DNA of 64,000 bases, from NCBI GenBank assembly GCA_003290465.1, contig CP030759.1, positions 722,672-786,671 of the forward strand, given 5' to 3'. The notes under the pieces were generated by a model. It was not told where the DNA came from and searched no databases. It saw only the letters and a program-made list of their open reading frames with translations. The DNA comes from Candidatus Sumerlaea chitinivorans. Lineage in GTDB: Bacteria > Sumerlaeota > Sumerlaeia > Sumerlaeales > Sumerlaeaceae. The position numbers and the translations under genes were made by a program. This document shows positions 1-64,000 of this stretch, in pieces (within the stretch, counting starts at the first letter, position 1; the number at the start of each line of letters is the position of its first letter).

Positions 1-1494
1 AAATTCGACTGTGGCTTTGCCGACTTCTATTTGCTGGCGGTTTGTTTCTACGGCTCGCAGCGACGCGCGAACATCCTGAATGATGTCGTTATGCACTTTC
101 TGCATCATTACTGCTGCCGATTGGACTCCTTTCTCTGCCTGCAAATAGCGATATCGAGCGGCTCGGTTCTGCAGGGGGTAGCTGAACTGAATGCCTATGC
201 GCCAGTTGCCATAATCGTTCCCGGTGGTGCCTTCCCACGCGTCGCCTGCGGTATCGTCGGCGCTTATCGCTAAATACCGAGCGAAGAGATCGAGTTGGGG
301 AAGTTTTTGATTGCGGGCAACCTCCCGACGGATTTGAGCCTGCTCGAGTTGGAGGCGGATTTGCTCAAATTCCGGCCGATAGAGAAGGGCATCCCGAATG
401 TACTGCTCTTCTTTGCCGCGGACTGGGTACTCTGGTACTTCCGGTAAGTCCAACGGAACAAGCGTTACATCCTGCATTTCGGTAATCTCAGCGAGTTGGT
501 TCTTCAGCTGATCGCTGATATCCTCCACTTGCTGGAGGGCAGTAATTAGTAATTGCTGTCGAGCCGCAACGTCAGCTTTGGCTTGTAGAACATCAAGTTC
601 TGGAAGAACGCCTGCGTTGAATTTCGCTGTATTTACTCGCAAGAGTTCTTGAGCTTGGGCAAGAGAGATCCGCAGCACGTCTACGTTCGCTGTGGCGTAG
701 ATAAGCTCATAGTAAGTTGTGATCGAGCGGGTCAATTCTGCGAATAATTGCCCACGATACGCCTCCTTCGCAATCCGCTCGCCGTACTGTGCCAGCAGGA
801 TCCCGGATTCAGTGACGAATCGCCCGGCATTCTTTAGCAGAGGTTGGGAGACTTGCACACCTGCACCGGTTGCGTAGTAAGGGCTAAAATAGAGCGGATT
901 GTTATTTTCGATTGTGGACTGCTGAAAGAGGAGTTCAATCAGTCCTCCGGAGGGAAGAAGCTGACCCACTGACATTTGAGCCGAATAATCCCGTTGTTTT
1001 AGGCTCTCTGGTTGACCAGTTGGTGGGCCATTCTTGTAGGGGACAGGTGTGTTGGTGCGGTCAACTCCCACCGTCCCCCCCAGTCGAAGATCATAAATGC
1101 CTTTCTGGGCATTCACCTCATCTTTGGCCGCCTCTCTGGAAAGCTCCGCAACCTTGATGTTAAGGTTCTTGGCTAAGGTGCGCACAACAACTTCGTTAAG
1201 TCCGATCGTAAGTTTTCGTGGGCTTCGCGTGTGCAGATACGCTTCGAATTCGGCAATGTCCGGCAGCCTTAGTGATCCTGTGGTCTCAACGCTTAAAGCA
1301 GTTCCAGTGAGCGTTGTCCCGGTTGCGTGATGTTCGAGCTGGGAAACCGAGGACACAGCAGGCGTTTCCCCCGTCGAGGCAGTGGTAGTGTCGTCAAACG
1401 ATCGTGCTGATGCTGCACTTGTGATAACGCTACAGACCGTAAGGAAAGCGACAAACAATGTTACCTTGCGCACAAAACACACTTCGGGCATCAT
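1..1494 (-). CDS. TolC-family outer membrane efflux protein, C-terminus cut by window edge
   Basis: Reading the minus strand gives about 498 open codons that continue past the left edge. The product has a signal peptide and alternating helical and strand segments. Stretches such as LNEVVVRTLAKNLNIKVAEL near the start and FNAGVLPELDVLQAKADVAA in the middle are typical of TolC-type outer-membrane channels of type I secretion and RND efflux systems. The start is placed at one of two adjacent ATGs at 1494/1491, because AGAGGGG lies just upstream; an in-frame ATG at 1512 is the alternative. It lies 28 bp downstream of an exported protein on the same strand, so the two are probably co-transcribed. 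The partner pump genes would lie left of the window. Confidence 0.88.
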   Translation of the reverse strand, partial: MMPEVCFVRKVTLFVAFLTVCSVITSAASARSFDDTTTASTGETPAVSSVSQLEHHATGTTLTGTALSVETTGSLRLPDIAEFEAYLHTRSPRKLTIGLNEVVVRTLAKNLNIKVAELSREAAKDEVNAQKGIYDLRLGGTVGVDRTNTPVPYKNGPPTGQPESLKQRDYSAQMSVGQLLPSGGLIELLFQQSTIENNNPLYFSPYYATGAGVQVSQPLLKNAGRFVTESGILLAQYGERIAKEAYRGQLFAELTRSITTYYELIYATANVDVLRISLAQAQELLRVNTAKFNAGVLPELDVLQAKADVAARQQLLITALQQVEDISDQLKNQLAEITEMQDVTLVPLDLPEVPEYPVRGKEEQYIRDALLYRPEFEQIRLQLEQAQIRREVARNQKLPQLDLFARYLAISADDTAGDAWEGTTGNDYGNWRIGIQFSYPLQNRAARYRYLQAEKGVQSAAVMMQKVHNDIIQDVRASLRAVETNRQQIEVGKATVEF

Positions 1495-1522
1495 TCCCCT
1501 CTTCGTTCCCATGAAATTGTCA

Positions 1523-2683
1523 TCAGGGGTGAACTTCAACGGTGATACGATTGCCAGAGCGATCCGTGATTCGTAGGTCTAAGGCCTGAAACTCGGCCAG
1601 AGCTCGTTCCAAAACAGAGTAGTCTCGTGAGGTCAGGACACTGAGAATTCCGACGTCGCCGTAGAAACTTCGGACAAGGCAGCGCGTGCCTTTGCCCAAA
1701 AACGTCTCAATCTGCCGAGCGATTAACTCAAGATCATTTGCCCGTACGTTGGTGAACATAACCTGAAACTTCGCTTTTTCCAGCTGGGTCTGTGCCCATA
1801 CGATTCCTGCTTGGCCCGCAAGATTTTTGTACGCGACTCGCATGGCATTCCGGATGGCCTCATCCCTCGCGACTCCAGCATCCTTCTCGCTCGCGCGTTC
1901 GACGACTTCTGTCCGCGCAAGCTCAGCCCCGTCGTCGGCTCGTGCCACTCGCAGTTCAACCCGACTTTCGTAAGTGGCGATTGTATCGTACAGGACCTCT
2001 TTCTCGCTGACCTTCGAGGTAGCAATCCTTCCGGCGATCAGAATATGTGCCCCTTTGCGAATCGCGGCCTCACGCGCTTTGTCAAACGCGGCTGGGGAAG
2101 CCAGCACATCGGTCGCCGGGTCTATGATGAGTCCGTCTTCGGAAATGAACTTCGCTCCTTCTTCCGAGAGCGTCTCTTGCAGTGCTTTGCGAGCGAGAGG
2201 TGTGCTTGTTGGCTGGCCATCCACGTATTCAGCAAGGAAGAGAGCATGCAGAGGACGAATCTCTGGCAAATAGAAGAAGCGTTTCTCCCGCAGGTCTCGC
2301 ATCAAAACTTCGGGCATGGTTTGAACCCGAACCCGCACACCGAAACCATCCCGATCCGCTCGGCGTTCCAGTACATAGGTGGAAGCAACGTACTTAGGCC
2401 AGTTCTTCTGAAGATAGGGCTCCAGCAAATCTCGCGCTTGAAGTCCATAGTCGGAGAAAAGCAGTCTTCCCACCGTGGCCTTTACCGCGCGAATGCAGGC
2501 AAGGCGCACGGCCTCTTCTTCGTTTGCCCCCACCTGCTGATATTCCATGGTAAGCAGATCATGGCGCTCTGCGACCACCGCTGCAAAGCCTGATGGTGCT
2601 CCCGACACCAAAAGAATAATTAGTGTCAGCAACACGTTCGCCTTGGATGCGGTTAGAGCCCAAGAATTGATTGCACTCAGCAT
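1523..2683 (-). CDS. Secreted protein of unknown function upstream of the TolC-like gene
   Basis: The product is 386 aa from the chosen ATG, which has GGTGGAAAG about 8 nt upstream; a GTG at 2731 would add 16 residues without a ribosome site. The N-terminus is a hydrophobic signal segment ending SGFAA. The region after it (EEAVRLACIRAVKATVGRLL) resembles the pattern seen in FlgT/LPP20-type envelope proteins, where alternating conserved residues precede a small mixed fold. A second such module may follow at about residues 200-290, and the C-terminal 90 residues look like a separate alpha/beta domain. No catalytic motif is visible. Position next to a TolC-like gene suggests an envelope role, but I do not assign a function. 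Confidence 0.75.
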   Translation of the reverse strand: MLSAINSWALTASKANVLLTLIILLVSGAPSGFAAVVAERHDLLTMEYQQVGANEEEAVRLACIRAVKATVGRLLFSDYGLQARDLLEPYLQKNWPKYVASTYVLERRADRDGFGVRVRVQTMPEVLMRDLREKRFFYLPEIRPLHALFLAEYVDGQPTSTPLARKALQETLSEEGAKFISEDGLIIDPATDVLASPAAFDKAREAAIRKGAHILIAGRIATSKVSEKEVLYDTIATYESRVELRVARADDGAELARTEVVERASEKDAGVARDEAIRNAMRVAYKNLAGQAGIVWAQTQLEKAKFQVMFTNVRANDLELIARQIETFLGKGTRCLVRSFYGDVGILSVLTSRDYSVLERALAEFQALDLRITDRSGNRITVEVHP

Positions 2684-2819
2684 TGGTTTCTTTCCACCTG
2701 TTCCGTTGGTCACCCCGCAAGCGCGACTCACAGGGACTCGATTCTTTACAGCCTTACGATGCCAACGCGCAGCATTGCGTCAAGAGTAATTGCCCCCCTT
2801 GTTCCAATCATAGCCCAAA

Positions 2820-3692
2820 TCATGCGCCAGCTGTTTCAGGACCCAAAACCATAGGCACAGCTAATTGACAGACAAGTGGTCGGTGGTCGGAAGCAAGCCG
2901 AGCCAATCGCTGCCGGCTCACATCGCACGATAGTACGGTGATCTCTGGAGAAACAAACACGTAATCGAGGCTCAGATAAGTGATCGGGTGCCCGAACGTG
3001 TTTATCCGTTTGCGGCCAGTCACTCGACAGGCGTCTTTGAACTGCTCCCGAAGCAACCGGGCAGACTTTACAGGAAACCAATTGTTGAAATCGCCAAGGA
3101 GAATCCGTGGTCCAGAGTGAAACCGAGGATGCCCCAAGACCTCATCACTCATAAGGCGCGCAATTTGATAATCGCGTTCGCGCCACCGCAGACCAAGATG
3201 GACGCAAAAAACGTGGAGCGAGATCCCCATCGCCTCGATTCGAGCATGCAAGCACCCCCGGGGCTCGCATTGTTTGCTAAATGTCAAATCGTAGTGGTTA
3301 TGTTCCTTGATAGGGAATCGTGACAGAATCGCGTTGCCATAAGCAGCGTGGGAGTGGTGGTCCGTCGTCCGATGGTCTCGGACGCGCGCGAACACAACAT
3401 TCATTCCCAGTTTCTGGGCAAGCTCCCGAGGTTGGTCGACGCGCTGGGTCCTATGCCGAAACCGCTCAATTTCCTGAATCGCGACAATATCGGGGTTCTC
3501 ATGAGCGATGACCTGAGCGATTCGATCGAGATCCACTTTCCTGTCTGTGCCGCGACCATGATGTATATTGTACGTCAAGACGCGTAACAGGAGTTGCGGT
3601 GCCACGTCGTGGGCCAACAGCCCTTGGCGGCGGTGGGTAGTCGCGCCACGCTCTTTCAACCCGAATTTCTTCTCAAGCAGCCGCTGTATCAT
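2820..3692 (-). CDS. Endonuclease/exonuclease/phosphatase (EEP) family hydrolase
   Basis: The 290-aa product has the EEP fold signature in order: LRVLTYNIHHG with the first metal-site Asn, DIVAIQEIER with the catalytic Glu, a central HLGLRWRERDYQ segment, GDFNNW with the Asp/Asn pair, and the final SDHRPL with the general-base His. Family members cleave phosphodiester bonds in nucleic acids, inositol phosphates or sphingomyelin, so the substrate cannot be told from sequence. No convincing signal peptide is seen, and the first 35 residues are poorly conserved-looking and basic, so the true start may lie further in. It is divergent from moeA across a 59-bp gap and lies upstream of the TolC-linked pair on the same strand. 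Confidence 0.85.
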   Translation of the reverse strand: MIQRLLEKKFGLKERGATTHRRQGLLAHDVAPQLLLRVLTYNIHHGRGTDRKVDLDRIAQVIAHENPDIVAIQEIERFRHRTQRVDQPRELAQKLGMNVVFARVRDHRTTDHHSHAAYGNAILSRFPIKEHNHYDLTFSKQCEPRGCLHARIEAMGISLHVFCVHLGLRWRERDYQIARLMSDEVLGHPRFHSGPRILLGDFNNWFPVKSARLLREQFKDACRVTGRKRINTFGHPITYLSLDYVFVSPEITVLSCDVSRQRLARLASDHRPLVCQLAVPMVLGPETAGA

Positions 3693-3751
3693 TCACAAAA
3701 CAGAGTCACAGGGTCTTTTTATATTCAGCTTACTCACACTGGCGGTCAACT

Positions 3752-5080
3752 ATGCAAAAAGATTCTGTTCGTGAGTCTCATGCCCTTTTAGATTGGCGCG
3801 TGGCGTTGGAAAAAGTCCTCGCCGCTGTGCCCACGCTCGCGGCCGAACCGTGTTGTATCGAGCAAGCGGTGGGCCGCATTAGTGCCCAAGACTGCATCGC
3901 CCCAATTGAGGTTCCTCCTTTTCACAACAGCGCGGTGGATGGCTATGCAGTCCTTGCGGCGGATACAGCAGAGGCGACCCCCAGCGCTCCGCGGCGGCTG
4001 CACGTCGTTGGTGAGTCGCGGGCTGGGGTACCGTATCCGGGGGAACTCCAGTCGGGGCAAGCTGTGGAGATCATGACGGGCGCCACTCTCCCGCGAGGTG
4101 CAGATGCGGTAGTTCCCAGTGAAGCAGCGGTGGCCGCCTCTTCGGGCTTTGTGGACATCCTAAAGCCTGTCCGGCAGGGAGCTGCGGTTCGTCTTGCGGG
4201 TGCCGACACGCGACGCGGTGACGTGTTGCTCCGGCAGGGTGACGTCGTGACTCCTGGCATGGTTGGAAAGCTCGCTTCATGTGGGATAGCCGAGATTCAA
4301 GTGATCCGCGAGCCGAGAATCGCCGTTGCGACCTCAGGTGATGAACTGATCGCTCCCGGAGCTGGCCCTCTCCGCGAGGGCATGATTTACGACTCTAACA
4401 CCCCCATGCTCCTGGCCCTATATCGTTCGTGGGGCTTTGCTCCTCAGCAATTGGGGCATGTGTCGGACAGCCTTGATTCGGTAAAAGCCACCATAAATCG
4501 GGCCGCGGAGTTTGACTTCTTTGTCATGACCGGCGGGGTATCAGTGGGGAAATACGACTACGTTAAGCAAGCTGTCCAAGATTTGGGAGGAGAGGTCCTG
4601 TTCTGGCGTGTCAATCAGCAACCGGGGAAACCGCTGTTTGTTGCAAAACTTCAGCGGACACTTTTTTTGGGGATGCCCGGCAATCCCGTGGCCTGTTATA
4701 TGTGTTCAGACGTCTATTTGCGTCCGGCACTACGGAAAGCTCGCGGAGAGCGACCGCCGTACTTACGTGTGTTGCGGGTTGAGACGGGCGAGCAGATTAC
4801 AAAAATGGATGCGCGGACAGCATTCCACCGGGCCAATCTTCGTTATTTGAACGGGCGTTTTGTTGCATTCGTGAGTGGCCCACCGGATTCCCATATTCTA
4901 CGTTCTGTTACTGGTCATGACGGCTACCTCATTGTCCCAGCGGAGCGGGCCATGTTGCGAGAAGGGGAGCCGGCCGATTTTATTCTCACAAGTATTGGGG
5001 CGGCCGAGCGGTTGCTGCTTGAGGTCAACCAGGAAGGCGCTGGGAGGTATTTCGAGGAATCCCTCCGAGCTTCACTTTAG
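3752..5080 (+). CDS. moeA: Molybdopterin molybdenumtransferase MoeA
   Basis: MoeA inserts molybdate into adenylylated molybdopterin, the last step of molybdenum cofactor synthesis, in the cytoplasm. The 442-aa length is a little above the family norm. Diagnostic motifs are PPFHNSAVDGYAV at about residue 54, MTGATLPRGADAVV near 110, TSGDEL near 194, MTGGVSVGKYDYV near 260 (the MogA-like domain III) and GMPGNPVACY near 307, followed by the C-terminal beta-barrel domain IV. No other molybdenum-cofactor gene is in the window, so this is an isolated copy. It starts divergently from the EEP hydrolase and is followed on the same strand by xseB and dxs, with an 88-bp gap to xseB. Confidence 0.95.
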   Translation: MQKDSVRESHALLDWRVALEKVLAAVPTLAAEPCCIEQAVGRISAQDCIAPIEVPPFHNSAVDGYAVLAADTAEATPSAPRRLHVVGESRAGVPYPGELQSGQAVEIMTGATLPRGADAVVPSEAAVAASSGFVDILKPVRQGAAVRLAGADTRRGDVLLRQGDVVTPGMVGKLASCGIAEIQVIREPRIAVATSGDELIAPGAGPLREGMIYDSNTPMLLALYRSWGFAPQQLGHVSDSLDSVKATINRAAEFDFFVMTGGVSVGKYDYVKQAVQDLGGEVLFWRVNQQPGKPLFVAKLQRTLFLGMPGNPVACYMCSDVYLRPALRKARGERPPYLRVLRVETGEQITKMDARTAFHRANLRYLNGRFVAFVSGPPDSHILRSVTGHDGYLIVPAERAMLREGEPADFILTSIGAAERLLLEVNQEGAGRYFEESLRASL

Positions 5081-5168
5081 GGTTTGCGTGAGGCGCTTAA
5101 ATTAAGCACAGTTATGAGCAGTGGAAACGATACAGTCGTTGTCCGGTTGGACAAAGAGTGGGGCAACT

Positions 5169-5483
5169 ATGGCAGAAATACCGAAAGATCGTAAAGTCGC
5201 AAAACGTAAAGGTCGGGGGGAGGTCCCCGTCGAGGAACTCTCACTGGAAGAGTGTTTTGCAGAGCTTCAGCAAATTGTCGATCGTTTGGAGAAAGGGGAA
5301 TTGTCACTGGATGAATCGCTTCAACTTTTCGAGCGGGGGATGCAGTTGAGCCGACGGTGTGAGCGTGAGCTCCAAAAAGTGGAGCGACGCATCCAACTCA
5401 TCCTTGAAAACCAAAGCGGTGAGACACAACTCGAAGATTTCTCTTTGGAGCCAGAGGAGAGCGCGGAGGACGAAACCCTGTGA
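5169..5483 (+). CDS. xseB: Exodeoxyribonuclease VII small subunit
   Basis: XseB is the small helical subunit that coats the large XseA subunit in exonuclease VII, which degrades single-stranded DNA. The family core is clear: LSLEECFAELQQIVDRLEKG, then ELSLDESLQLFERGMQLSR, then a CERELQKVERRIQ helix. The chosen ATG gives 104 aa with a lysine-rich N-terminal tail and an acidic C-terminal tail; a GTG at 5121 would extend it by 16 less plausible residues. xseA is not in the window. The position just before dxs repeats the common xseB-(ispA)-dxs order, although no prenyl synthase gene lies between them here. Confidence 0.9.
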   Translation: MAEIPKDRKVAKRKGRGEVPVEELSLEECFAELQQIVDRLEKGELSLDESLQLFERGMQLSRRCERELQKVERRIQLILENQSGETQLEDFSLEPEESAEDETL

Positions 5484-5618
5484 GGTACGCTCAAAGCTAA
5501 GACCAAAGGTACTGGTTGCGGCGGAGGGAGGCGAATACTTCTGCGCTTCTTCTGCATTATTGTACGCGCACCGGCGGAGCTTGCGAAAGAACAAATCGTA
5601 CTATAGGAATAACAGCGG

Positions 5619-7577
5619 ATGGCATCCTATCTTGAACAGATTGAGTCGCCAGAAGATTTGCGCCGTCTTACCATGGCGGACTTAAAACTTCTGGCCGAGG
5701 AAATGCGAGAGCGGATCATTGAAACTGTGTCCAAAAATGGAGGACACTTGGCATCCTCGCTTGGCGCAGTGGAGCTGGCAATTGCTCTTCATTACGTGTA
5801 CGAGACTCCCCGCGACAAGTTGATCTGGGATGTGGGGCACCAAGGCTATCCTCACAAGCTCCTGACGGGTCGTGCCAAACAGTTCTCCACCCTCCGCAAG
5901 CAGGGAGGGATCAGCGGTTTCTTGCGGCGCAGCGAAAGCATTTATGACGTGTTTGGTGCCGGACACGCCGGAACGTCAATTAGCGCCGCCGTCGGCATTG
6001 CACAGGCTCGCGATCTCAACCAGGAGGACTACAAAGTGGTCGCAGTCATCGGCGACGGCTCGATGACGTGTGGTCTTCCTTTCGAAGGCCTCAACAATGC
6101 GGGCCACACAGATCTGGACATTCTCGTCGTGCTCAACGACAACGAGATGTCCATCAGTGAAAACGTCGGGGCTCTCGCCAAATACCTGAATGCTCTTGTC
6201 CAGTCGAAATTCTACAACCGTTCCAAGACCGAGGCATACGAATTGGTCAAACGGACTCCTGTCGGAGACCGTTTGATCAGATTAGTCCACAAACTCGAGG
6301 AAAGCACAAAAGGCCTGATCTTGCCGTCCATTTTCTTTGAAGACTTAGGCTTCCGCTACTTTGGTCCGGCGGACGGACACAATCTCGAGGAACTCATCCC
6401 CACCCTCCAGAAAATCCGAGAGCTCCGAGGACCAATTCTTCTGCATGCCATCACACGTAAGGGCAAGGGCTATAAACTCGCTGAAGGCGATGCAGTGTTT
6501 TGGCACTCGCCACCGAATTTCAAGGTTGAGACCGGTGAGTACAAGAAATCGGATGCTCGAACCTACACCCACGTTTACGGCGATACGCTTGTCGAATTAG
6601 CAGAAAGCGATCCAAGAGTGGTAGCCATTACGGCCGCGATGGCCACGGGGACTGGTCTTGTAGCGTTTTCCGAACGCTTCCCCAAGCGTTTTTTTGACGT
6701 CGGCATCGCAGAAGCCCACGCCGTGACTTCCGCAGCGGGAATGGCTACCGAAGGCTTGCGTCCTTTCGTTACGATTTACTCGACCTTCCTGCAGCGGGCG
6801 TTTGATTCCATCGTCCATGATGTCGCGTTACAGAAATTACCGGTCATTTTTGCGATGGATAGAGCTGGGTTTGTGGGTTTCGACGGTCCGACGCACCACG
6901 GGCTTTTTGATATCGCGTATTTGCGCATCATCCCGAATATGGTGGTTATGGCTCCGAAGGATGAGCGCGAGCTTCGAGATATGATGCTCACCGCCAAAAA
7001 CTATACGGACGGCCCGATTGCGTTTCGGTATCCTCGCGCCGGTGTCACCGGTGCCGATCTAAGCCAGCCCATGCAAGAAATCCCGATCGGAAAGGCCGAA
7101 CTGATTCACGAAGGTGGGTCGGGGGTTGCCCTCCTGAGCTATGGCCATATTTTTGCGAACGTGCTCAAGGCGGCTGAACTGTTAGCCCAAGACGGAATTG
7201 ATGCAACGATTGTGAATGCGAGATTTGCAAAACCGCTGGATCTGGAAATGTTGCGGTGGGTCGCGGCGCATCACTCGGTGATTGTCTCCGTTGAAGAGGG
7301 TTGCATCCTTGGTGGATTTGGCTCCGCAGTGAACGAGGCTTTCCTTGCGGAGAAGATTGATGCTCGGTGCCATATTCTTGGCATTCCCGATGTCTTCATC
7401 GAACACGGCGATCAGGCTTGGCAGCGAGAACAAGCGGGGCTGGCTCCCCACCAGATTGCCCAAACCGTGCGCGATCTGGTGGCGTCGGGCAGTGTACGGG
7501 TGGTAGAGGAACGGGCTCAGACCGGGAGTGCCCCGCTGTCAAATCGAACTTTGTCGAAGATCGCTCAAGCTCGGTAA
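5619..7577 (+). CDS. dxs: 1-deoxy-D-xylulose-5-phosphate synthase
   Basis: Dxs condenses pyruvate and glyceraldehyde 3-phosphate to DXP, the thiamine diphosphate-dependent entry step of the methylerythritol phosphate route to isoprenoids. Visible motifs are DVGHQGYPHKLLTGR, the ThDP-binding GDGSMTCG (about residue 144) ending in NDNEMSIS, and DRAGFVGFDGPTHHGLFD in the second domain, followed by a transketolase C-terminal domain. At 652 aa it is slightly longer than E. coli Dxs (620 aa), with a basic, serine-rich tail. The ATG at 5619 fits the usual start MASYLEQIESPEDLR. It is last in the moeA-xseB-dxs run; a strong hairpin lies about 195 bp downstream. Confidence 0.97.
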   Translation: MASYLEQIESPEDLRRLTMADLKLLAEEMRERIIETVSKNGGHLASSLGAVELAIALHYVYETPRDKLIWDVGHQGYPHKLLTGRAKQFSTLRKQGGISGFLRRSESIYDVFGAGHAGTSISAAVGIAQARDLNQEDYKVVAVIGDGSMTCGLPFEGLNNAGHTDLDILVVLNDNEMSISENVGALAKYLNALVQSKFYNRSKTEAYELVKRTPVGDRLIRLVHKLEESTKGLILPSIFFEDLGFRYFGPADGHNLEELIPTLQKIRELRGPILLHAITRKGKGYKLAEGDAVFWHSPPNFKVETGEYKKSDARTYTHVYGDTLVELAESDPRVVAITAAMATGTGLVAFSERFPKRFFDVGIAEAHAVTSAAGMATEGLRPFVTIYSTFLQRAFDSIVHDVALQKLPVIFAMDRAGFVGFDGPTHHGLFDIAYLRIIPNMVVMAPKDERELRDMMLTAKNYTDGPIAFRYPRAGVTGADLSQPMQEIPIGKAELIHEGGSGVALLSYGHIFANVLKAAELLAQDGIDATIVNARFAKPLDLEMLRWVAAHHSVIVSVEEGCILGGFGSAVNEAFLAEKIDARCHILGIPDVFIEHGDQAWQREQAGLAPHQIAQTVRDLVASGSVRVVEERAQTGSAPLSNRTLSKIAQAR

Positions 7578-7771
7578 AAAAAAGCGCGGCAAGCTCGCTT
7601 CAGAGTGAATAGCCTTTTGAGGCGGGGCCCCCGTGGACTGATTTCGTGAACAATTTGATCCGCGACCCCCAACGCATGTGTTCTCGCCTTCCCTATAGAT
7701 GTGCTCAGGCATTAGCTGAGCGAGTGTCAGCGTTCTCTGCTGGGAGAAAATAGTTTCTAAACGATGAGGAA

Positions 7772-7806
7772 GCCCCCTCAGCTTGTTGTTAGCAAGCTGA
7801 GGGGGC
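7772..7806. terminator. Perfect 14-bp hairpin, probable bidirectional terminator
   Basis: GCCCCCTCAGCTTG at 7772-7785 pairs without mismatch with CAAGCTGAGGGGGC at 7793-7806 around a 7-nt loop. No clear T-tract follows on the plus strand, so it is not a textbook intrinsic terminator. It lies between two convergent genes, which is where a bidirectional terminator or 3'-end stabilising hairpin is expected. Confidence 0.5.
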
Positions 7807-7851
7807 GATTAGTAGTTCTGCTCACGCGGTCACTGCACGAGCAGACACTTG

Positions 7852-7869
7852 CCCTCCGACTCCGGAGGG
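7852..7869 (-). terminator. Hairpin just after the stop of the orphan secreted-protein gene
   Basis: CCCTCCG at 7852-7858 pairs with CGGAGGG at 7863-7869 around a 4-nt loop, extendable by two pairs past a bulged base. It begins 11 nt beyond the stop codon of the minus-strand gene ending at 7880. There is no strong T-tract, so termination is inferred from position. Confidence 0.35.
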
Positions 7870-7879
7870 GCAGTCCCCA

Positions 7880-8866
7880 TCACTGGAAAAGCTGCCAATC
7901 GTGCGCCGCCGTGCTTGGCACGACATCAATGATGCGGAAGTTGTCGAACAGCATGTAGGACTCGTTCGCCGGGGTGGAGAAGCTCGCGAACGGATCGCCT
8001 GCGATCAGGCCCACCTTCTTGGTGGTTTTCGTGCTGGTGAGTTGGACAATCGGGTTGCCGTTGATGTAGAAGGTCACAAGAAGCTGACCCGGCGTCGCAG
8101 TCTCACGAACCGACGCTTTGATTGTGTTCCAGAGCCACCCAGCCACATTGCCAAGGGTTCGCCCACTTGGTTGGGAGAGTACGTAGCTAAATGTATTGAA
8201 GTCGTGAGCTACCGTTGGGGATGGATCGCCACCAAGGAACGTCCCCGTTTGTCCATTAAGAGTAATGGTGGGGCCACCTGTCCGAGCCGCCGGATCATAG
8301 CAGAAAATGTCGGTCGCCGCTTCACCGTTCTCGCCGTTAAAGCCGAAGGCAATACCGTCTTGGTATGGATATGTGCTTGCCGTCGTCGACACATCACTCC
8401 ACCCGAAGGCTGGATTAATGGGACTCAGAGCATTGTTTCGTAATCCGCGAAGCCCGGTGCCGCTCCCTTGGATGACGATGCCAATGTGTTCGGTCGTTCC
8501 GCTAGCAGGGGCAGTGATTGGATAAGCGATGAACGCATCAACGCTCACGTCGTAGTTGTTTGTTGCGGGTTCTGTGGTACACCACACCGTGACGCCTTCT
8601 TGGTAATCAGTTGGATCATCCGTGTTGTTGGACTCAATCTTGAGCCCCACGGTGTCACCGCCTGGGCTTGCAGGAACGGTGGTGTAACCTGTGCCCGCAG
8701 GAGTTGGATCGCTCCCCCAATTGTACCCGAAAGTCACTACATTGTCAGGTGTCTGGGTGGTGACGAAATCGCTTCCTGCGGTATTGAGACCGCTGGAAAT
8801 CACTACGGTGTCGGCAGAACCAACCGACGCCGCTGCAAGAATTAGTAATACGCTAAAGTAACGCAT
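7880..8866 (-). CDS. Secreted orphan protein, beta-rich, function unknown
   Basis: The 328-aa product starts with a clear signal peptide (MRYFSVLLILAAASVGSADT). The rest is rich in Gly, Thr, Ser and Asn with a strong alternating beta pattern and only two Cys. Segments such as DGIAFGFNGENGE and ESYMLFDNFRIIDV recall lectin/LamG-type jelly-roll domains of surface or exported proteins, but this is resemblance of style rather than a family match. The ATG has TGGAGG six nt upstream. The protein ends in HDWQLFQ with no transmembrane helix or basic tail, so it is not a standard PEP-CTERM protein. It is transcribed alone, with a palindrome at 8918-8932 upstream. Confidence 0.75.
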   Translation of the reverse strand: MRYFSVLLILAAASVGSADTVVISSGLNTAGSDFVTTQTPDNVVTFGYNWGSDPTPAGTGYTTVPASPGGDTVGLKIESNNTDDPTDYQEGVTVWCTTEPATNNYDVSVDAFIAYPITAPASGTTEHIGIVIQGSGTGLRGLRNNALSPINPAFGWSDVSTTASTYPYQDGIAFGFNGENGEAATDIFCYDPAARTGGPTITLNGQTGTFLGGDPSPTVAHDFNTFSYVLSQPSGRTLGNVAGWLWNTIKASVRETATPGQLLVTFYINGNPIVQLTSTKTTKKVGLIAGDPFASFSTPANESYMLFDNFRIIDVVPSTAAHDWQLFQ

Positions 8867-9168
8867 GGCTTACCTCCAGTATATATATTTGACTCTGCAG
8901 TGTGGTGCAAAGGGATCTTCGTTGTCAACGAAAAAGCATAATGGATCGTTTTATGTAATGAGCTTATCGCTACTCAAGCGGCGCGGGGAAAAAAACTACC
9001 GCACTATTTGACAAGAAAGCGTCAGGAGCCCGGCAACTCAACAGCCACCACAAACGCGAAAAATCGTGCGCCTTCAGCAAATAGGATTTGCATGCTGAAG
9101 TGTAATCCAAACGATTCATGGGCGGAGAACACAAACATGCGCACAGTCAATGAGGAGAAAAAGGTTCT
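8867..9168. other. Divergent intergenic region between secreted-protein gene and glyQS
   Basis: This 302-bp stretch must hold the promoters of both divergent genes. I see the 8918-8932 palindrome, an AT-rich tract at 8880-8890 next to the minus-strand ribosome site, and a TTGACA at 9008 with no convincing -10 partner. There is no T-box anatomy that I can recognise before the synthetase gene. Confidence 0.4.
8918..8932. promoter_or_regulatory. 15-nt perfect palindrome, candidate operator
   Basis: TTCGTTG and CAACGAA are exact inverted repeats around one central base. On the minus strand the palindrome contains TTGACA, a -35-like hexamer, about 55 nt before the start of the orphan secreted-protein gene, but no good -10 follows at the usual spacing. 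A repressor or activator site is plausible; the binding protein is unknown. Confidence 0.3.
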
Positions 9169-10683
9169 ATGAGCGTCACCATGGATGCCATTGTATCGCT
9201 GTGTAAGCGGCGTGGTCTCATTTTTCAGAGCAGCGAAATTTACGGAGGACTCGCGAGCACTTGGGACTACGGGCCGATCGGCGTCGAACTCAAACGCAAC
9301 GTTAAGGAGGCATGGTGGCGTTCCCTCATTTACGAGAGAGACGATATCGAGGGCCTCGATGCAGCCATCCTGATGCACCCACAGGTCTGGGTGGCGAGTG
9401 GCCATGTGAGCTCTTTTACCGATCCTTTGGTCGATTGCAAACAATGCAAAAAGCGCTGGCGTGAAGATCATCTCCCCAAGAACTATTCAGTTCGTCTCCG
9501 TGGCGAAAATGGGGCTGGTGAAGTCTCCGTAACAGTCTGTGTGGCTGCGGAGGACGAAGAAGATGCGCTAAAAAAGGTGCGTCAGACCAAAGAGTGGGGC
9601 TCAAAGCCAAAAGGGTTTTGGGCGATTGACGGCTCTCCGCAGCTCTCGAAACCTGTCTGTCCGGAGTGTGGCGGAGAATTGACCGAACCCCGATTGTTCA
9701 ACCTGATGTTTAAGACGTACGTGGGCCCAGTCGAGGAAGCAGCAGCCGTGGTGTATCTTCGCCCCGAGACCGCGCAAGGGATTTTCGTCAATTTCGAAAA
9801 CGTGATGACCACCATGCGGCGCAAGTTGCCTTTCGGAATTGCCCAGATTGGCAAGAGTTTCCGAAACGAAATCACGCCCGGCAATTTCATTTTCCGAACC
9901 CGCGAGTTCGAGCAGATGGAGCTCGAGTTCTTCTGCAAGCCCGGCGACAAGTGCAAGCCCGGCGAGCGGACAGATATGGAGTGGTGGGAATACTGGAAGG
10001 CCGAGCGCCTGAACTGGTATCGGCGATTTGGAATTCGAGCGGAGAACCTGCGACTTCGAGAGCATGCAGCCGACGAATTAGCTCACTACGCGAAGGGATG
10101 TGTGGACGTCGAATATCGTTTCCCAATTGGATGGAGCGAACTCGAGGGGATTGCGAACAGAACGGACTACGACTTAGCCCAGCACATGAAGCATTCAGGT
10201 CGTGACCTACGCTATTTCGACCAGGAGCGCGGCGAGCATTACATTCCGTACGTGATCGAACCCAGCGCAGGTGCGGATCGCGCCACCTTGGCTTTCCTGT
10301 GCGATGCCTACCGTGAGGAAATCGTGGAGGGGCGGGAGCGCAGGGTTCTCTCGCTCCATTATGCCCTCGCGCCGATTAAGTGCGCTGTCTTCCCATTACT
10401 GAAGAACAAGCCAGAACTAGTGGAGCGGGCGCAAAAACTAGCTCGTGATTTGAAACGCGAATTTTACACTGTGTACGATGATACGGCTGCGATAGGGAAA
10501 CTCTACAGGCGTCAAGATGAGATTGGGACGCCCTTCTGTGTAACAGTGGACGTCGACACGTTGACCGATGGGCAAGTCACCATTCGCGACCGCGACTCGA
10601 TGCAGCAGGAACGGATCCCAATAGAAAAAGTTCGCGATGTCATTGCCACACGCCTTAAGGAAGCTTGGCGGGGAGCTCAGTAG
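9169..10683 (+). CDS. glyQS: Glycyl-tRNA synthetase, single-chain homodimeric type
   Basis: This class II synthetase charges tRNA-Gly. The 504-aa product begins with the family signature: [20 protein letters not shown] then [13 protein letters not shown] zinc-ribbon-like insertion is marked by CKQC near residue 89 and CPEC near residue 165. Class II motif 2 appears as [14 protein letters not shown] near 224, with [11 protein letters not shown] before it, and motif 3-like [12 protein letters not shown] near 364. The C-terminal anticodon domain starts near 400 ([12 protein letters not shown]). It is the alpha2 form rather than the alpha2beta2 GlyQ/GlyS form of E. coli. The ATG has GAGGAGAAAAAGG upstream. 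It is monocistronic, with 250 bp of empty sequence after it. Confidence 0.97.
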
Positions 10684-10949
10684 ATTCGTAGAATTATGGT
10701 GAGCGTGCATAAGAGCCCCTGAAAGTTTCACTTCACCGGAATGTGAGGTCACACGTGGTGCTCTAAACTTTACGAAGCGGCGAACTTCTGGCTAGCTCGG
10801 CGGAGAAACTCGAGATCTATTCTATGTCGCTTTAGGCGGGCCAAATGTATGTCGACGTTTCATCTCCACGAAGTTTGGCTCGACTTTGAACAACGCTTAT
10901 CTGCCTATCCGATTGACCATTTTGCTACGTCTGGTGCAGCGTGGCTCCA

Positions 10950-11777
10950 ATGAGTGTCGCAAGCTTTCTCCGCAAATGGCGTCTGATTCACGAGATAGCG
11001 GATGATGCTGAAACGGCCCGTCAGCTACGTGCCCTGTTTTGGAGTCGCTATCGTTATCCGGGCTCAGCACTTATCCGCCGAGTTATCCCTTCAGGCGAGG
11101 GACTTGTTCATTTGCGCTTGCGCTTGCGAGGAGCAGTCCGTCCTGTCGAGCTCATCCTCAGGAGTACCGATGTAGGCGATATCGCAAGTTTATTTGAAAA
11201 TGTGGTGGAGTCCGACGTACGATCCCTTTTCCAGAGCGCACCAAGGTTCGTTGTAGATGCCGGCGCACATATCGGTGTCTTTTCCCTTATTGTCTCCGCT
11301 TATTTCCCTGAGGCGCGGATACTCGCAATCGAGCCGAATCGAGCGAACATTGAAATCTTGGAGCGGAACTTTAGCGCCAATCAAGTCCATGGGGATATCC
11401 AGCCTGTAGCGTTGTGGAACGAAAACACACCTGTGGGGTTTTCCGGCGGACAGTCCAATGCGGGGCGCATCCAGCCAGATGAAAGGGAAGAACAGGTACA
11501 GGCTCGAACGCTGTCGTCAATCCTTGGAGATTCGATCTCGGAGGTCGACTTTCTGAAACTGGATATCGAAGGGGCAGAACTCGCCGTGTTGCCTGATGTT
11601 CTGCCGCAATTACCGCAGACAGCGTGTATCTATGTGGAGCTTCACGACGCTGCCTGCCATAGCCAACTTTTCCACGAGATATGTCGTCGAGCAGGGTGGT
11701 GCGGGCAGCAACTTTACCAATATCCGCCCCACGAAATGTGGCTCTTGAAGCGCTCAGCTGGAGCGACGCACTGTTAA
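10950..11777 (+). CDS. FkbM-family methyltransferase
   Basis: The 275-aa product has the SAM-binding motif VVDAGAHIGVFSL (about residue 100), the acidic ribose-binding AIEPNRANIEILERNF, and VDFLKLDIEGAE, which is the family's DIEG motif. FkbM-type enzymes O-methylate sugars or polyketides; beside a flippase and glycosyltransferases, methylation of a glycan is likely, but this is inferred from neighbours. A GTG nine bases upstream at 10941 is an alternative start; neither has a strong ribosome site. Its end overlaps the end of the convergent flippase gene by 4 bp. The 266 bp before it, after glyQS, holds no gene that I can see. Confidence 0.87.
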   Translation: MSVASFLRKWRLIHEIADDAETARQLRALFWSRYRYPGSALIRRVIPSGEGLVHLRLRLRGAVRPVELILRSTDVGDIASLFENVVESDVRSLFQSAPRFVVDAGAHIGVFSLIVSAYFPEARILAIEPNRANIEILERNFSANQVHGDIQPVALWNENTPVGFSGGQSNAGRIQPDEREEQVQARTLSSILGDSISEVDFLKLDIEGAELAVLPDVLPQLPQTACIYVELHDAACHSQLFHEICRRAGWCGQQLYQYPPHEMWLLKRSAGATHC

Positions 11778-13255
11778 GAGCGCAGCCGGCGCCGACGGTA
11801 TATACGATACGCTCCCATCGCGACAAGCAAGGCATACACCACTACCAGAACCAGTTTAGCGCGCATTGGTAGGCCTGCCGAGGACAAAATCATTACGGCC
11901 CCACCATGCAACAATGTCGCCGGAAGGAGCGTGCGAAGATTTAGAACTTGGCGTTCCCAGCGGAACAGTTCGACGAGCAAGATTCCGACGAGGAGCCCCT
12001 CCGTTCCAACCATCACGTAGGAAGCGCCCAATCCGCCATAATGCGGCAGAAACATATAGCACAAAACCAGCTTACTGGCTGTGGCAATCCAACTTGCCCC
12101 CGTCGCGAAGCTCTGACGATTTCCAGCCGCAAAGATGGCGGACAATCCCGTAGCAAGAAAGACGAGCGGAATAGCCCAAACTGCGCCCCCCAGCATGGGC
12201 ACTGCGTCTGAGTACTTCTGCCCATACAGGAGGGGCAGAAGTTCTTGGCGAAGGAAAAAGACTGTGACAGCCAAGCCGCCACCAACAAGAAAGAGCAGGT
12301 TCAGGGTATCACAGGCGAGCGAACGATATCTACGTCGGTCCTGAACGTAGGTACGCGCCAACTCTGGAAAAACAGCTGCAAGAAGACTGTTTGGGAGAAA
12401 AAGAAAAGTCGTGACGAAAGTCAGTGCACTTGAGTACAAACCGATTTGCGTATCCACGGTCGATGCTGTACCGCGAAAGAGATACTTCAGTAACACCGGA
12501 TCGAGATAATAACGAAGCTGCTGGCAGATGAGGTTGAGGGTAAAAGGCACACCCTCCACAAACAGGTGTCTTATTCTTTTTAAAGAGGGTAAGCAACGCA
12601 GTCGGCCGTACCGGTACAGTAAGAACAAATGACTAGCTGCCAGATCCACTGCATCGGCAATGATGAACCCCGCAACAATGCCCCAAATATCACTTTTTCG
12701 CCAAACCAGGTAAAGTTGTGCGATGAGCGCGATGGTCCGATTCAACAGCAGAAAAAACGCGTGATATTGGATTTCCTGATGCGCTTGAAAAACGACCTCA
12801 GCGTTTTTGCGGAAGTTCTGAAAAACCACGGCCACGCTCCAAACGGCGAGCAGGAGCCGAGTGGTTTGATCGAGCTGGTGAGATAGAGGCGAGCGCAGGG
12901 CAAACCAGAGCAACCCAACCATGATTAGGTTTAGAAGGATCCGTGCAGCTGTGAGCGCTTGAACCCATTCTCCGAGCTGCTCACGGGGTACTCGCGTTAT
13001 CAGGCGAACCGCCGGACGAGAAATTCCACCGTCTCCTATAATGGCAAAAAGGATCCCTGCACTAAAAACAAAGCGCAGTGCGCCCATTTCCTGGGGATCA
13101 AGGTAACGGAAGAGCAGCACGCTGATAGCAAAATTTAGCACTCGCACGCAGATTTCTGCGGACCCCATGACTATTGCGTTTCGGGCAATATGGGATTCGA
13201 TGCCCAGCCAGCGAAGAAGATTTAGTACGGCGGTCTTCGGTAGCATGCGGCGCAT
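11774..13255 (-). CDS. Oligosaccharide flippase, Wzx/PST type
   Basis: The 493-aa product is a polytopic inner-membrane protein with about 12-14 hydrophobic segments spread over its whole length. Its N-terminal pattern (NAIVMGSAEICVRVLNFAIS, then FRYLDPQEMGALRF) is that of polysaccharide-exporting MOP-superfamily flippases such as Wzx/RfbX, which move lipid-linked oligosaccharides across the inner membrane. A short basic tail (RIYRRRRLRS) lies at the C-terminus in the cytoplasm. It is convergent with the FkbM gene (4-bp overlap) and divergent from the FAD oxidoreductase gene, across about 97 bp. The substrate glycan is not known. Confidence 0.88.
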   Translation of the reverse strand: MRRMLPKTAVLNLLRWLGIESHIARNAIVMGSAEICVRVLNFAISVLLFRYLDPQEMGALRFVFSAGILFAIIGDGGISRPAVRLITRVPREQLGEWVQALTAARILLNLIMVGLLWFALRSPLSHQLDQTTRLLLAVWSVAVVFQNFRKNAEVVFQAHQEIQYHAFFLLLNRTIALIAQLYLVWRKSDIWGIVAGFIIADAVDLAASHLFLLYRYGRLRCLPSLKRIRHLFVEGVPFTLNLICQQLRYYLDPVLLKYLFRGTASTVDTQIGLYSSALTFVTTFLFLPNSLLAAVFPELARTYVQDRRRYRSLACDTLNLLFLVGGGLAVTVFFLRQELLPLLYGQKYSDAVPMLGGAVWAIPLVFLATGLSAIFAAGNRQSFATGASWIATASKLVLCYMFLPHYGGLGASYVMVGTEGLLVGILLVELFRWERQVLNLRTLLPATLLHGGAVMILSSAGLPMRAKLVLVVVYALLVAMGAYRIYRRRRLRS

Positions 13256-13352
13256 TCCTATGCTTTCGCAGGGAGGGGCGCAAGTGTTATATCGGTGAAG
13301 CTATGCACGATTTTGCGTGACTCGTTCCTCCAGCCACCTAATCAAGGCCACT

Positions 13353-14765
13353 ATGCAACGCCGGCAAATTGTGATTATTGGAGCAGGACCGACTGGTTTG
13401 GGCGCCGCATGGCGCTTGGAGGAACTTGGCTTCTCCGATTGGTTGCTTATTGAAAAGGAGCAGCAGGCGGGAGGTTTAGCTGCTTCCGTTACGGACGAGA
13501 AGGGCTTCACGTGGGATCTTGGCGGACACGTGCAGTTCTCGCACTATGAGTACTTCGATCGCCTCATGGATATACTGCTCGGCACCGATGGGTGGCTCTA
13601 TCACGAGCGCGAAAGTTGGGTTTGGATTCGTGACCGGTTTGTCCCCTATCCCTTCCAGATGAACATCCGGCGACTGCCCCGCGAAGAGCTCAAGAAATGC
13701 TTGGCTGGCCTCGTCCGGCTATACAAGAACCCACCCACGTCCCCTCCACGGAACTTCAGCGAATGGATTGATGCCACCTTCGGCGAAGGCATAGCAGAAG
13801 TCTTTTTGCGGCCGTACAATTTTAAGGTGTGGGCATACCCCCTCGAAATGCTTGGCTACAGCTGGGTAGGGGAGCGGGTGGCAGTGGTAGACCTTGAGCG
13901 CGTCTTGAGTAATCTGATTGACGAGCGCGATGATGTTTCGTGGGGGCCGAATAACAAATTTCGTTTCCCCACATTTGGTGGAACAGGCGCCGTGTGGCGC
14001 GCGTGTGCGGCCCGCCTTCCAAAACAGAAGCTTTATTTTGGCCACGCGGTCCAACACATCGACCACGAGCATCACCGTCTCACGCTCTCGAATGGCGAGC
14101 AAATTGAGTACGGTATGCTTTTGAGTTCAATCCCCCTGACGGAGCTGGTCCGACTGGGTGGACTTGAGCATCGTTTCCCTGAAGTGAACAAGTTGGCCTA
14201 CTCGTCCACACACATTTTTGGAATCGGCCTTCGCGGTGCGCCCCGTGAGGAGCTGGCGACAAAATGTTGGATGTATTTTCCGGAGTCGAACTGCCCGTTC
14301 TATCGCGTGACCGTCTTCTCGAATTATTCGCCAAACAACGTCCCGGATATCACGCGCTACTGGTCACTGATGGCCGAGGTCAGCGAATCTCCCTACAAAA
14401 AGGTCCCACCAACCCCCGAGGCCCGCATTGAAGAAGTAATCCAAGGCATGCTTGCCACGCGCCTCATCGAAAGCAAGGACGATATCGTGGATACGTGGTA
14501 TTGTCGCCTGCCTTTTGGATACCCGACGCCAACGTTGGAGCGTGATGAAGTAATCTATCGCGTCCTGCCGGAGCTCGAGAAGCTTGATATCTATTCGCGC
14601 GGGCGGTTCGGCGCATGGCGTTATGAAGTCTCCAACCAAGATCACTCCCTCATGCAAGGGGTGGAATGGGTGGATCGGATCCTGTCTGGCGGAGAAGAGC
14701 TCACGTTGTGGCATCCGGAGATTGTCAACCGTACCCATCGGCCTATTTCGAAACCCACCAGCTAA
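13353..14765 (+). CDS. FAD-dependent oxidoreductase of the UDP-galactopyranose mutase / protoporphyrinogen oxidase-like group
   Basis: The 470-aa product opens with a Rossmann FAD-binding motif, IVIIGAGPTGLGAAW, then LIEKEQQAGGLAASV and TWDLGGHVQFSHYEYF, the latter typical of NAD(P)-binding_8 amine-oxidase-like enzymes and close in style to UDP-galactopyranose mutase. PYPFQMNIRRLP and EWIDATFGEGIAEVFLRPYN further support that group. The ATG at 13353 was chosen because AAGG precedes it; a GTG at 13317 would add 12 residues. In a glycan locus such proteins are often annotated as sugar mutases or nucleotide-sugar oxidoreductases. The exact substrate cannot be read from sequence. Confidence 0.83.
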   Translation: MQRRQIVIIGAGPTGLGAAWRLEELGFSDWLLIEKEQQAGGLAASVTDEKGFTWDLGGHVQFSHYEYFDRLMDILLGTDGWLYHERESWVWIRDRFVPYPFQMNIRRLPREELKKCLAGLVRLYKNPPTSPPRNFSEWIDATFGEGIAEVFLRPYNFKVWAYPLEMLGYSWVGERVAVVDLERVLSNLIDERDDVSWGPNNKFRFPTFGGTGAVWRACAARLPKQKLYFGHAVQHIDHEHHRLTLSNGEQIEYGMLLSSIPLTELVRLGGLEHRFPEVNKLAYSSTHIFGIGLRGAPREELATKCWMYFPESNCPFYRVTVFSNYSPNNVPDITRYWSLMAEVSESPYKKVPPTPEARIEEVIQGMLATRLIESKDDIVDTWYCRLPFGYPTPTLERDEVIYRVLPELEKLDIYSRGRFGAWRYEVSNQDHSLMQGVEWVDRILSGGEELTLWHPEIVNRTHRPISKPTS

Positions 14766-14851
14766 ATGAGTGTGTATTTGTATTTGCGGGAGATGCTCAG
14801 TTGTGGCTACATTAGGCTTAGTTATTATCTCTTCGACGGATTGTACGAAAG

Positions 14852-16141
<1,290 letters not shown>

Positions 16142-16173
16142 GTCGTAGCCAATATCCGAAAGGAGGGATTCTC

Positions 16174-16662
16174 ATGCCAGATGGAGCGAATGGAAAAGAG
16201 GAGCAAGCCCAGTGGAAATTCGCGACGGTGGAGGAGTATTTGGAGGCCGGTGAGGCGCGCGCCACAGCGGAAGAATTGGAGCAGGCGGTTGAGATTCTCA
16301 GAGAAGCCGCTAACCGGTGGCCCGATAATCCGCAGGTGCATTATGAACTTGGGGTGTGCATTTTCATGCTGCTCGAGTCGCGTTTAGCCCACCTTGATCT
16401 TTGGGAGAATCTCGCGGAAGATGAAGCACTGGCTGAAGAGGCGGTGAGTGCCTTCGAAACAGCGATCGCATTAGATCCGCAGATGGCTGAAGCGTACACA
16501 AATCTGGGAAACCTGCTTGCTCTGCGGGGGCGCGTGCGAAAGGCGATTCAACTGTGGGAGAAGTCACTGGAACTTAATCCCGATCAGCCCGCAGTCCGGG
16601 ACAATCTGACTCTTTACCGAGCCCAACTTACAGAAAAGGACTCTGGCGAAGGGGGGCAATAA
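16174..16662 (+). CDS. Small TPR-repeat protein
   Basis: The 162-aa product has no signal peptide and is acidic. At least three tetratricopeptide repeats are recognisable: one around residues 42-75 (REAANRWPDNPQVHYELGVC), one around 84-117 (EAVSAFETAIALDPQMAEAY) and one around 118-150 (GRVRKAIQLWEKSLELNPDQ). TPRs bind partner proteins and give no catalytic function. The ATG has a strong AAAGGAGGG upstream. It sits 32 bp after proA and its stop codon abuts a 34-codon ORF that leads into a glycosyltransferase gene, suggesting a transcript that reaches the latter. Confidence 0.85.
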   Translation: MPDGANGKEEQAQWKFATVEEYLEAGEARATAEELEQAVEILREAANRWPDNPQVHYELGVCIFMLLESRLAHLDLWENLAEDEALAEEAVSAFETAIALDPQMAEAYTNLGNLLALRGRVRKAIQLWEKSLELNPDQPAVRDNLTLYRAQLTEKDSGEGGQ

Positions 16663-16767
16663 ATGGATAACTCAGTAAGGCCCCTTGAAGTGTGGAGAGA
16701 TGGCAACCGAGTCCTGAATTGTTGTCGAAAAAAACTAAGCAAGAAGCACTTCCCTCGGCCGCTCTGA
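16663..16767 (+). CDS. Possible 34-aa leader-type ORF between the TPR and glycosyltransferase genes
   Basis: An ATG directly follows the TAA of the TPR gene and has a strong GGGGGG-type ribosome site 6-11 nt upstream. The frame stays open for 34 codons and ends with TGA immediately before the ATGATG of the glycosyltransferase gene. The latter has no ribosome site of its own, so re-initiation from this small ORF is a natural explanation. The peptide (ending KKLSKKHFPRPL) is basic and resembles no family that I know. It may equally be a chance frame. Confidence 0.3.
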   Translation: MDNSVRPLEVWRDGNRVLNCCRKKLSKKHFPRPL

Positions 16768-17940
16768 ATGATGGCGCAATCGATTGAGATCATCTGCCTA
16801 AGTCATTTGGCATGGGAGCCGACTTTATTTCAACGCCCCCAGCAACTCATGAAAGAACTCGCGGCCAGAGGTCACCGAGTTGGCTATTGGGGATGCGTAG
16901 GACGCGAGCGTGCTCGGGAGTTAAGCACTCGGAATCTTTCTCGCGGAGAGGATCAGGGCGTCCATTTTGACAATCACCCATTTTCGGCTTTTACATTTCG
17001 TCCGCAGCCTATTCGAAAATGGTCGGTAACTCGCTCAATTGTTCAGTGGGCAGCGAGTGGGGAGTATTCTACTGCCCCCTACCCTCGGCGAAGGCTTTTG
17101 TGGATCTACCACCCGGCTTTACTGGCACTTGTCCCAGCCTTGGAATCCGCATTGGTCGTCTACGACGTAATGGACCGCTTTTTGAGTTTTCGGGCAAGCA
17201 AGGGGCAACTTGCTAAATGGGAGTCGGCCGTGTATCGGCGAGCCGACATTATTTTCGCAGGCGGGAGAAGTCTTACTGCTGCGGCGAGGCAGGATCTTGA
17301 GAAGTTAGGGATCTCGAAGCCAGTACACTGTTTCCCAAGTGGCATAGACATAGAGCATTTTTCGAGAGCACTCAGCAGCGACACGCCTGTGGCTGAGGAT
17401 TTGCAGCAGATCCCAAGCCCAAGGATCGGCTACATTGGCGCGGTGGATGAACGGATCAACTTTGATTTACTTTCGCAAATGGCGCACGCCCATCCCGAAT
17501 GGAATATCATTCTTCTTGGGCCAGTGATTGGCGAAGATACTCGTCGTAGCGTGGCAAAAAATATTCATTTTATTGGTGGCCGCCCGTATGCCTCGTTACC
17601 GACCTATCTCAAAGGTTTTGATGTTTGTATTCTCCCGTTTCGATCAACGGAGCTTGTGCAGTATGTGAGTCCAACAAAGACCCCAGAGTATTTGGCAGCC
17701 GGATGCCCCGTTGTGAGCACTTACATTCCCGACGTCGCCGCGGACTATGGGGATGTGGTAGCGGTTGCCAAGACTCCCGACGAGTTCATTGCACAGATAG
17801 AGAATTTTCTGCGATCGAAACCTGCCCCAGAGCAGTTAGCAGCCGTGGCCTGCAGTCGTGCTGCCACGTGGTCAGCTATTGCAGAACAAATGGAAGCAAT
17901 CCTCGTGAACTCCCTGCAAGATTCGCGTGAGGATATTTGA
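16768..17940 (+). CDS. Glycosyltransferase, GT4-like
   Basis: The 390-aa product has a two-Rossmann GT-B layout. The N-terminal part contains FQRPQQLMKELAARGHRV, and the linker VYDVMDRFLSFRASKG followed by RADIIFAGGRSLTAAARQ is typical of sugar transferases of exopolysaccharide loci. The C-terminal half has IGYIGAVDERINFDLLSQM, IHFIGGRPYASLPTYLKGFD and the nucleotide-sugar contact PTKTPEYLAAGCPVV with the E of the EX7E-type motif. It likely adds a sugar to a lipid-linked glycan in the cytoplasm. Start codon choice is between two adjacent ATGs. It is 46 bp upstream of gcvT. Confidence 0.88.
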   Translation: MMAQSIEIICLSHLAWEPTLFQRPQQLMKELAARGHRVGYWGCVGRERARELSTRNLSRGEDQGVHFDNHPFSAFTFRPQPIRKWSVTRSIVQWAASGEYSTAPYPRRRLLWIYHPALLALVPALESALVVYDVMDRFLSFRASKGQLAKWESAVYRRADIIFAGGRSLTAAARQDLEKLGISKPVHCFPSGIDIEHFSRALSSDTPVAEDLQQIPSPRIGYIGAVDERINFDLLSQMAHAHPEWNIILLGPVIGEDTRRSVAKNIHFIGGRPYASLPTYLKGFDVCILPFRSTELVQYVSPTKTPEYLAAGCPVVSTYIPDVAADYGDVVAVAKTPDEFIAQIENFLRSKPAPEQLAAVACSRAATWSAIAEQMEAILVNSLQDSREDI

Positions 17941-17986
17941 CAGCGCACATCTGCATCTCGCAGTAATGGGCTCCTGAGAGCAGACG

Positions 17987-19090
17987 ATGCAAAAAACAGC
18001 TTTATACGATAAACACGTGGAGCTTGGGGCCACCATTACAGAATTTAATGGCTGGCTCATGCCCCTTTTCTATACGAGTATCACCGAGGAGCATCACGCG
18101 ACACGGCGAGCAGTGGGGCTATTCGACCTGTGTCACATGGGGCGAATTCTTGTGCGCGGGACGAAAGCTTTCGAGTTCTTGAATTGGCTCACGCCGGCGC
18201 GCTTGCGCGAAGCGAGGGTTGGACAAGTTCTTTATTCATTCCTGCTCACCGACAAGGGAACCCCACTGGATGACATTACGATCTATGTGGGAAGCGACTG
18301 GTTTCTCCTCGTGGTGAATGCAGGCAATTGTGCCCGAGCGCTTGAGTGGCTTGCCTCCCATGCGCAAGAGTACGAGGGGGTGGAAGTTCGCGATCTTTCT
18401 GAGCAAATCGGAATGATGGCGGTGCAAGGGCCGCGAAGTGACGCGGTACTCCAAGCTTTTTGTGGGGAGAAGTGGGAGCCCTTGCGATACTATACGTTCT
18501 CGGGGGAGACCCATTGGGATTCCGCTGGCTCCACGCTGATTTCGGCAACCGGATACACGGGCGAATGGGGGTACGAGCTATTTCTCCCTGCCCACGAATT
18601 AGTCGCTGCATGGGACAAGGTCTTGGCCGCTGTGCGCGAACAAGGAGGACAACCAGCCGGGCTTGGGGCACGCGATTCCTTGCGTCTTGAGGCGGCAATG
18701 CCCTTGTATGGCCACGAACTTTCGGAGGAGATTACCCCCCTTGAGGCCGGATTAGGGAAATTCATTGATTGGGAAAAGGAATTTTTGGGCAAGCAGGCGC
18801 TCGTGGCTCAACGCGACGCGGGGATCGCACGCCGGTTGGTTGGTCTCGAGATGCAGCAACGTGGGCCAGTCCCGCGGCATGGGTATCGAGTTTTAGCTCG
18901 TGACCAGAGATCTATTGGGTTAATCACAAGTGGCCTGCATTCCCCAACACTGGGAAAGAATATTGCCATGGCTCTTGTGAAGGCTGAGGAGACGACCCTT
19001 GGCAACGAAGTGCTGGTTGAGATTCGAGGCAGCCTTTACCCAATGATCATTGTGAAGAGGCCATTTTACAAAAGGAGTGAAACACAATGA
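17987..19090 (+). CDS. gcvT: Aminomethyltransferase (glycine cleavage system T protein)
   Basis: GcvT transfers the aminomethyl carbon from lipoyl-GcvH to tetrahydrofolate, releasing ammonia. The 367-aa product shows the family order: KTALYDKHVELGATITEFNGW at the N-terminus, GLFDLCHMGRILVRG near residue 45, ATGYTGEWGYELFLP near 190, GLGARDSLRLEAAMPLYGHEL near 225, and the C-terminal barrel with GLITSGLHSPTLGKNIAMA near 310. The ATG has CTGAGAG upstream. It is the first gene of the cleavage operon; its TGA overlaps the gcvH start as ATGA. The 46-bp gap before it is too short to hold a glycine riboswitch. Confidence 0.97.
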   Translation: MQKTALYDKHVELGATITEFNGWLMPLFYTSITEEHHATRRAVGLFDLCHMGRILVRGTKAFEFLNWLTPARLREARVGQVLYSFLLTDKGTPLDDITIYVGSDWFLLVVNAGNCARALEWLASHAQEYEGVEVRDLSEQIGMMAVQGPRSDAVLQAFCGEKWEPLRYYTFSGETHWDSAGSTLISATGYTGEWGYELFLPAHELVAAWDKVLAAVREQGGQPAGLGARDSLRLEAAMPLYGHELSEEITPLEAGLGKFIDWEKEFLGKQALVAQRDAGIARRLVGLEMQQRGPVPRHGYRVLARDQRSIGLITSGLHSPTLGKNIAMALVKAEETTLGNEVLVEIRGSLYPMIIVKRPFYKRSETQ

Positions 19091-19476
19091 CATCCGAGGA
19101 CATTCGTTTTACCCGCTCGCACGAATGGGCGCGGCGCGGTGAACAGATAACCGTTGGAATTACGGACTACGCCGTGGAGCAGCTAAACAAGGAGATTGTT
19201 TTTGTCGAACTTCCCCAAGTCGGAAAGCAAGTAAAAGCCGGAGAGGCCTTTGGAGTGATTGAGGCGGTTAAGACGGCAGCTGATCTTTACGCGCCGGTGA
19301 GTGGAACCGTGACAGAGGTCAATTCCGAGCTAACCGACAATCCATCCCTTCTCGCCGAGGATCCGTATGGAAAGGGGTGGATCGCAAAGATTGCCCCTTC
19401 CGCCCCAAACGAATGGGATCAGCTTCTATCAGAAACTGACTACAAGAATGTGATTCAGAGTGAGGAACAGCATTGA
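19087..19476 (+). CDS. gcvH: Glycine cleavage system H protein
   Basis: GcvH is the lipoyl carrier that shuttles the aminomethyl group between the P, T and L proteins. The lipoylated lysine lies in GVIEAVKTAADLYAPVSG (about residue 63), and the N-terminal IRFTRSHEWARRGEQITVGI and C-terminal DPYGKGWIAKI blocks are typical. Length (129 aa) is standard. The stop codon of gcvT overlaps its start by 4 bp and its own stop overlaps a TTG start of gcvPA by 2 bp shift, so translation of the operon is tightly coupled. Confidence 0.97.
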   Translation: MTSEDIRFTRSHEWARRGEQITVGITDYAVEQLNKEIVFVELPQVGKQVKAGEAFGVIEAVKTAADLYAPVSGTVTEVNSELTDNPSLLAEDPYGKGWIAKIAPSAPNEWDQLLSETDYKNVIQSEEQH

Positions 19477-20831
19477 AGCGCAATCCCTACGTCCAGAACA
19501 CCGAACAGCAGACCCACGAGATGTTATCAACGGTCGGAGTTGCTTCCATCGAAGAGCTGTTTCGGGAGCAAGTGCCTGCCGAATTGTTACAGGGAGCGAC
19601 CTTCCAGCTCCCGCCACCCCTCCATGAGATGGATCTTCTCCGCGAAGTGCGGTCAATTGCATCGCAGAACACCACACTACGCCAAGCACTGTCTTTTCTG
19701 GGGGGAGGCATTTACGAACATTTCATTCCGGCGGCATTGGAACCTATTGTGAACCGGAGTGAGTTTGTAACTTCCTACACTCCGTATCAGCCAGAGGCGA
19801 GCCAAGGCACATTGCAGGTATTCTTCGAGTATCAGACGCTCATGGCTCGGCTTTTTCAGATGGATGTCTCCAATGCATCCCTCTATGATGGTGCGTCTGC
19901 TCTTGGGGAAGCCGTGTTGTTGGCCATCGGTGTGAAGCCAGATCGGCGGGAAATCGTAATCCCAGAAACCCTACACCCCCACTACCGCGAACTGGTAACC
20001 ACGTATTTGCGTTGGTTCGATGTCGAGGTGCGGGTCGTCCCAATGGACCATGGCCGCACTTCTCTCGCAGCGGTAGATGCGATGTGTAGCGAGCGCACCG
20101 CTGCCGTGGTCGTTCAGCAACCCAACTACTTGGGTTGTTTAGAGGAAGTTTTTGAAATCAGCCGAATTGCCAAAGGGTCTGGCGCAATGCTGATTGCTGT
20201 GGCAGATCCAATTTCGTTAGGCCTGCTCGCTCCGCCCGGCGCGTACGATGCAGATGTGGCAGTCGGAGAGGGTCAGCCCTTGGGGATGCGACCTGCCTTT
20301 GGCGGAGAGACGCTGGGTATTTTTACCTGCCGCAATGAGTATGTGCGAAGGATGCCGGGACGTCTCGTCGGGCTTACCACAGACCGGCAAGGCCGCCGAG
20401 GGTATGTTCTGACCCTTCAAACCCGCGAGCAGCATATTCGGCGCGAGAAGGCGACCTCGAATATCTGCACAAACCATGCCCACAACGCCCTTCGGGCGAC
20501 AGTCTATCTTGCCTTGCTGGGACCTCAGGGCTTGCGATGGGTTGCCCGCCGATGTGCTCGGAACCTCAACTATTTTCGAACGCTTCTGCGCAACGTGTCG
20601 CCATCGGCTGAGGCATTTCCTGATGTGCCATGCTTCAAAGAGGTGGTAGTGCGCACCAAGATACCAGCGCGTGAGGTGGTCAAGCAGCTTGCAAGTCGGA
20701 ACATCTTTGCTGGAGTCGCCTTGGACCATTTAGGGGAACACTTCCAGTACGACTTGCTGATTGCCGTGACAGAGCTTCGGACCGATCCCGAGATTGAGAG
20801 ATTCGTCGCAGCCCTTCAGGAGTTCGTGTAA
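19473..20831 (+). CDS. gcvPA: Glycine dehydrogenase (decarboxylating) subunit 1
   Basis: This is the N-terminal half of the glycine-decarboxylating P protein in its split two-gene form. Visible features are FLGGGIYEHFIPAALEPIVNR near residue 75, TSYTPYQPEASQGTLQVFFE near 100, NASLYDGASALGEAV near 130, and LVGLTTDRQGRRGYVLTLQT near 293 followed by REKATSNICTNHA. At 452 aa the length is normal for subunit 1. The start is TTG, set by the overlap with the gcvH stop; no in-frame ATG lies near. The catalytic pyridoxal lysine is in the partner GcvPB. The two overlap as TAATG. Confidence 0.96.
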   Translation: MKRNPYVQNTEQQTHEMLSTVGVASIEELFREQVPAELLQGATFQLPPPLHEMDLLREVRSIASQNTTLRQALSFLGGGIYEHFIPAALEPIVNRSEFVTSYTPYQPEASQGTLQVFFEYQTLMARLFQMDVSNASLYDGASALGEAVLLAIGVKPDRREIVIPETLHPHYRELVTTYLRWFDVEVRVVPMDHGRTSLAAVDAMCSERTAAVVVQQPNYLGCLEEVFEISRIAKGSGAMLIAVADPISLGLLAPPGAYDADVAVGEGQPLGMRPAFGGETLGIFTCRNEYVRRMPGRLVGLTTDRQGRRGYVLTLQTREQHIRREKATSNICTNHAHNALRATVYLALLGPQGLRWVARRCARNLNYFRTLLRNVSPSAEAFPDVPCFKEVVVRTKIPAREVVKQLASRNIFAGVALDHLGEHFQYDLLIAVTELRTDPEIERFVAALQEFV

Positions 20832-22336
20832 TGCCTGAGGAGAGACCAACTAAGTTGAGTCAAATGTGTACCGTACCCTCCCTATTCGAACAAGATGCCA
20901 AGGGGCGGATCGGAGCGGACCTGCCCGACGAGCCTTCGGACACAGGCGAGCACCTTGCCCAAGCAATCCCAGCCCACCTCCTTCGAAGTGGGTCCTTGCC
21001 CATTCCGGAGTTGAGTGAGCCAGCTGTCGTCCGCCATTTCACTCGTCTCTCAAGTCGGGTGCTCGGTGTGGACACAACGTTTTACCCCCTTGGTTCCTGC
21101 ACCATGAAATACAACCCCAAGGTGAACGAAGTGGCCGCTTCGCTGGAGGGATTTACCCATGTTCATCCCGCCCAGCCCCAGAGCACGGTTCAGGGGGTGT
21201 TGCGGATTTGCTATGAATTACAGGAGGCGCTGGGGACTCTCACCGGGTTACCAGCCGTGTCGTTACAACCACCAGCTGGAGCTCATGGCGAGTTTACAGC
21301 TCTCCTCATGATTCGAGCGTACTTTGAGGACCGAGGAGAATCGCAGCGTCGAGAGGTCATTATTCCGGACACAGCCCATGGAACGAATCCAGCCTCCGCA
21401 GCGCGTTGTGGGTTTGTGCCTGTCGCACTTAAATCATCGAGTCGAGGTCGGATCGACCCAAAGCAGTTAGCGGATCTGGTTGGACCACAGACAGCCTGCT
21501 TAATGATAACCAACCCCAATACCCTTGGTTTGTTCGAGGACCAAATCACAGAGGTTGCTGAGCTGGTTCATCAAGCCGGCGCGCTGATTTATATGGATGG
21601 AGCAAATTTCAATGCGCTGGTGGCACGTGTTCGGCCGGCCGACTGTGGGGCGGATCTCATGCACATCAATCTGCATAAGACATTTTCCGTTCCGCACGGC
21701 GGCGGTGGCCCGGGTGCTGGCCCAATTTGTGTGCGCGAGTTTCTACGACCCTACCTCCCAACGCCGCGAGTTGAAAAAACGGAAGAAAGATACTGCCTGA
21801 CGACAAATCATCCAAAATCTATAGGGCGGGTACGGTCATTTTTGGGAAATGTGCTGAACGTGGTCCGCAGTTATACGTACATCCGCCAGCTCGGTGTCGA
21901 AGGACTACGCGACGTCAGTGGCCATGCCGTATTGAATGCAAACTATCTCTTGGCACTTTTGCATGAGGCGTTTGAGGTTCCGTTTGGCCGTCGCTGCATG
22001 CACGAGTTTGTTCTGAGTGCGACCCGCCAGAAACATAATGGCGTCAAAGCAATGGATATCGCAAAGAAGCTTCTCGATTATGGCTTCCACCCGCCAACAA
22101 CCTATTTCCCTCTTATTGTGCCAGAGGCTCTGATGGTGGAACCAACGGAAACTGAAAATCAGGAAACGTTGGTTGCGTTCGCACAAGCGATGCTTGAAAT
22201 TGCTCGTCTGGCGGAAGAAACGCCGCATGAGGTCACTTCTGCACCCCGGACGACGCCGGTGGATCGCTTAGACGAGTTGGCAGCGGCGAGGAACCCAGTT
22301 CTGGTGTGGCCGCAAAATCCCTGTGAGCAGACGTAA
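20831..22336 (+). CDS. gcvPB: Glycine dehydrogenase (decarboxylating) subunit 2
   Basis: GcvPB carries the pyridoxal-phosphate lysine in MHINLHKTFSVPHGGGGPG (about residue 283) and forms the active P protein with GcvPA. Other signatures are TTFYPLGSCTMKYNPKVNE near residue 85, LQPPAGAHGEFTALLMIRAY near 148, DTAHGTNPASAARCGF near 180 and MITNPNTLGLFE near 222. Length is 501 aa. With gcvT, gcvH and gcvPA it makes up the cleavage complex except for the shared lipoamide dehydrogenase (L), which is not in the window. The next gene begins 28 bp later with its own ribosome site, so transcription may continue. Confidence 0.97.
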   Translation: MPEERPTKLSQMCTVPSLFEQDAKGRIGADLPDEPSDTGEHLAQAIPAHLLRSGSLPIPELSEPAVVRHFTRLSSRVLGVDTTFYPLGSCTMKYNPKVNEVAASLEGFTHVHPAQPQSTVQGVLRICYELQEALGTLTGLPAVSLQPPAGAHGEFTALLMIRAYFEDRGESQRREVIIPDTAHGTNPASAARCGFVPVALKSSSRGRIDPKQLADLVGPQTACLMITNPNTLGLFEDQITEVAELVHQAGALIYMDGANFNALVARVRPADCGADLMHINLHKTFSVPHGGGGPGAGPICVREFLRPYLPTPRVEKTEERYCLTTNHPKSIGRVRSFLGNVLNVVRSYTYIRQLGVEGLRDVSGHAVLNANYLLALLHEAFEVPFGRRCMHEFVLSATRQKHNGVKAMDIAKKLLDYGFHPPTTYFPLIVPEALMVEPTETENQETLVAFAQAMLEIARLAEETPHEVTSAPRTTPVDRLDELAAARNPVLVWPQNPCEQT

Positions 22337-22364
22337 GCTTTTGATTATCTAAAGGGAGGTCGAC

Positions 22365-24587
22365 GTGAGGGGATACTCTGAGAGATTTCGTACAGCTTGG
22401 CGAGGACGGCGCTTCGGTTCACGTCCATTGCCCCGGCTGCTATTCGTAGTTTTTCTTTTGGCTCTGTGTTCGGGTGCAGAGGCTCTCCATGCCCAGACGA
22501 CTTTTACTTTTGTGCAAATTACCGACACGCACATTGGTGTCTCTGAAGCAGATCGAAAGCTCAGGCAGACGCTGACGGATATTCAAAAAACGTTTCCAGA
22601 CACTGCCTTCATCATCAATACCGGCGACCTCACGGAGATGGGGACACGTGATGAGCTCACGACCTATATGTCGATCATCCGGGAAACGACGATCCCCGTG
22701 TACAACGTCCCGGGAAACCACGACGTTCGGTGGTCGGAGACGGGAAAGGGGGGATTTCGTGAGATTGTTGGGCCAACCTACCAACAATTCGACTACGAGA
22801 ATCTTCGCTTTATCCTTCTCGACACATCCATGCTGTGTGAGCACCACGGCCATTTTGACCAAATGCAGCTTGAACGTTTGGAGACAGCCCTACAGAGCAT
22901 GCCAACGTCCATGAGTGCTGTGCTATGCTTTCATCACCCACCCCTCATCAGCGGCAATGTGGACAATGATTTCGATTTTGCGGAACTGATCCGCCGCTAT
23001 AATGTTCCTCTCGTTCTTGTGGGCCACGGGCACAATTTTACCCGTTATCACTACAATGGGACGACCTACGTTTTGGGCGGCTCCACTTCTTATGCCTACG
23101 TCCTGGGTGACCGGGCCTACCGCGCCTTTCAAGTCTCCCCTGACGGGATTCTTCCTTACAAAAGAGTGGTGAAGACGGATCGTTTGACGAGCGAATCCAT
23201 GATTCCACGAACGCGAGCCCCCTCTTATTACGGGGAGATCACTCTTTCGGCCAGCCACAAAGACGGAAACGGGCGAATTCGTGGAAGAATTGCAACGACG
23301 GCTCCCCTGAGGGTCAAATCCGCTACCTACCAATTTGATCGCGGCCGACGCCTCCCATTAGAGGTGAGCCCTTCAGGCAAATTTGAAATTCTGGTTCCCG
23401 GTATGGCGCCCGGCTATCATCAGCTAAATGTCATGTTTGTGGATGACAAGAAGACAACCCATCTTCGGGTGGCGAACTTTCGAACAGATTTATTGGATAA
23501 AGATGGGCGTCCTCAGCCGCCAACGATTCGTCGAATCTTTACTCTGCCATCCGGGATCCAGAGCTCTCCTGTCGTGGACGGCCGACTTCTTTTCATCGGG
23601 TGCAATGACGGAGCATTTCGTGCGTTCGATCTGGTGAGTGGTGAACTTTTGTGGCAACAGCCGACGGGAGCGGAGATCATTTCGACGCCGGCGGTATCCG
23701 AAGGAAGAGTGGTGGTGGGTTCGAATGACGGCTATGTCTATTGCTTCGACAAGACCACTGGTGGGGTTCTGTGGAAGCACCGTGCTCAAAAAGCCGTCAT
23801 GGCCTCACCTTTAATTGCTGAGGGCAAAGTGTTTGTCGGCGACGGGGAAGGTATCCTGCACGCCTTGGATTTGAGAAGTGGGCAACTGCTTTGGCAATTC
23901 CGTGCCAAAAAGATGATCAAAATGCGGCCCGCCTATGCCGGGGGCAGCCTGTTCTTTGGAGCATGGGACAATGCATTTTATAGCGTGAATGCTAAAGATG
24001 GTCAGTTGCGATGGGCTGTCCCTGTTTCTTCGACGAGTCAATTTTCAGCTGCAACCGCGCACCCGATCACCACTGGAACACGCGTCATTTTCACTTCGCA
24101 TGACTATAAGATTCGTTGTCTTGATCAGAAAACAGGCGCTCACTTGTGGCTTTATGAACCCGAGCCATCAGAGCTTGGACCAAGCTACTCGGCTTTTGTC
24201 GTTAGTGGTAACACGCTGTTTTCAACTTCTCTTAGCGGTCGCGTCGTGGGCTTCGATGCCCTGTCGGGAAAGAAAGTGTTCGACGTAAACGTGCGTCCCG
24301 AGTATCCCGACGCCCTGTTTGATTCGGCTCCGAGTTTTGACGGTCGGTATCTCTATGTTGGATCCACCGGCGGCTACCTCTACTGTGTGGATACACATGT
24401 GCCTCGCGTGGCATGGAAGGTCGCATTGCAGCCGGGATTTATCTTTTCTCAGCCAGTACTCTGGGGAGATCATGTACTGGTGGCGACCACGGAAGGAAAG
24501 ATCTTCGAAATCCTTGCGCCCCAATTGGAACCAGCACCTACTGACCCCCTTCACCAGATCCGGCAAATACCTGGGACCAAAAAGTAA
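22365..24587 (+). CDS. Exported metallophosphoesterase fused to a PQQ-type beta-propeller
   Basis: The 740-aa product starts at GTG with AAAGGGAGG upstream and has a basic N-terminus and a hydrophobic signal segment ending near residue 43. Residues 48-260 form a calcineurin-like phosphoesterase with all metal motifs: TDTHIG near 52, NTGDLTE near 86, GNHD near 118, HHPP near 189 and GHGHN near 220. Residues 280-370 look like an Ig-like linker. From about 385 to the end there are seven PQQ-like blade repeats (GNDGAFRAFDLVSGELLWQQ, GSNDGYVYCFDKTTGGVLWK, GEGILHALDLRSGQLLWQF and others). The likely site is the periplasm or cell surface. The substrate is unknown. It follows gcvPB but is functionally unrelated. 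Confidence 0.88.
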   Translation: MRGYSERFRTAWRGRRFGSRPLPRLLFVVFLLALCSGAEALHAQTTFTFVQITDTHIGVSEADRKLRQTLTDIQKTFPDTAFIINTGDLTEMGTRDELTTYMSIIRETTIPVYNVPGNHDVRWSETGKGGFREIVGPTYQQFDYENLRFILLDTSMLCEHHGHFDQMQLERLETALQSMPTSMSAVLCFHHPPLISGNVDNDFDFAELIRRYNVPLVLVGHGHNFTRYHYNGTTYVLGGSTSYAYVLGDRAYRAFQVSPDGILPYKRVVKTDRLTSESMIPRTRAPSYYGEITLSASHKDGNGRIRGRIATTAPLRVKSATYQFDRGRRLPLEVSPSGKFEILVPGMAPGYHQLNVMFVDDKKTTHLRVANFRTDLLDKDGRPQPPTIRRIFTLPSGIQSSPVVDGRLLFIGCNDGAFRAFDLVSGELLWQQPTGAEIISTPAVSEGRVVVGSNDGYVYCFDKTTGGVLWKHRAQKAVMASPLIAEGKVFVGDGEGILHALDLRSGQLLWQFRAKKMIKMRPAYAGGSLFFGAWDNAFYSVNAKDGQLRWAVPVSSTSQFSAATAHPITTGTRVIFTSHDYKIRCLDQKTGAHLWLYEPEPSELGPSYSAFVVSGNTLFSTSLSGRVVGFDALSGKKVFDVNVRPEYPDALFDSAPSFDGRYLYVGSTGGYLYCVDTHVPRVAWKVALQPGFIFSQPVLWGDHVLVATTEGKIFEILAPQLEPAPTDPLHQIRQIPGTKK

Positions 24588-24657
24588 CGCAACTCTCAAT
24601 TGGTCTCCTGCAAACCGTGCCTTGAAAATGGCGAGGTCGTTTGGCGAGAAAGAATAC

Positions 24658-25095
24658 ATGAACGAACGACCCAGCAGAATTGTCGCGCTTGACGTTGGAG
24701 ACGAGCGAATCGGGGTGGCAGTGAGCGATGAGAGCCGTTTGATTGCGTCTCCGTTGACGATCATCGAACGCAAAGCCGGAAAAGCCGCGGAAAAGATTTT
24801 ACATCTGGTGAAGGAGCTGGGTGCCACAACGCTTGTAGTCGGTTTGCCCAAAAATATGGACGGGTCGGAGGGATCCCAAGCTCGAAAAACTCGTGAATTT
24901 GCCAAGCAGCTGGCTGAGGGACTGAGCGACCTCCAAATAGAATTCTGGGACGAACGATTGACGACTGTTACGGCCCACAGAATTTTACAGGAAACAAGTT
25001 CTCGCAAACGCCGACGCATGCCTGTGGACGCCGTGAGTGCGTGCGTACTTTTGCAAAGCTACTTGGACGCTTTGCGGAGGAAGCACAGTGACTGA
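24658..25095 (+). CDS. ruvX: YqgF/RuvX-family putative Holliday junction resolvase
   Basis: RuvX-type RNase H-fold nucleases act in 16S rRNA 5'-end processing and possibly in recombination. The 145-aa product has the typical order: IVALDVGDERIGVAVSDE with the first catalytic Asp, LVVGLPKNMDGSEG near residue 60, FWDERLTTVTA with the catalytic Asp/Glu pair near 98, and DAVSACVLLQSYL with the final Asp near 122. The ATG was chosen from several in-frame starts because the family begins a few residues before RIVALDVG and GGCGAGAAAG lies upstream. Its stop overlaps the GTG start of the channel gene by 8 bp. Confidence 0.93.
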   Translation: MNERPSRIVALDVGDERIGVAVSDESRLIASPLTIIERKAGKAAEKILHLVKELGATTLVVGLPKNMDGSEGSQARKTREFAKQLAEGLSDLQIEFWDERLTTVTAHRILQETSSRKRRRMPVDAVSACVLLQSYLDALRRKHSD

Positions 25096-26116
25096 GCTTC
25101 TCCATGATGTTTTCAGGTATGTGCGACGAAATTATTTCATCCTACTCTCCGTCGCTGTGGTAGGAATTGGGACTCTTGGCTATCGTCTGATCGAAGGTGT
25201 ATCGTGGCTCGACGCTTTTTATACGACTTGTATCACTGTTTCCACGGTGGGTTTCCGCGAGGTTCAGGAGCTTTCCGCCGTTGGAAAATTGTTTACAGTT
25301 GCCCTGATTGTAGCGGGATTAAGTACAGTGGTGGTGGCAGTTGGGCAAATCGGACAAGACATGATTGCCCTGACAGCGCGCCGCTATAAAGAGCGTATGG
25401 AAAAGCAAGTCGAAGCCTTAAGTGGACATTACATTCTCTGTGGCTATGGGCGGATGGGGCGGGTTATTGCTCGTCATCTGCAGAGCGAAAGAGTTCCCTT
25501 TGTGGTGGTTGATCATACGCCCGAGCTGGTCGAAGCAATTCGCGAAGAAAAACTTTTGGCCATTGAAGGGGACGCGACTAGCGACGAAACGCTCGAACGC
25601 GCAGGAGTGCGACGAGCCAAGGGGCTGGTCACAGTTCTTTCAAAGGATGCGGAAAACGTTTTTGTGGTCCTCACTGCGTCACAACTCAATCCCTCTCTGT
25701 ATATCTTGGCGCGTGCCAACAACGACGACGCTATTCCCAAACTCATCCGTGCGGGTGCGAATGCAGTAATCAATCCATATGAGAGTGCAGGCGCACGCAT
25801 CGCACAAACACTGCTGCGACCTGCGGTTACGGACTTCATGCAAGTGGTCACGAGCCGAGAAGGCTTGGATATTCTCGTGGAGCAAATTGAGATCCAACCT
25901 GAATCCCAGCTCGCCGGACGTACTTTACGCGAGAGCAATCTGCGGCAAGTTGCGAACGCCATGGTGGTAGCAATCCGCAAGGGACGTTCGGGGGAAATGC
26001 TATTCAACCCAGAGAGCTCGGCACTCATGGAAGCTGGCGACACCTTGATCGCCATCGCAAGTAAGCAAGCTTTGGATCGTCTGGCTGAGATGGCACGCTC
26101 ATCGTATTCGTCCTAA
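25088..26116 (+). CDS. Two-TM potassium channel with RCK (TrkA-N/TrkA-C) domains
   Basis: The 342-aa product starts at GTG within the ruvX stop overlap. Two transmembrane helices (about residues 14-34 and 65-86) flank a pore loop ending TVSTVGFREV. An RCK domain follows: YILCGYGRMGRVIARHL near 115 is its dinucleotide-binding loop, with VVDHTPELVEAIREEKLLAI and EGDATSDETLERAGV after it. A TrkA-C domain occupies about 260-340. This MthK-like layout is that of ligand-gated K+ channels of the inner membrane. The filter has TVGFRE in place of the classic TVGYGD, a variation seen in some bacterial relatives, so strict K+ selectivity is inferred. Confidence 0.9.
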   Translation: MTELLHDVFRYVRRNYFILLSVAVVGIGTLGYRLIEGVSWLDAFYTTCITVSTVGFREVQELSAVGKLFTVALIVAGLSTVVVAVGQIGQDMIALTARRYKERMEKQVEALSGHYILCGYGRMGRVIARHLQSERVPFVVVDHTPELVEAIREEKLLAIEGDATSDETLERAGVRRAKGLVTVLSKDAENVFVVLTASQLNPSLYILARANNDDAIPKLIRAGANAVINPYESAGARIAQTLLRPAVTDFMQVVTSREGLDILVEQIEIQPESQLAGRTLRESNLRQVANAMVVAIRKGRSGEMLFNPESSALMEAGDTLIAIASKQALDRLAEMARSSYSS

Positions 26117-26145
26117 GTTCCCTCTTAGGGATGTTGTGGAGAGGG

Positions 26146-26173
26146 TTGACGAGCTCCATAGTACGCGTCTAAT
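26146..26173 (+). promoter_or_regulatory. Sigma-70-type promoter of the BMP-family gene
   Basis: A -35 TTGACG at 26146-26151 (5 of 6 consensus bases) and a -10 TCTAAT at 26168-26173 (5 of 6) are separated by 16 bp. Transcription would start near 26180, leaving a short leader with AAGGAG at 26195-26200 before the start codons at 26205/26208. A 5-bp hairpin (TCCCT/AGGGA, 26119-26131) lies upstream and could end the previous transcript. Confidence 0.5.
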
Positions 26174-26204
26174 GTCATTCATAAACGTTGTCGTAAGGAG
26201 CGAA

Positions 26205-27242
26205 ATGATGATTAAGCTGCGCACCTTCGTGTCCGCACTTATGCTGATTTCCATGTGTGGAATTCAACCCTACGCTGCTGAAAACCCCACTACTGCTTCG
26301 CAACCCATCAAGAAGATCAAAGTAGGTCTTGTTTTCGATGTCGGTGGGCTTGGAGATAAATCATTTAACGATGCGGCGTATGCCGGATTGATGAAGGCAA
26401 AGAAGGAGCTGGGGATCGAGGCAGAATACCGCGAACCCGGCGAGGGAGCGCATCGTGAAGCTCACCTGCGCAATTTCGCGAAAGGTGACACGGATCTCAT
26501 TATCGGGGTTGGATTCCTATTTTCCGATGAAATCCGAGGAATGGCGCAGGATTTCCCAAAGAAGAAATTTGCTTGCGTGGACTACACCGTGGACGAGCAG
26601 GAAATCCCCGAGAATTTGGCGGCATTGACGTTTCGTGAAGAGGAGGGATCCTTCCTTGTCGGAGCGATTGCTGCACTGAAGTCGCAAACAGGGAAAATTG
26701 GTTTCGTGGGGGGTGTTGAGAGCCCGCTGATCAAGAAATTTGAGGCTGGCTATACGCAAGGAGCAAAGCACGTTCGCCCGGATGTTGAGGTGAAGGCGGT
26801 CTACGCTGGGGTTTCCGACAGTGCGTTTAAGGACCCACAAAAGGGTAAAGAACTTGCGACCAGCCTCTATGATGCTGGTTGTGACATCATCTATCACGCC
26901 TCTGGCTCCACGGGCCTTGGAGTTTTCAAAGCTGCAGAGGAACGCAAGAAGTTTGCAATTGGCGTGGATCGCGACCAGTCCGACGAAGCTGCTCCGGGGA
27001 TCATTCTCACCAGCATGGTGAAAAATACTGACCAAGCGGTGTTCGAGATTATCCAAGAATGCGCACGTGGTCAATTCAAGGGCGGTGTCCACAGCCTTGG
27101 CCTAAAGGAGGGTGGCGTTGGCTACGTGTACAACGAGAAAAACAAGGAACTCATTGGGGAAGAAATCCACCGCAAAGTAGAGGAGATCAAGGCGAAGATC
27201 ATTTCGGGGGAAATCAAGGTGTCCAAGATTCCCTCAAAGTAA
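26205..27242 (+). CDS. BMP/PnrA-family ABC transporter substrate-binding protein
   Basis: The 345-aa product has a signal peptide ending at PYAA and no lipobox cysteine at the right place. The family signature KVGLVFDVGGLGDKSFNDAAY follows at once; later GKIGFVGGVESPLIKKFEAGY and YHASGSTGLGVFKAAEE are typical of Med/PnrA/BmpA proteins, which deliver nucleosides to an ABC transporter. Two adjacent ATGs (26205, 26208) follow an AAGGAG; the second has the better spacing. No ATPase or permease genes adjoin it, so the transporter must be encoded elsewhere. A good promoter lies upstream. It is convergent with the GH31 gene across 259 bp that hold no gene. Confidence 0.9.
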   Translation: MMIKLRTFVSALMLISMCGIQPYAAENPTTASQPIKKIKVGLVFDVGGLGDKSFNDAAYAGLMKAKKELGIEAEYREPGEGAHREAHLRNFAKGDTDLIIGVGFLFSDEIRGMAQDFPKKKFACVDYTVDEQEIPENLAALTFREEEGSFLVGAIAALKSQTGKIGFVGGVESPLIKKFEAGYTQGAKHVRPDVEVKAVYAGVSDSAFKDPQKGKELATSLYDAGCDIIYHASGSTGLGVFKAAEERKKFAIGVDRDQSDEAAPGIILTSMVKNTDQAVFEIIQECARGQFKGGVHSLGLKEGGVGYVYNEKNKELIGEEIHRKVEEIKAKIISGEIKVSKIPSK

Positions 27243-27501
27243 TTGGGCCGGGCCGCATATCTGTGCTGGACGTTCACGGTCGAGTCGGCTGTCGTGTCCG
27301 CTACGTGCATGGTGAGTCTATTGGCGCAGCACGTGAGGCCAACGCTACCTTGCTCACCTCGCGCAAGACTTGATGACAAGAACCTCGTCCCCACCCAGTG
27401 TTAGGTACTTCAGCTTGCATCGTAAGTGCGGAGACGCCGAGTGGCCACTCCCGGAGTTTGCGTTACCCGTTAAGGGCGGATTCACCGGAATATGTGTGGC
27501 A

Positions 27502-30021
27502 TCAGAATTGGATTTCGACCGTCGTCATTTTTCCCGAATCAGGAACCACGACCTCGCATAATTCGTTATGCCAAAGCACGGGGGCGGATTTGCCATCGAC
27601 GCTTACTTGTTGGGGTTTCTGCGAGACCCCGTGAACGCGAATTCGCCACTGTTTACGAGCAGGCATGTAGCCCGTCTTCTCAGGTCGAAGTGTGAGCCGA
27701 AAATGTTTTTCGTCCATGCCGCCTTCAAAGACCGTTCGGCGTTCCTTTCCGTCGAGATAGGCTCGGCTGACTCCATCGTCCTCCACAAGAAGGCCGTGGA
27801 TCTCAGTGGCTGGGAACACTTCAAGAGCGGTTTCGTGAATCTGCTTTTCACCCACGTACTGTTGGGACTCTTGCATGGGAATGACAGAGCCCGCTCGCAC
27901 GAACACGGCGGGTTGGCCCAGCGGCGCCTCCACGATTTGGTAATCAGGGCCCGTGAAGGTTGCACCTGTCCACCAATGCACCCACTTTCCCGCAGGGAAA
28001 TACACCATGCGACGGTCTGCGCCCGAAAATAGAACTGGGGCGACAAGGATTGCATCACCGACCAAGAATTGATCAGCAATCGTTCGGCAATTCGTATCAG
28101 AGGGGAATTCATAAACCAACGGACGATTAATCGGCGCACCCGTTTCTGCTGCGGTCACAAACACCGTGTAAAGATAGGGGAGAAGCTGCATGCGTAGCTC
28201 AATCATCTTTCGTGCGATGTTTTCAACCTCTGAACCAAAACTCCACGGTTCTTGATCTCGTGTTCCTTTCGCCGAGTGGGTTCGGCAGAAGGGTTGAAAA
28301 ACTCCCCACTCGATCCAACGCGCGTAAAGTTCCGGCGTACAATCAAAAGCAAAGCCGCCGATATCGCACCCCACGAACGCGATACCGCTAAGGCCCATGC
28401 TCAGATTTAGCTGAAGGTCGAGAATCATACTCGCCCACGTGGACTGATTGTCCCCTGTCCACATCAAAGCATACCTTTGTACGCCAGCCCAGCCCGAACG
28501 TGTGATTATGAAGGGGCGGTCGTCCGGCCGTGCTCGACGGAATCCCTCCCAAGAGGCTTGGGCCATGGTCAGGCCGTAGATTTGATGTATCTCGCTATGG
28601 GGGCGGTTCCTTCCGAAGTCGTATTGCAACACGTGACCCGGAAATTCCTTGGCGTCGAAAGTATGCGGCTCGTTCATGTCGTTCCAAATGCCGTCCACTC
28701 CCTTCGCGACGAGCGTTTGATCTTGGAGCTCTCCCCATCGTTCCCGCACATTCGGTCGCGTGAAGTCTGGGAAATGCGTTTCTCCGGGCCAAACGCGCCC
28801 AACAAACGGCTGGCTTGTCGCGGGGTCCATACAGAAGAAACCGGGTTGTTGGGCAAACTCCTTGTAGACCGGATAGTCGGGATCAATTTTCACGCCGGGG
28901 TCGACGATGGTCACCACCCGAAATCCATCGCGATGCAAATCACGCAACAATGCTTCTGGGTTAGGGAAATTCTGCGGATGCCAGGTAAAAACGCGGTAGC
29001 CATTCATGTAGTCAATGTCGAGGTAAAGAACATCGCATGGGATACGACGACGGCGAAACTCTGCCGCAATCTCCCGAACACGCTTCTCGGTGGGGTAGGA
29101 CCAACGTGACTGTTGATTTCCCAGCCCCCACAGTGGCGGACGCTCCATGCGCCCTGTGAGTTCGACCCAGTCGCGTAGTGTCTCCCGAATGTCGCCGTTG
29201 AACCACAGCCACAAGTCGAGATCACCGGTTGCAAGATGGTAGGATGCCGTATCCGGGTTTGTGAAGCCGAGATCCCAAGTTTGGCGCCCCGGATTATCAA
29301 TGAACATGCCCCATGCTCGTGTGCCGGCAGCGTTCAAATGGATGGCAAAAGGGATTTGGCAATAGAAGTTCTGTCGCACATTGCGGGAGAAGTCGTCGGT
29401 GTTATACAGCGTATATTTTCCGCCACGCCGATCGAAGAGTTCCCCGACCTCGCCCATTCCGTAAATGGACTCTTTTTGTTCCAGTTTGTGCGTTACTGTG
29501 ATGCCAGAGCCAAAACTCAGCGCGCGCTTGCCACTTTGAAAGAGCACCCGACCCTTTCTATCGTGAACTCGAAGTGCAAATGGCTGGGAGCGGACAATGA
29601 TTTCGAGCGCAGAGGTTTCAATCCGAACATGATCCGTTTCTTGGGTAAGTTTGTAGTCGGTCTTTGGCCAGCGTTTGCGTATAACGGCATAACTAACATC
29701 TTTTCCCAATTCGCCGTGTGCTCCGACCCGAAGTCGGAGAGTGTGGGCATCGGCTAAGGAAAGAGTCACTCGATGACCATCTTCGATCGCAGACCATATC
29801 TCCAGTGGCTTGTTTGGCATCGTCTCTTCAGGTTCCTCATTCTGTGTTAGTAACTGCGATTCACGAATGGAACTCGCTATTTTCGATGTAGTGGTCAGGG
29901 TAGAACCCATTCCAAGCGAAGTGCTCAGAATTGCCCACCCGCTCAGTAGAACAGCAACAGTAATTTGCAAACTTCGTCGCGCGCGAATCAGTTGAGTTGC
30001 GAATACATAGCACGTATTCAT
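27502..30021 (-). CDS. Glycoside hydrolase family 31 alpha-glucosidase
   Basis: GH31 enzymes release alpha-linked sugars from non-reducing ends. The 839-aa product has the nucleophile motif GIWNDMNEP (about residue 442) and the acid/base region [12 protein letters not shown] (about 527), plus the upstream [15 protein letters not shown] and the galactose-mutarotase-like N-terminal domain with [22 protein letters not shown] hydrophobic stretch at residues 18-38 ([20 protein letters not shown]) suggests export or membrane anchoring. The C-terminal 200 residues form the usual beta-sandwich domains. It overlaps the upstream ferredoxin-like gene by 4 bp, an odd partner for a sugar hydrolase; most likely they just share a transcript. 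Confidence 0.95.
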
Positions 30022-30452
30022 TTGATTGGTTCCGTAAAACCTTCCGGTGGTTTGCTCCCCCCAATTTCACACGCATCTTCGGGCGGCTGGGGCTGAAGCG
30101 GACGAACGGCGAATAGAAACTCGCGTACGAGTGTGCCGTGACGCAAATGTTCTTGGATGATTCGCTCTAAAACGGGAGGGGTGCACGAGTGATACCAAGC
30201 CCCTTCTGGATAGACGACGGCAATGGGACCGCCTGCACAAATCCGCAGGCAGAAAGACTTTGAACGAAGAATTGCCCCAGCTCCTACAAGGCCTAATTCG
30301 TCAAGGCGTGCCTTAAGATATTCCCATGCTTCGCGACTCGTCTCTGGGGAACAACATTTCGCCTTGCTCTCGTCACAACACAAAAAGATATGCCGTTGTG
30401 CTTTGGGGATTCCTACACTTTCGGCGATTTGCTTGAGTTCGTCGTTGGTCAT
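30018..30452 (-). CDS. Thioredoxin-fold (2Fe-2S) ferredoxin-like protein
   Basis: The 144-aa product resembles the thioredoxin-like [2Fe-2S] ferredoxins (Shethna type and NuoE-like). It has [15 protein letters not shown] near residues 20-34 and [22 protein letters not shown] near 67-86, giving the expected C...C / CxxxC cluster ligands and the GP-V-YPEG strand after the second pair. An extra Cys sits next to each of the first two positions. It probably passes electrons or holds a cluster in the cytoplasm. Its start overlaps the stop of the IscU-like gene by 4 bp and its end overlaps the GH31 start by 4 bp, so the three form one translational unit. Confidence 0.85.
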
Positions 30453-30820
30453 TGTGCCACCCTTGCCAACTTCTCCAGTCCATTCTGAAGCGCTTCCACT
30501 GCAAGTAACGCCGCGTGCTTCTTCGTGGCAGGCAGGCCGCCCGCAAGCTGTTCGAGATCTTCAGCAGTGAGCTTTTGCAGCTCATCCGTTGTGCGCCCAA
30601 CGATATATTCCGTCAAAATAGAGCCCAATGCTATGGAGGGCACACATCCTTCCACCTGATACTTTGCGACGGTTACTCGGCTGTTTTCTACTTTTAGAAA
30701 CAGAGTCAGTTGGTCGAGACACGAGCTATTCTCGGCAAACCCGATAACGGTTGCATCAGGCAACGAGCCCACATTCTTTGGGGACTCAAAGTGTGCTTGG
30801 ATAGTCTCGCTGTATTTCAT
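30449..30820 (-). CDS. IscU/NifU N-terminal-like protein lacking the third cluster cysteine
   Basis: The 123-aa product aligns by eye over its whole length with IscU scaffold proteins, on which iron-sulfur clusters are built. Conserved features are C34 and D36 (from the ACGD motif), C59 in VEGCVPSIA (from YGCGSAIA), [12 protein letters not shown], and the terminal [18 protein letters not shown]. In that last motif the usual HC is HA, so the third cluster cysteine is replaced by A103. Two of three cysteines and the Asp and His remain. It is first in the IscU-like, ferredoxin, GH31 run. It may be a cluster carrier rather than a true scaffold. Confidence 0.85.
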
Positions 30821-30955
30821 TGCTGATCAGCAAGCGTTTCTCTATGTCGGAGGAGAATGTCAACCGCGCGATATTGGGAAGAAGTCCTCACTATGGAATG
30901 CGGAATGTTGGCTGAGACGTCACAGGAGTGTGGTTTTTCGCAAAGTGGAGATAAG

Positions 30956-31936
30956 ATGGTTCTTCGCTTCTTACGGGCTTTGATCTGCTGTGTGGTGTGC
31001 ATCTTGTCTTCGGCTGCCGTTCATGCCTGTTTTTATTCTTCCTATTCGTTTTCGGCAAAGAGCCCAAAGCGAACCAACCTCGACGATCTCCTGTATGACC
31101 GACTGCTGGCTGAAGAAAAGGAGCGTGGAGGTAGCCAGTTTTTCGTGCGGGAGGCGAAGGAGCTTTCCCGTGAATATCCCACAAAGCGCTCGGATCCAGC
31201 CTTTCTCAACGACTACGCCTACGTGACCTATATGAGTGGTAATCTTATGGAGGCGCTTCGTATATGGGAAGAAGCTCGAAAAATTGCGCCAGACGATTAC
31301 CAAACCCTCTGCAATCTGGCAACGGCGTTTCATCTTCAGGGCAAATTCGACGAGGCCATCAGCCTCCTAACGCAGGCAACTAAGCTCCGCCCCAATTTTC
31401 GCTATGGAGCCGAAGAGTTGCACATTCGGCTTTTGGAGCATCTGAAGAAACAACGCGAGGATCCCCTGTACATTACCCGCGAACTTCTCTTACCGGAACT
31501 GACGCCCGCCTGGCAGAAGCGGCGGGACCCGCCGAACCGGTTTGAAGCGGAGAATTTGCCGAAAGATCTCAAGCAGGGACTTACCGAGCTCCTCAAGCAG
31601 TTTCCAAAATCGGGTGATACTTGGTTCGTTCTCGCGCTGCTTCTGGAAAGCTCAAAAGATTACCACCGAGCTCGGCTCGCTTATCAGAAGGCCTTGAAAA
31701 CCGGCTGTGGGCAGAGTGAGGCGCTGCACTCCTATATGAAGAAATATGTGGCTTTTGAGGAGAGCCGGAATCCCATTCACTACGTGGGCCGAATGTTTCT
31801 TGGGGCGTTCATTTTAACGCTTGTCGTATTCTTTGGTGCGCGACTTTGGAATCTCTTGCGCGATGTCATAGATGATATCCGGGAAACGCGCGAACGAAGT
31901 AGTGAAGCGGCCGGCAAGGCTCGAAAGGATTTATAA
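30956..31936 (+). CDS. Membrane-associated TPR protein
   Basis: The 326-aa product starts with a basic end and a hydrophobic export segment (FLRALICCVVCILSSAAVHA). TPR-like repeats cover about residues 70-150 (MEALRIWEEARKIAPDDYQT, then EAISLLTQATKLRPNFRYG) and a further one near 235-265. A transmembrane helix near residues 284-305 (MFLGAFILTLVVFFGARLW) is followed by a charged tail. The TPR part would therefore face the periplasm, held by the helix. The ATG at 30956 is favoured by GGAGATAAG; an upstream ATG at 30857 lacks a ribosome site. The partner is unknown. The recD2 gene starts 18 bp downstream. Confidence 0.8.
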   Translation: MVLRFLRALICCVVCILSSAAVHACFYSSYSFSAKSPKRTNLDDLLYDRLLAEEKERGGSQFFVREAKELSREYPTKRSDPAFLNDYAYVTYMSGNLMEALRIWEEARKIAPDDYQTLCNLATAFHLQGKFDEAISLLTQATKLRPNFRYGAEELHIRLLEHLKKQREDPLYITRELLLPELTPAWQKRRDPPNRFEAENLPKDLKQGLTELLKQFPKSGDTWFVLALLLESSKDYHRARLAYQKALKTGCGQSEALHSYMKKYVAFEESRNPIHYVGRMFLGAFILTLVVFFGARLWNLLRDVIDDIRETRERSSEAAGKARKDL

Positions 31937-31954
31937 ACTCATTAGGCCACGCCG

Positions 31955-34159
31955 ATGCAGGATACAGACAGCTCAAAAGAACTCCTTTCGGTCGAGGGAA
32001 CTGTTGACCGCATTGTCTATGCAGATCCCGAAACCAACTTTGGCGTTGTCGTCGTAGTTGGGCCGTCCCGTGGCGCGGAAACGGTTCTGGTCGGCAATCT
32101 TTTTGGTGTTCAGCCGGGGGAATACATACGGTGCCAGGGGCGTTATGAGTTGGACCCGCGATACGGAAAACGCTTTCGCGTGGATCATTACGAGAGTGTG
32201 TTGCCATCAAATGTCGCAGCGATTGAAAAATTCTTAAGCAGCGGATTGATCCGCGGCATTGGCAAGACGTACGCGAAGCGGCTCGTAGAGCGGTTTGGGG
32301 AGAACGTCTTTGACATCATCGAGAACGAACCGCAACGGCTGAGAGAGGTCGACGGTATTGGCCCCAAGCGCATCGATCAGATTATCCGTAGTTGGGAGCA
32401 ACATCGCGCTGTTCGCGATCTCATGCTGTTTCTTCAGCAGTATGGAATTCCCCAGTCCTTCGCGCCCCGTCTTCTTGCCGAGTACGGAAGCGACACAATA
32501 GAACAGATTCGCCGCAATCCCTATCAACTCGCACTGGACATCAAGGGCATCGGTTTCAAGCGGGCAGATGCGTTAGCAGAACGCCTTGGGATCCCACGGG
32601 AAAGCATCGAACGAGTAAAGGCAGGGGTTTACTATCTTCTGCACGAGATGGCGGAGGATGGACATTGTTTTTATCCGGCCGATCCACTCATTGAGCAAGC
32701 ATCAGCTATCTTAGAGGTGGGGCATGACTTGGTGGTTTCAGCGATCAATGCCCTGCAAAGCGAAAAACGAGTTGTACTGGAGATTCTGCCTGACGAGACG
32801 CGCGCGGTATACTTGACTCCACTCTACCGTCACGAAGTCGGCGTTACCCAGCTCCTGACCCGCCTGATCCGTACCCCCAAGCTCTTCCCTAAGCTCGATG
32901 TCGAGGCCGAACTGATGAGGTTTGAACAACGCTATCGATTTACGCTTGCAACGCGACAGCGGCAGGCGGTGGCGACGGCGCTCAGCGGGGGAGTGATGGT
33001 CATCACAGGAGGGCCCGGTACCGGCAAAACAACTATCATTCGAACCATCTTGAACATCTTGCAGACTGCTGGGATTCGCGTTCACCTTGCCGCTCCGACA
33101 GGGCGAGCTTCAAAACGCATGCAAGAACTGACGGGCTACGACGCCTCCACGATTCACAGGCTGCTACAGTATTCTCCACAGGAAGGGCGATTCCTTAGGA
33201 ATCCGCAGAATCCTCTACGCACAGATTTCTTGATCGTGGATGAAACCTCCATGTTGGACATCACCATGGCCTATCACTTACTCCGTGCGCTGCCAGCCAC
33301 AGCCTCGCTCATCTTTGTCGGAGACGTGGATCAGCTCCCATCGGTGGGACCGGGGAATTTTCTGCGAGACCTGATTTTGAGCGAGACGATTCCTACCGTT
33401 GCTCTTCACGAGGTGTACCGACAAGCGCAAGAGTCGATGATCATCACCAACGCCCATCGCATCAATCAAGGCAAGATGCCGGTCCTGCCAAGGCAAACAG
33501 AAAAGACCGATTTTCTCTTTGTGCAGGCTGAGGCTCCCGACCAAGTGTTGGAGGAAATAAAACGCCTTGCCGTAGTCGATCTGCCGAAGCGCGTGGGATT
33601 TTCGCCGACACGTGAGATTCAAGTCATCACCCCCATGCACCGCGGGCTTATTGGGGCGCAGAACCTAAACCGAGAACTCCAACAAGTGTTGAACCCGAAC
33701 AGCCCGGGGATTGAACGTGGTGGGATGACATTTAGGGTGGGCGACAAGGTCATGCAAACGGCCAACAATTATGACAAGGAAGTTTTCAACGGGGATATTG
33801 GTTTTATTACGAATATCGACCGCGAGGAGCAACTCCTGAAGGTACGCTTTGACCAACGGGTGGTGGTTTATGATTTTTCCGAGCTGGACCAGTTAGAGCT
33901 TGCCTATGCGATCACCGTGCACAAGTCACAAGGTAGCGAGTATCCCGCAGTGATCATGCCCGTGCATACCACCCATGCGCTAATGCTCCAGAGAAATCTT
34001 CTCTACACAGCGATCACCCGCGGTAAGCGATTGGTTTGTCTCGTGGGCCAAACCAAAGCAGTTGCGCTTGCGGTTCACAACGTAAACCAGACTCCTCGTT
34101 ACTCCGGCTTGCACCTGCGGCTCCGAAGTCTGCTGCAAAACCGTGCTGAGGCCACCTGA
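31955..34159 (+). CDS. recD2: RecD2-type ATP-dependent 5'-3' DNA helicase
   Basis: RecD2 is the RecBCD-independent SF1B helicase. The 734-aa product has an OB-like N-terminal part (residues 9-75), tandem helix-hairpin-helix segments near 90-220 (GIGKTYAKRLVERFGENVFD, VDGIGPKRIDQIIRSWEQH), then the helicase core: Walker A GGPGTGKTT near 350, Walker B FLIVDETSMLD near 425, FVGDVDQLPSVGPG near 450, and the C-terminal motif YAITVHKSQGSEYPAVI near 650 with YTAITRGKRLV near 685. No recB or recC is in the window. It acts on DNA in the cytoplasm, probably in repair or processing of broken forks. A weak hairpin follows the stop. Confidence 0.95.
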   Translation: MQDTDSSKELLSVEGTVDRIVYADPETNFGVVVVVGPSRGAETVLVGNLFGVQPGEYIRCQGRYELDPRYGKRFRVDHYESVLPSNVAAIEKFLSSGLIRGIGKTYAKRLVERFGENVFDIIENEPQRLREVDGIGPKRIDQIIRSWEQHRAVRDLMLFLQQYGIPQSFAPRLLAEYGSDTIEQIRRNPYQLALDIKGIGFKRADALAERLGIPRESIERVKAGVYYLLHEMAEDGHCFYPADPLIEQASAILEVGHDLVVSAINALQSEKRVVLEILPDETRAVYLTPLYRHEVGVTQLLTRLIRTPKLFPKLDVEAELMRFEQRYRFTLATRQRQAVATALSGGVMVITGGPGTGKTTIIRTILNILQTAGIRVHLAAPTGRASKRMQELTGYDASTIHRLLQYSPQEGRFLRNPQNPLRTDFLIVDETSMLDITMAYHLLRALPATASLIFVGDVDQLPSVGPGNFLRDLILSETIPTVALHEVYRQAQESMIITNAHRINQGKMPVLPRQTEKTDFLFVQAEAPDQVLEEIKRLAVVDLPKRVGFSPTREIQVITPMHRGLIGAQNLNRELQQVLNPNSPGIERGGMTFRVGDKVMQTANNYDKEVFNGDIGFITNIDREEQLLKVRFDQRVVVYDFSELDQLELAYAITVHKSQGSEYPAVIMPVHTTHALMLQRNLLYTAITRGKRLVCLVGQTKAVALAVHNVNQTPRYSGLHLRLRSLLQNRAEAT

Positions 34160-34170
34160 AGTGATAGGAA

Positions 34171-34190
34171 ACCCCATTTTACTGAGGGGT
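34171..34190 (+). terminator. Weak hairpin after recD2
   Basis: ACCCC at 34171-34175 pairs with GGGGT at 34186-34190 around a 10-nt loop and is followed by CCCTTTCTT. The stem is short, so terminator function is uncertain; it lies between convergent genes, partly inside the end of the small membrane-protein gene. Confidence 0.25.
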
Positions 34191-34481
34191 CCCTTTCTTG
34201 TGCCTTTTATAGAGGTGGTGACCAATAGCTCCAAGCGTGGCAGCAGCAATCAGGCGCGGGGTTTTTCTTAGCACTGTCGCGATGAGTGCTACTGCCGCGG
34301 TCCCTACGACGAGCAGGAGTGCGAGAAGCACTCCGAAAAGCATGACCATGACAGTTCCGAGTGTCGAAACCCGTGTGTCGCCCTGCGCCTCTTGAGGGTC
34401 AAAGGGAATGGCTTCGCACTCTATGGGGCTGTCGTGCTTACGAACCTGTTCGCGATGTACGGGCAAAAGGCGATTATCCAC
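34179..34481 (-). CDS. Small membrane protein, function unknown
   Basis: The 100-aa ORF starts at GTG without a strong ribosome site. Residues 45-72 are a long hydrophobic stretch (VMVMLFGVLLALLLVVGTAA and beyond), followed by a basic, partly hydrophobic tail (KTPRLIAAATLGAIGHHLYK). The N-terminal third is polar and includes the only cysteine. I recognise no family. The composition is that of a real short membrane protein, and the ORF has no better rival on the plus strand. It is convergent with recD2. Confidence 0.5.
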   Translation of the reverse strand: MDNRLLPVHREQVRKHDSPIECEAIPFDPQEAQGDTRVSTLGTVMVMLFGVLLALLLVVGTAAVALIATVLRKTPRLIAAATLGAIGHHLYKRHKKGTPQ

Positions 34482-34853
34482 GTCCCAATACTACCTGACA
34501 GTCATTAGTTCGTTCAGCGTGGATCCTATGTTTTCGCTGTCGTGACACAAGGGGACAGAACACAAGAACATAAAGCAGTTCCCACTTTACTCCGCTTTTA
34601 ACGCGGGGCTCCAAGTTCACACCACGACTCACGCTCGCGTTTTTGTGGGACTTGCTTCGGAGGAACCCGGACGCCAAGGAGTTGGAAGCTATCGAAGCTG
34701 TTGATAAGAAGCCGTCCTGAACAAGAAGTGAAAGGTTGCACCGTCACGGCTTTGTCAAGATTCAATGCTGAATAAAACAAAATTTGTGCTTTAGCGTCTA
34801 AAAGGAATTTTTGTACGCGCATCGGGCAAGTCCCGAGAGAGCGTGGTTTAGAA
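34482..34853. other. 372-bp intergenic region before the HNH gene
   Basis: Nothing here looks coding in either strand. A short CCGC/GCGG inverted repeat lies near 34592-34606. It must carry the start of the HNH gene's transcript and of the small minus-strand gene, but I see no promoter pair that I would defend. Confidence 0.4.
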
Positions 34854-35456
34854 ATGCCCACGGAATTACTAAATGAAAGTGTATTAGTCCTAAACCGCCA
34901 CTGGGTCGCGGTTCATATCACGAGTGCCCGCCGTGCCCTCATCCTCCTTTACTCCGATCATGCGCGTGTGGTGACAGAGGATTACGCCGTGCATGATTTC
35001 GACAGCTGGCGTGAGCTCTCCATGGCGATGAAATCGGTAAGGAAGATCGCGACGCCGGCCTATCAGATTGCCATCCCTGAGGTGATCATGCTCACGGAGT
35101 TCAGTAAGTTTCCCCCCCGGCAGGTAAAGTTTTCCCGGCGAAACATTTATTTGCGAGATAACTACACCTGCCAGTACTGTGGCACGGTACCACCTCGCGA
35201 TGAGCTAACGATTGACCATGTCATTCCTCGGTCTCGAGGGGGCAAATCCGTGTGGGAAAACGTGGTGCTCGCGTGCATGCGATGCAACATGAAGAAAGGG
35301 AATCGTCTTCCCGAAGAAGCTGGCCTCAAATTGCTTTCCAAGCCACAAAAGCCACATTGGTTAGCGTGCACGAGCTTTCATACACGACCTCAAGCCCACT
35401 CACTGTGGCAGCGATTCCTCGACAACGCCTACTGGAATGTTCCCCTCAAAGAGTAA
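34854..35456 (+). CDS. HNH endonuclease-family protein
   Basis: The 200-aa product belongs to a widespread chromosomal HNH family. The N-terminal half (LLNESVLVLNRHWVAVHITS, then WRELSMAMKSVRKIATPAYQ) is typical of it. The HNH part lies at about residues 100-145: a zinc pair in CQYCGTV, the catalytic DHVIPRSRGGKSVWENVV, and a second pair in CMRCNMKK. These proteins are found as single housekeeping-like genes in many bacteria and their target is not known; nothing here suggests a homing intron. Its stop lies 3 bp from the stop of tyrS on the other strand. Confidence 0.9.
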   Translation: MPTELLNESVLVLNRHWVAVHITSARRALILLYSDHARVVTEDYAVHDFDSWRELSMAMKSVRKIATPAYQIAIPEVIMLTEFSKFPPRQVKFSRRNIYLRDNYTCQYCGTVPPRDELTIDHVIPRSRGGKSVWENVVLACMRCNMKKGNRLPEEAGLKLLSKPQKPHWLACTSFHTRPQAHSLWQRFLDNAYWNVPLKE

Positions 35457-35459
35457 AAG

Positions 35460-36734
35460 CTACGAGAGGGTGACCACCACAAACAGCGTTTTTCCGATCT
35501 TGAGTTTGTATTCCCCCGGAGTCAGTGAGGTGCGTGCCAACTGACTTCGATCTGCTTCGGGCACACTGCTCAAAGGCTTGTCCGGGGGCTCCGCAAACAC
35601 CTTCACTCCACCTTGGGCGATCAGACGCTGCGCTTCCCGGTTCGACTGAACGGCATGGATGGCCACCAACAGGCGAGCAAGATTTGGAGCCTCATCTCGT
35701 GTGAGCTGGAATCGCTCGGCCGTCTCCTCCGGGAACTCGCGCAAAGAGAACCTTGCGCGAAATTCTTGCGCCTCGGCCTCCGCAGCATCGTCGCCATGGT
35801 AAAGTCGCACGATTTGCTTCGCGAGCAACTCCTTCGCATCGCGTGGATGAAGCTCGCCACTCTGCACGCGCTCACGCAAGCGCTGGACATCGGCTGGCAA
35901 CATCCCCGCCACCAGCTCAAAATAATCCCACATAATCTCATCGGGGATGCTCATGGCCTTGCCGAACATATCTCGGGCGCTTTCGTTGATCCCAATGTAG
36001 TTGCCGAGGCTCTTGCTCATTTTGTTGACGCCATCGAGACCCACAAGCAGCGGCATCGTCATGATGCACTGTGGCTCCATGCCCGCATCGCGTTGCAATT
36101 CGCGCCCCACAAGTAAGTTGAACTTCTGGTCTGTTCCGCCCAGCTCGACATCTGCCCGAATTGCAATGGAGTCGTAGCCTTGTAGCAGGGGATAGATAAA
36201 TTCATGAAGATAGATCGGGACTTCGTTTTCGAAGCGCTTATGGAAGTCTTCGCGTTCGAGCATCTGGGAGACGGTGAACTTGCTCATGAGCTCAATAGTC
36301 GCGGAGACATCCATGTTCTCCAACCACGTGGAGTTAAACACAACTTCCGTCTTCTCCCGATCCAATATTTTGAAAATCTGATCGAGGTACGTCTTGGCGT
36401 TCTCGTTGACCTGCTCCTTGCTGAGTCGTGGACGCGCCGCATTCTTGCCGCTCGGATCTCCAATGCGCGCCGTGTAGTCCCCAATAAGGAAGATCACATG
36501 GTGGCCAAGATCCTGGAACTGTTTAAGTTTGCGGATCGGGACACTGTGGCCGAGGTGGATATCCGGAGCCGATGGATCCGCACCATATTTGATGCGAAGC
36601 GGACGTTTCTCCCGTTTCGCCCGGAGCAGTTTTTGAATGAACTCCTCGCGCGGTAGCACCTCGACCGTGCTGGCCGTAAGGATTTCGTATTCTTCGCGAA
36701 TTTCTTCAGGAATCAAAAGCGGTTGTTCGTTCAT
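35460..36734 (-). CDS. tyrS: Tyrosyl-tRNA synthetase
   Basis: TyrS charges tRNA-Tyr. The 424-aa product is a class I synthetase with HIGH-type motif in [19 protein letters not shown] near residue 60, [15 protein letters not shown] near 83, the tyrosine pocket region [20 protein letters not shown] near 185-205, and the signature [12 protein letters not shown] near 238. The C-terminal 60 residues form an S4-like RNA-binding domain ([15 protein letters not shown], then [11 protein letters not shown]). It resembles the longer-insert TyrZ/TyrS-2 type, judging by [14 protein letters not shown]. No T-box is visible in the 129 bp upstream. It is followed in the same direction from the reductase gene. 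Confidence 0.95.
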
Positions 36735-36863
36735 ATCGCTATGCGCCTATGGCGTTGGGCTCCTGAAATCAACATCGAATCGCGTTTCATGAAGGTAACG
36801 CAAAGATTCAACATTCGAGCGCATGCAAAGACTCTCTTACGCGAGCGAAACGAGCCTCAACTC

Positions 36864-38483
36864 TCACTGGGCTGGGGGATTCTCCGAAAGGGATGAAACG
36901 CATCGGCGGGCAATCTCTTCCAGCTGCTGAGGTGCGTGCGCACGCACAAACTGCTGGAACGTCTCACCGTTTTGCGCCCATGCAAGATAAGCTTCGTAAA
37001 GATCCCCAATCGCCTGCCCAATCACTGAGGAGGGGATTTTCTTTGCCACCGCTTCTGCAAAGGCACGTTGGGACCCGATGCCACCGCCCAGCAGAATGTC
37101 ATACGCTTCCACGCTCTGGCCGTTCACTTTGGTCAGACCGCCGCGTAGGCCAATGTCTGCGATCGAATTCTGCCCGCAATTGTTTGGGCAACCGCTAAAG
37201 TGAATTCGTACTTTCCGTGACGCCCCGGGGAATCGCTCCTCGAGCTGCCCGGCAATTCGCCTTGCCAATTCTTTGGTCTCCGTGATGGCGAGGTTGCAAA
37301 ACTCAATGCCCGTGCAGGAGACCAAGAACCGCTTGAAAATTGACGGACGATAATCAAAGCCATTCACTTTCAAGTGATCGCAAAGGGCACTCAGACGCGA
37401 TTCCGGCACGTGCGTAATAATAAAATTCTGCTTATTTGTGTTCCGGATGGTTGCTTGAGTCGAGAATTCGTCGGCGATGTCTGCCAAACGGATGAGTGCG
37501 TCTCCATTTGTTCGCCCCACAGTCACTCCCACGCCCACGTAGTATAGCCCCTCTTGTTTTTGTGGGGTAATACCAAGATGGTCGTCCTCAGCATCCGGCG
37601 GTGGGGGAGGAGGGGTAAAGCGCTCCAGTTGGTAACCGATCTTTTCTTCGATCATCTCCCGGAAACGGTCGGGGCCCACGCCAATCTTTGGGTCGTGGAT
37701 CAGGAACTTGAGCCGAGCGCGGCCGCGGTCCTGACGTAAGACATCACTATCCCTAAAAATCTCCGCAATCGCCCGAACGACCTCGAAGACCTCTTCAAAA
37801 CGCAGGAAGACGCCGAGGTCGGCAGCAAAGTAGGGTTTTGTGCTCAGCCCGCCCCCCACCATGAGACCAAAGCCGACTTCGTGTTTACCATTCGTGATGC
37901 GCTCCGTGCCGTAGACGCCGATGTCGTTGATGTCTGGCTGAGCGCACCGCAAACGGCACCCAGAAATAGAGATCTTAAATTTCCTGGGGAGGTTTGAAAA
38001 ATCACGGTTTCCAGTGAGATAAGTGCTCACCTTCTTCACGAGGGGCGAGGCATCGCAATACTCGCTTGCGTCAATCCCAGCTACTGGGCAGCCAACCACG
38101 TTGCGTGTGACGTCGCCGCAAGCCCCAACTGTGAGAAGCCCCACCCGATGCAACCGCCGGAAGATCTCTGGCACGTCTTCAATTCGAACCCAATGGAGTT
38201 GGTAGTTTTGCCGCGTTGTAATGTCAACGAGGCCCCGGGCAAACTCATTCGCAATTTCACCGACCGCACGGATTTGGTTGGCGAGGAGGTCGCCGTTGGG
38301 GATCTTGATCCGCATCATGAAGTAGCCGTCTTTGGGCCGCTGCTGGTACAGGCCATACCACTTAAAAAGGTCAATAAACTCGCGGTCCATTTTTTCAAAG
38401 CCGACTTCGGCCGCCCGCATGATATCGGCTAAGACGTCCAACCCATCTTTTTGTTGTTTGAGCTCTTCAACTTTGTTTGGCAT
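36864..38483 (-). CDS. Siroheme nitrite/sulfite reductase (ferredoxin-type)
   Basis: This enzyme reduces nitrite to ammonia or sulfite to sulfide at a siroheme coupled to a [4Fe-4S] cluster. The 539-aa product has two ferrodoxin-like half-domain pairs. Siroheme-contacting segments are TTRQNYQLHWVRIEDV near residue 92 and GACGDVTRNVVGCPVAG near 120, with KFKISISGCRLRCAQPDIND near 168. Cluster cysteines are in SCTGIEFCNLAITETK near 390 and FSGCPNNCGQNSIADIGLRG near 430. Sequence alone does not decide between nitrite and sulfite. A ribosome site GGAG lies 5 nt before the start, and a palindrome overlaps the likely promoter zone at 38493-38515. No partner nitrate reductase gene is present. Confidence 0.9.
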   Translation of the reverse strand: MPNKVEELKQQKDGLDVLADIMRAAEVGFEKMDREFIDLFKWYGLYQQRPKDGYFMMRIKIPNGDLLANQIRAVGEIANEFARGLVDITTRQNYQLHWVRIEDVPEIFRRLHRVGLLTVGACGDVTRNVVGCPVAGIDASEYCDASPLVKKVSTYLTGNRDFSNLPRKFKISISGCRLRCAQPDINDIGVYGTERITNGKHEVGFGLMVGGGLSTKPYFAADLGVFLRFEEVFEVVRAIAEIFRDSDVLRQDRGRARLKFLIHDPKIGVGPDRFREMIEEKIGYQLERFTPPPPPPDAEDDHLGITPQKQEGLYYVGVGVTVGRTNGDALIRLADIADEFSTQATIRNTNKQNFIITHVPESRLSALCDHLKVNGFDYRPSIFKRFLVSCTGIEFCNLAITETKELARRIAGQLEERFPGASRKVRIHFSGCPNNCGQNSIADIGLRGGLTKVNGQSVEAYDILLGGGIGSQRAFAEAVAKKIPSSVIGQAIGDLYEAYLAWAQNGETFQQFVRAHAPQQLEEIARRCVSSLSENPPAQ

Positions 38484-38944
38484 TGGAGTTCTCTATAAAA
38501 ATAGTAGAGTTATAGGCTAAGTAATGCTACGTGTCCCGCTCGCCTTTATTCGCACCCAGTAGTCTGATTATTATTTCCGCAAGCACCGGGCGTGTAATCA
38601 GCCGTTTTCATTGAAAGTCTGGCATATCCAGGTCTGCGGGAACCAAGGCGCCTTGCTGGATTCCCGACGTGTAATGGGTATCGTTTTGTTCAAGCGGTGT
38701 AGCCGTTGGATCACTTTATTCAGTTTTTCGCCGGCCGTACCCGTTGGAACTGACGTAAGCGCGCTATAAACAAGGAATATTCAAATAGGTCACTCCATCG
38801 CCGATGTTCAGAGCTTCTCTGATCAAGCTGCCCAAATAGTGGTAAACCTCGTCCCGGGACTCAGCAGTACTCAAGCTAATTGGGGCCGCCGCTTTGTCGT
38901 CTGGAACCCCGGCGGGATGGGCGTTGGACGCCTACACAACGTCT
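38484..38944. other. 461-bp intergenic region upstream of the reductase
   Basis: This stretch lies downstream of the GKRP-like gene and upstream of the reductase gene, both on the minus strand. I see no ORF worth calling and no riboswitch that I can name. Apart from the inverted repeat at 38493-38515 it shows only scattered short repeats. Its length allows for a regulated leader or a small RNA. Confidence 0.4.
38493..38515 (-). promoter_or_regulatory. AT-rich inverted repeat before the nitrite/sulfite reductase
   Basis: CTATA at 38493-38497 is mirrored by TATAG at 38511-38515, with a nested CTCTA/TAGAG repeat (38491-38509) overlapping it, about 10-30 nt before the start codon. On the minus strand it contains TATAAC, a plausible -10. 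Such a site could bind a Rrf2- or Crp-like regulator of nitrogen or sulfur genes, but no consensus is matched closely enough to name one. Confidence 0.3.
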
Positions 38945-40675
38945 TCATTTGGCAGCGCGCTCTGCACTGACGTGCTCGCTGATTGCCATCCGAACGATGG
39001 GGTTTCGGGCAAGAACTTCACAGGCTTGTCGGTAATTAAAGAGCCCCGTGGCGATCAACAGCGCCTTTGGCACCACCTTCTCAACCTTTTGGGAGACCTC
39101 GATACACTCGCTGATTGTGGCATTGCGCTGAGAGGCGGTGAGTTCGTCTGTCTCGAAGATAGCGCGCAGGAGAGCTTCAAGCGCCGTGTCCATGTCGACG
39201 CCGATCAGGTCCATGATGATTCCCAACGTCCGGTGGAAGAGCTTGTTGTTTGAAATGCGCAAGTCCACCATTCGATTCCCGTAAACTTTTCCGGCAAGGA
39301 TATGGGCTCCCGTGGTCAACGCGTTTAGGACAAGTTTGAAACTAAGTTCGGTGGTCGCGACGCCGAAGACGTCGTCTTCACCCATGCACACATTGACAAC
39401 GAGAACGTTCCCAGGAGTCGGATGCTCACCCCACCCCACAGCGGCACACTTTACGCCGCGCTTGTGTATTTCCGGTACGAGGCTAACGGCACTTGGCACG
39501 TTGCCTAGGATGACGCAGAGGTCATTTTCTGACAACTGCGGCAGCTTGTCGTTTCGAAAATCCTCAATTGAGACGCGATAATGGGGTGCGCGGCCCGAAA
39601 GATCCACGCTCCCATCCGGGTAAAGCGTTCGCCATCCTCCTTCGACGAACCCACGAACGTCTTCAAAAGCAGCCCCGAAAGTGGGTGGACACTCGGACGC
39701 GTCGATCAGTCCTAAGATGCCAGCATCTGGTTCGGGGCGAGAACTTTTCGCACTGCGGCCGGCTCCACCCAAGTAATAGATGTGTCCTTTCGTTCGCAGT
39801 GTGGCTCCGCCTAATTCCACAAGTTGGGATATTTCAGAAATGCCGTGGTAAGTGCATCGGTAGGCGCGCTCATAACGCTCGAATGCATCGCGTACGAACT
39901 GTTGGACGCTCTCTTTGGGCAGTTTTCCCAAGAGCTGCAAACGAACTGCAGCAAAGAGGACCTCCAGAAGGATTTTAGTCGCGGTTCCACTTTTCATTCG
40001 GGTGGAGCCGGTGATCGGTTCGGGGCCAATGACGGGATTCAATAATGCGCCATTCGAAGCTGCTGCGACTTTTTCAGCTGTTGCCTTAAATGGCCACGGC
40101 CACCCTTCCACTGGCGTGGTGCGGGCGAGCTCCAAAGGGTTAAATCCCAAGAGCACCGCTTTCCAATTTGGTTGCTGGAGCGCATACTCCAATTGTCCAG
40201 CAATGTACGGCGCACTAAAGCCGCAAGTAATCCCAACGTAGAACACGTGCTGACTGTTTTGAGCTATCGCCTCAAGGTCGCGTTGGGCCTGATATGGATC
40301 ATCCTCTGCTCCTTCTTGGGCCTGAATCAAGGCTGGGGGGCCGCCGGCCAGAAGAAACCGGAAGGGTGACGGACTCGGCCACCCGGGAAGATGATTGAAC
40401 TCCCGCGCAATGAACATAGCCAATCGGCCACTGGTACCTGCCCCGCTAAGAACAACAAGCCCATCTCCTTGGGAGAGGATGTTTGCGCACCAGTCTGTAA
40501 GCTCAGCCATGCGCTCCAAGGTGTCGCTGTCGTAAAGCCCCGGATAGGTCCCGTAACCCGCAAATATCTGTGCGTCCGTCTGACGCAGCAGTCGCACAAT
40601 TCCGAGTGGGGAAGCGAGATCAATGTCGCCCGTCAGTAGATTAGGGGTTTCCGTAATTGAACGGCTATGCTTCAT
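38945..40675 (-). CDS. Tandem-SIS protein resembling glucokinase regulatory protein and MurQ
   Basis: The 576-aa product (ATG with GGGAGAGG upstream; a TTG 12 nt earlier was rejected) holds two SIS sugar-phosphate domains. The first, about residues 50-260, has LSGAGTSGRLAMF near 75, GITCGFSAPYIAGQLEYAL near 150 and GPEPITGSTRMKSGTATKIL near 222, a block shared by MurQ etherases and by animal glucokinase regulatory protein (GKRP). The second, about 290-510, has GHIYYLGGAGRSAKSS and GNRMVDLRISNNKLFHRTLG. MurQ (about 300 aa) has only one SIS domain, while human GKRP (625 aa) has two plus a cap; the C-terminal helices here match the cap position. A role in N-acetylmuramic acid 6-phosphate or fructose-phosphate sensing is possible, not shown. 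Confidence 0.85.
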   Translation of the reverse strand: MKHSRSITETPNLLTGDIDLASPLGIVRLLRQTDAQIFAGYGTYPGLYDSDTLERMAELTDWCANILSQGDGLVVLSGAGTSGRLAMFIAREFNHLPGWPSPSPFRFLLAGGPPALIQAQEGAEDDPYQAQRDLEAIAQNSQHVFYVGITCGFSAPYIAGQLEYALQQPNWKAVLLGFNPLELARTTPVEGWPWPFKATAEKVAAASNGALLNPVIGPEPITGSTRMKSGTATKILLEVLFAAVRLQLLGKLPKESVQQFVRDAFERYERAYRCTYHGISEISQLVELGGATLRTKGHIYYLGGAGRSAKSSRPEPDAGILGLIDASECPPTFGAAFEDVRGFVEGGWRTLYPDGSVDLSGRAPHYRVSIEDFRNDKLPQLSENDLCVILGNVPSAVSLVPEIHKRGVKCAAVGWGEHPTPGNVLVVNVCMGEDDVFGVATTELSFKLVLNALTTGAHILAGKVYGNRMVDLRISNNKLFHRTLGIIMDLIGVDMDTALEALLRAIFETDELTASQRNATISECIEVSQKVEKVVPKALLIATGLFNYRQACEVLARNPIVRMAISEHVSAERAAK

Positions 40676-40798
40676 GACCTCTCCCAACTTTTAAAGATTC
40701 GTCCGCACCGTGTAAACATCGGCAAAACTGGAGTCATGAATTTCAACTCGCAACCGAATTTGAAGGATACCTCGAAATCACGGATAGACGCCTAATGC

Positions 40799-41827
40799 CT
40801 ATCGCACGCTGATTGGATAAGAAAACTCGCTCCAGTAGGTGCCATCGGCTCGCGCTGGGACAATAGCCATGTGAAACAAATTCGACTGCGTGCCATCGGT
40901 ATTCCACCGCGCTACGCGGGCACGCAAACCATCAAGCGTAAAGCTTAGTTCGAACTTGGAGTCTTGAACCCGAGCACGCTTTTCCAAAAGGGGAACACCG
41001 CCTTGTTCGGGCATCACAAAAAGCACGACTTCGCGGCTTGTGGGTGGGGCGGTGCCAGAAATCGAATATGTGGAGCCCAAGCGCATCAATTTGCCCGGCA
41101 TATCCGTCAAGTGTAAAATAACTCCGTTAATTGCAAAAGCGGTGAGTGGGAAGGGGGACGGCCCAGCAAATTTGCTCACTCCAGAACCGTCATTTGCCGA
41201 AGTGTAAATGTGGCCTTCTTTCGGAATGCCGTCCCCTGCAACATCGAGAAATGTGGCTCGGAGAGACTCTCCCAATCCATTCTGAACTTGGAAATGTAGA
41301 TGGGGACGCGAGGAATAACCGGTGTTTCCGCTCAGTGCGATCACCTGTCCGCCGCGCACGATTTCGCCCTCGCGTACCTTCACAGAATTCGCCTGAAGGT
41401 GGAGATACTCCGTGTAAATCCCGTTGCCGTGATCCAGCACAACCATATTTGCCTTTTGGCGGAGCGAAGGATGAGTGCCACCCTCTACGGAATCTTGCTT
41501 AATACAGACTACCATGCCGTCGGCTACTGCGCATACCGGCGACCCCAAGGGCATAGCAAAATCCCATGCGTAAAAGCTGTAACCCGAGTGAGAGAAAGAA
41601 CCACCAATCCCTTGAATAACGGGGTAGGACATGCCGGCCGGATAGGGCAATTTCATGCGCAGGTCGGCTGCATGCGTTCGTTCTGGTTCCACCTGCTCTG
41701 TATCGGGATCGGCGGTGCCGCGGGCGGCTGGGATCTCAGGGGCAAACAAGAGAATGATAAGCAGGGCTCCTAAGAAGACCCCCGCCTTGGTGTGCTCCGG
41801 TAGTGCAGTTTTTATTAAAGGACTCAT
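40799..41827 (-). CDS. Exported M23-family metallopeptidase
   Basis: The 342-aa product begins with a hydrophobic signal segment (residues 15-32). The peptidase domain, about 70-200, shows the zinc motif first half in FSHSGYSFYAWDFAMPLGSPV (H and D), then VLDHGNGIYTEYLHLQANSV and the second zinc motif RPHLHFQVQ near 175. M23 enzymes cut peptidoglycan cross-bridges or stem peptides. A C-terminal beta-rich domain (residues 220-340) has no recognisable family. It lies 123 bp upstream of the GKRP/MurQ-like gene on the same strand, and both could deal with cell-wall fragments. Divergent from the glycan transferase gene, 215 bp away. Confidence 0.9.
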   Translation of the reverse strand: MSPLIKTALPEHTKAGVFLGALLIILLFAPEIPAARGTADPDTEQVEPERTHAADLRMKLPYPAGMSYPVIQGIGGSFSHSGYSFYAWDFAMPLGSPVCAVADGMVVCIKQDSVEGGTHPSLRQKANMVVLDHGNGIYTEYLHLQANSVKVREGEIVRGGQVIALSGNTGYSSRPHLHFQVQNGLGESLRATFLDVAGDGIPKEGHIYTSANDGSGVSKFAGPSPFPLTAFAINGVILHLTDMPGKLMRLGSTYSISGTAPPTSREVVLFVMPEQGGVPLLEKRARVQDSKFELSFTLDGLRARVARWNTDGTQSNLFHMAIVPARADGTYWSEFSYPISVR

Positions 41828-42042
41828 CGGACGGTTTATTTAGCGAAAGACGATGAGCTGGACGCAAGCGTGACGTTCGAACCGTTGCCAGGGGTGCAAA
41901 GGTGGCAATTTTGGCAAGGCGGAAGTGTGTCGCATGCCAGTTATGGTACATGTCCCCACCGCGATTTGGTGCAAAGAGCGTGGAGAAGAAATGGAATTGA
42001 TTTTCCCCGAGCATTTTTCTCCCTCTTCAATGAGTACAACCA

Positions 42043-43107
42043 ATGGCGACGGTGAGCGTGAACCTTTTTTGGAAGATCTTTGTTTTTACGGCGGCGATCG
42101 CGTTTGTCGGGACTTGGGTCGTGCGTGCGGTCATGCGGCGCATGGGGGTGTACGATGCGCCGTCAGAGAGCCGTAAGATCCATCGCGAACCCGTCGCTTA
42201 TGAAGGGGGAGTGGCGATCTACGTGGCGTTTGTAGCGGGCCTACTCTTTTACCAAGCTCTGGAGGGTACCTCCCTATTCTTTCGGGACGACATAAAAGCG
42301 ATGATTCTTGGTGCGACGTTGACGGTGGCGTTAGGGGTTGCCGATGACCTCTTAGATCTCCGCCCAGTCATTAAGCTTTTGGGCCAAATTGGAATCGGAT
42401 ATGTCATGTATCGGGCGGGATTTCAGGTGGAGCGCATTAGCAACCCCTTCGGTCAAGAGATCCAGTTTTGGCCGTGGGTGAGTATGATTGGGACAATCCT
42501 TTGGTACGCAATTCTCATGAATGGCATCAACATGATCGACGGACTTGACGGTTTGGCGGCGGGGATCGTTGCCATTACGTGCATCACATTGGGGGCTATA
42601 AGCGTAGATCTTGGCCAACCCTTGGCGGCGGTGTTGGCGCTGATTGGCGCCGCGGCGTGTTTCGGCTTTTTGCCCTTCAACTTCAATCCGGCTACGATTT
42701 TCATGGGCGATGCGGGCAGTTTGCTGCTCGGGTTCCTTTTAGCCTCCATCACGCTTCTCTCCAGCTCAAAAGCGCCGGCTTTGCTGACACTCTTGATTCC
42801 GGTGTTGGCTGTGGCACTACCACTCTTCGAGACGCTCTTTGCGTTCGTTCGACGTATCCTCCGCGGACAAAACCCATTTGCGGGGGATCGAAGTCACCTT
42901 CACCATCGCTTCCTCGATCTCGGATTCTCTGTTCGCAGGACCGTGCTTATTTTTTACTACTTCACGGCATATTTGGGGGTGACTGCATACGTTCTCCAAC
43001 GATTGGATTCGCGAAGCACCATCCTCGTCGCGATCCTCATCGCAATCGGTCTGCTTCTGCTGGCCAACAGCATGGGCTACCTTCGGGACAAATCTGCAGC
43101 ACGCTAA
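42043..43107 (+). CDS. WecA/MraY-type undecaprenyl-phosphate sugar-1-phosphate transferase
   Basis: This family moves a GlcNAc-1-phosphate (or similar) from a UDP-sugar to undecaprenyl phosphate, the first step of a surface glycan. The 354-aa product is polytopic with about 10-11 transmembrane helices. Signatures in order: KIHREPVAYEGGVAIYVAF near residue 47, GVADDLLDLRPVIKLLGQI near 98 with the catalytic DD, NGINMIDGLDGLAAG near 166, FLPFNFNPATIFMGDAGSL near 208, and DRSHLHHRFLDLGFS near 285 with the cytoplasmic HxHH loop. It lacks features that would make it the peptidoglycan enzyme MraY, so WecA/TagO-type is preferred. Its end overlaps the convergent plsC by 4 bp. Confidence 0.93.
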   Translation: MATVSVNLFWKIFVFTAAIAFVGTWVVRAVMRRMGVYDAPSESRKIHREPVAYEGGVAIYVAFVAGLLFYQALEGTSLFFRDDIKAMILGATLTVALGVADDLLDLRPVIKLLGQIGIGYVMYRAGFQVERISNPFGQEIQFWPWVSMIGTILWYAILMNGINMIDGLDGLAAGIVAITCITLGAISVDLGQPLAAVLALIGAAACFGFLPFNFNPATIFMGDAGSLLLGFLLASITLLSSSKAPALLTLLIPVLAVALPLFETLFAFVRRILRGQNPFAGDRSHLHHRFLDLGFSVRRTVLIFYYFTAYLGVTAYVLQRLDSRSTILVAILIAIGLLLLANSMGYLRDKSAAR

Positions 43108-43820
43108 CGCCGGCTCTTGATCCGCTTCAGTCGTTCCCATGCTGCTAATCGTCGCTGAATTGGTTGAGCGATTTGTGCATTCACGTGGGGAATGGCTTCC
43201 TTGATCTGATGGCGATCTTCGAGCTTTGGCACCGAGATTGGCTGGTGATATTTGACCACAATTGGCCGAAACCAACGAGGTAGAAGATGGTGCTTCGGCC
43301 AAGCTTCGTAGGCCCCAATGATGCTTACCGGCACAAGGGTGGCACCCGTGGTCAATGCGATACGTGCTGCTCCCTGTTCAAAGGGAGCCAGCTTTCCATC
43401 AGGACTTCGTCCGCCCTCAGGGAAAATCAATACAACTTCATTGCGTTCCAACACGCGAATCGTCTGGGAAACGGCCCCTTTGTCCGCGCTTTTTAGTTTT
43501 ACAGGAAACGCGCCGTAAAGCGAGATAAACCATCCGAGGAGTGGAACGCGAAACAAGGGTTCCATTGCCATGAATCGCATCCGGTAGGGAATCCCTGCTG
43601 GCACGACCAACGCGTCGTAGTATGAAACGTGATTGGGAGTGATAATTGCGGGCCCATGATCCGGAAGCAGATTTTGGCAGCGGTAGCGCAAGAAGTGAAA
43701 GATTCGAAAGTACAGGATAAAAACAGCTCTGGTGATTTCCCACAACACGTTTGTCCGTAGAATATCCCCTCGCGGGCGAGCAAGGCCGGGAGCGTATCTC
43801 CTGATGAGTTTCATCCGCAT
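43104..43820 (-). CDS. plsC: 1-acyl-sn-glycerol-3-phosphate acyltransferase
   Basis: PlsC acylates lysophosphatidic acid to phosphatidic acid at the inner membrane. The 238-aa product has the catalytic NHVSYYDAL (NHx4D) near residue 66 and the glycerol-phosphate-binding FPEGGRSPDGKL near 135, with PVSIIGAYEAWPKH further on. The start ATG at 43820 has CAGGAG seven nt upstream; the ORF extends 27 codons further but without a ribosome site. A hydrophobic stretch precedes the motif. pgsA, plsY and gpsA for the same pathway are elsewhere in the window. Confidence 0.93.
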   Translation of the reverse strand: MRMKLIRRYAPGLARPRGDILRTNVLWEITRAVFILYFRIFHFLRYRCQNLLPDHGPAIITPNHVSYYDALVVPAGIPYRMRFMAMEPLFRVPLLGWFISLYGAFPVKLKSADKGAVSQTIRVLERNEVVLIFPEGGRSPDGKLAPFEQGAARIALTTGATLVPVSIIGAYEAWPKHHLLPRWFRPIVVKYHQPISVPKLEDRHQIKEAIPHVNAQIAQPIQRRLAAWERLKRIKSRR

Positions 43821-43986
43821 GTGCTCCTGAGAAAGGTCCTTTGTGCTAATTGCTCTCGCTGCTTCGGAAGCAACGTCGCCACCACATATGGCGCTCTGCA
43901 ACTGTTTCTTGAATTCTGAAGTAGTAAACTCTCGTCGCGTACTGTAGAGAAACTGTTAGCATGATGTTTTCACTGGAGCGTGAACA

Positions 43987-45468
43987 GTGACAAAACCAGA
44001 ACTCCTTCTCTCGTCCTCTTACCCAAAGAAAGCCGATGCTTACGTTCTGTTGGTGACGCAGAAACAAGAAATCTTCCGAAAAGAATCCCTTTCCAGAGCT
44101 CCAGAGTGGCTGGATAGCGTTCTGGACGCGAACTCAAACAATGACTCTCCGGAGGTGTTTGCAAACGTTGCGTGGCCCTCGGGACCGAAGCATCTCATTG
44201 TTCTCCAACTAGACCGCGAGGGACGTTACGCGCTTGGAGAAGTGGTGAAGACGGCTTCAGCTCAGGCCCTCTCACATGCGCGCTCGTTGGGGTGTGCTTC
44301 GATTGCATTTCTGCTCGATGGTAAGGATGCCGACGACTTCGTTCCGTGGGTTGCTGAAGGGATACGGTTAGGAAGCTATGAGTTTAGCCGGTATCGCTCC
44401 CCGTCTCAGCGCAAGTCCACGGTGAACCGTGTAATCCTAGCGGTGAGAAAGGAGGGAATTTCGCACCTCCGTCGGCGTTTGTCTGAGATCGAAATTGTGG
44501 CCCAAGCCCAGAATTTCGCTCGCGACCTCGTCAACGAACCACCGAGTGTTTTGGGCCCACGCGCTCTTTGTAAACAAGCGCAGAGCGTGGCACGCGAGTT
44601 TGGGCTCCGCTGCCGTCTTCTGGGTAAGTCTGAGCTGAAGCGCTTGGGTTACCATGGGATTCTTGCTGTGGGGCAAGGTGCTGACGAGGAGCCTTGCCTA
44701 ATCGAACTACACTATGCGCCCAAGCAACGGTCCCGCCATCGTGTCGCATTCGTCGGGAAAGCCGTGATGTTTGACACCGGTGGCTACTGCATCAAACCGG
44801 CGAAAGATATGTGGCGCATGAAAGGCGATATGGCGGGAGGTGCCGCCGTGTTGGCTGCGATGAAAGCAATCGCTCAGCTCCACCCCAACGCAGAAGTTTA
44901 CGGCCTAATTCCGTGTGCGAAAAACCTTGTGAGCGCGCATGCGTTTCTTCCGGGCGACGTCATTCGCACGCGCATCGGAAAAACAGTACATGTCGGAAAC
45001 ACGGACGCCGAAGGTCGTCTGCTGCTCATGGATGCCTTCATTCATGCGGGGGACAAAAAAGTCACTTATCTCGTAGATATTGCCACGCTGACTGGCTCCG
45101 TTGTTCGAGCCCTTGGGCCTTCTGTGAGTGGAATTTTCGGAAATGACCAAGAGTGGGTTCAGGCCCTGATTGGCGCTGGTCAGCGCGTTGGGGAGGACTT
45201 CTGGCAATTGCCACTGGTCGAAGAGTACAGAGACTACCTGAAAAACCACGTTGCGGACCTCGATAATGTCGGCAATAAGCCCGACGCTGGGGCAATAGTT
45301 GCGGCTCTATTTCTTCGGGAGTTTGTACCTGACGGTGTTAAATGGGCTCACCTCGATATTGCCGGTCCCTTCTTAGTGGAACGCCAGTGGAAGTATTATG
45401 GGCCGGGCGCCACAGGGTTTGGGGTCCGCACGCTTGTGGAACTCCTTCGAAGGTTGCCGGAAAAGTAA
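43987..45468 (+). CDS. Leucyl aminopeptidase, M17 family
   Basis: M17 enzymes are hexameric dizinc peptidases that release N-terminal residues in the cytoplasm. The 493-aa product starts at GTG. Its catalytic domain has GKAVMFDTGGYCIKPAKDM near residue 258 with the metal-binding K and D and the lysine of IKP, then MKGDMAGGAAVLAAM with a metal Asp, and NTDAEGRLLLMDAFIHA near 338 with Asp, Glu and the conserved Arg. All five metal ligands are present. In the GCENMPGG segment of the E. coli enzyme the counterpart reads CAKNLVSAHA, so the loop has diverged. The N-terminal domain is poorly conserved, as is usual for the family. Confidence 0.92.
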   Translation: MTKPELLLSSSYPKKADAYVLLVTQKQEIFRKESLSRAPEWLDSVLDANSNNDSPEVFANVAWPSGPKHLIVLQLDREGRYALGEVVKTASAQALSHARSLGCASIAFLLDGKDADDFVPWVAEGIRLGSYEFSRYRSPSQRKSTVNRVILAVRKEGISHLRRRLSEIEIVAQAQNFARDLVNEPPSVLGPRALCKQAQSVAREFGLRCRLLGKSELKRLGYHGILAVGQGADEEPCLIELHYAPKQRSRHRVAFVGKAVMFDTGGYCIKPAKDMWRMKGDMAGGAAVLAAMKAIAQLHPNAEVYGLIPCAKNLVSAHAFLPGDVIRTRIGKTVHVGNTDAEGRLLLMDAFIHAGDKKVTYLVDIATLTGSVVRALGPSVSGIFGNDQEWVQALIGAGQRVGEDFWQLPLVEEYRDYLKNHVADLDNVGNKPDAGAIVAALFLREFVPDGVKWAHLDIAGPFLVERQWKYYGPGATGFGVRTLVELLRRLPEK

Positions 45469-45601
45469 TTTCTTCCCGCGCTGTGACCTGTTTGGCGTGT
45501 GCTTGGGCGCAGCAAATTTGAGGGAAAAAGCTTATTGACCCACCGGCCCCCTTTGTTGCATGTGAGCGCAAACTAACCTCAGGCCTACGCGGGAGGGATG
45601 T

Positions 45602-46363
45602 GTGTGGTCATCTTTTACGAAAGATGAGAAGAAGCTATTCCTCTTCTTGGTCATCCTGCTTTTGATTGGCGCAATCGTGTTTCCATATCTTGATTCACGC
45701 CGCCGAGTTGAAGTGTTCACCGCGGGTAGTGAGGTGACGACCAGCGGACAGGTTGTAACGCGAGGGGGGCGCAGTTCAGGGATGCGGCGTTCAACACCGC
45801 CTGACAGCCCTCTTGATCTGAACGAAGCCACCCAAGAAGAGCTGGAAACCTTACCGGGGATTGGCAAGAGCCGAGCGGCAGCCATCATCCGATACCGTGA
45901 AGCCCATGGGCGATTTCGTTCCGTTAACGATCTTGCGAAGGTGTCGGGAATTGGAAAGAAAATCGCCGAGCAAGCTTCAGCGTTTGTAGTAGTGCAAAAC
46001 GAAAACTCGGAAGGAGAAACGAGCCCGATTGCTAAGCAGCGGCTCGGCGGTGGTGTTTTTGTTCCGCTCGGAATCAAGTCCGAGCAAATGCTGGACTCAC
46101 GACCTCCCACTGAAAAAACCTCTTCCGCTTCCAGGGCTCCGGCTACCCCAAGCGTAACCCAAGAAACCGGCGTTGTTGACATCAATAGTGCCAGCGAGAA
46201 TGAGTTGGCAGCCCTCGAGCAAATCGGCCCAGTACTTGCGCGACGAATTGTTCAGTATCGCAACGAGCATGGGAGATTTCACTCCGTGGATGAGCTCGAC
46301 CGCGTTCCGGGCATAGGGAAAAAGCGCATCGAGCTGAACCGTCACCGCTTGGTAGTCAAATAA
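45602..46363 (+). CDS. Membrane-anchored protein with two ComEA-type helix-hairpin-helix domains
   Basis: The 253-aa product starts at GTG, with a transmembrane anchor at about residues 11-30 (KLFLFLVILLLIGAIVFPYL). Two copies of a ComEA-like HhH domain follow: one at about 75-130 (LDLNEATQEELETLPGIGKS, then FRSVNDLAKVSGIGKKIAEQ) and one at about 190-250 (VDINSASENELAALEQIGPV, then FHSVDELDRVPGIGKKRIEL). A low-complexity linker rich in Ser, Thr and Pro separates them. ComEA binds incoming DNA in the periplasm during transformation; most have one HhH unit, so the duplication is notable. No other competence gene is in the window. A hairpin follows the stop. Confidence 0.88.
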   Translation: MWSSFTKDEKKLFLFLVILLLIGAIVFPYLDSRRRVEVFTAGSEVTTSGQVVTRGGRSSGMRRSTPPDSPLDLNEATQEELETLPGIGKSRAAAIIRYREAHGRFRSVNDLAKVSGIGKKIAEQASAFVVVQNENSEGETSPIAKQRLGGGVFVPLGIKSEQMLDSRPPTEKTSSASRAPATPSVTQETGVVDINSASENELAALEQIGPVLARRIVQYRNEHGRFHSVDELDRVPGIGKKRIELNRHRLVVK

Positions 46364-46366
46364 ATG

Positions 46367-46383
46367 GCACGAAATATTCGTGC
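46367..46383. terminator. Hairpin between the convergent HhH-protein and alr genes
   Basis: GCACGAA at 46367-46373 pairs perfectly with TTCGTGC at 46377-46383 around a 3-nt loop, 3 nt after the stop codon of the HhH-protein gene. No T-tract follows. The position between convergent genes suggests transcript-end formation. Confidence 0.4.
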
Positions 46384-46451
46384 AATCCATGATCCCCGCT
46401 GGATTTAGGGCACAATGCTTACCCCCGGCCATAGCGCTTGAACGGACTTCA

Positions 46452-47621
46452 TTACGGGCGATTCAATGCAGGTGAAGCTTCGTCGACATAATAGCGAGGT
46501 AATCGTTTTCCAATCCGGGTCGTTAGCTCGTACCCAATGGTGCCGATGGCATTGGCTACAATTTCCACCGGCAGAAAACTCTGAGCACCTTTACCAAATG
46601 CGACGACTTCATCCCCCAACTGCGTCTCAGGAATGTGGGTCACGTCAAGAAGTGTAAGGTCCATACAGACTCTACCGACCACTCGCGCAGGAACTCCCCT
46701 CACGTGCATCACAGTGCGATTGCTTGCGTGTCGCGGGTATCCATCTGCATAGCCAAGTGGGATCGTCGCAATACGCGAGGGCTGCTTGGTGATATATGTG
46801 TGGCCATAGCTTAGTCCTTGGCCAGGTGGGACGTCTTTCAAATAAACGATACGACTCTTCAGAGTCATAGCGGGGCGCAAGGGGAGGCGTCGTTGTACGT
46901 CAGCACTGGGATATTGGCCGTAGAGGATAATGCCGGGGCGGACAGCATCAAAATGCGCCTCGGGAAAGTCCATCGTCGCGGCGGAGTTTGCGAGGTGGAA
47001 CATTGGGACGTTGAAACCACTTGCAAGAACCTCTGCCCGCACTTGGTCGAAAGTTGCAATGTGTTGCTTGGTAATGTCCGCTGGCGGAGTGTCGGCACAG
47101 GGGAGATGGCTCATGATACCTTCCACCTGAAGTTCAGGATAGCGCATGAGCATTCTCAAGAATTCAAGCGTATCGGTCGGCGCTATCCCTAACCGCCCCA
47201 TTCCGACATCCACTTTGACGTGAATGGCAACTTGCTGGCGCAAAGCGCGTGCACGTCCTGCAAGTGCTTCGACATGTTCCCGAGCACAAACAACAGCAAT
47301 GCATCCAGCACGGACCAGGGATTCTGCCTGCCCGTCCAGAGGAGGTGCAAAAACCTGAATGGGGGAGGCAACGCCAGCTGCACGGAGTTCAAGTGCTTCC
47401 TCCACCCGCGCAACGCACAAGCGGTCTGCCCCCGCCTTGACCAGAGCTTTTGCCACGGGCACAGCTCCATGTCCGTAGGCATCTGCCTTCACCACAGCAA
47501 AAACGCGCGTCGACGGCGACACCAATGATTTCACAAGACGAAAGTTGTGAACAATTGCTCCCAGATCCACTTCCACCCACGATAAGGGTGCGGTTGAGAC
47601 AGCGTCATTTGACTTGGTCAT
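46452..47621 (-). CDS. alr: Alanine racemase
   Basis: Alr makes D-alanine for peptidoglycan, with pyridoxal phosphate. The 389-aa product has the cofactor lysine in FAVVKADAYGHGAVPVAKAL near residue 44, the conserved GMGRLGI near 140, and the catalytic tyrosine region LSYGHTYITKQPSRIATIPLGYADGYPR near 280, where Y of SYGHTY is the second base. VGRVCMDLTLLDVT near 320 is also typical. Its start overlaps the end of pgsA by 17 bp, so both are in one minus-strand transcription unit together perhaps with rsmD. Confidence 0.96.
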   Translation of the reverse strand: MTKSNDAVSTAPLSWVEVDLGAIVHNFRLVKSLVSPSTRVFAVVKADAYGHGAVPVAKALVKAGADRLCVARVEEALELRAAGVASPIQVFAPPLDGQAESLVRAGCIAVVCAREHVEALAGRARALRQQVAIHVKVDVGMGRLGIAPTDTLEFLRMLMRYPELQVEGIMSHLPCADTPPADITKQHIATFDQVRAEVLASGFNVPMFHLANSAATMDFPEAHFDAVRPGIILYGQYPSADVQRRLPLRPAMTLKSRIVYLKDVPPGQGLSYGHTYITKQPSRIATIPLGYADGYPRHASNRTVMHVRGVPARVVGRVCMDLTLLDVTHIPETQLGDEVVAFGKGAQSFLPVEIVANAIGTIGYELTTRIGKRLPRYYVDEASPALNRP

Positions 47622-48240
47622 GGTCTGCTATCACATCCCAGTTTTTTGCCACGTACACAACTCCGGACAACACGGTAAGAATCAAGATGATCGCCAAAAT
47701 TGCTGCGAAGCCCCATGGGAGCCAACGATCCACAGTGGGTAATAGGGGAGATTGGGTCAGACGAAGATAGTCTCTAAGACTGAGCGCAGCGATTACCGTG
47801 CTAATCCCGATGAGTTGCCAAATCGTTTTGTGCTTGCCAAGATGATCGGCTTGGATGACCCGTCCGTGTTCAAGTGCCAAGGCACGCAGGCCCGTGACGA
47901 GAAACTCGCGGGCCAAAATCAGAACAATTGCCCATGCAGGAAAAACAGGCAAGTTGTTTGGGCCTCGGATCTCAACAAAACAAACGAAGGCAGCCATCGT
48001 CAGGAGTTTGTCTGCGAGTGGATCCATCAGGCGACCAAAATTCGTGATCATGGAGTAGCGGCGGGCGAGGTACCCATCGAGCATGTCCGTGACCGACGCC
48101 ACGATGAAGAGCACCAAAGCTGCCATACGCCCGCAGAGCACAAACTTCAGGTTGTTCGAGAGGTTCTCCACCTGTAGAAAACCCACGATGAGCGGAATGA
48201 GCAGGATTCGCCCCACCGTAAGCTTGTTCGCGAGATTCAT
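47605..48240 (-). CDS. pgsA: CDP-diacylglycerol-glycerol-3-phosphate 3-phosphatidyltransferase
   Basis: PgsA makes phosphatidylglycerophosphate, the committed step to phosphatidylglycerol, in the inner membrane. The 211-aa product has the CDP-alcohol phosphotransferase motif DGX2AR...GX3DX3D in the stretch TDMLDGYLARRYSMITNFGR then LMDPLADKLL near residues 54-82. Four to five transmembrane helices are visible. It starts with NLANKLTVGRILLIP, the usual family N-terminus. It overlaps alr by 17 bp. Confidence 0.95.
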   Translation of the reverse strand: MNLANKLTVGRILLIPLIVGFLQVENLSNNLKFVLCGRMAALVLFIVASVTDMLDGYLARRYSMITNFGRLMDPLADKLLTMAAFVCFVEIRGPNNLPVFPAWAIVLILAREFLVTGLRALALEHGRVIQADHLGKHKTIWQLIGISTVIAALSLRDYLRLTQSPLLPTVDRWLPWGFAAILAIILILTVLSGVVYVAKNWDVIADHDQVK

Positions 48241-48277
48241 GGCGTGTCTCTGCCCCCCGCGGTTTTCCTTCTTATGC

Positions 48278-48841
48278 TCATGTTACGGCCCAGCACACGT
48301 AAAAATGAATATTTGTGTCACCATATTTTTCAACGCGGTAACGGCGTAGCCGCGGCACTTCATCGGGGAGTTCCTCGCGCGTGGAACTCTGGATGACAAC
48401 CGTTGAGTTGAGTTCCAGCGGCAGGTGGCGACTGACGGCTTCAAGGGATCGCAAGGCATCTCCCCGCAAGTAGGGCGGATCGCTGAAAACGAGGGTGAAT
48501 CGCGGCCAACCGCTGGTCTTTTGAAACTCCAACCAACGGTAGGCATCCGCGGGCAAGACTTTACAGCGGTCTTCATAACCGAGCTTTGCAATATTTGCTC
48601 GCAACGCTTCAAGAGCTGGGCGGGCTTGTTCGACAAAAGTGCATTCCTTGGCCCCCCGACTCAATGCTTCCAAGCCCAAGGCGCCGCTCCCCGCGAAGAG
48701 GTCGAGTACGTGAGCCCCGATCACATCAGCAGCCAGAATACTGAATAGCGACTCACGTACTCGTCCGAGAGTTGGACGAGTTGAACTGCCACGCGGCGCT
48801 TTGAGGGGAAACCCTCGCTTTTCTCCTGCGATGATTCTCAT
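48278..48841 (-). CDS. rsmD: 16S rRNA (guanine(966)-N(2))-methyltransferase
   Basis: RsmD methylates G966 of 16S rRNA using S-adenosylmethionine. The 187-aa product begins MRIIAGEKRGFPLKAP followed by TRPTLGRVRESLFSIL, the family start. It has the SAM motif VLDLFAGSGALGLEALSRGA near residue 45 and the amino-methyltransferase motif VFSDPPYLRGDAL near 115. It lies 37 bp upstream of pgsA on the same strand. A 152-bp gap separates it from the divergent gene at 48994. Confidence 0.95.
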   Translation of the reverse strand: MRIIAGEKRGFPLKAPRGSSTRPTLGRVRESLFSILAADVIGAHVLDLFAGSGALGLEALSRGAKECTFVEQARPALEALRANIAKLGYEDRCKVLPADAYRWLEFQKTSGWPRFTLVFSDPPYLRGDALRSLEAVSRHLPLELNSTVVIQSSTREELPDEVPRLRRYRVEKYGDTNIHFYVCWAVT

Positions 48842-48993
48842 CGTGGACTCTCATGGCGAGATGTGGTTGTCTTATTCAAGAAGAGATGCACAGAAGTTAT
48901 AGAATTAGTGACGACTATTTCCTTCAAATTGTTCGAATGTCTGTACGTGTGCGCATTGAAGATCGTGAGAGTGACTGTTGAGGAGGGTTTGCG

Positions 48994-49368
48994 ATGCCGC
49001 ATGTGATTTTGGGCGGAAAGGTGGACTTGCGTGCACTCGCGCAAAACTTCCAACCGCAAGTTCGTAACGAACGCGGTTGGATTACAAAACTGACCGACTA
49101 TTTCGTGGCGGCCGGGGAGAATTCTGCTCTTTTTGAGGCGCTTGCCGTAGCACAAGGCGTTACGCACAACTTCTTTGTGCGTGTTGAGCAGAAAGGCGAC
49201 GAGGTAAGTGTGCGCATTGACCCGCGGACGAATGTGGAAAAGAACGACGGCGTGAAACGTGCTGTGGCGATCGCTGCAGCTCTTTTGCGACAACACATGC
49301 CGTCGCTTAGCGTGAAGCGGACCAACCTCCCGCAAGAGATTCTTGAAGCTGAGAATTTGGCCCAATGA
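48994..49368 (+). CDS. Small conserved-looking protein of unknown function coupled to trmB
   Basis: The 124-aa product has no signal peptide, membrane segment or cysteine. Its middle (FEALAVAQGVTHNFFVRVEQ, then DPRTNVEKNDGVKRAVAIAA) looks like a compact alpha/beta domain with regular spacing, but I do not recognise a family. The ATG has GAGGAGGG upstream. Its stop overlaps the trmB start as ATGA, so the two are translated together. The chosen reading frame has typical codon use and the minus-strand alternatives are poorer. Confidence 0.75.
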   Translation: MPHVILGGKVDLRALAQNFQPQVRNERGWITKLTDYFVAAGENSALFEALAVAQGVTHNFFVRVEQKGDEVSVRIDPRTNVEKNDGVKRAVAIAAALLRQHMPSLSVKRTNLPQEILEAENLAQ

Positions 49369-49976
49369 CCGTGAGTGCTCTTACTGCCAGCGAAATTGCT
49401 CTGAATCTTCCCGACCTGACGCGTCCACTGGATTTCCAGCAAATGTTTCAGCGCGAAGCTCCTGTCGAATTGGAGATTGGAAGCGGACGGGGCGACTTTT
49501 TGATCTCTTATGCAAAGCTGCGTCGAGATGTGAACTTGCTAGGAATCGAGCGCAAGCTGGTGATTGTGCGGCGCGCAGCGAACAAAATCTCTCGTGCAAA
49601 CATCCGCAACGTGCGCTTAGTATCTGGGGAAGTCTTCTATCTGCTTCAGCATTACTTCCCACCACAATCCCTCCACGCAATCCATTGTTATTTCCCCGAC
49701 CCGTGGCCGAAAAAACGCCATGCAAAAAGGCGACTGTTCCAGCCGGGTGTACTGGATGTGTTTGCTCGTGTGCTCAGGCCCTCTGCGTCCGTGTTCGTGC
49801 GAACCGATGTGGCCAGTTACTTTGATGTGATTCGACAGCTATTTCGTGAGGATTCCCGATACGTCCCCATCGATCCTGACCCCGCTCTTCTTCAGTGCCT
49901 GACGGGCTTTGAGCGGCGCTTCATTCAAATCGGCAAACCGATCTATCGGGTGAGCTATCGTTTCGTGGTTTCATGA
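49365..49976 (+). CDS. trmB: tRNA (guanine-N(7)-)-methyltransferase
   Basis: TrmB makes m7G at position 46 of tRNA. The 203-aa product has the SAM motif VELEIGSGRGDFLISYAKL near residue 32, the following LGIERKLVIVRRAANK, and the family hallmark HCYFPDPWPKKRHAKRRLF near 105, then LDVFARVLRPSASVFVRTDV. The start overlaps the preceding unknown gene by 4 bp. Length is a little below E. coli TrmB (239 aa), lacking part of its N-terminal extension, as in Firmicutes enzymes. Confidence 0.95.
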   Translation: MTVSALTASEIALNLPDLTRPLDFQQMFQREAPVELEIGSGRGDFLISYAKLRRDVNLLGIERKLVIVRRAANKISRANIRNVRLVSGEVFYLLQHYFPPQSLHAIHCYFPDPWPKKRHAKRRLFQPGVLDVFARVLRPSASVFVRTDVASYFDVIRQLFREDSRYVPIDPDPALLQCLTGFERRFIQIGKPIYRVSYRFVVS

Positions 49977-50024
49977 AGTCGAAGTCGTGAAAAGCCTCCT
50001 AACTACTACAAGAAAAATAGTTGA

Positions 50025-50054
50025 TTGACGCTTCTTGGGTGTGACGCCTTTAGT
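50025..50054 (+). promoter_or_regulatory. Possible promoter of prs
   Basis: TTGACG at 50025-50030 is followed after 18 bp by TTTAGT at 50049-50054, a weak -35/-10 pair. Predicted transcription would begin near 50060, within the palindrome at 50059-50071. Confidence 0.3.
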
Positions 50055-50058
50055 GTTC

Positions 50059-50071
50059 GTATCATTGATAC
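50059..50071. promoter_or_regulatory. 13-nt perfect palindrome before prs, candidate operator
   Basis: GTATCA and TGATAC are exact inverted repeats around one T. The site lies 22 nt before the prs start codon and near the transcription start predicted from the hexamers upstream, a usual place for a repressor site. It is not a PurR box that I recognise. Confidence 0.3.
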
Positions 50072-50092
50072 TTTTTGAGGAGTGTGTTTCAC

Positions 50093-51055
50093 ATGGATGC
50101 CCAAATGGTGGGAGCTCTCGACGAACATGGGCGCCCCCCCATCATCTTTTCCGGTTCAGCAAGTCGTGACCTCACTGCACAGATCTGTTCCTATTTAAAG
50201 CTGCCTGAAGGGCGTATCGATATTCGCCATTTTAGCGACGGCGAGATTCGTGTTAAGATTAATGAGAACGTCCGTGGGGCCAACTGTTTTGTAGTGCAGT
50301 CTACTTACACGCCAGCGAACGAACACTACATGGAGCTCTTCTTAATCCTTGATGCATTGAAAAGAGCTTCAGCGCGACAGGTGAACGCGGTCATCCCTTA
50401 CTTTGGTTATGCTCGCCAAGATCGCAAAGATGAAGGTCGGGTGGCTCTTTCGGCTCGACTCATGGCGAACCTGCTTACTGCAGCAGGAGCGACTCGCGTG
50501 ATCGCAATCGATCTTCATTCAGCTCAAATTCAAGGTTTTTTTGATATTCCAGTGGATCATCTCTATGCGGCGCCGGTGCTTGTGAACTACATCAAGTCGC
50601 GCAAGCTGGATGACTTTGTGGTGGTTTCGCCTGACGTGGGGAACGTCAAGCGGGCTCGGGCCTACGCCAATCGTTTAGGTTCTCCCTTGGCGATTATTGA
50701 CAAACGTCGGCCTGAGCCTAACGTCGCCGAAGTTATGAATATCATTGGGGACGTCGAGGGAAAGAATGTTTTCTTGTTCGACGACATGATTGATACTGCC
50801 GGCACCCTCGTGGGAGCTGCGAAGGCTCTGAAAGAGCGGGGAGTTGGGCGTATTTATGCGTGCTGCACGCATCCTGTGCTAAGTGGCCCAGCAAAGCAGC
50901 GGCTGGAGGAGTCGTGCATCGAAGAAATCATCGTCACAGATACCATTCCGCACGGAAATAGCCTAAAGAAGCTTACAGTGGTAAGCGTTGCACCGTTGCT
51001 TGCTGAGGCGATTCGGCGGATCCACACGAATGAAAGCGTGAGCTCTCTCTTCTGA
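50093..51055 (+). CDS. prs: Ribose-phosphate pyrophosphokinase (PRPP synthetase)
   Basis: Prs makes PRPP, the precursor of purines, pyrimidines, histidine, tryptophan and NAD. The 320-aa product has FSGSASRDLTAQICSYLKLP at the N-terminus, FSDGEIRVKINENVRG near residue 48, the ATP-binding region PYFGYARQDRKDEGR near 95, ID-LHSAQIQGFFD near 135, and the PRPP loop FLFDDMIDTAGTL near 225. The ATG at 50093 has TTGAGGAG upstream; a TTG frame opening at 50075 was rejected. Its TGA overlaps the thrB start as TGATG. Confidence 0.96.
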   Translation: MDAQMVGALDEHGRPPIIFSGSASRDLTAQICSYLKLPEGRIDIRHFSDGEIRVKINENVRGANCFVVQSTYTPANEHYMELFLILDALKRASARQVNAVIPYFGYARQDRKDEGRVALSARLMANLLTAAGATRVIAIDLHSAQIQGFFDIPVDHLYAAPVLVNYIKSRKLDDFVVVSPDVGNVKRARAYANRLGSPLAIIDKRRPEPNVAEVMNIIGDVEGKNVFLFDDMIDTAGTLVGAAKALKERGVGRIYACCTHPVLSGPAKQRLEESCIEEIIVTDTIPHGNSLKKLTVVSVAPLLAEAIRRIHTNESVSSLF

Positions 51056-51978
51056 TGCGACCAGCAAAGCATAAAGTCCGAATTCGTGTTCCTGCTTCCA
51101 CAGCAAACCTGGGCCCTGGTTTTGACTGCTTGGGGATGGCTTTGCAGCTCTACAACGAATTCGTTCTGTCGATTGGAGGCGACACTCCCCTCGAAGTAAA
51201 CGTGCAGGGCGAGGATACAGAGGGCATTCCTTTGGATGGGAACAACCTTGTGTGTCGGGCTATGGGGAGGATTTTCCAAATTGCAGGTGTCGAACCCGAG
51301 GCTATGCGCCTCGATATTACGTTGCACACCCCCTTGGCCCGAGGTCTGGGAAGCAGTGCCTCTGCGATCGTAGGGGGTATGGGAGTAGCGAATGCCATTC
51401 TCGGCTACCCTCTTTCCGAGGAAGAACTCTTGGCGGAAATGATCGAGATGGAAGGCCATCCGGACAATGTGGTCGCGTGTTTCTATGGAGGCTTAACAGC
51501 GTCGCTTGTTGCCGAGGGGAAAGTGATTGTTCGGCGATATGAGCCTGCCGAAACTCTGCGGTGCGTGCTTGTTATCCCAGATTATCCGATTCCTACACGC
51601 GAGGCCCGACGCGTTCTCCCGCGCAAGATTGCTATCAAAGACGCCGTCTTCAACATTAGCCGCATACCATTTTTGTTAGACATGCTCCGTACAGGAGACC
51701 TGCGTTTACTTGACATTGTCATGGATGACCGGGTCCACCAACCCTACCGGCGAAGCCTGATCCCTGACTACGATGTCATTGAAGCAGAGGCGAAGCGAGT
51801 GGGGGGAGCAGGGGTCTGCATCAGTGGGGCTGGGCCGACGCTCCTGATCATCACCGATGTTGCGTCAGGACAGGAAGTTCGCGCGGCATTAGAAAAGGCA
51901 CTTTTGCCACTGCCTCGTAAGTATTCAGTGCAGTTGGTGGCGCCGGATCTTAGCGGAATGACTGAGCTCGAAGGCTGA
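51055..51978 (+). CDS. thrB: Homoserine kinase
   Basis: ThrB phosphorylates homoserine for threonine synthesis. The 307-aa GHMP kinase has KVRIRVPASTANLGPGFDCL at the N-terminus, the ATP loop PLARGLGSSASAIVGGM near residue 93, and the C-terminal GAGVCISGAGPTLLII near 250. Its start overlaps the prs stop by one base. No other threonine gene is nearby. A 402-bp gap to murG holds a small lipoprotein gene on the other strand. Confidence 0.95.
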   Translation: MRPAKHKVRIRVPASTANLGPGFDCLGMALQLYNEFVLSIGGDTPLEVNVQGEDTEGIPLDGNNLVCRAMGRIFQIAGVEPEAMRLDITLHTPLARGLGSSASAIVGGMGVANAILGYPLSEEELLAEMIEMEGHPDNVVACFYGGLTASLVAEGKVIVRRYEPAETLRCVLVIPDYPIPTREARRVLPRKIAIKDAVFNISRIPFLLDMLRTGDLRLLDIVMDDRVHQPYRRSLIPDYDVIEAEAKRVGGAGVCISGAGPTLLIITDVASGQEVRAALEKALLPLPRKYSVQLVAPDLSGMTELEG

Positions 51979-52122
51979 GGATAGCGGGAACAAGGCTCAT
52001 GCTATTGGGCAGCCATGGCGAAGCACCTGGCGTTGCACAGGCGAACGGGGCGTAACGCTTATTGGGGGCACCTGCGCGGACTAACTGTGCCCCTCAAACG
52101 AAAGCCCTCTACGCCTCGATGG

Positions 52123-52326
52123 TCACTGCTCCGCTGGCGGGGGAATCGAATTTGTCGCTTCCCGGGAAGGCGAAGCAGGAGACAGGTCAGGAATTGGATA
52201 TGCAGGCGGTTTTACCGGCCGCTCGGACCATGCCAATTCAAACGTGTGGGTACGCGAATTGTACGCACAACCCGAGAGGAGTACGGCTAAGCCAAGAATG
52301 AGAATTCCCTTGTTCGCAGTCATCAT
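52123..52326 (-). CDS. Small lipoprotein, function unknown
   Basis: Starting from adjacent ATGs at 52326/52323 the product is 67 aa. It has a short basic N-terminus, a hydrophobic stretch and the lipobox LSGC near residue 19 (LILGLAVLLSGCAYNSRTHT), followed by a proline-rich tail. That makes it a candidate for lipid attachment and envelope location. It is too short for a domain, and I know no homologue. The in-frame ORF runs up to 52419, but the longer start would spoil the signal sequence. It diverges from murG. Confidence 0.6.
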   Translation of the reverse strand: MMTANKGILILGLAVLLSGCAYNSRTHTFELAWSERPVKPPAYPIPDLSPASPSREATNSIPPPAEQ

Positions 52327-52380
52327 AGCGGCACGAATATCCGTTAAAGAGTCCGAGCACGTCAAGAAGGATAACTGAGT

Positions 52381-53475
52381 GTGAGGGTATTGATCGCAGC
52401 CGGAGGGACGGGCGGGCATATTCTTCCCGCAATCGCAGTTGGAAGCGTACTGAGTGGGCGTAGAATCACCGTGGACTACCTCTGCGGGGAACGTGACGTG
52501 GAACTCGCCCTATATCGCCAGCACAATCTTCAACCCTTGGTTGTACCGGCTCGCCAATTGGGACAAGGCTTGGGTGGTAAGCTGCGTGGGTTTGGCGCAG
52601 CGATGTCGAACGTTGTGCGTTGTGCTCGTCTGATACACAGTCGGCAGTATGCAGTCGTGGTAGGGATGGGGGGGTACGTCGCTGGTCCGGCCCTTGCGGC
52701 CGCACTCTGCCTACGGCGTCCTACCCTCGTTCACGAAGCGAATAGCGTGATAGGCAAGACAAATCGATTACTCGCCCCATTCGTCTCTCGGCTTGCGGTA
52801 AATTTCGAATCGTGTGTCGTGGGTTCCCGTGTCCATCGAAACACAGTGGTCGTTGGGATGCCGATTCGCTCGTGGCTTTTGAATGGCTCCCGGAGCGAAG
52901 CTTGTCGCATCTTTGACCTCGACGCCACCAAGAAGACGTTACTGGTGGTTGGTGGGAGTCAGGGGGCAAGGCGGCTGTATGAAATCCTGCTTGAAACGTT
53001 GCCGTTACTTGATGGTCCCGACGTCGCGAATCTCCAGATCCTTTGGAGTGGGGGAACCGCGAATTTTGAGTGGGTTGCACAGCGCTTGAAGGCAATCAAT
53101 TTGCGTTATCTTCAGGTGCGTCTAATTCCCTACATTGAGCACATGGAACACGCATTAGCTGTGGCGGATGCGGCCATAGCTCGTGCCGGCGCAAGTACGA
53201 TTGCTGAGCTCTTGGCTGCTGGGATTTATGCCCTTTATGTCCCGCTGCCTTCCGCAATTTACGACCACCAACGTCTAAACGCGGAGCAGGTTGTGCGTGC
53301 TGGGGCTGGCCGGATGGTGCTGGAAAGCGAACTCACGCCAGAGCGCTTGAGTGCCGAGGTTCGCGAGCTCTTCGCTGGAGCTGTTGCTGATCGTAGCAAC
53401 GTTGCACGGCTGGGTGAACTTCATCGTCGTGCCGCTGAACGACTTGCGGAGGAAATTGTGTCTCTCGCAAAATAA
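52381..53475 (+). CDS. murG: UDP-N-acetylglucosamine-N-acetylmuramyl-pentapeptide transferase
   Basis: MurG converts lipid I to lipid II on the cytoplasmic face of the inner membrane. The 364-aa product starts at GTG with AAGGAT upstream. It has the loop LIAAGGTGGHILPAIAV at residues 4-20, a lipid-binding GYVAGPALAAALCLRRPTLV near 98, VVGGSQGARRLYEIL near 183 and GASTIAELLAAGIYALYVPL near 275 with the UDP-GlcNAc contacts. It stands apart from the division/cell-wall cluster it usually belongs to. A 402-bp non-coding region follows. Confidence 0.96.
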   Translation: MRVLIAAGGTGGHILPAIAVGSVLSGRRITVDYLCGERDVELALYRQHNLQPLVVPARQLGQGLGGKLRGFGAAMSNVVRCARLIHSRQYAVVVGMGGYVAGPALAAALCLRRPTLVHEANSVIGKTNRLLAPFVSRLAVNFESCVVGSRVHRNTVVVGMPIRSWLLNGSRSEACRIFDLDATKKTLLVVGGSQGARRLYEILLETLPLLDGPDVANLQILWSGGTANFEWVAQRLKAINLRYLQVRLIPYIEHMEHALAVADAAIARAGASTIAELLAAGIYALYVPLPSAIYDHQRLNAEQVVRAGAGRMVLESELTPERLSAEVRELFAGAVADRSNVARLGELHRRAAERLAEEIVSLAK

Positions 53476-53877
53476 AACTTCAGCCCTGAGTTGCTTCGTC
53501 GGGTGACTTCTCGCGGCCCACAGAGGGAACGTCTGAGCGAAAGGGTTTGCTCAACATATAAAGTGAAGCACAAGTAGGTCCTCGACTGCCCGTTGTGGTA
53601 AGGGAAAAAACGGCCACGATAAAGCTACTGTAGATTGAAGCGTCCCTCGATAAACCCGAGAAGAAACATCAGCCCATACCACCGAATCCTCAGGGGGCTG
53701 AGGTGGAACGCAACCGGTGAAATATCAGGATATTGAACAACGGCTTTGTCCGGCTGGGAGAGGGCGTTTCAGCATCTCATGAGGACCGAATGCCTCGAAC
53801 AGTCAGTGATGCAGCGTGTACATAGCAAATGAAACACAGCTCACATTGAAAGACGAGAAAGCTGAGTTGCAAAAAGA
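53476..53877. other. 402-bp non-coding region before a radical SAM gene
   Basis: No frame here has coding character in either strand. It includes a stem at 53688-53703 and several shorter inverted repeats, with GC-rich and AT-rich stretches alternating from 53640 to 53800. I compared it by eye with cobalamin, TPP, glycine, FMN and c-di-GMP riboswitch cores and found no match. It could be a structured leader for the following gene, a small RNA or a decayed gene. Confidence 0.4.
53688..53703. repeat. Short GC hairpin in the non-coding region
   Basis: CCTCAG at 53688-53693 pairs with CTGAGG at 53698-53703 around a GGGG loop. There is no T-tract after it. It may be a stem in a leader RNA, or the end of the murG transcript. 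Confidence 0.3.
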
Positions 53878-55242
53878 ATGTCAGCCTATTTGCCGAACAT
53901 CGAAGAATTGCAGCGGCTAAGTCGGCGTGCCGAAGTGCTGACGGATGCAGAAGTCGAGCGCGTTGTGCAGTCTGCCCGAGCTACTCGGCTACAGCTTGAC
54001 GACCTTGCAAGCTTAGTTAAAACTGTGTTGGCAGCACCGCACTCGACACCATCCGAAATCATTCTCCGCCACGCAGAAGCTATCCGGCAGGAATTGTTTG
54101 GCCCCTATGTGATCCCAATGGCGCCCGTTGAGATCTCAAATGCTTGTGCCTCAGATTGCATGTTCTGTGGGTGGCGCGCCTCGAACCGTGAGATGAAGCG
54201 CCTACGCATGCCTCTCGACCTGCTTCTACTTCAAGTCGAGTACCTTCTGGATTTGGGGATCTATTATATTGAGTTCGTTTCAGGTGATGACATCGGCGTG
54301 GTGCGCGATCTTCTGCCTCAGCTCATCCGAGAAACGCGCGAACTCTTTTCTGAGCGTGGAGTCGAGGGCAAAATCTCTTTTTGCACTCTTTCACTAACCG
54401 AATCTCAGTATCGGATGTTGGTGGAAGCTGGTGCAGATTCGATGATTGTTTGGCAAGAGGCCTATCAGCCGGATGTGTATCGAGCCCATGTCGTCGGCGG
54501 CCCGAAGGCTTATGGTCTGACGGAGGATTGGAAGGTTCCAGTCGGAGCAGACGGATGGGCGTTTCGTGTGCAATCTCAGGAGCGCGCCCTCCGAGCCGGG
54601 TTGGAGGTTGCGGTCGGCACAATGCTGGGGCTAAATCCAGATATCATCACGGAGTTTCTCGCGACAGTCGAACATGCGCGGCACCTGATAGACCGATATT
54701 CTCCAACTGAGAAACATCCACTAATTGTCGGGATGCCTATCTGGAATCCCATTACGACGCGTCGAACGGATAAGCGCCCCAGTGAGGTTCCAGACATGGT
54801 CGCGCTTTTTCCGATTTTTGCGGCTTTGTATTTGTTGGCCTTGCCCACTCGCAGCGTTTGGGTGTTCCCCAATTGTCGAGTTCCGCTCCAGACGCAGGTT
54901 CAAGCTGTAAAAGTCGCAGGCGTTTTTACTTCAACGGAGGTAAAACTCGGTCCCGGCGGATACTTACCTGCCCTCATCTCGAAGATGGAGGCAGGGGGAC
55001 AGGATACCGTGGCTTTGCGCAAGCGGCTCGCTGCAATGCTGCGCGACGCGGGGGAATCGGTGGATGAGCTGGCGCGCGCCTTGGATGAGCGCGAACAGTT
55101 TGTTCACCACTACCATGCTCATGAAATATACGTGAGGGAAATGGAGCGTCACGGGCTTCAGATTCTCAGAGGAGTCCATTTGCCGGCATGCGAAGTTCCC
55201 TCCGTGGCGCAGAACTCCACTTATCTCCCCAATTGTCTTTAG
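53878..55242 (+). CDS. HydG/ThiH-like radical SAM enzyme of unknown function
   Basis: The 454-aa product has an N-terminal helical region of about 80 residues like that of HydG, then the cluster motif NACASDCMFCGWRASNRE (CX3CX2C) near residue 85. Further segments resemble ThiH/HydG tyrosine lyases: SLTESQYRMLVEAGADSMIV near 172, QEAYQPDVYRAHVVGGPKAY near 193, and RALRAGLEVAVGTMLGLN near 238. The C-terminal two-cysteine-plus-one motif that binds the second [4Fe-4S] cluster of HydG is not visible; only two isolated cysteines lie near the end. The usual partners (hydE, hydF, hydrogenase, or thiG/thiS) are absent here. Function remains open. Start ATG follows AAAGAATG with no clear Shine-Dalgarno. 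Confidence 0.82.
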   Translation: MSAYLPNIEELQRLSRRAEVLTDAEVERVVQSARATRLQLDDLASLVKTVLAAPHSTPSEIILRHAEAIRQELFGPYVIPMAPVEISNACASDCMFCGWRASNREMKRLRMPLDLLLLQVEYLLDLGIYYIEFVSGDDIGVVRDLLPQLIRETRELFSERGVEGKISFCTLSLTESQYRMLVEAGADSMIVWQEAYQPDVYRAHVVGGPKAYGLTEDWKVPVGADGWAFRVQSQERALRAGLEVAVGTMLGLNPDIITEFLATVEHARHLIDRYSPTEKHPLIVGMPIWNPITTRRTDKRPSEVPDMVALFPIFAALYLLALPTRSVWVFPNCRVPLQTQVQAVKVAGVFTSTEVKLGPGGYLPALISKMEAGGQDTVALRKRLAAMLRDAGESVDELARALDEREQFVHHYHAHEIYVREMERHGLQILRGVHLPACEVPSVAQNSTYLPNCL

Positions 55243-55247
55243 ATCAT

Positions 55248-57215
55248 TCACACGGCCGACCGACGAATAGCCTCGTACTCGTCCACGAGCTTTTCCCATT
55301 GTTGAATGAGTTCAGGGAGTCGTTGCCGGATCGAGTCGGCCTCGGCGCACAATTCGGGTGTGACCAATCCATTTGAGTAGGCCTCAGGGTTAGCCTGAAT
55401 TGATTCTATTTCGCGGAGTCGAATTTCGAGAGATTCAATCTCCCTCTGTAAAGCGTCGAGGCGCGTCTTGATTTCCACGCGACGTTGCGTTCGAAGCTTT
55501 CGCTCCAACACGAGTGGGTTTTGACGTTGACCCTCAGCTTTCCTATCCTTTGAGGCGGCCGATTCGTTTCGAGCGTGACCTCGAACTGCGTTTTCCTTCA
55601 ATTCGGGTCGCTCGCTCTCCTGCCGTTGTTTTTCAAGGAAGCCTTGGTAGGTAGTGTAAAAAAGGGTCGCCTTTGACCCGTCTAACGAAACGATCTTTGT
55701 CGCAAGTTGCTCAAGGAAGTAACGGTCGTGCGAGACAAACACCACTGTGCCAGCATATTCCTTGAGCGCTTCAAGCAAGATTTTGCGTGTGGCGATGTCC
55801 AAATGATTCGTAGGTTCATCGAGCAGAAGGACGTTTGCTGGTTTTAGCAAAACCCGAGCAAGTGCCAATCGCGTTTTCTCCCCACCGCTGAGCACGCGCA
55901 CAGGTTTGAAAACGTCGTCACCGGAAAAAAGAAACGCCCCAAGAAACGTTCGCAACTGCTCTTCCGTCATGTTGGCTGCCCAAGATGATCCCACTTCCAA
56001 CACCGTAGCTTCGAGGTCCAGGGCCTCAGCATGAGACTGGGCAAAGAAGGCGATCTCTGTTTTTGCCGGCACCACTCGCAGTCCTTCGCACAGTTCGATG
56101 CCAGCGCAAATCCGCAAGAGAGTGGATTTGCCGCTCCCATTACGTCCCACCAATGCCACTTTGTCACCCGCGTCAAACCGTAAGCTAATGTCTCGCAAGA
56201 TCGTTTGGCCCGAGTACTGTTTCGAAACGTTGCGAAGTTCCAATACCGTTTTGGCCGAGGGGAGAGGCTCGGGTAGCCGCAGGCGCACGTGACTCACTGT
56301 GGGCGGGAGTTCGATGCGTTCCATTTTTTCTAACTGCTTGATCCGGCTTTGCACAGCGGAAGCTTTTGTTGCCTTGTACCGAAATCGCTCGATAAAGCGT
56401 TCTGCTCGGGCCAGTTCTCGCTGTTGATTCTCGTACGCACGCAGGAGTTGGGCTTCCTCTTGTTCACGAGCACGAAGAAACGCAGAATAATTCCCAGCGT
56501 AAGTTCGAATTTTACCGACACTGAGCCACGCAATTTCCCCCACAACAGTATCAAGGAAGTAGTGATCGTGGGAAACGACAACCAAAGTCCCAGAGTAGCT
56601 GGTCAGGAATTCCACGAGCCACTGCGTGCTCTCGAGGTCGAGATGGTTTGTGGGCTCGTCCAAGAGGAGGACATCATGGCGTTCGATTAGAAGTCGGGCG
56701 AGGGCTGCCCGCATTTGCCAACCACCACTGAATTCTGCCAAAGGTCGCTGGAAATCGGCTTGTCGAAAGCCTAATCCAGCCAAGACCTTCTTTGCCTCCG
56801 CCTCGATTTCGCTGAGGTCCTTGTGGCGGACAATACTCTGGAGTTCATGGATCCGCTCAAGCGTGCAAGCTTGGGTCTCCCCGCTGAGTTCACCGAGTTG
56901 TTCGTAAAGCGACCGCAATTCGGCGGCAGCCTGCTGTTCGGCCTCCCATGCTTGAAGCACTAACCCTAAGACAGTGCCGACCTGTTCTGATGGAGTGAAT
57001 TCTTGACGCAGAAACCCAACTCGGATCCGGTTTCGCCGCGAGACTTTGCCATCAGCGGGTTCCAACTCGCCGGTTGCCATGCGCAGAAGCGTTGTCTTGC
57101 CTGAACCGTTGTCACCCACGAGACCAATGCGACATTGTGGGCGGACATGCCAGCACAGGCCTTGGAATAACGTGCGCTCGCCGACAAAGTGAGTTACGTT
57201 TTCAAACCGAATCAC
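55248..57215 (-). CDS. ABC-F family ATPase (Uup/YheS-like)
   Basis: ABC-F proteins have two fused ABC domains and no membrane part; they act on ribosomes, or in antibiotic protection. The 655-aa product has Walker A GDNGSGKTTLLRMATGELEP near residue 34 and GRNGSGKSTLLRICAGIEL near 360, and two signature/Walker B regions, the first with FSGGWQMRAALARLL and LLLDEPTNHLD near 165-190, the second with LSGGEKTRLALARVL and LLLDEPTNHLD near 455-480. The linker near 245-300 is charged and helical. A coiled-coil tail from about 560 (LRTQRRVEIKTRLDALQREI) marks the Uup/YheS group. It follows the cupin gene by 45 bp. Confidence 0.95.
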   Translation of the reverse strand: MIRFENVTHFVGERTLFQGLCWHVRPQCRIGLVGDNGSGKTTLLRMATGELEPADGKVSRRNRIRVGFLRQEFTPSEQVGTVLGLVLQAWEAEQQAAAELRSLYEQLGELSGETQACTLERIHELQSIVRHKDLSEIEAEAKKVLAGLGFRQADFQRPLAEFSGGWQMRAALARLLIERHDVLLLDEPTNHLDLESTQWLVEFLTSYSGTLVVVSHDHYFLDTVVGEIAWLSVGKIRTYAGNYSAFLRAREQEEAQLLRAYENQQRELARAERFIERFRYKATKASAVQSRIKQLEKMERIELPPTVSHVRLRLPEPLPSAKTVLELRNVSKQYSGQTILRDISLRFDAGDKVALVGRNGSGKSTLLRICAGIELCEGLRVVPAKTEIAFFAQSHAEALDLEATVLEVGSSWAANMTEEQLRTFLGAFLFSGDDVFKPVRVLSGGEKTRLALARVLLKPANVLLLDEPTNHLDIATRKILLEALKEYAGTVVFVSHDRYFLEQLATKIVSLDGSKATLFYTTYQGFLEKQRQESERPELKENAVRGHARNESAASKDRKAEGQRQNPLVLERKLRTQRRVEIKTRLDALQREIESLEIRLREIESIQANPEAYSNGLVTPELCAEADSIRQRLPELIQQWEKLVDEYEAIRRSAV

Positions 57216-57260
57216 TGGGGCAAAATTCCACTTGTCAGATTAGGAGCAAACTTGTGCGCC

Positions 57261-57773
57261 TTATCGGCCGTAATCGTCCTGAACCCTCACGATGTCGTTT
57301 TCGTCGGAGGGATGATTTGGATCAGCGTGTTCCCAGATTTCGGCAACGCGGCCCCAGCAATCGAGCCCTTCGAGCCGATGCCAGTAGCCAACTTCAATCC
57401 GAATCACCTCACCTGTTTGGGCGACGATTTCCTGCAGGCTATCCTGATTCGGGCCGACAACGATGCGCACCGGGCCATCGAGCACACGCCAGTGTTCCCG
57501 GCGCCGATGGTGATATTGGAGGGAGAGACGTGCTTGCGGGGCAACCAGCAAGAGCTTGGGATCGAGACGAAGATTCTTTTCCGCCACCGGCACCTCTATG
57601 CCTTGCCAATAAGCCTGATAAAAAGCGGGCAGCGAATGATCAGAGATGCGGAGAAAAGCTCCCCACGGACGAGTGTTATCGCAAAGCTCATCCACAATGG
57701 CCATTCCGAAACCACGGATTTCTGCTTTTGCTCTCTCGAAAAGCCACTGTTTGACTTGCCCATGCTCGATCAT
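57261..57773 (-). CDS. Cupin-fold protein of the mannose-6-phosphate isomerase type II kind
   Basis: The 170-aa product has the RmlC-like cupin motifs in order: TRPWGAF near residue 34 and NLRLDPKLLLVAPQARLSLQ near 66, YHHRRREHWRVLDGPVRIVV near 86 with the first metal site (HHxxxxE), and the second site in IRIEVGYWHRLEGLDC near 123. The following RVAEIWEHADPNHPSDENDI is the hallmark of the C-terminal domain of ManC-type GDP-mannose pyrophosphorylase/isomerases. Here the domain stands alone without the transferase. A sugar-phosphate isomerase role is possible. It sits between priA and the ABC-F gene. Confidence 0.83.
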   Translation of the reverse strand: MIEHGQVKQWLFERAKAEIRGFGMAIVDELCDNTRPWGAFLRISDHSLPAFYQAYWQGIEVPVAEKNLRLDPKLLLVAPQARLSLQYHHRRREHWRVLDGPVRIVVGPNQDSLQEIVAQTGEVIRIEVGYWHRLEGLDCWGRVAEIWEHADPNHPSDENDIVRVQDDYGR

Positions 57774-57863
57774 AGTTTTTCTCAGTTCTCCTTACAACTG
57801 TGCATCTGTGTGTTGCCCAAAGCCGAAATACCCAACCTAAAAAGTCTCGCATACCGATCCTAT

Positions 57864-60197
57864 TCAGAGCAAATCTAACGGATCTACATCGACTGTGAGG
57901 GTAATGTGGCTGTGACGCGGTGTCTTTTCCCAACGCTCAAGTGCTCGTCGCAGAACAGAACGCATCAGACTGGTATTAGCGCTCCGCAGTAGCAGGCGCC
58001 ACCTGAACTGCCCCTCGAGACGCGCGCGAGGAGCCGGAGTGGGTCCAAGCACCGAAACCTCATCCGAGTGAGGGTGCGCGGCATTTTCAACAATGCGCGA
58101 GAACTCATGAAAAAGCTCTCGTGTGCGCTCGCTGTCTTTCCCCAGTCCAAGTATCGCAATCAGACGCTGATGAGGTGGGAAACGCAGAACTTTGCGCACA
58201 CGAATCTCTTTTTCATAAAATCCGCGGTAATCCTGCGACTGCGCATACTGGATTGCATAGTGGTGGGGGACATACGTTTGAATGATCACACGCCCCGGTG
58301 TGGAGCTTCGCCCAGTTCGTCCAGCCACTTGCGTCAAAATAGAGAAAGCTCGTTCTGCAGCGCGAAAATCCGGCTGGAAAAGCGACACATCAGCCAGCGG
58401 CACCGCCACAAGAGCAACGTTCACGAGGTGGAGCCCCTTCGCGATCATCTGGGTTCCAAGAATGATCTGAACTTCGTTATTTACTATTTGCTGCCACGCC
58501 TTTGGGTAGGCGTATTTCGATTTCATGGTGTCGAGGTCAAAACGCAGGACGCTTGCCTGCGGAAAGAGTCGGGTAAGTTCTTCCTCGACGCGTTGCGTGC
58601 CCAGCCCAAGCATCGCGATTTCCGCCGCGCCACACTGCGGGCACACAGTGGGACGAGGCTGCTGGAAGTTACAGTAGTGGCAAAGCATCCGGTTACCCAC
58701 CTTGTGGTAGGTGAGTGCAACGTCGCAGTGCTCGCAGCGAATCACATTCTGGCAAGCCAAACATATGGCAAAGTTGAAGTACCCACGCCGGTTGAGAAAT
58801 ACGAGGACTTGTTGCCCAGACTCAAGAGTCTGGCGCATGGCCTCGAGGAGAGCTGCACTGAATAAGGCGGGATTGTCGCCTTCAGCCACTTCACGAGTCA
58901 TATCAACAATATGCACTTCTGGGAGCGGACGCTCTTCCACTCGGTGCGGCAACTCGAGCAATTCGTATTTGCCTGTCTGACAATTGAAGTAACTTTCCAT
59001 GCTTGGCGTGGCACTACCAAGGATGACAGGGCATTTGCACATCTTCGCGCGCACAACTGCCACATCGCGCGCATGATATCGCGGGACAGAATCCTGTTTG
59101 TACGTCGTTTCGTGTTCCTCGTCGACGACGATAATTCCGATGTTTTCGAAGGGTGCGAACAAGGCCGAACGTGCACCGACAAGCACCCGGCATTCGCGAG
59201 ACTCAATTCGTCGCCATAATTCGTACTTTTCTCGGCTGCTGAGCTTGGAGTGGTAAACGCCAACGATATTGCCAAATCGTCGGCTGAAGCGCTGGAGGGT
59301 CTGGGGCGTCAACGAGATTTCAGGAACGAGAACGATCGCTTCTTTCCCGAGATCCAACGCGTGTTGGATGGCCTGCAGGTAGACCTCGGTCTTTCCGCTG
59401 CCAGTCACTCCATGAAGCACAAACGCGGTGGAGAGCTGCTCATCCATTGAGCGACGCACCGCGGCGAGAGCGCGGTTTTGATCCGCATTGAGGGGCAATG
59501 GGGACTCCAGCTCAACTGATGTCAGGTTGGCGGCGCCGACCTCGCACTTCTCCGTGAGCACCTTTTGCACAAGCCCTTTTCGCAGCAATGTTTCTAAAAC
59601 GCTCGCGCTCACTCCTGTCGCTCTGAGGATCTCTTTAGCTGAGAGAGGGGAGTGGGAGGTCTCCAATAAACGTACCACCTTCGATTGCTTTTCAGTGAAT
59701 TTGCCGGAGGGACTTCCGGCTAAGCGAGTCAGCGAATAGGCAACTTGGATTTCGGGCGCGAAATGGTTGAACCCAAAGAACGAGATGCATCTCAGGGTTT
59801 GCCCCAGGGGGGAGAAGTAGTAATCGCTCATCCATTTCCCAAGCTCGAGAAGGTCGGGTGAAATTCTGTACTCGGGCGTGAGGATCCGTTTCACAGGAAG
59901 AATCCGGTTTGGCGAAATCTCCGGCGAGTGCGACGAGCTCACCTCAACGACACAGCCACAGGTCGTTTTCAGGCCAAATCTCACTTCCACAATGGAACCG
60001 ACGCAGATTTGCTCCACCAAAGGTAGTGGAATGCCATAATCAAACAGGCCATCCACGGGTTCGTCTACGGCTACCCTTGCGTAGCGCACATACTGAATCC
60101 GACTGGGCTTCGCTTGCGCGCACTGATCGTGCCCTTGAGGGAGAGGGGATACGCATTGGCCAAACAGATCATCCTGCGCTGTGGATTTTCTTCTCAT
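57864..60197 (-). CDS. priA: Primosomal protein N' (PriA helicase)
   Basis: PriA restarts stalled replication forks. The 777-aa product (ATG at 60197; the frame runs 33 codons further towards the divergent plsY but that would overlap its start) has an N-terminal DNA-binding domain, Walker A HGVTGSGKTEVYLQAI near residue 264, Walker B IGIIVVDEEHETTYKQD near 350, and the zinc-binding cysteine cluster from about 490 (CLACQNVIRCEHCDVALTYH, then CHYCNFQQPRPTVCPQCGAA). Further helicase motifs include ILGTQMIAKGLHLVN near 590 and QVAGRTGRSSTPGRVIIQT near 640. It lies 91 bp upstream of the cupin gene, 80 bp from plsY. Confidence 0.95.
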   Translation of the reverse strand: MRRKSTAQDDLFGQCVSPLPQGHDQCAQAKPSRIQYVRYARVAVDEPVDGLFDYGIPLPLVEQICVGSIVEVRFGLKTTCGCVVEVSSSHSPEISPNRILPVKRILTPEYRISPDLLELGKWMSDYYFSPLGQTLRCISFFGFNHFAPEIQVAYSLTRLAGSPSGKFTEKQSKVVRLLETSHSPLSAKEILRATGVSASVLETLLRKGLVQKVLTEKCEVGAANLTSVELESPLPLNADQNRALAAVRRSMDEQLSTAFVLHGVTGSGKTEVYLQAIQHALDLGKEAIVLVPEISLTPQTLQRFSRRFGNIVGVYHSKLSSREKYELWRRIESRECRVLVGARSALFAPFENIGIIVVDEEHETTYKQDSVPRYHARDVAVVRAKMCKCPVILGSATPSMESYFNCQTGKYELLELPHRVEERPLPEVHIVDMTREVAEGDNPALFSAALLEAMRQTLESGQQVLVFLNRRGYFNFAICLACQNVIRCEHCDVALTYHKVGNRMLCHYCNFQQPRPTVCPQCGAAEIAMLGLGTQRVEEELTRLFPQASVLRFDLDTMKSKYAYPKAWQQIVNNEVQIILGTQMIAKGLHLVNVALVAVPLADVSLFQPDFRAAERAFSILTQVAGRTGRSSTPGRVIIQTYVPHHYAIQYAQSQDYRGFYEKEIRVRKVLRFPPHQRLIAILGLGKDSERTRELFHEFSRIVENAAHPHSDEVSVLGPTPAPRARLEGQFRWRLLLRSANTSLMRSVLRRALERWEKTPRHSHITLTVDVDPLDLL

Positions 60198-60277
60198 GGT
60201 CTTCAGATTGTAGTTTGCAGCGGCCTTGCCGGCACTTTCACTTGAAATGAATGACCTGATCACCCTATGCATGGGGC

Positions 60278-60934
60278 ATGCGTTTACTTCTGGCAATACT
60301 TTTGGCTTACGGCATCGGTTCTATTCCTTGGGGTTATTGGATTGGCCGATGGGTAGGGGGAATCGACATCCGCGAACATGGGAGTGGGAACATCGGCGCG
60401 ACCAATGTCGCAAGGGTGTTGGGCAAGAAGTGGGGTTTTACCACGTTTTGCTTGGATGTTCTAAAAGGATTAGTTCCAGTTGCCATCTTCCCTTCCCTGT
60501 TCGGTCTGACCGACAGAAGCGGAACCGCCGAAATTTTACTTGGTGCGGCGGCAGTGGTAGGGCACTGCTATTCACCCTTTTTGGGTTTCACTGGGGGCAA
60601 GGGAGTTGCCACCGCCTTGGGGGTATTCTTGGCGATCGCAACGCTTCCTGTCCTCATCTTGGCGGTTGTTGCCGGTGTTCTCATTGCGTGGAAAGGCTAT
60701 ATTTCGTTGGCAGCAATCGTTTGTGCAGCCCTCTTGCCGTTCCTTCTCTTCTTCTTTGATTATCCGTGGGTGGTACTTCTCGTAGGGGAGCTGCTTGCTG
60801 CGTTGGTGATCTACAGACATCGTGGGAATATCCAGCGACTGCTCGCGGGAACTGAATCGCGAGTGTGGGATAGCGCACTTGGGCTCGGCGAGGAGGAGCC
60901 AATCCCCACCACGGTTGGTGATTCGAGAGAATAA
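60278..60934 (+). CDS. plsY: Acyl-phosphate:glycerol-3-phosphate acyltransferase
   Basis: PlsY makes lysophosphatidic acid from acyl-phosphate in the inner membrane, feeding PlsC. The 218-aa product has five or so transmembrane segments and the three family motifs: IPWGYWIGRWVGGIDIREHG then SGNIGATNVARVLGKKWGF near residue 37, and VVGHCYSPFLGFTGGKGVAT near 96; the third lies near 185 (IYRHRGNIQRL). It is slightly longer than typical PlsY because of a charged C-terminal tail. It is 6 bp before gpsA and divergent from priA. Confidence 0.96.
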   Translation: MRLLLAILLAYGIGSIPWGYWIGRWVGGIDIREHGSGNIGATNVARVLGKKWGFTTFCLDVLKGLVPVAIFPSLFGLTDRSGTAEILLGAAAVVGHCYSPFLGFTGGKGVATALGVFLAIATLPVLILAVVAGVLIAWKGYISLAAIVCAALLPFLLFFFDYPWVVLLVGELLAALVIYRHRGNIQRLLAGTESRVWDSALGLGEEEPIPTTVGDSRE

Positions 60935-60940
60935 GCGCAA

Positions 60941-61951
60941 ATGAAGATAGAAAGAATCACAGTTTTTGGTGCAGGGGCTTGGGGGGTCACTTTAGCCGAC
61001 CTATTGGCCAAAAAAGGATACTCAGTGTGCGTTTGGGATGTAGACGAAGCGGTGCTTACCATGCTCCGCGAAAAACGCACCCGAGGGACTCCACCGAATT
61101 TCTTTGTAAACGAGGCTGTTGCGTTTGAGTCTGATTTTGCCCAGGCTGCGGCCTACGGCGAAGTGCTTGTCTCGGTTGTCCCTTCGTTTGCTGTGCGATC
61201 TGTGTGCGAAAAATTGCGCACCAGTGGCGGGGTGCAGGGACGCCTATTTGTGAGTTGTTCGAAGGGCATTGAAGAGGATACGCTTCTTTTGCCCTCGCAA
61301 GTGTTCGCCGAAATTTTCGGGGAGCAATCGCTCAGGTACTTTGCCGTTCTCTCAGGACCAAGTCACGCAGAGGAAGTCTGCAGGGGCATTCCGACGACCG
61401 TGGTAAGTGCTTCGTCGGAGTCGTCCACGGCTGTAGCGGTCCAAGACCTCTTTATGACCCGGGAGTTCCGAGTCTACACTCAGGCCGACGTGCGCGGAGT
61501 CGAACTCGGGGGTGCTTTAAAAAATGTGATCGCAATCGCCGCCGGGGCATGTGATGGCCTTGGTTTCGGCGACAATACAAAAGCAGCGTTGCTCACCCGT
61601 GGGCTAGCCGAAATTACCCGCGCGGCTGTTGCCTTGGGGGCACAGCGTGAAACCTTAGCGGGGTTAGCTGGCTTAGGCGATCTCGTGGTGACAGCCATGA
61701 GCCGCCACAGCCGCAACCGACTGTTTGGCGAACTCCTCGCTCGGGGACGTTCATCTGCTGCAGCGTTGCAAGAGGTGGGAGCTGTGGTGGAAGGCTACCG
61801 AACAACGCGCTCTGCCTATCAACTCTCCCGCAAGATAGGCGTCGAGATGCCGATCACCGAAGCGATTTATCGTGTCCTCTACGAGGGGCTGAGCGTCCCG
61901 GAAGCAGTCGCCTTGTTATTGGAGCGCGAACCCAAGCCTGAAATTTATTAG
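60941..61951 (+). CDS. gpsA: Glycerol-3-phosphate dehydrogenase [NAD(P)+]
   Basis: GpsA reduces dihydroxyacetone phosphate to glycerol 3-phosphate, the PlsY substrate. The 336-aa product has the dinucleotide loop ITVFGAGAWGVTLADLLAKK at residues 5-24, VSCSKGIEEDTLLLPSQVFA near 103, LSGPSHAEEVCRGIPTTVV near 137, the catalytic lysine in GGALKNVIAIAAGACDGLGF near 190, and GLAGLGDLVVTAMSRHSRNR near 244. The plsY-gpsA pairing makes functional sense. Its stop overlaps the end of the convergent glycosyltransferase gene by 4 bp. Confidence 0.96.
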   Translation: MKIERITVFGAGAWGVTLADLLAKKGYSVCVWDVDEAVLTMLREKRTRGTPPNFFVNEAVAFESDFAQAAAYGEVLVSVVPSFAVRSVCEKLRTSGGVQGRLFVSCSKGIEEDTLLLPSQVFAEIFGEQSLRYFAVLSGPSHAEEVCRGIPTTVVSASSESSTAVAVQDLFMTREFRVYTQADVRGVELGGALKNVIAIAAGACDGLGFGDNTKAALLTRGLAEITRAAVALGAQRETLAGLAGLGDLVVTAMSRHSRNRLFGELLARGRSSAAALQEVGAVVEGYRTTRSAYQLSRKIGVEMPITEAIYRVLYEGLSVPEAVALLLEREPKPEIY

Positions 61952-62895
61952 GTCTTACGCAAGTCCTGCCAGTACATCCGTAGGACCTCTCGGTAGCCGT
62001 GAAGGCGTGCTTGGAGAAGAGGATCATCCCTACGCCAGAGAAGTGTTGGGGAAAGAAGTAAAATGCGGAGCACCATATCCGCGATCACGCAGTACTCAAC
62101 TCGCTTGCGCCTGGCGGGTGAATAGTTATCCTCCAAAAACACCTTGAGCCCGCTAAACAAGCGCTTGCACGCTTCGGCTCGCTTTTGGGGCGCACTTTCA
62201 CCTTGAGTGTGGATGAGCGTGACTTCAGGGGCGTAGAAAACTTCGAAACCGGCTCGCCTCATTCGCCAACACAGGTCGGTGTCCTCAGCATAGAAGAAGT
62301 ATCGCGAACTGAAGCCGCCAACACTATCCCACGCTGCGCGCGGAATCAGCATTGCCGAACCCATCACCCAATCGACGGATCTTAGGGAGCTATGGGCGGT
62401 ACGGGAGCCGAACCCTAAGCGCTTACGTGCGTATTTGACTAAGCCCGCACAAATGGAATGGGCGGACCAATAGCTCCACATGGTGGGGAAGCGGTAGGCG
62501 GAGAGTTGTTCGACCCCGTTCTCGTAGGTTAGACGCGGGGCCACAATGCCAACAGGTCTGCGTTGACCCAGTAGCCTCTGGGCCGTCGCAAGCCACCTCT
62601 CAATCGCGCCCTCTGGGACAATGATATCAGGATTGAGAATACATAAAAACTCTCCATGGGCCTCTTGCGCCCCGAGATTGCATCCAAGTCCATAACCCAG
62701 ATTTGTGTCGGAGCGGATCAGAGCAATCGGTAGGTCCTGCAGGTCTTGCCAATCGGAATTGGGCGATGCGTTGTCGACAACAATGATCTCGTGTGGGATA
62801 GTGACATTTTGGAGCGACGCAAGCAGCCGGCGCACCAAGTGACTTGTCTGGTAGTTTACGATTACAAAGGAGATCAGACAATCGGCCTTACCCAT
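61948..62895 (-). CDS. Family 2 (GT-A) glycosyltransferase
   Basis: The 315-aa product has the GT2 order: ISFVIVNYQTSHLVRRLLAS near residue 9, EIIVVDNASPNSD near 37, NLGYGLGCNLGAQEA near 65, and the DXD-like FLCILNPDIIVPEGAIE near 83 with Asp for the metal. FYAEDTDLCWRMRRAGFEVF near 205 has the ED acid and the common DLCWR ending, so it resembles rhamnosyl- and WsaF-like transferases of O-antigen type. ATG at 62895 is favoured by AAAGGG upstream; the ORF runs 13 codons further. It is convergent with gpsA. Confidence 0.9.
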   Translation of the reverse strand: MGKADCLISFVIVNYQTSHLVRRLLASLQNVTIPHEIIVVDNASPNSDWQDLQDLPIALIRSDTNLGYGLGCNLGAQEAHGEFLCILNPDIIVPEGAIERWLATAQRLLGQRRPVGIVAPRLTYENGVEQLSAYRFPTMWSYWSAHSICAGLVKYARKRLGFGSRTAHSSLRSVDWVMGSAMLIPRAAWDSVGGFSSRYFFYAEDTDLCWRMRRAGFEVFYAPEVTLIHTQGESAPQKRAEACKRLFSGLKVFLEDNYSPARRKRVEYCVIADMVLRILLLSPTLLWRRDDPLLQARLHGYREVLRMYWQDLRKT

Positions 62896-63011
62896 TCCAA
62901 CCCTTTCCGCCGTAGACGACGCTGTCGTGTACAAATCTAAGCGTCACCATCTACCCATGATCACTTGATAGCAAGAAGCGAGTAGGACTGAGAAACAGTA
63001 CAACCATTGTC

Positions 63012-64000
63012 CTAACGGCGGGTTACGTCTGTCGACAGTGAGAAGCTTGGGCGCAGTGATTGTTCAAGGCGTGTGCTTAGCGCTCCTCCCTTGCGGCAAT
63101 ACAAGCGGAATTTTGGATCACTGGATTCCAAAAGCGGGTGAGCGGCGTAATTGTTATTGAACCACTGGACGATAGGATGTGAGGCCGGGGCTGGATTGTC
63201 GAGCATGTTGATCACCAGCAATTCAGGATGTGTGCGCTCAAGTTGGTGCAGAGTTCGTTGGGAGAGAGTCTGAGTCGTTGGGCCATATAAAAGAGGAATG
63301 ACAAAGAATACGCCAGTGGGCGGACGTTTAGAGGATGCCTCATATAGGGTCGGGGTATTCCCCCAAACGAAAAAGGTCTCTGTTGGTGTGAGGATGCGGG
63401 CTATGCGTTTTCCAAGTGTTTCTTCATTCACAAAACAGGGACCATACTTCCGGAGGGACCACTCGACAGGTGAGTGGAGCAAATCAGCACCGAAGGTGCA
63501 TGCCCGCCAAATTGTTAACACGATTAACGCCCCCACCCACACGGCTCCTACTTCTTTACTCAGAGAGCGGCGCAGTCTCACACCTGCCACTGGCAGGAGA
63601 ATTGCAAGCCATGGAAGCCAGAGTTGGTAGTAGTGTGGATACCACCTGCCCGGTAAGCCAATCACCGAAGGCAATAGCGCCACTATGCACACGATGTGCC
63701 AGATTGAGTGGCTCCGCCTTTTGGCCATTAGTACCGAGCACGCAACCGCCGCTGCGAGGACCCAAGGGATCAAATCGCGCATCTCGACCGGAAGAAGATT
63801 CACTGGCAGATATGCTTCGAAGATATTCTGCAGTGGATTCTGGGCATACCATCGATTCCAGCGGAACATAATCTGGAGAAATTCGGACAACGAATTTTGA
63901 AAGTAGAGTACCGTGATTGCGGCAGCTATGGGCAATGCCACTCCAGCGCTGAACACAAGAATCGTTTGCAGCCAACTCCATCGTAAACGATTCGCGGCCA
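63012..64000 (-). CDS. Polytopic membrane protein, GT39-like, N-terminus cut by window edge
   Basis: The frame stays open from 63012 to the right edge, so the gene begins outside; the GTG at 63956 is only an internal possibility. About 330 residues are visible. The proximal part has several transmembrane helices with FRWNRWYAQNPLQNIFEAYL between the first two, a feature of the dolichyl-/polyprenyl-phosphate mannosyltransferase (GT39) fold. The C-terminal part is soluble and mixed (KRIARILTPTETFFVWGNTP and following), with no motif that I can name. It lies upstream of the GT2 gene on the same strand, so both probably serve a surface glycan. Confidence 0.6.
   Translation of the reverse strand, partial: AANRLRWSWLQTILVFSAGVALPIAAAITVLYFQNSLSEFLQIMFRWNRWYAQNPLQNIFEAYLPVNLLPVEMRDLIPWVLAAAVACSVLMAKRRSHSIWHIVCIVALLPSVIGLPGRWYPHYYQLWLPWLAILLPVAGVRLRRSLSKEVGAVWVGALIVLTIWRACTFGADLLHSPVEWSLRKYGPCFVNEETLGKRIARILTPTETFFVWGNTPTLYEASSKRPPTGVFFVIPLLYGPTTQTLSQRTLHQLERTHPELLVINMLDNPAPASHPIVQWFNNNYAAHPLLESSDPKFRLYCRKGGALSTRLEQSLRPSFSLSTDVTRR

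Follow-up and report, generated by a model that had tools for sequence, protein, structure and literature searches.

The 576-residue protein encoded at positions 38945–40675 of the window, the 64,000-nucleotide stretch of DNA analysed here, is very probably a fused, pseudo-dimeric MurNAc-6-phosphate etherase with one composite active site. As confirmed by profile searches and by its predicted structure, this Sumerlaeota protein has the three-part build of the animal liver regulator GKRP, which is a drug target and the product of a major human metabolic-trait gene. The evidence consists of the architecture, the predicted fold, the conservation of the site, the pathway partner, the exclusion of ordinary MurQ, and the fusion ancestry shared with vertebrate GKRP; from it we infer the etherase activity and the operation of a single site. 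The preserved active site and the companion genes suggest a working enzyme of cell-wall-sugar recycling, and a glucokinase-regulator function is unlikely.

The preliminary description of this DNA had reported a single continuous frame in the interval. The frame lies on the minus strand, which that description did not name, and the plus strand of the interval contains many stop codons. Translation starts from the ATG at 40675–40673 and ends at the stop codon at 38945–38947, and the blocks GAGTSGRLA and GITCGFSAPY, quoted previously, are both present in the encoded protein. An in-frame TTG is located at 40687, four codons upstream of the ATG; the ATG is preferred because it fits the ribosome-binding site as well as the N-termini of related proteins. 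The scan for promoters and terminators yielded no signal above chance. Since full-length relatives with 39–62% identity are encoded in 25 of 40 Sumerlaeota genomes, neither the open reading frame nor its architecture has arisen by chance. The features discussed below are the following, with the basis of each assignment in parentheses.

38945–40675, minus strand: predicted gene for a GKRP-type two-SIS MurNAc-6-phosphate etherase (open reading frame, Pfam, PDB match to GKRP, AlphaFold2/Foldseek).
40678–40685, minus strand: Shine-Dalgarno-like GGGAGAGG, just 5′ of the ATG (sequence).
39926–40675, minus strand: first MurQ-like copy, comprising the N-terminal ITE..N segment, helices, and SIS1, residues ~1–250 (Pfam GKRP_SIS_N, MurQ match, module alignment).
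39494–39838, minus strand: SIS2 core, residues 280–394, of the second MurQ-like copy (Pfam GKRP_SIS_2, MurQ match).
38981–39277, minus strand: helical C-terminal lid, residues 467–565, with ISNNKLF (Pfam GKRP-like_C, match to human ligand residues).
40304–40306, minus strand: Glu124 of EGAED in SIS1, equivalent to E. coli MurQ Glu114 and human GKRP Glu153 (alignment).
39692–39694, minus strand: Glu328 of DASECPPTFG in SIS2, equivalent to E. coli MurQ Glu83 and human GKRP Glu348 (alignment).
40799–41827, minus strand: M23 peptidase gene (PF01551), the upstream neighbour at a distance of 123 bp (Pfam).

How closely does the protein resemble GKRP? All three GKRP Pfam models match in order in one chain and exceed their curated cut-offs: GKRP_SIS_N at residues 65–165 (1.2e-32), GKRP_SIS_2 at residues 280–394 (2e-16), and GKRP-like_C at residues 467–565 (1.4e-27). 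These matches bear out the two SIS regions and the helical C-terminus that had been read from the sequence. When the single sequence was compared with the solved structures, it matched Xenopus GKRP over residues 4–541 (E 1.5e-93) and human GKRP over residues 6–565 (E 5e-88), and the MurQ structures were matched only in pieces (E ~9e-27). The alignment with vertebrate GKRP runs end to end with 35% identity, and a profile built from 26 bacterial long proteins reached GKRP over positions 3–576 with 528 bits. In addition, the AlphaFold2 model (pLDDT 90.0, pTM 0.91) has GKRP crystal structures as its best Foldseek matches over the whole length (TM 0.79–0.85, E 1e-41 to 5e-35), followed by MurQ. Profile matches, the full-length alignment, the predicted structure, and the fold search thus all uphold the GKRP-like layout proposed earlier. 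In the comparison with GKRP and MurQ that had been suggested as a check, the C-terminal half is modelled as a SIS fold plus a lid, and vertebrate GKRP (GKRP/GCKR; PDB 4BB9, 3W0L, 4LC9) has the same arrangement of SIS1, SIS2, and helical lid over the full length. The protein passes the NCBIfam subfamily model for MurNAc-6-phosphate etherase, NF003915 (197 bits, cut-off 168), and does not pass the equivalog TIGR00274 for ordinary single-SIS MurQ (178 bits, cut-off 302); it is therefore not classed as an ordinary single-SIS MurQ.

Ordinary MurQ (E. coli b2428; H. influenzae, 4LZJ/1NRI; Yersinia, 4S12) has one SIS domain in about 300 residues, whereas the long form is a 576-residue chain with two non-identical SIS halves, both of them MurQ-like. 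The first half corresponds to residues 1–208 of E. coli MurQ and the second half to residues 47–258, in both cases well above chance. The second half is accordingly another MurQ-like copy, and not the unrelated domain behind a plain MurQ that had been considered as a possible refutation. In comparison with ordinary MurQ, each copy is incomplete in its own way. The first copy contains the phosphate-binding loops GAGTSGR, ITCGFSAP, and TGSTRMK and has no lid, while the second copy keeps DASECPPTFG and the lid and has lost the phosphate loops, with TSGR and GSSRMK replaced.

An insertion of ~11–13 residues, GGAGRSAKSSRPEPDAG, is situated at the phosphate-loop position of SIS2 (residues ~303–320, window ~39716–39769). 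Members of the family to which the window belongs have it, whereas the other relatives shown do not. Residues 308–311 within the insertion are poorly predicted by AlphaFold2.

In human GKRP, the residues surrounding the fructose phosphate (F1P/F6P) converge from SIS-1, SIS-2, and the lid into one pocket (PMC4109836). In the alignment, 13 of the 19 contact positions listed in that work are identical in the 576-residue protein. The six differing positions, from human to bacterial, are Gly107 to Ala, His351 to Pro, Leu182 to Phe, Ser179 to Thr, Val180 to Cys, and Ser258 to Thr. In the lid, Asn476, Lys478, Leu479, and Arg482 are equivalent to the human ligand residues Asn512, Lys514, Leu515, and Arg518, respectively, and Lys478 also aligns with the lid lysine of MurQ. 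The long form shares with ordinary MurQ the residues equivalent to Glu83 and Glu114, the lid lysine, and the AnmK pathway context. We take MurQ Glu83 and Glu114 to be the catalytic and ring-opening residues, roles reportedly described by Jaeger and Mayer in 2008 and by Hadi in 2013.

The counterparts of Glu328, Glu124, and Lys478 are present in all 25 bacterial long forms of the alignment, and Glu328, provided by SIS2, is predicted to be the catalytic base. Glu92 of SIS1 was also considered, as it aligns with MurQ Glu83, and is found in only 8 of the 25 bacterial sequences; Glu328 was chosen over it because Glu328 is invariant in the bacterial long forms. Vertebrate GKRP also keeps both glutamates and the lysine and is reported to have no etherase activity, so these residues alone are no proof of catalysis.

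We propose that the protein would work in the following manner. AnmK, the kinase that gives MurNAc-6-phosphate from anhydro-MurNAc, would supply the substrate. In SIS1, the sugar phosphate would be held by GAGTSGR, ITCGFSAP, and TGSTRMK, and Glu124 would be contributed by the same domain. SIS2, with its own phosphate loops gone, would supply the catalytic Glu328. The C-terminal lid would then close the pocket with Lys478 and Arg482, and SIS1, SIS2, and the lid would thereby build one composite active site within one chain. At this site, MurNAc-6-phosphate would be converted to GlcNAc-6-phosphate and lactate, which is a step of peptidoglycan recycling.

The source genome, a single contig of 3,289,105 bases, contains one AnmK gene (G000:C1:413741–414895, E 4e-105). 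No ordinary MurQ was found in it, the other TIGR00274 matches being weak pieces elsewhere with at most 37 bits. The long form occurs in 25 of the 40 Sumerlaeota genomes and ordinary MurQ in 7 (six above the TIGR00274 cut-off and one interrupted by a contig end); one genome (G020) has a diverged two-SIS protein, and the remaining 7 have none of these. The long form and ordinary MurQ occur together in none of the 40 genomes (naive P = 3.5e-4); this P value ignores phylogeny, and since the distribution of the two forms follows taxonomic family, the non-overlap is in truth less significant. An etherase gene is present in all 18 AnmK-bearing Sumerlaeota (16 long, 2 ordinary), as compared to 15 of the 22 genomes without AnmK, with the diverged protein of G020 counted among the latter (Fisher P = 0.011, likewise ignoring phylogeny). 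Nine long-form genomes gave no AnmK match; several of them are incomplete, and MurNAc-6-phosphate could also derive from kinases other than AnmK. In the Sumerlaeota that have no ordinary MurQ, the long form may be the way to complete the recycling of anhydro-MurNAc.

Outside the phylum, the long form was detected in 3 of ~345 genomes: G167 and G304, which are the only two genomes sampled from their phylum, and G117, which has a partial copy. A contig scan with the single protein revealed one near relative, in a Candidatus Sumerlaeaceae MAG, with 62% identity. In the plasmid search, the matches listed were of the ordinary MurQ type only.

Could the protein instead act like GKRP itself, as a sugar-phosphate-sensing inhibitor of glucokinase or another sugar kinase, with no enzymatic activity? 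The GKRPs are its nearest solved relatives by both sequence and fold, and the fructose-phosphate pocket is mostly conserved; nevertheless, we consider such a role very improbable. GKRP contacts glucokinase through T440–Q443 and W461–L464 (PMC10355436) and through D413 and the position of P446 (PMC4109836), and none of these 10 positions is identical in the 576-residue protein, in which both loops are different; the loops are also variable among the bacteria. Moreover, the ECPPT(F/Y)G motif, which is altered to ECIHTFG in human and to ECVPTYQ in Xenopus, stays in nearly all of the bacterial long forms, with two having Val in place of the first Pro. The mutual exclusion of the long form and ordinary MurQ is also what one shared function predicts. 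A search for eukaryote-type hexokinase (PF00349) gave no match in the genome, which is a weak argument as the control search also matched nowhere. In comparison with vertebrate GKRP, the protein is thus a bacterial form that has ECPPTFG and an AnmK partner, replaces MurQ, and has none of the 10 glucokinase-contact positions conserved. A double role, in which the protein breaks down MurNAc-6-phosphate and also regulates a partner kinase by binding fructose phosphates, would fit the pocket common to GKRP and the common ancestor of the two-SIS family with a regulator. We give this little credence, because the positions of the protein-contact surface of GKRP are not conserved and the gene neighbourhoods showed no conserved kinase gene. 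It would be surprising if the bacterial two-SIS etherase already sensed hexose phosphates and bound a sugar kinase, such as AnmK or a bacterial glucokinase; if it did, the regulatory trait of GKRP would have its beginnings in a bacterial wall-recycling enzyme that was still active.

A different substrate also deserves consideration, since SIS enzymes readily switch chemistry. Streptomyces NagS has a MurQ-related SIS fold and a serine-lined phosphate site, yet it is a GlcNAc-6-phosphate dehydratase (PMC12680351), and the long form might similarly be an isomerase, dehydratase, or other lyase acting on another hexose phosphate. This is highly unlikely, in that the protein still has DASECPPTFG and EGAED, both of them MurQ motifs, and 16 of the 18 AnmK-bearing genomes would be left with no recognised MurNAc-6-phosphate etherase. 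NagS itself differs from the 576-residue protein in its single SIS domain and its different reaction (PMC12680351). We therefore favour the fused etherase. With regard to its origin, a recent gene transfer from a eukaryote to a bacterium would make the protein uninformative about the origin of GKRP. In the unrooted full-length tree, vertebrate GKRP is indeed placed among the bacterial sequences, but as a single long branch with a weak placement (83/75), and the long form is spread over 25 of the 40 genomes of the phylum at 39–62% identity and 3 of ~345 elsewhere, with deep branches. Such a transfer is hardly credible.

The tree of one- and two-SIS homologues, which had been proposed as a check, groups each half of the long form with its counterpart in vertebrate GKRP. 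The bacterial and vertebrate SIS1 modules form one group (100/100) and the SIS2 modules form another (100/100), while ordinary MurQ constitutes a third, weaker group (70/74). The long-branch warning for this tree affects the join of the first and second halves, and not the groupings. These groupings indicate that the fusion is older than the split between the bacterial and vertebrate proteins, and most simply the SIS fusion would have happened once, before the two forms separated. As the placement of vertebrate GKRP in the full-length tree is uncertain, no bacterial donor can be named.

Vertebrate GKRP is said to have evolved from a bacterial MurNAc-6-phosphate etherase, as reportedly published by Veiga-da-Cunha in 2009 (Biochem J 423:323), and GKRP descent from such an enzyme is therefore not new as an idea. 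What is added here appears to be a bacterial clade that is clearly delimited, has every part of the GKRP build, and seems to retain a functional site. This phylum-wide set, with its full GKRP build and apparently intact etherase site, would offer testable proxies for the GKRP ancestor. According to this model, the ancestor was a one-chain pseudo-dimer with one composite site, and the regulator could arise from it through the loss of catalysis and the gain of the glucokinase-contact loops.

Two further protein types were observed among the Sumerlaeota genomes. In G015 (L059:1–1473) and G011 (L060:1–1002), a BadF/BcrA-type ATPase (kinase) domain precedes ordinary MurQ in one fused protein; PF01869 matches at 6.5e-13 in L059 and is below the cut-off in the truncated L060. 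This fusion may be a MurNAc kinase-etherase, in genomes without AnmK. The diverged protein of G020 (L061:712–2532, minus strand) is a 607-residue, two-SIS-like protein, in which ECPPTFG is changed to ERSPTFS and the lid is below the cut-off. It possibly represents a sister family with the etherase activity lost or the substrate changed.

The M23 wall peptidase gene lies on the same strand as the etherase gene, with the 123-bp gap that had been described. The M23 adjacency is found in four other genomes, all within the family (G001, G003, G005, G007). Outside the family, the neighbours of the long form are mostly unrelated and include O-antigen ligase, GH77, PLP enzyme, and aldehyde dehydrogenase genes. 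Since this adjacency does not extend beyond the family, the M23 neighbour is weak as functional evidence. The earlier assignment to wall-sugar recycling, which had cited this neighbour, is favoured on other grounds: the co-occurrence with AnmK, the exclusion of ordinary MurQ, and the conserved catalytic residues. In G117, from another phylum, an AmiA-like N-acetylmuramoyl-alanine amidase gene (PF07313, 1.7e-23) directly follows the long form (L084:3–2239), and the M23 and amidase neighbours agree weakly with wall recycling. Within the window, the gene order at 36864–43901 is plsC-like, glycosyl-1-phosphate transferase, M23, GKRP-like, and sulfite-nitrite reductase, and all or part of it recurs in several genera belonging to the family (L070, L087, L088, L089).
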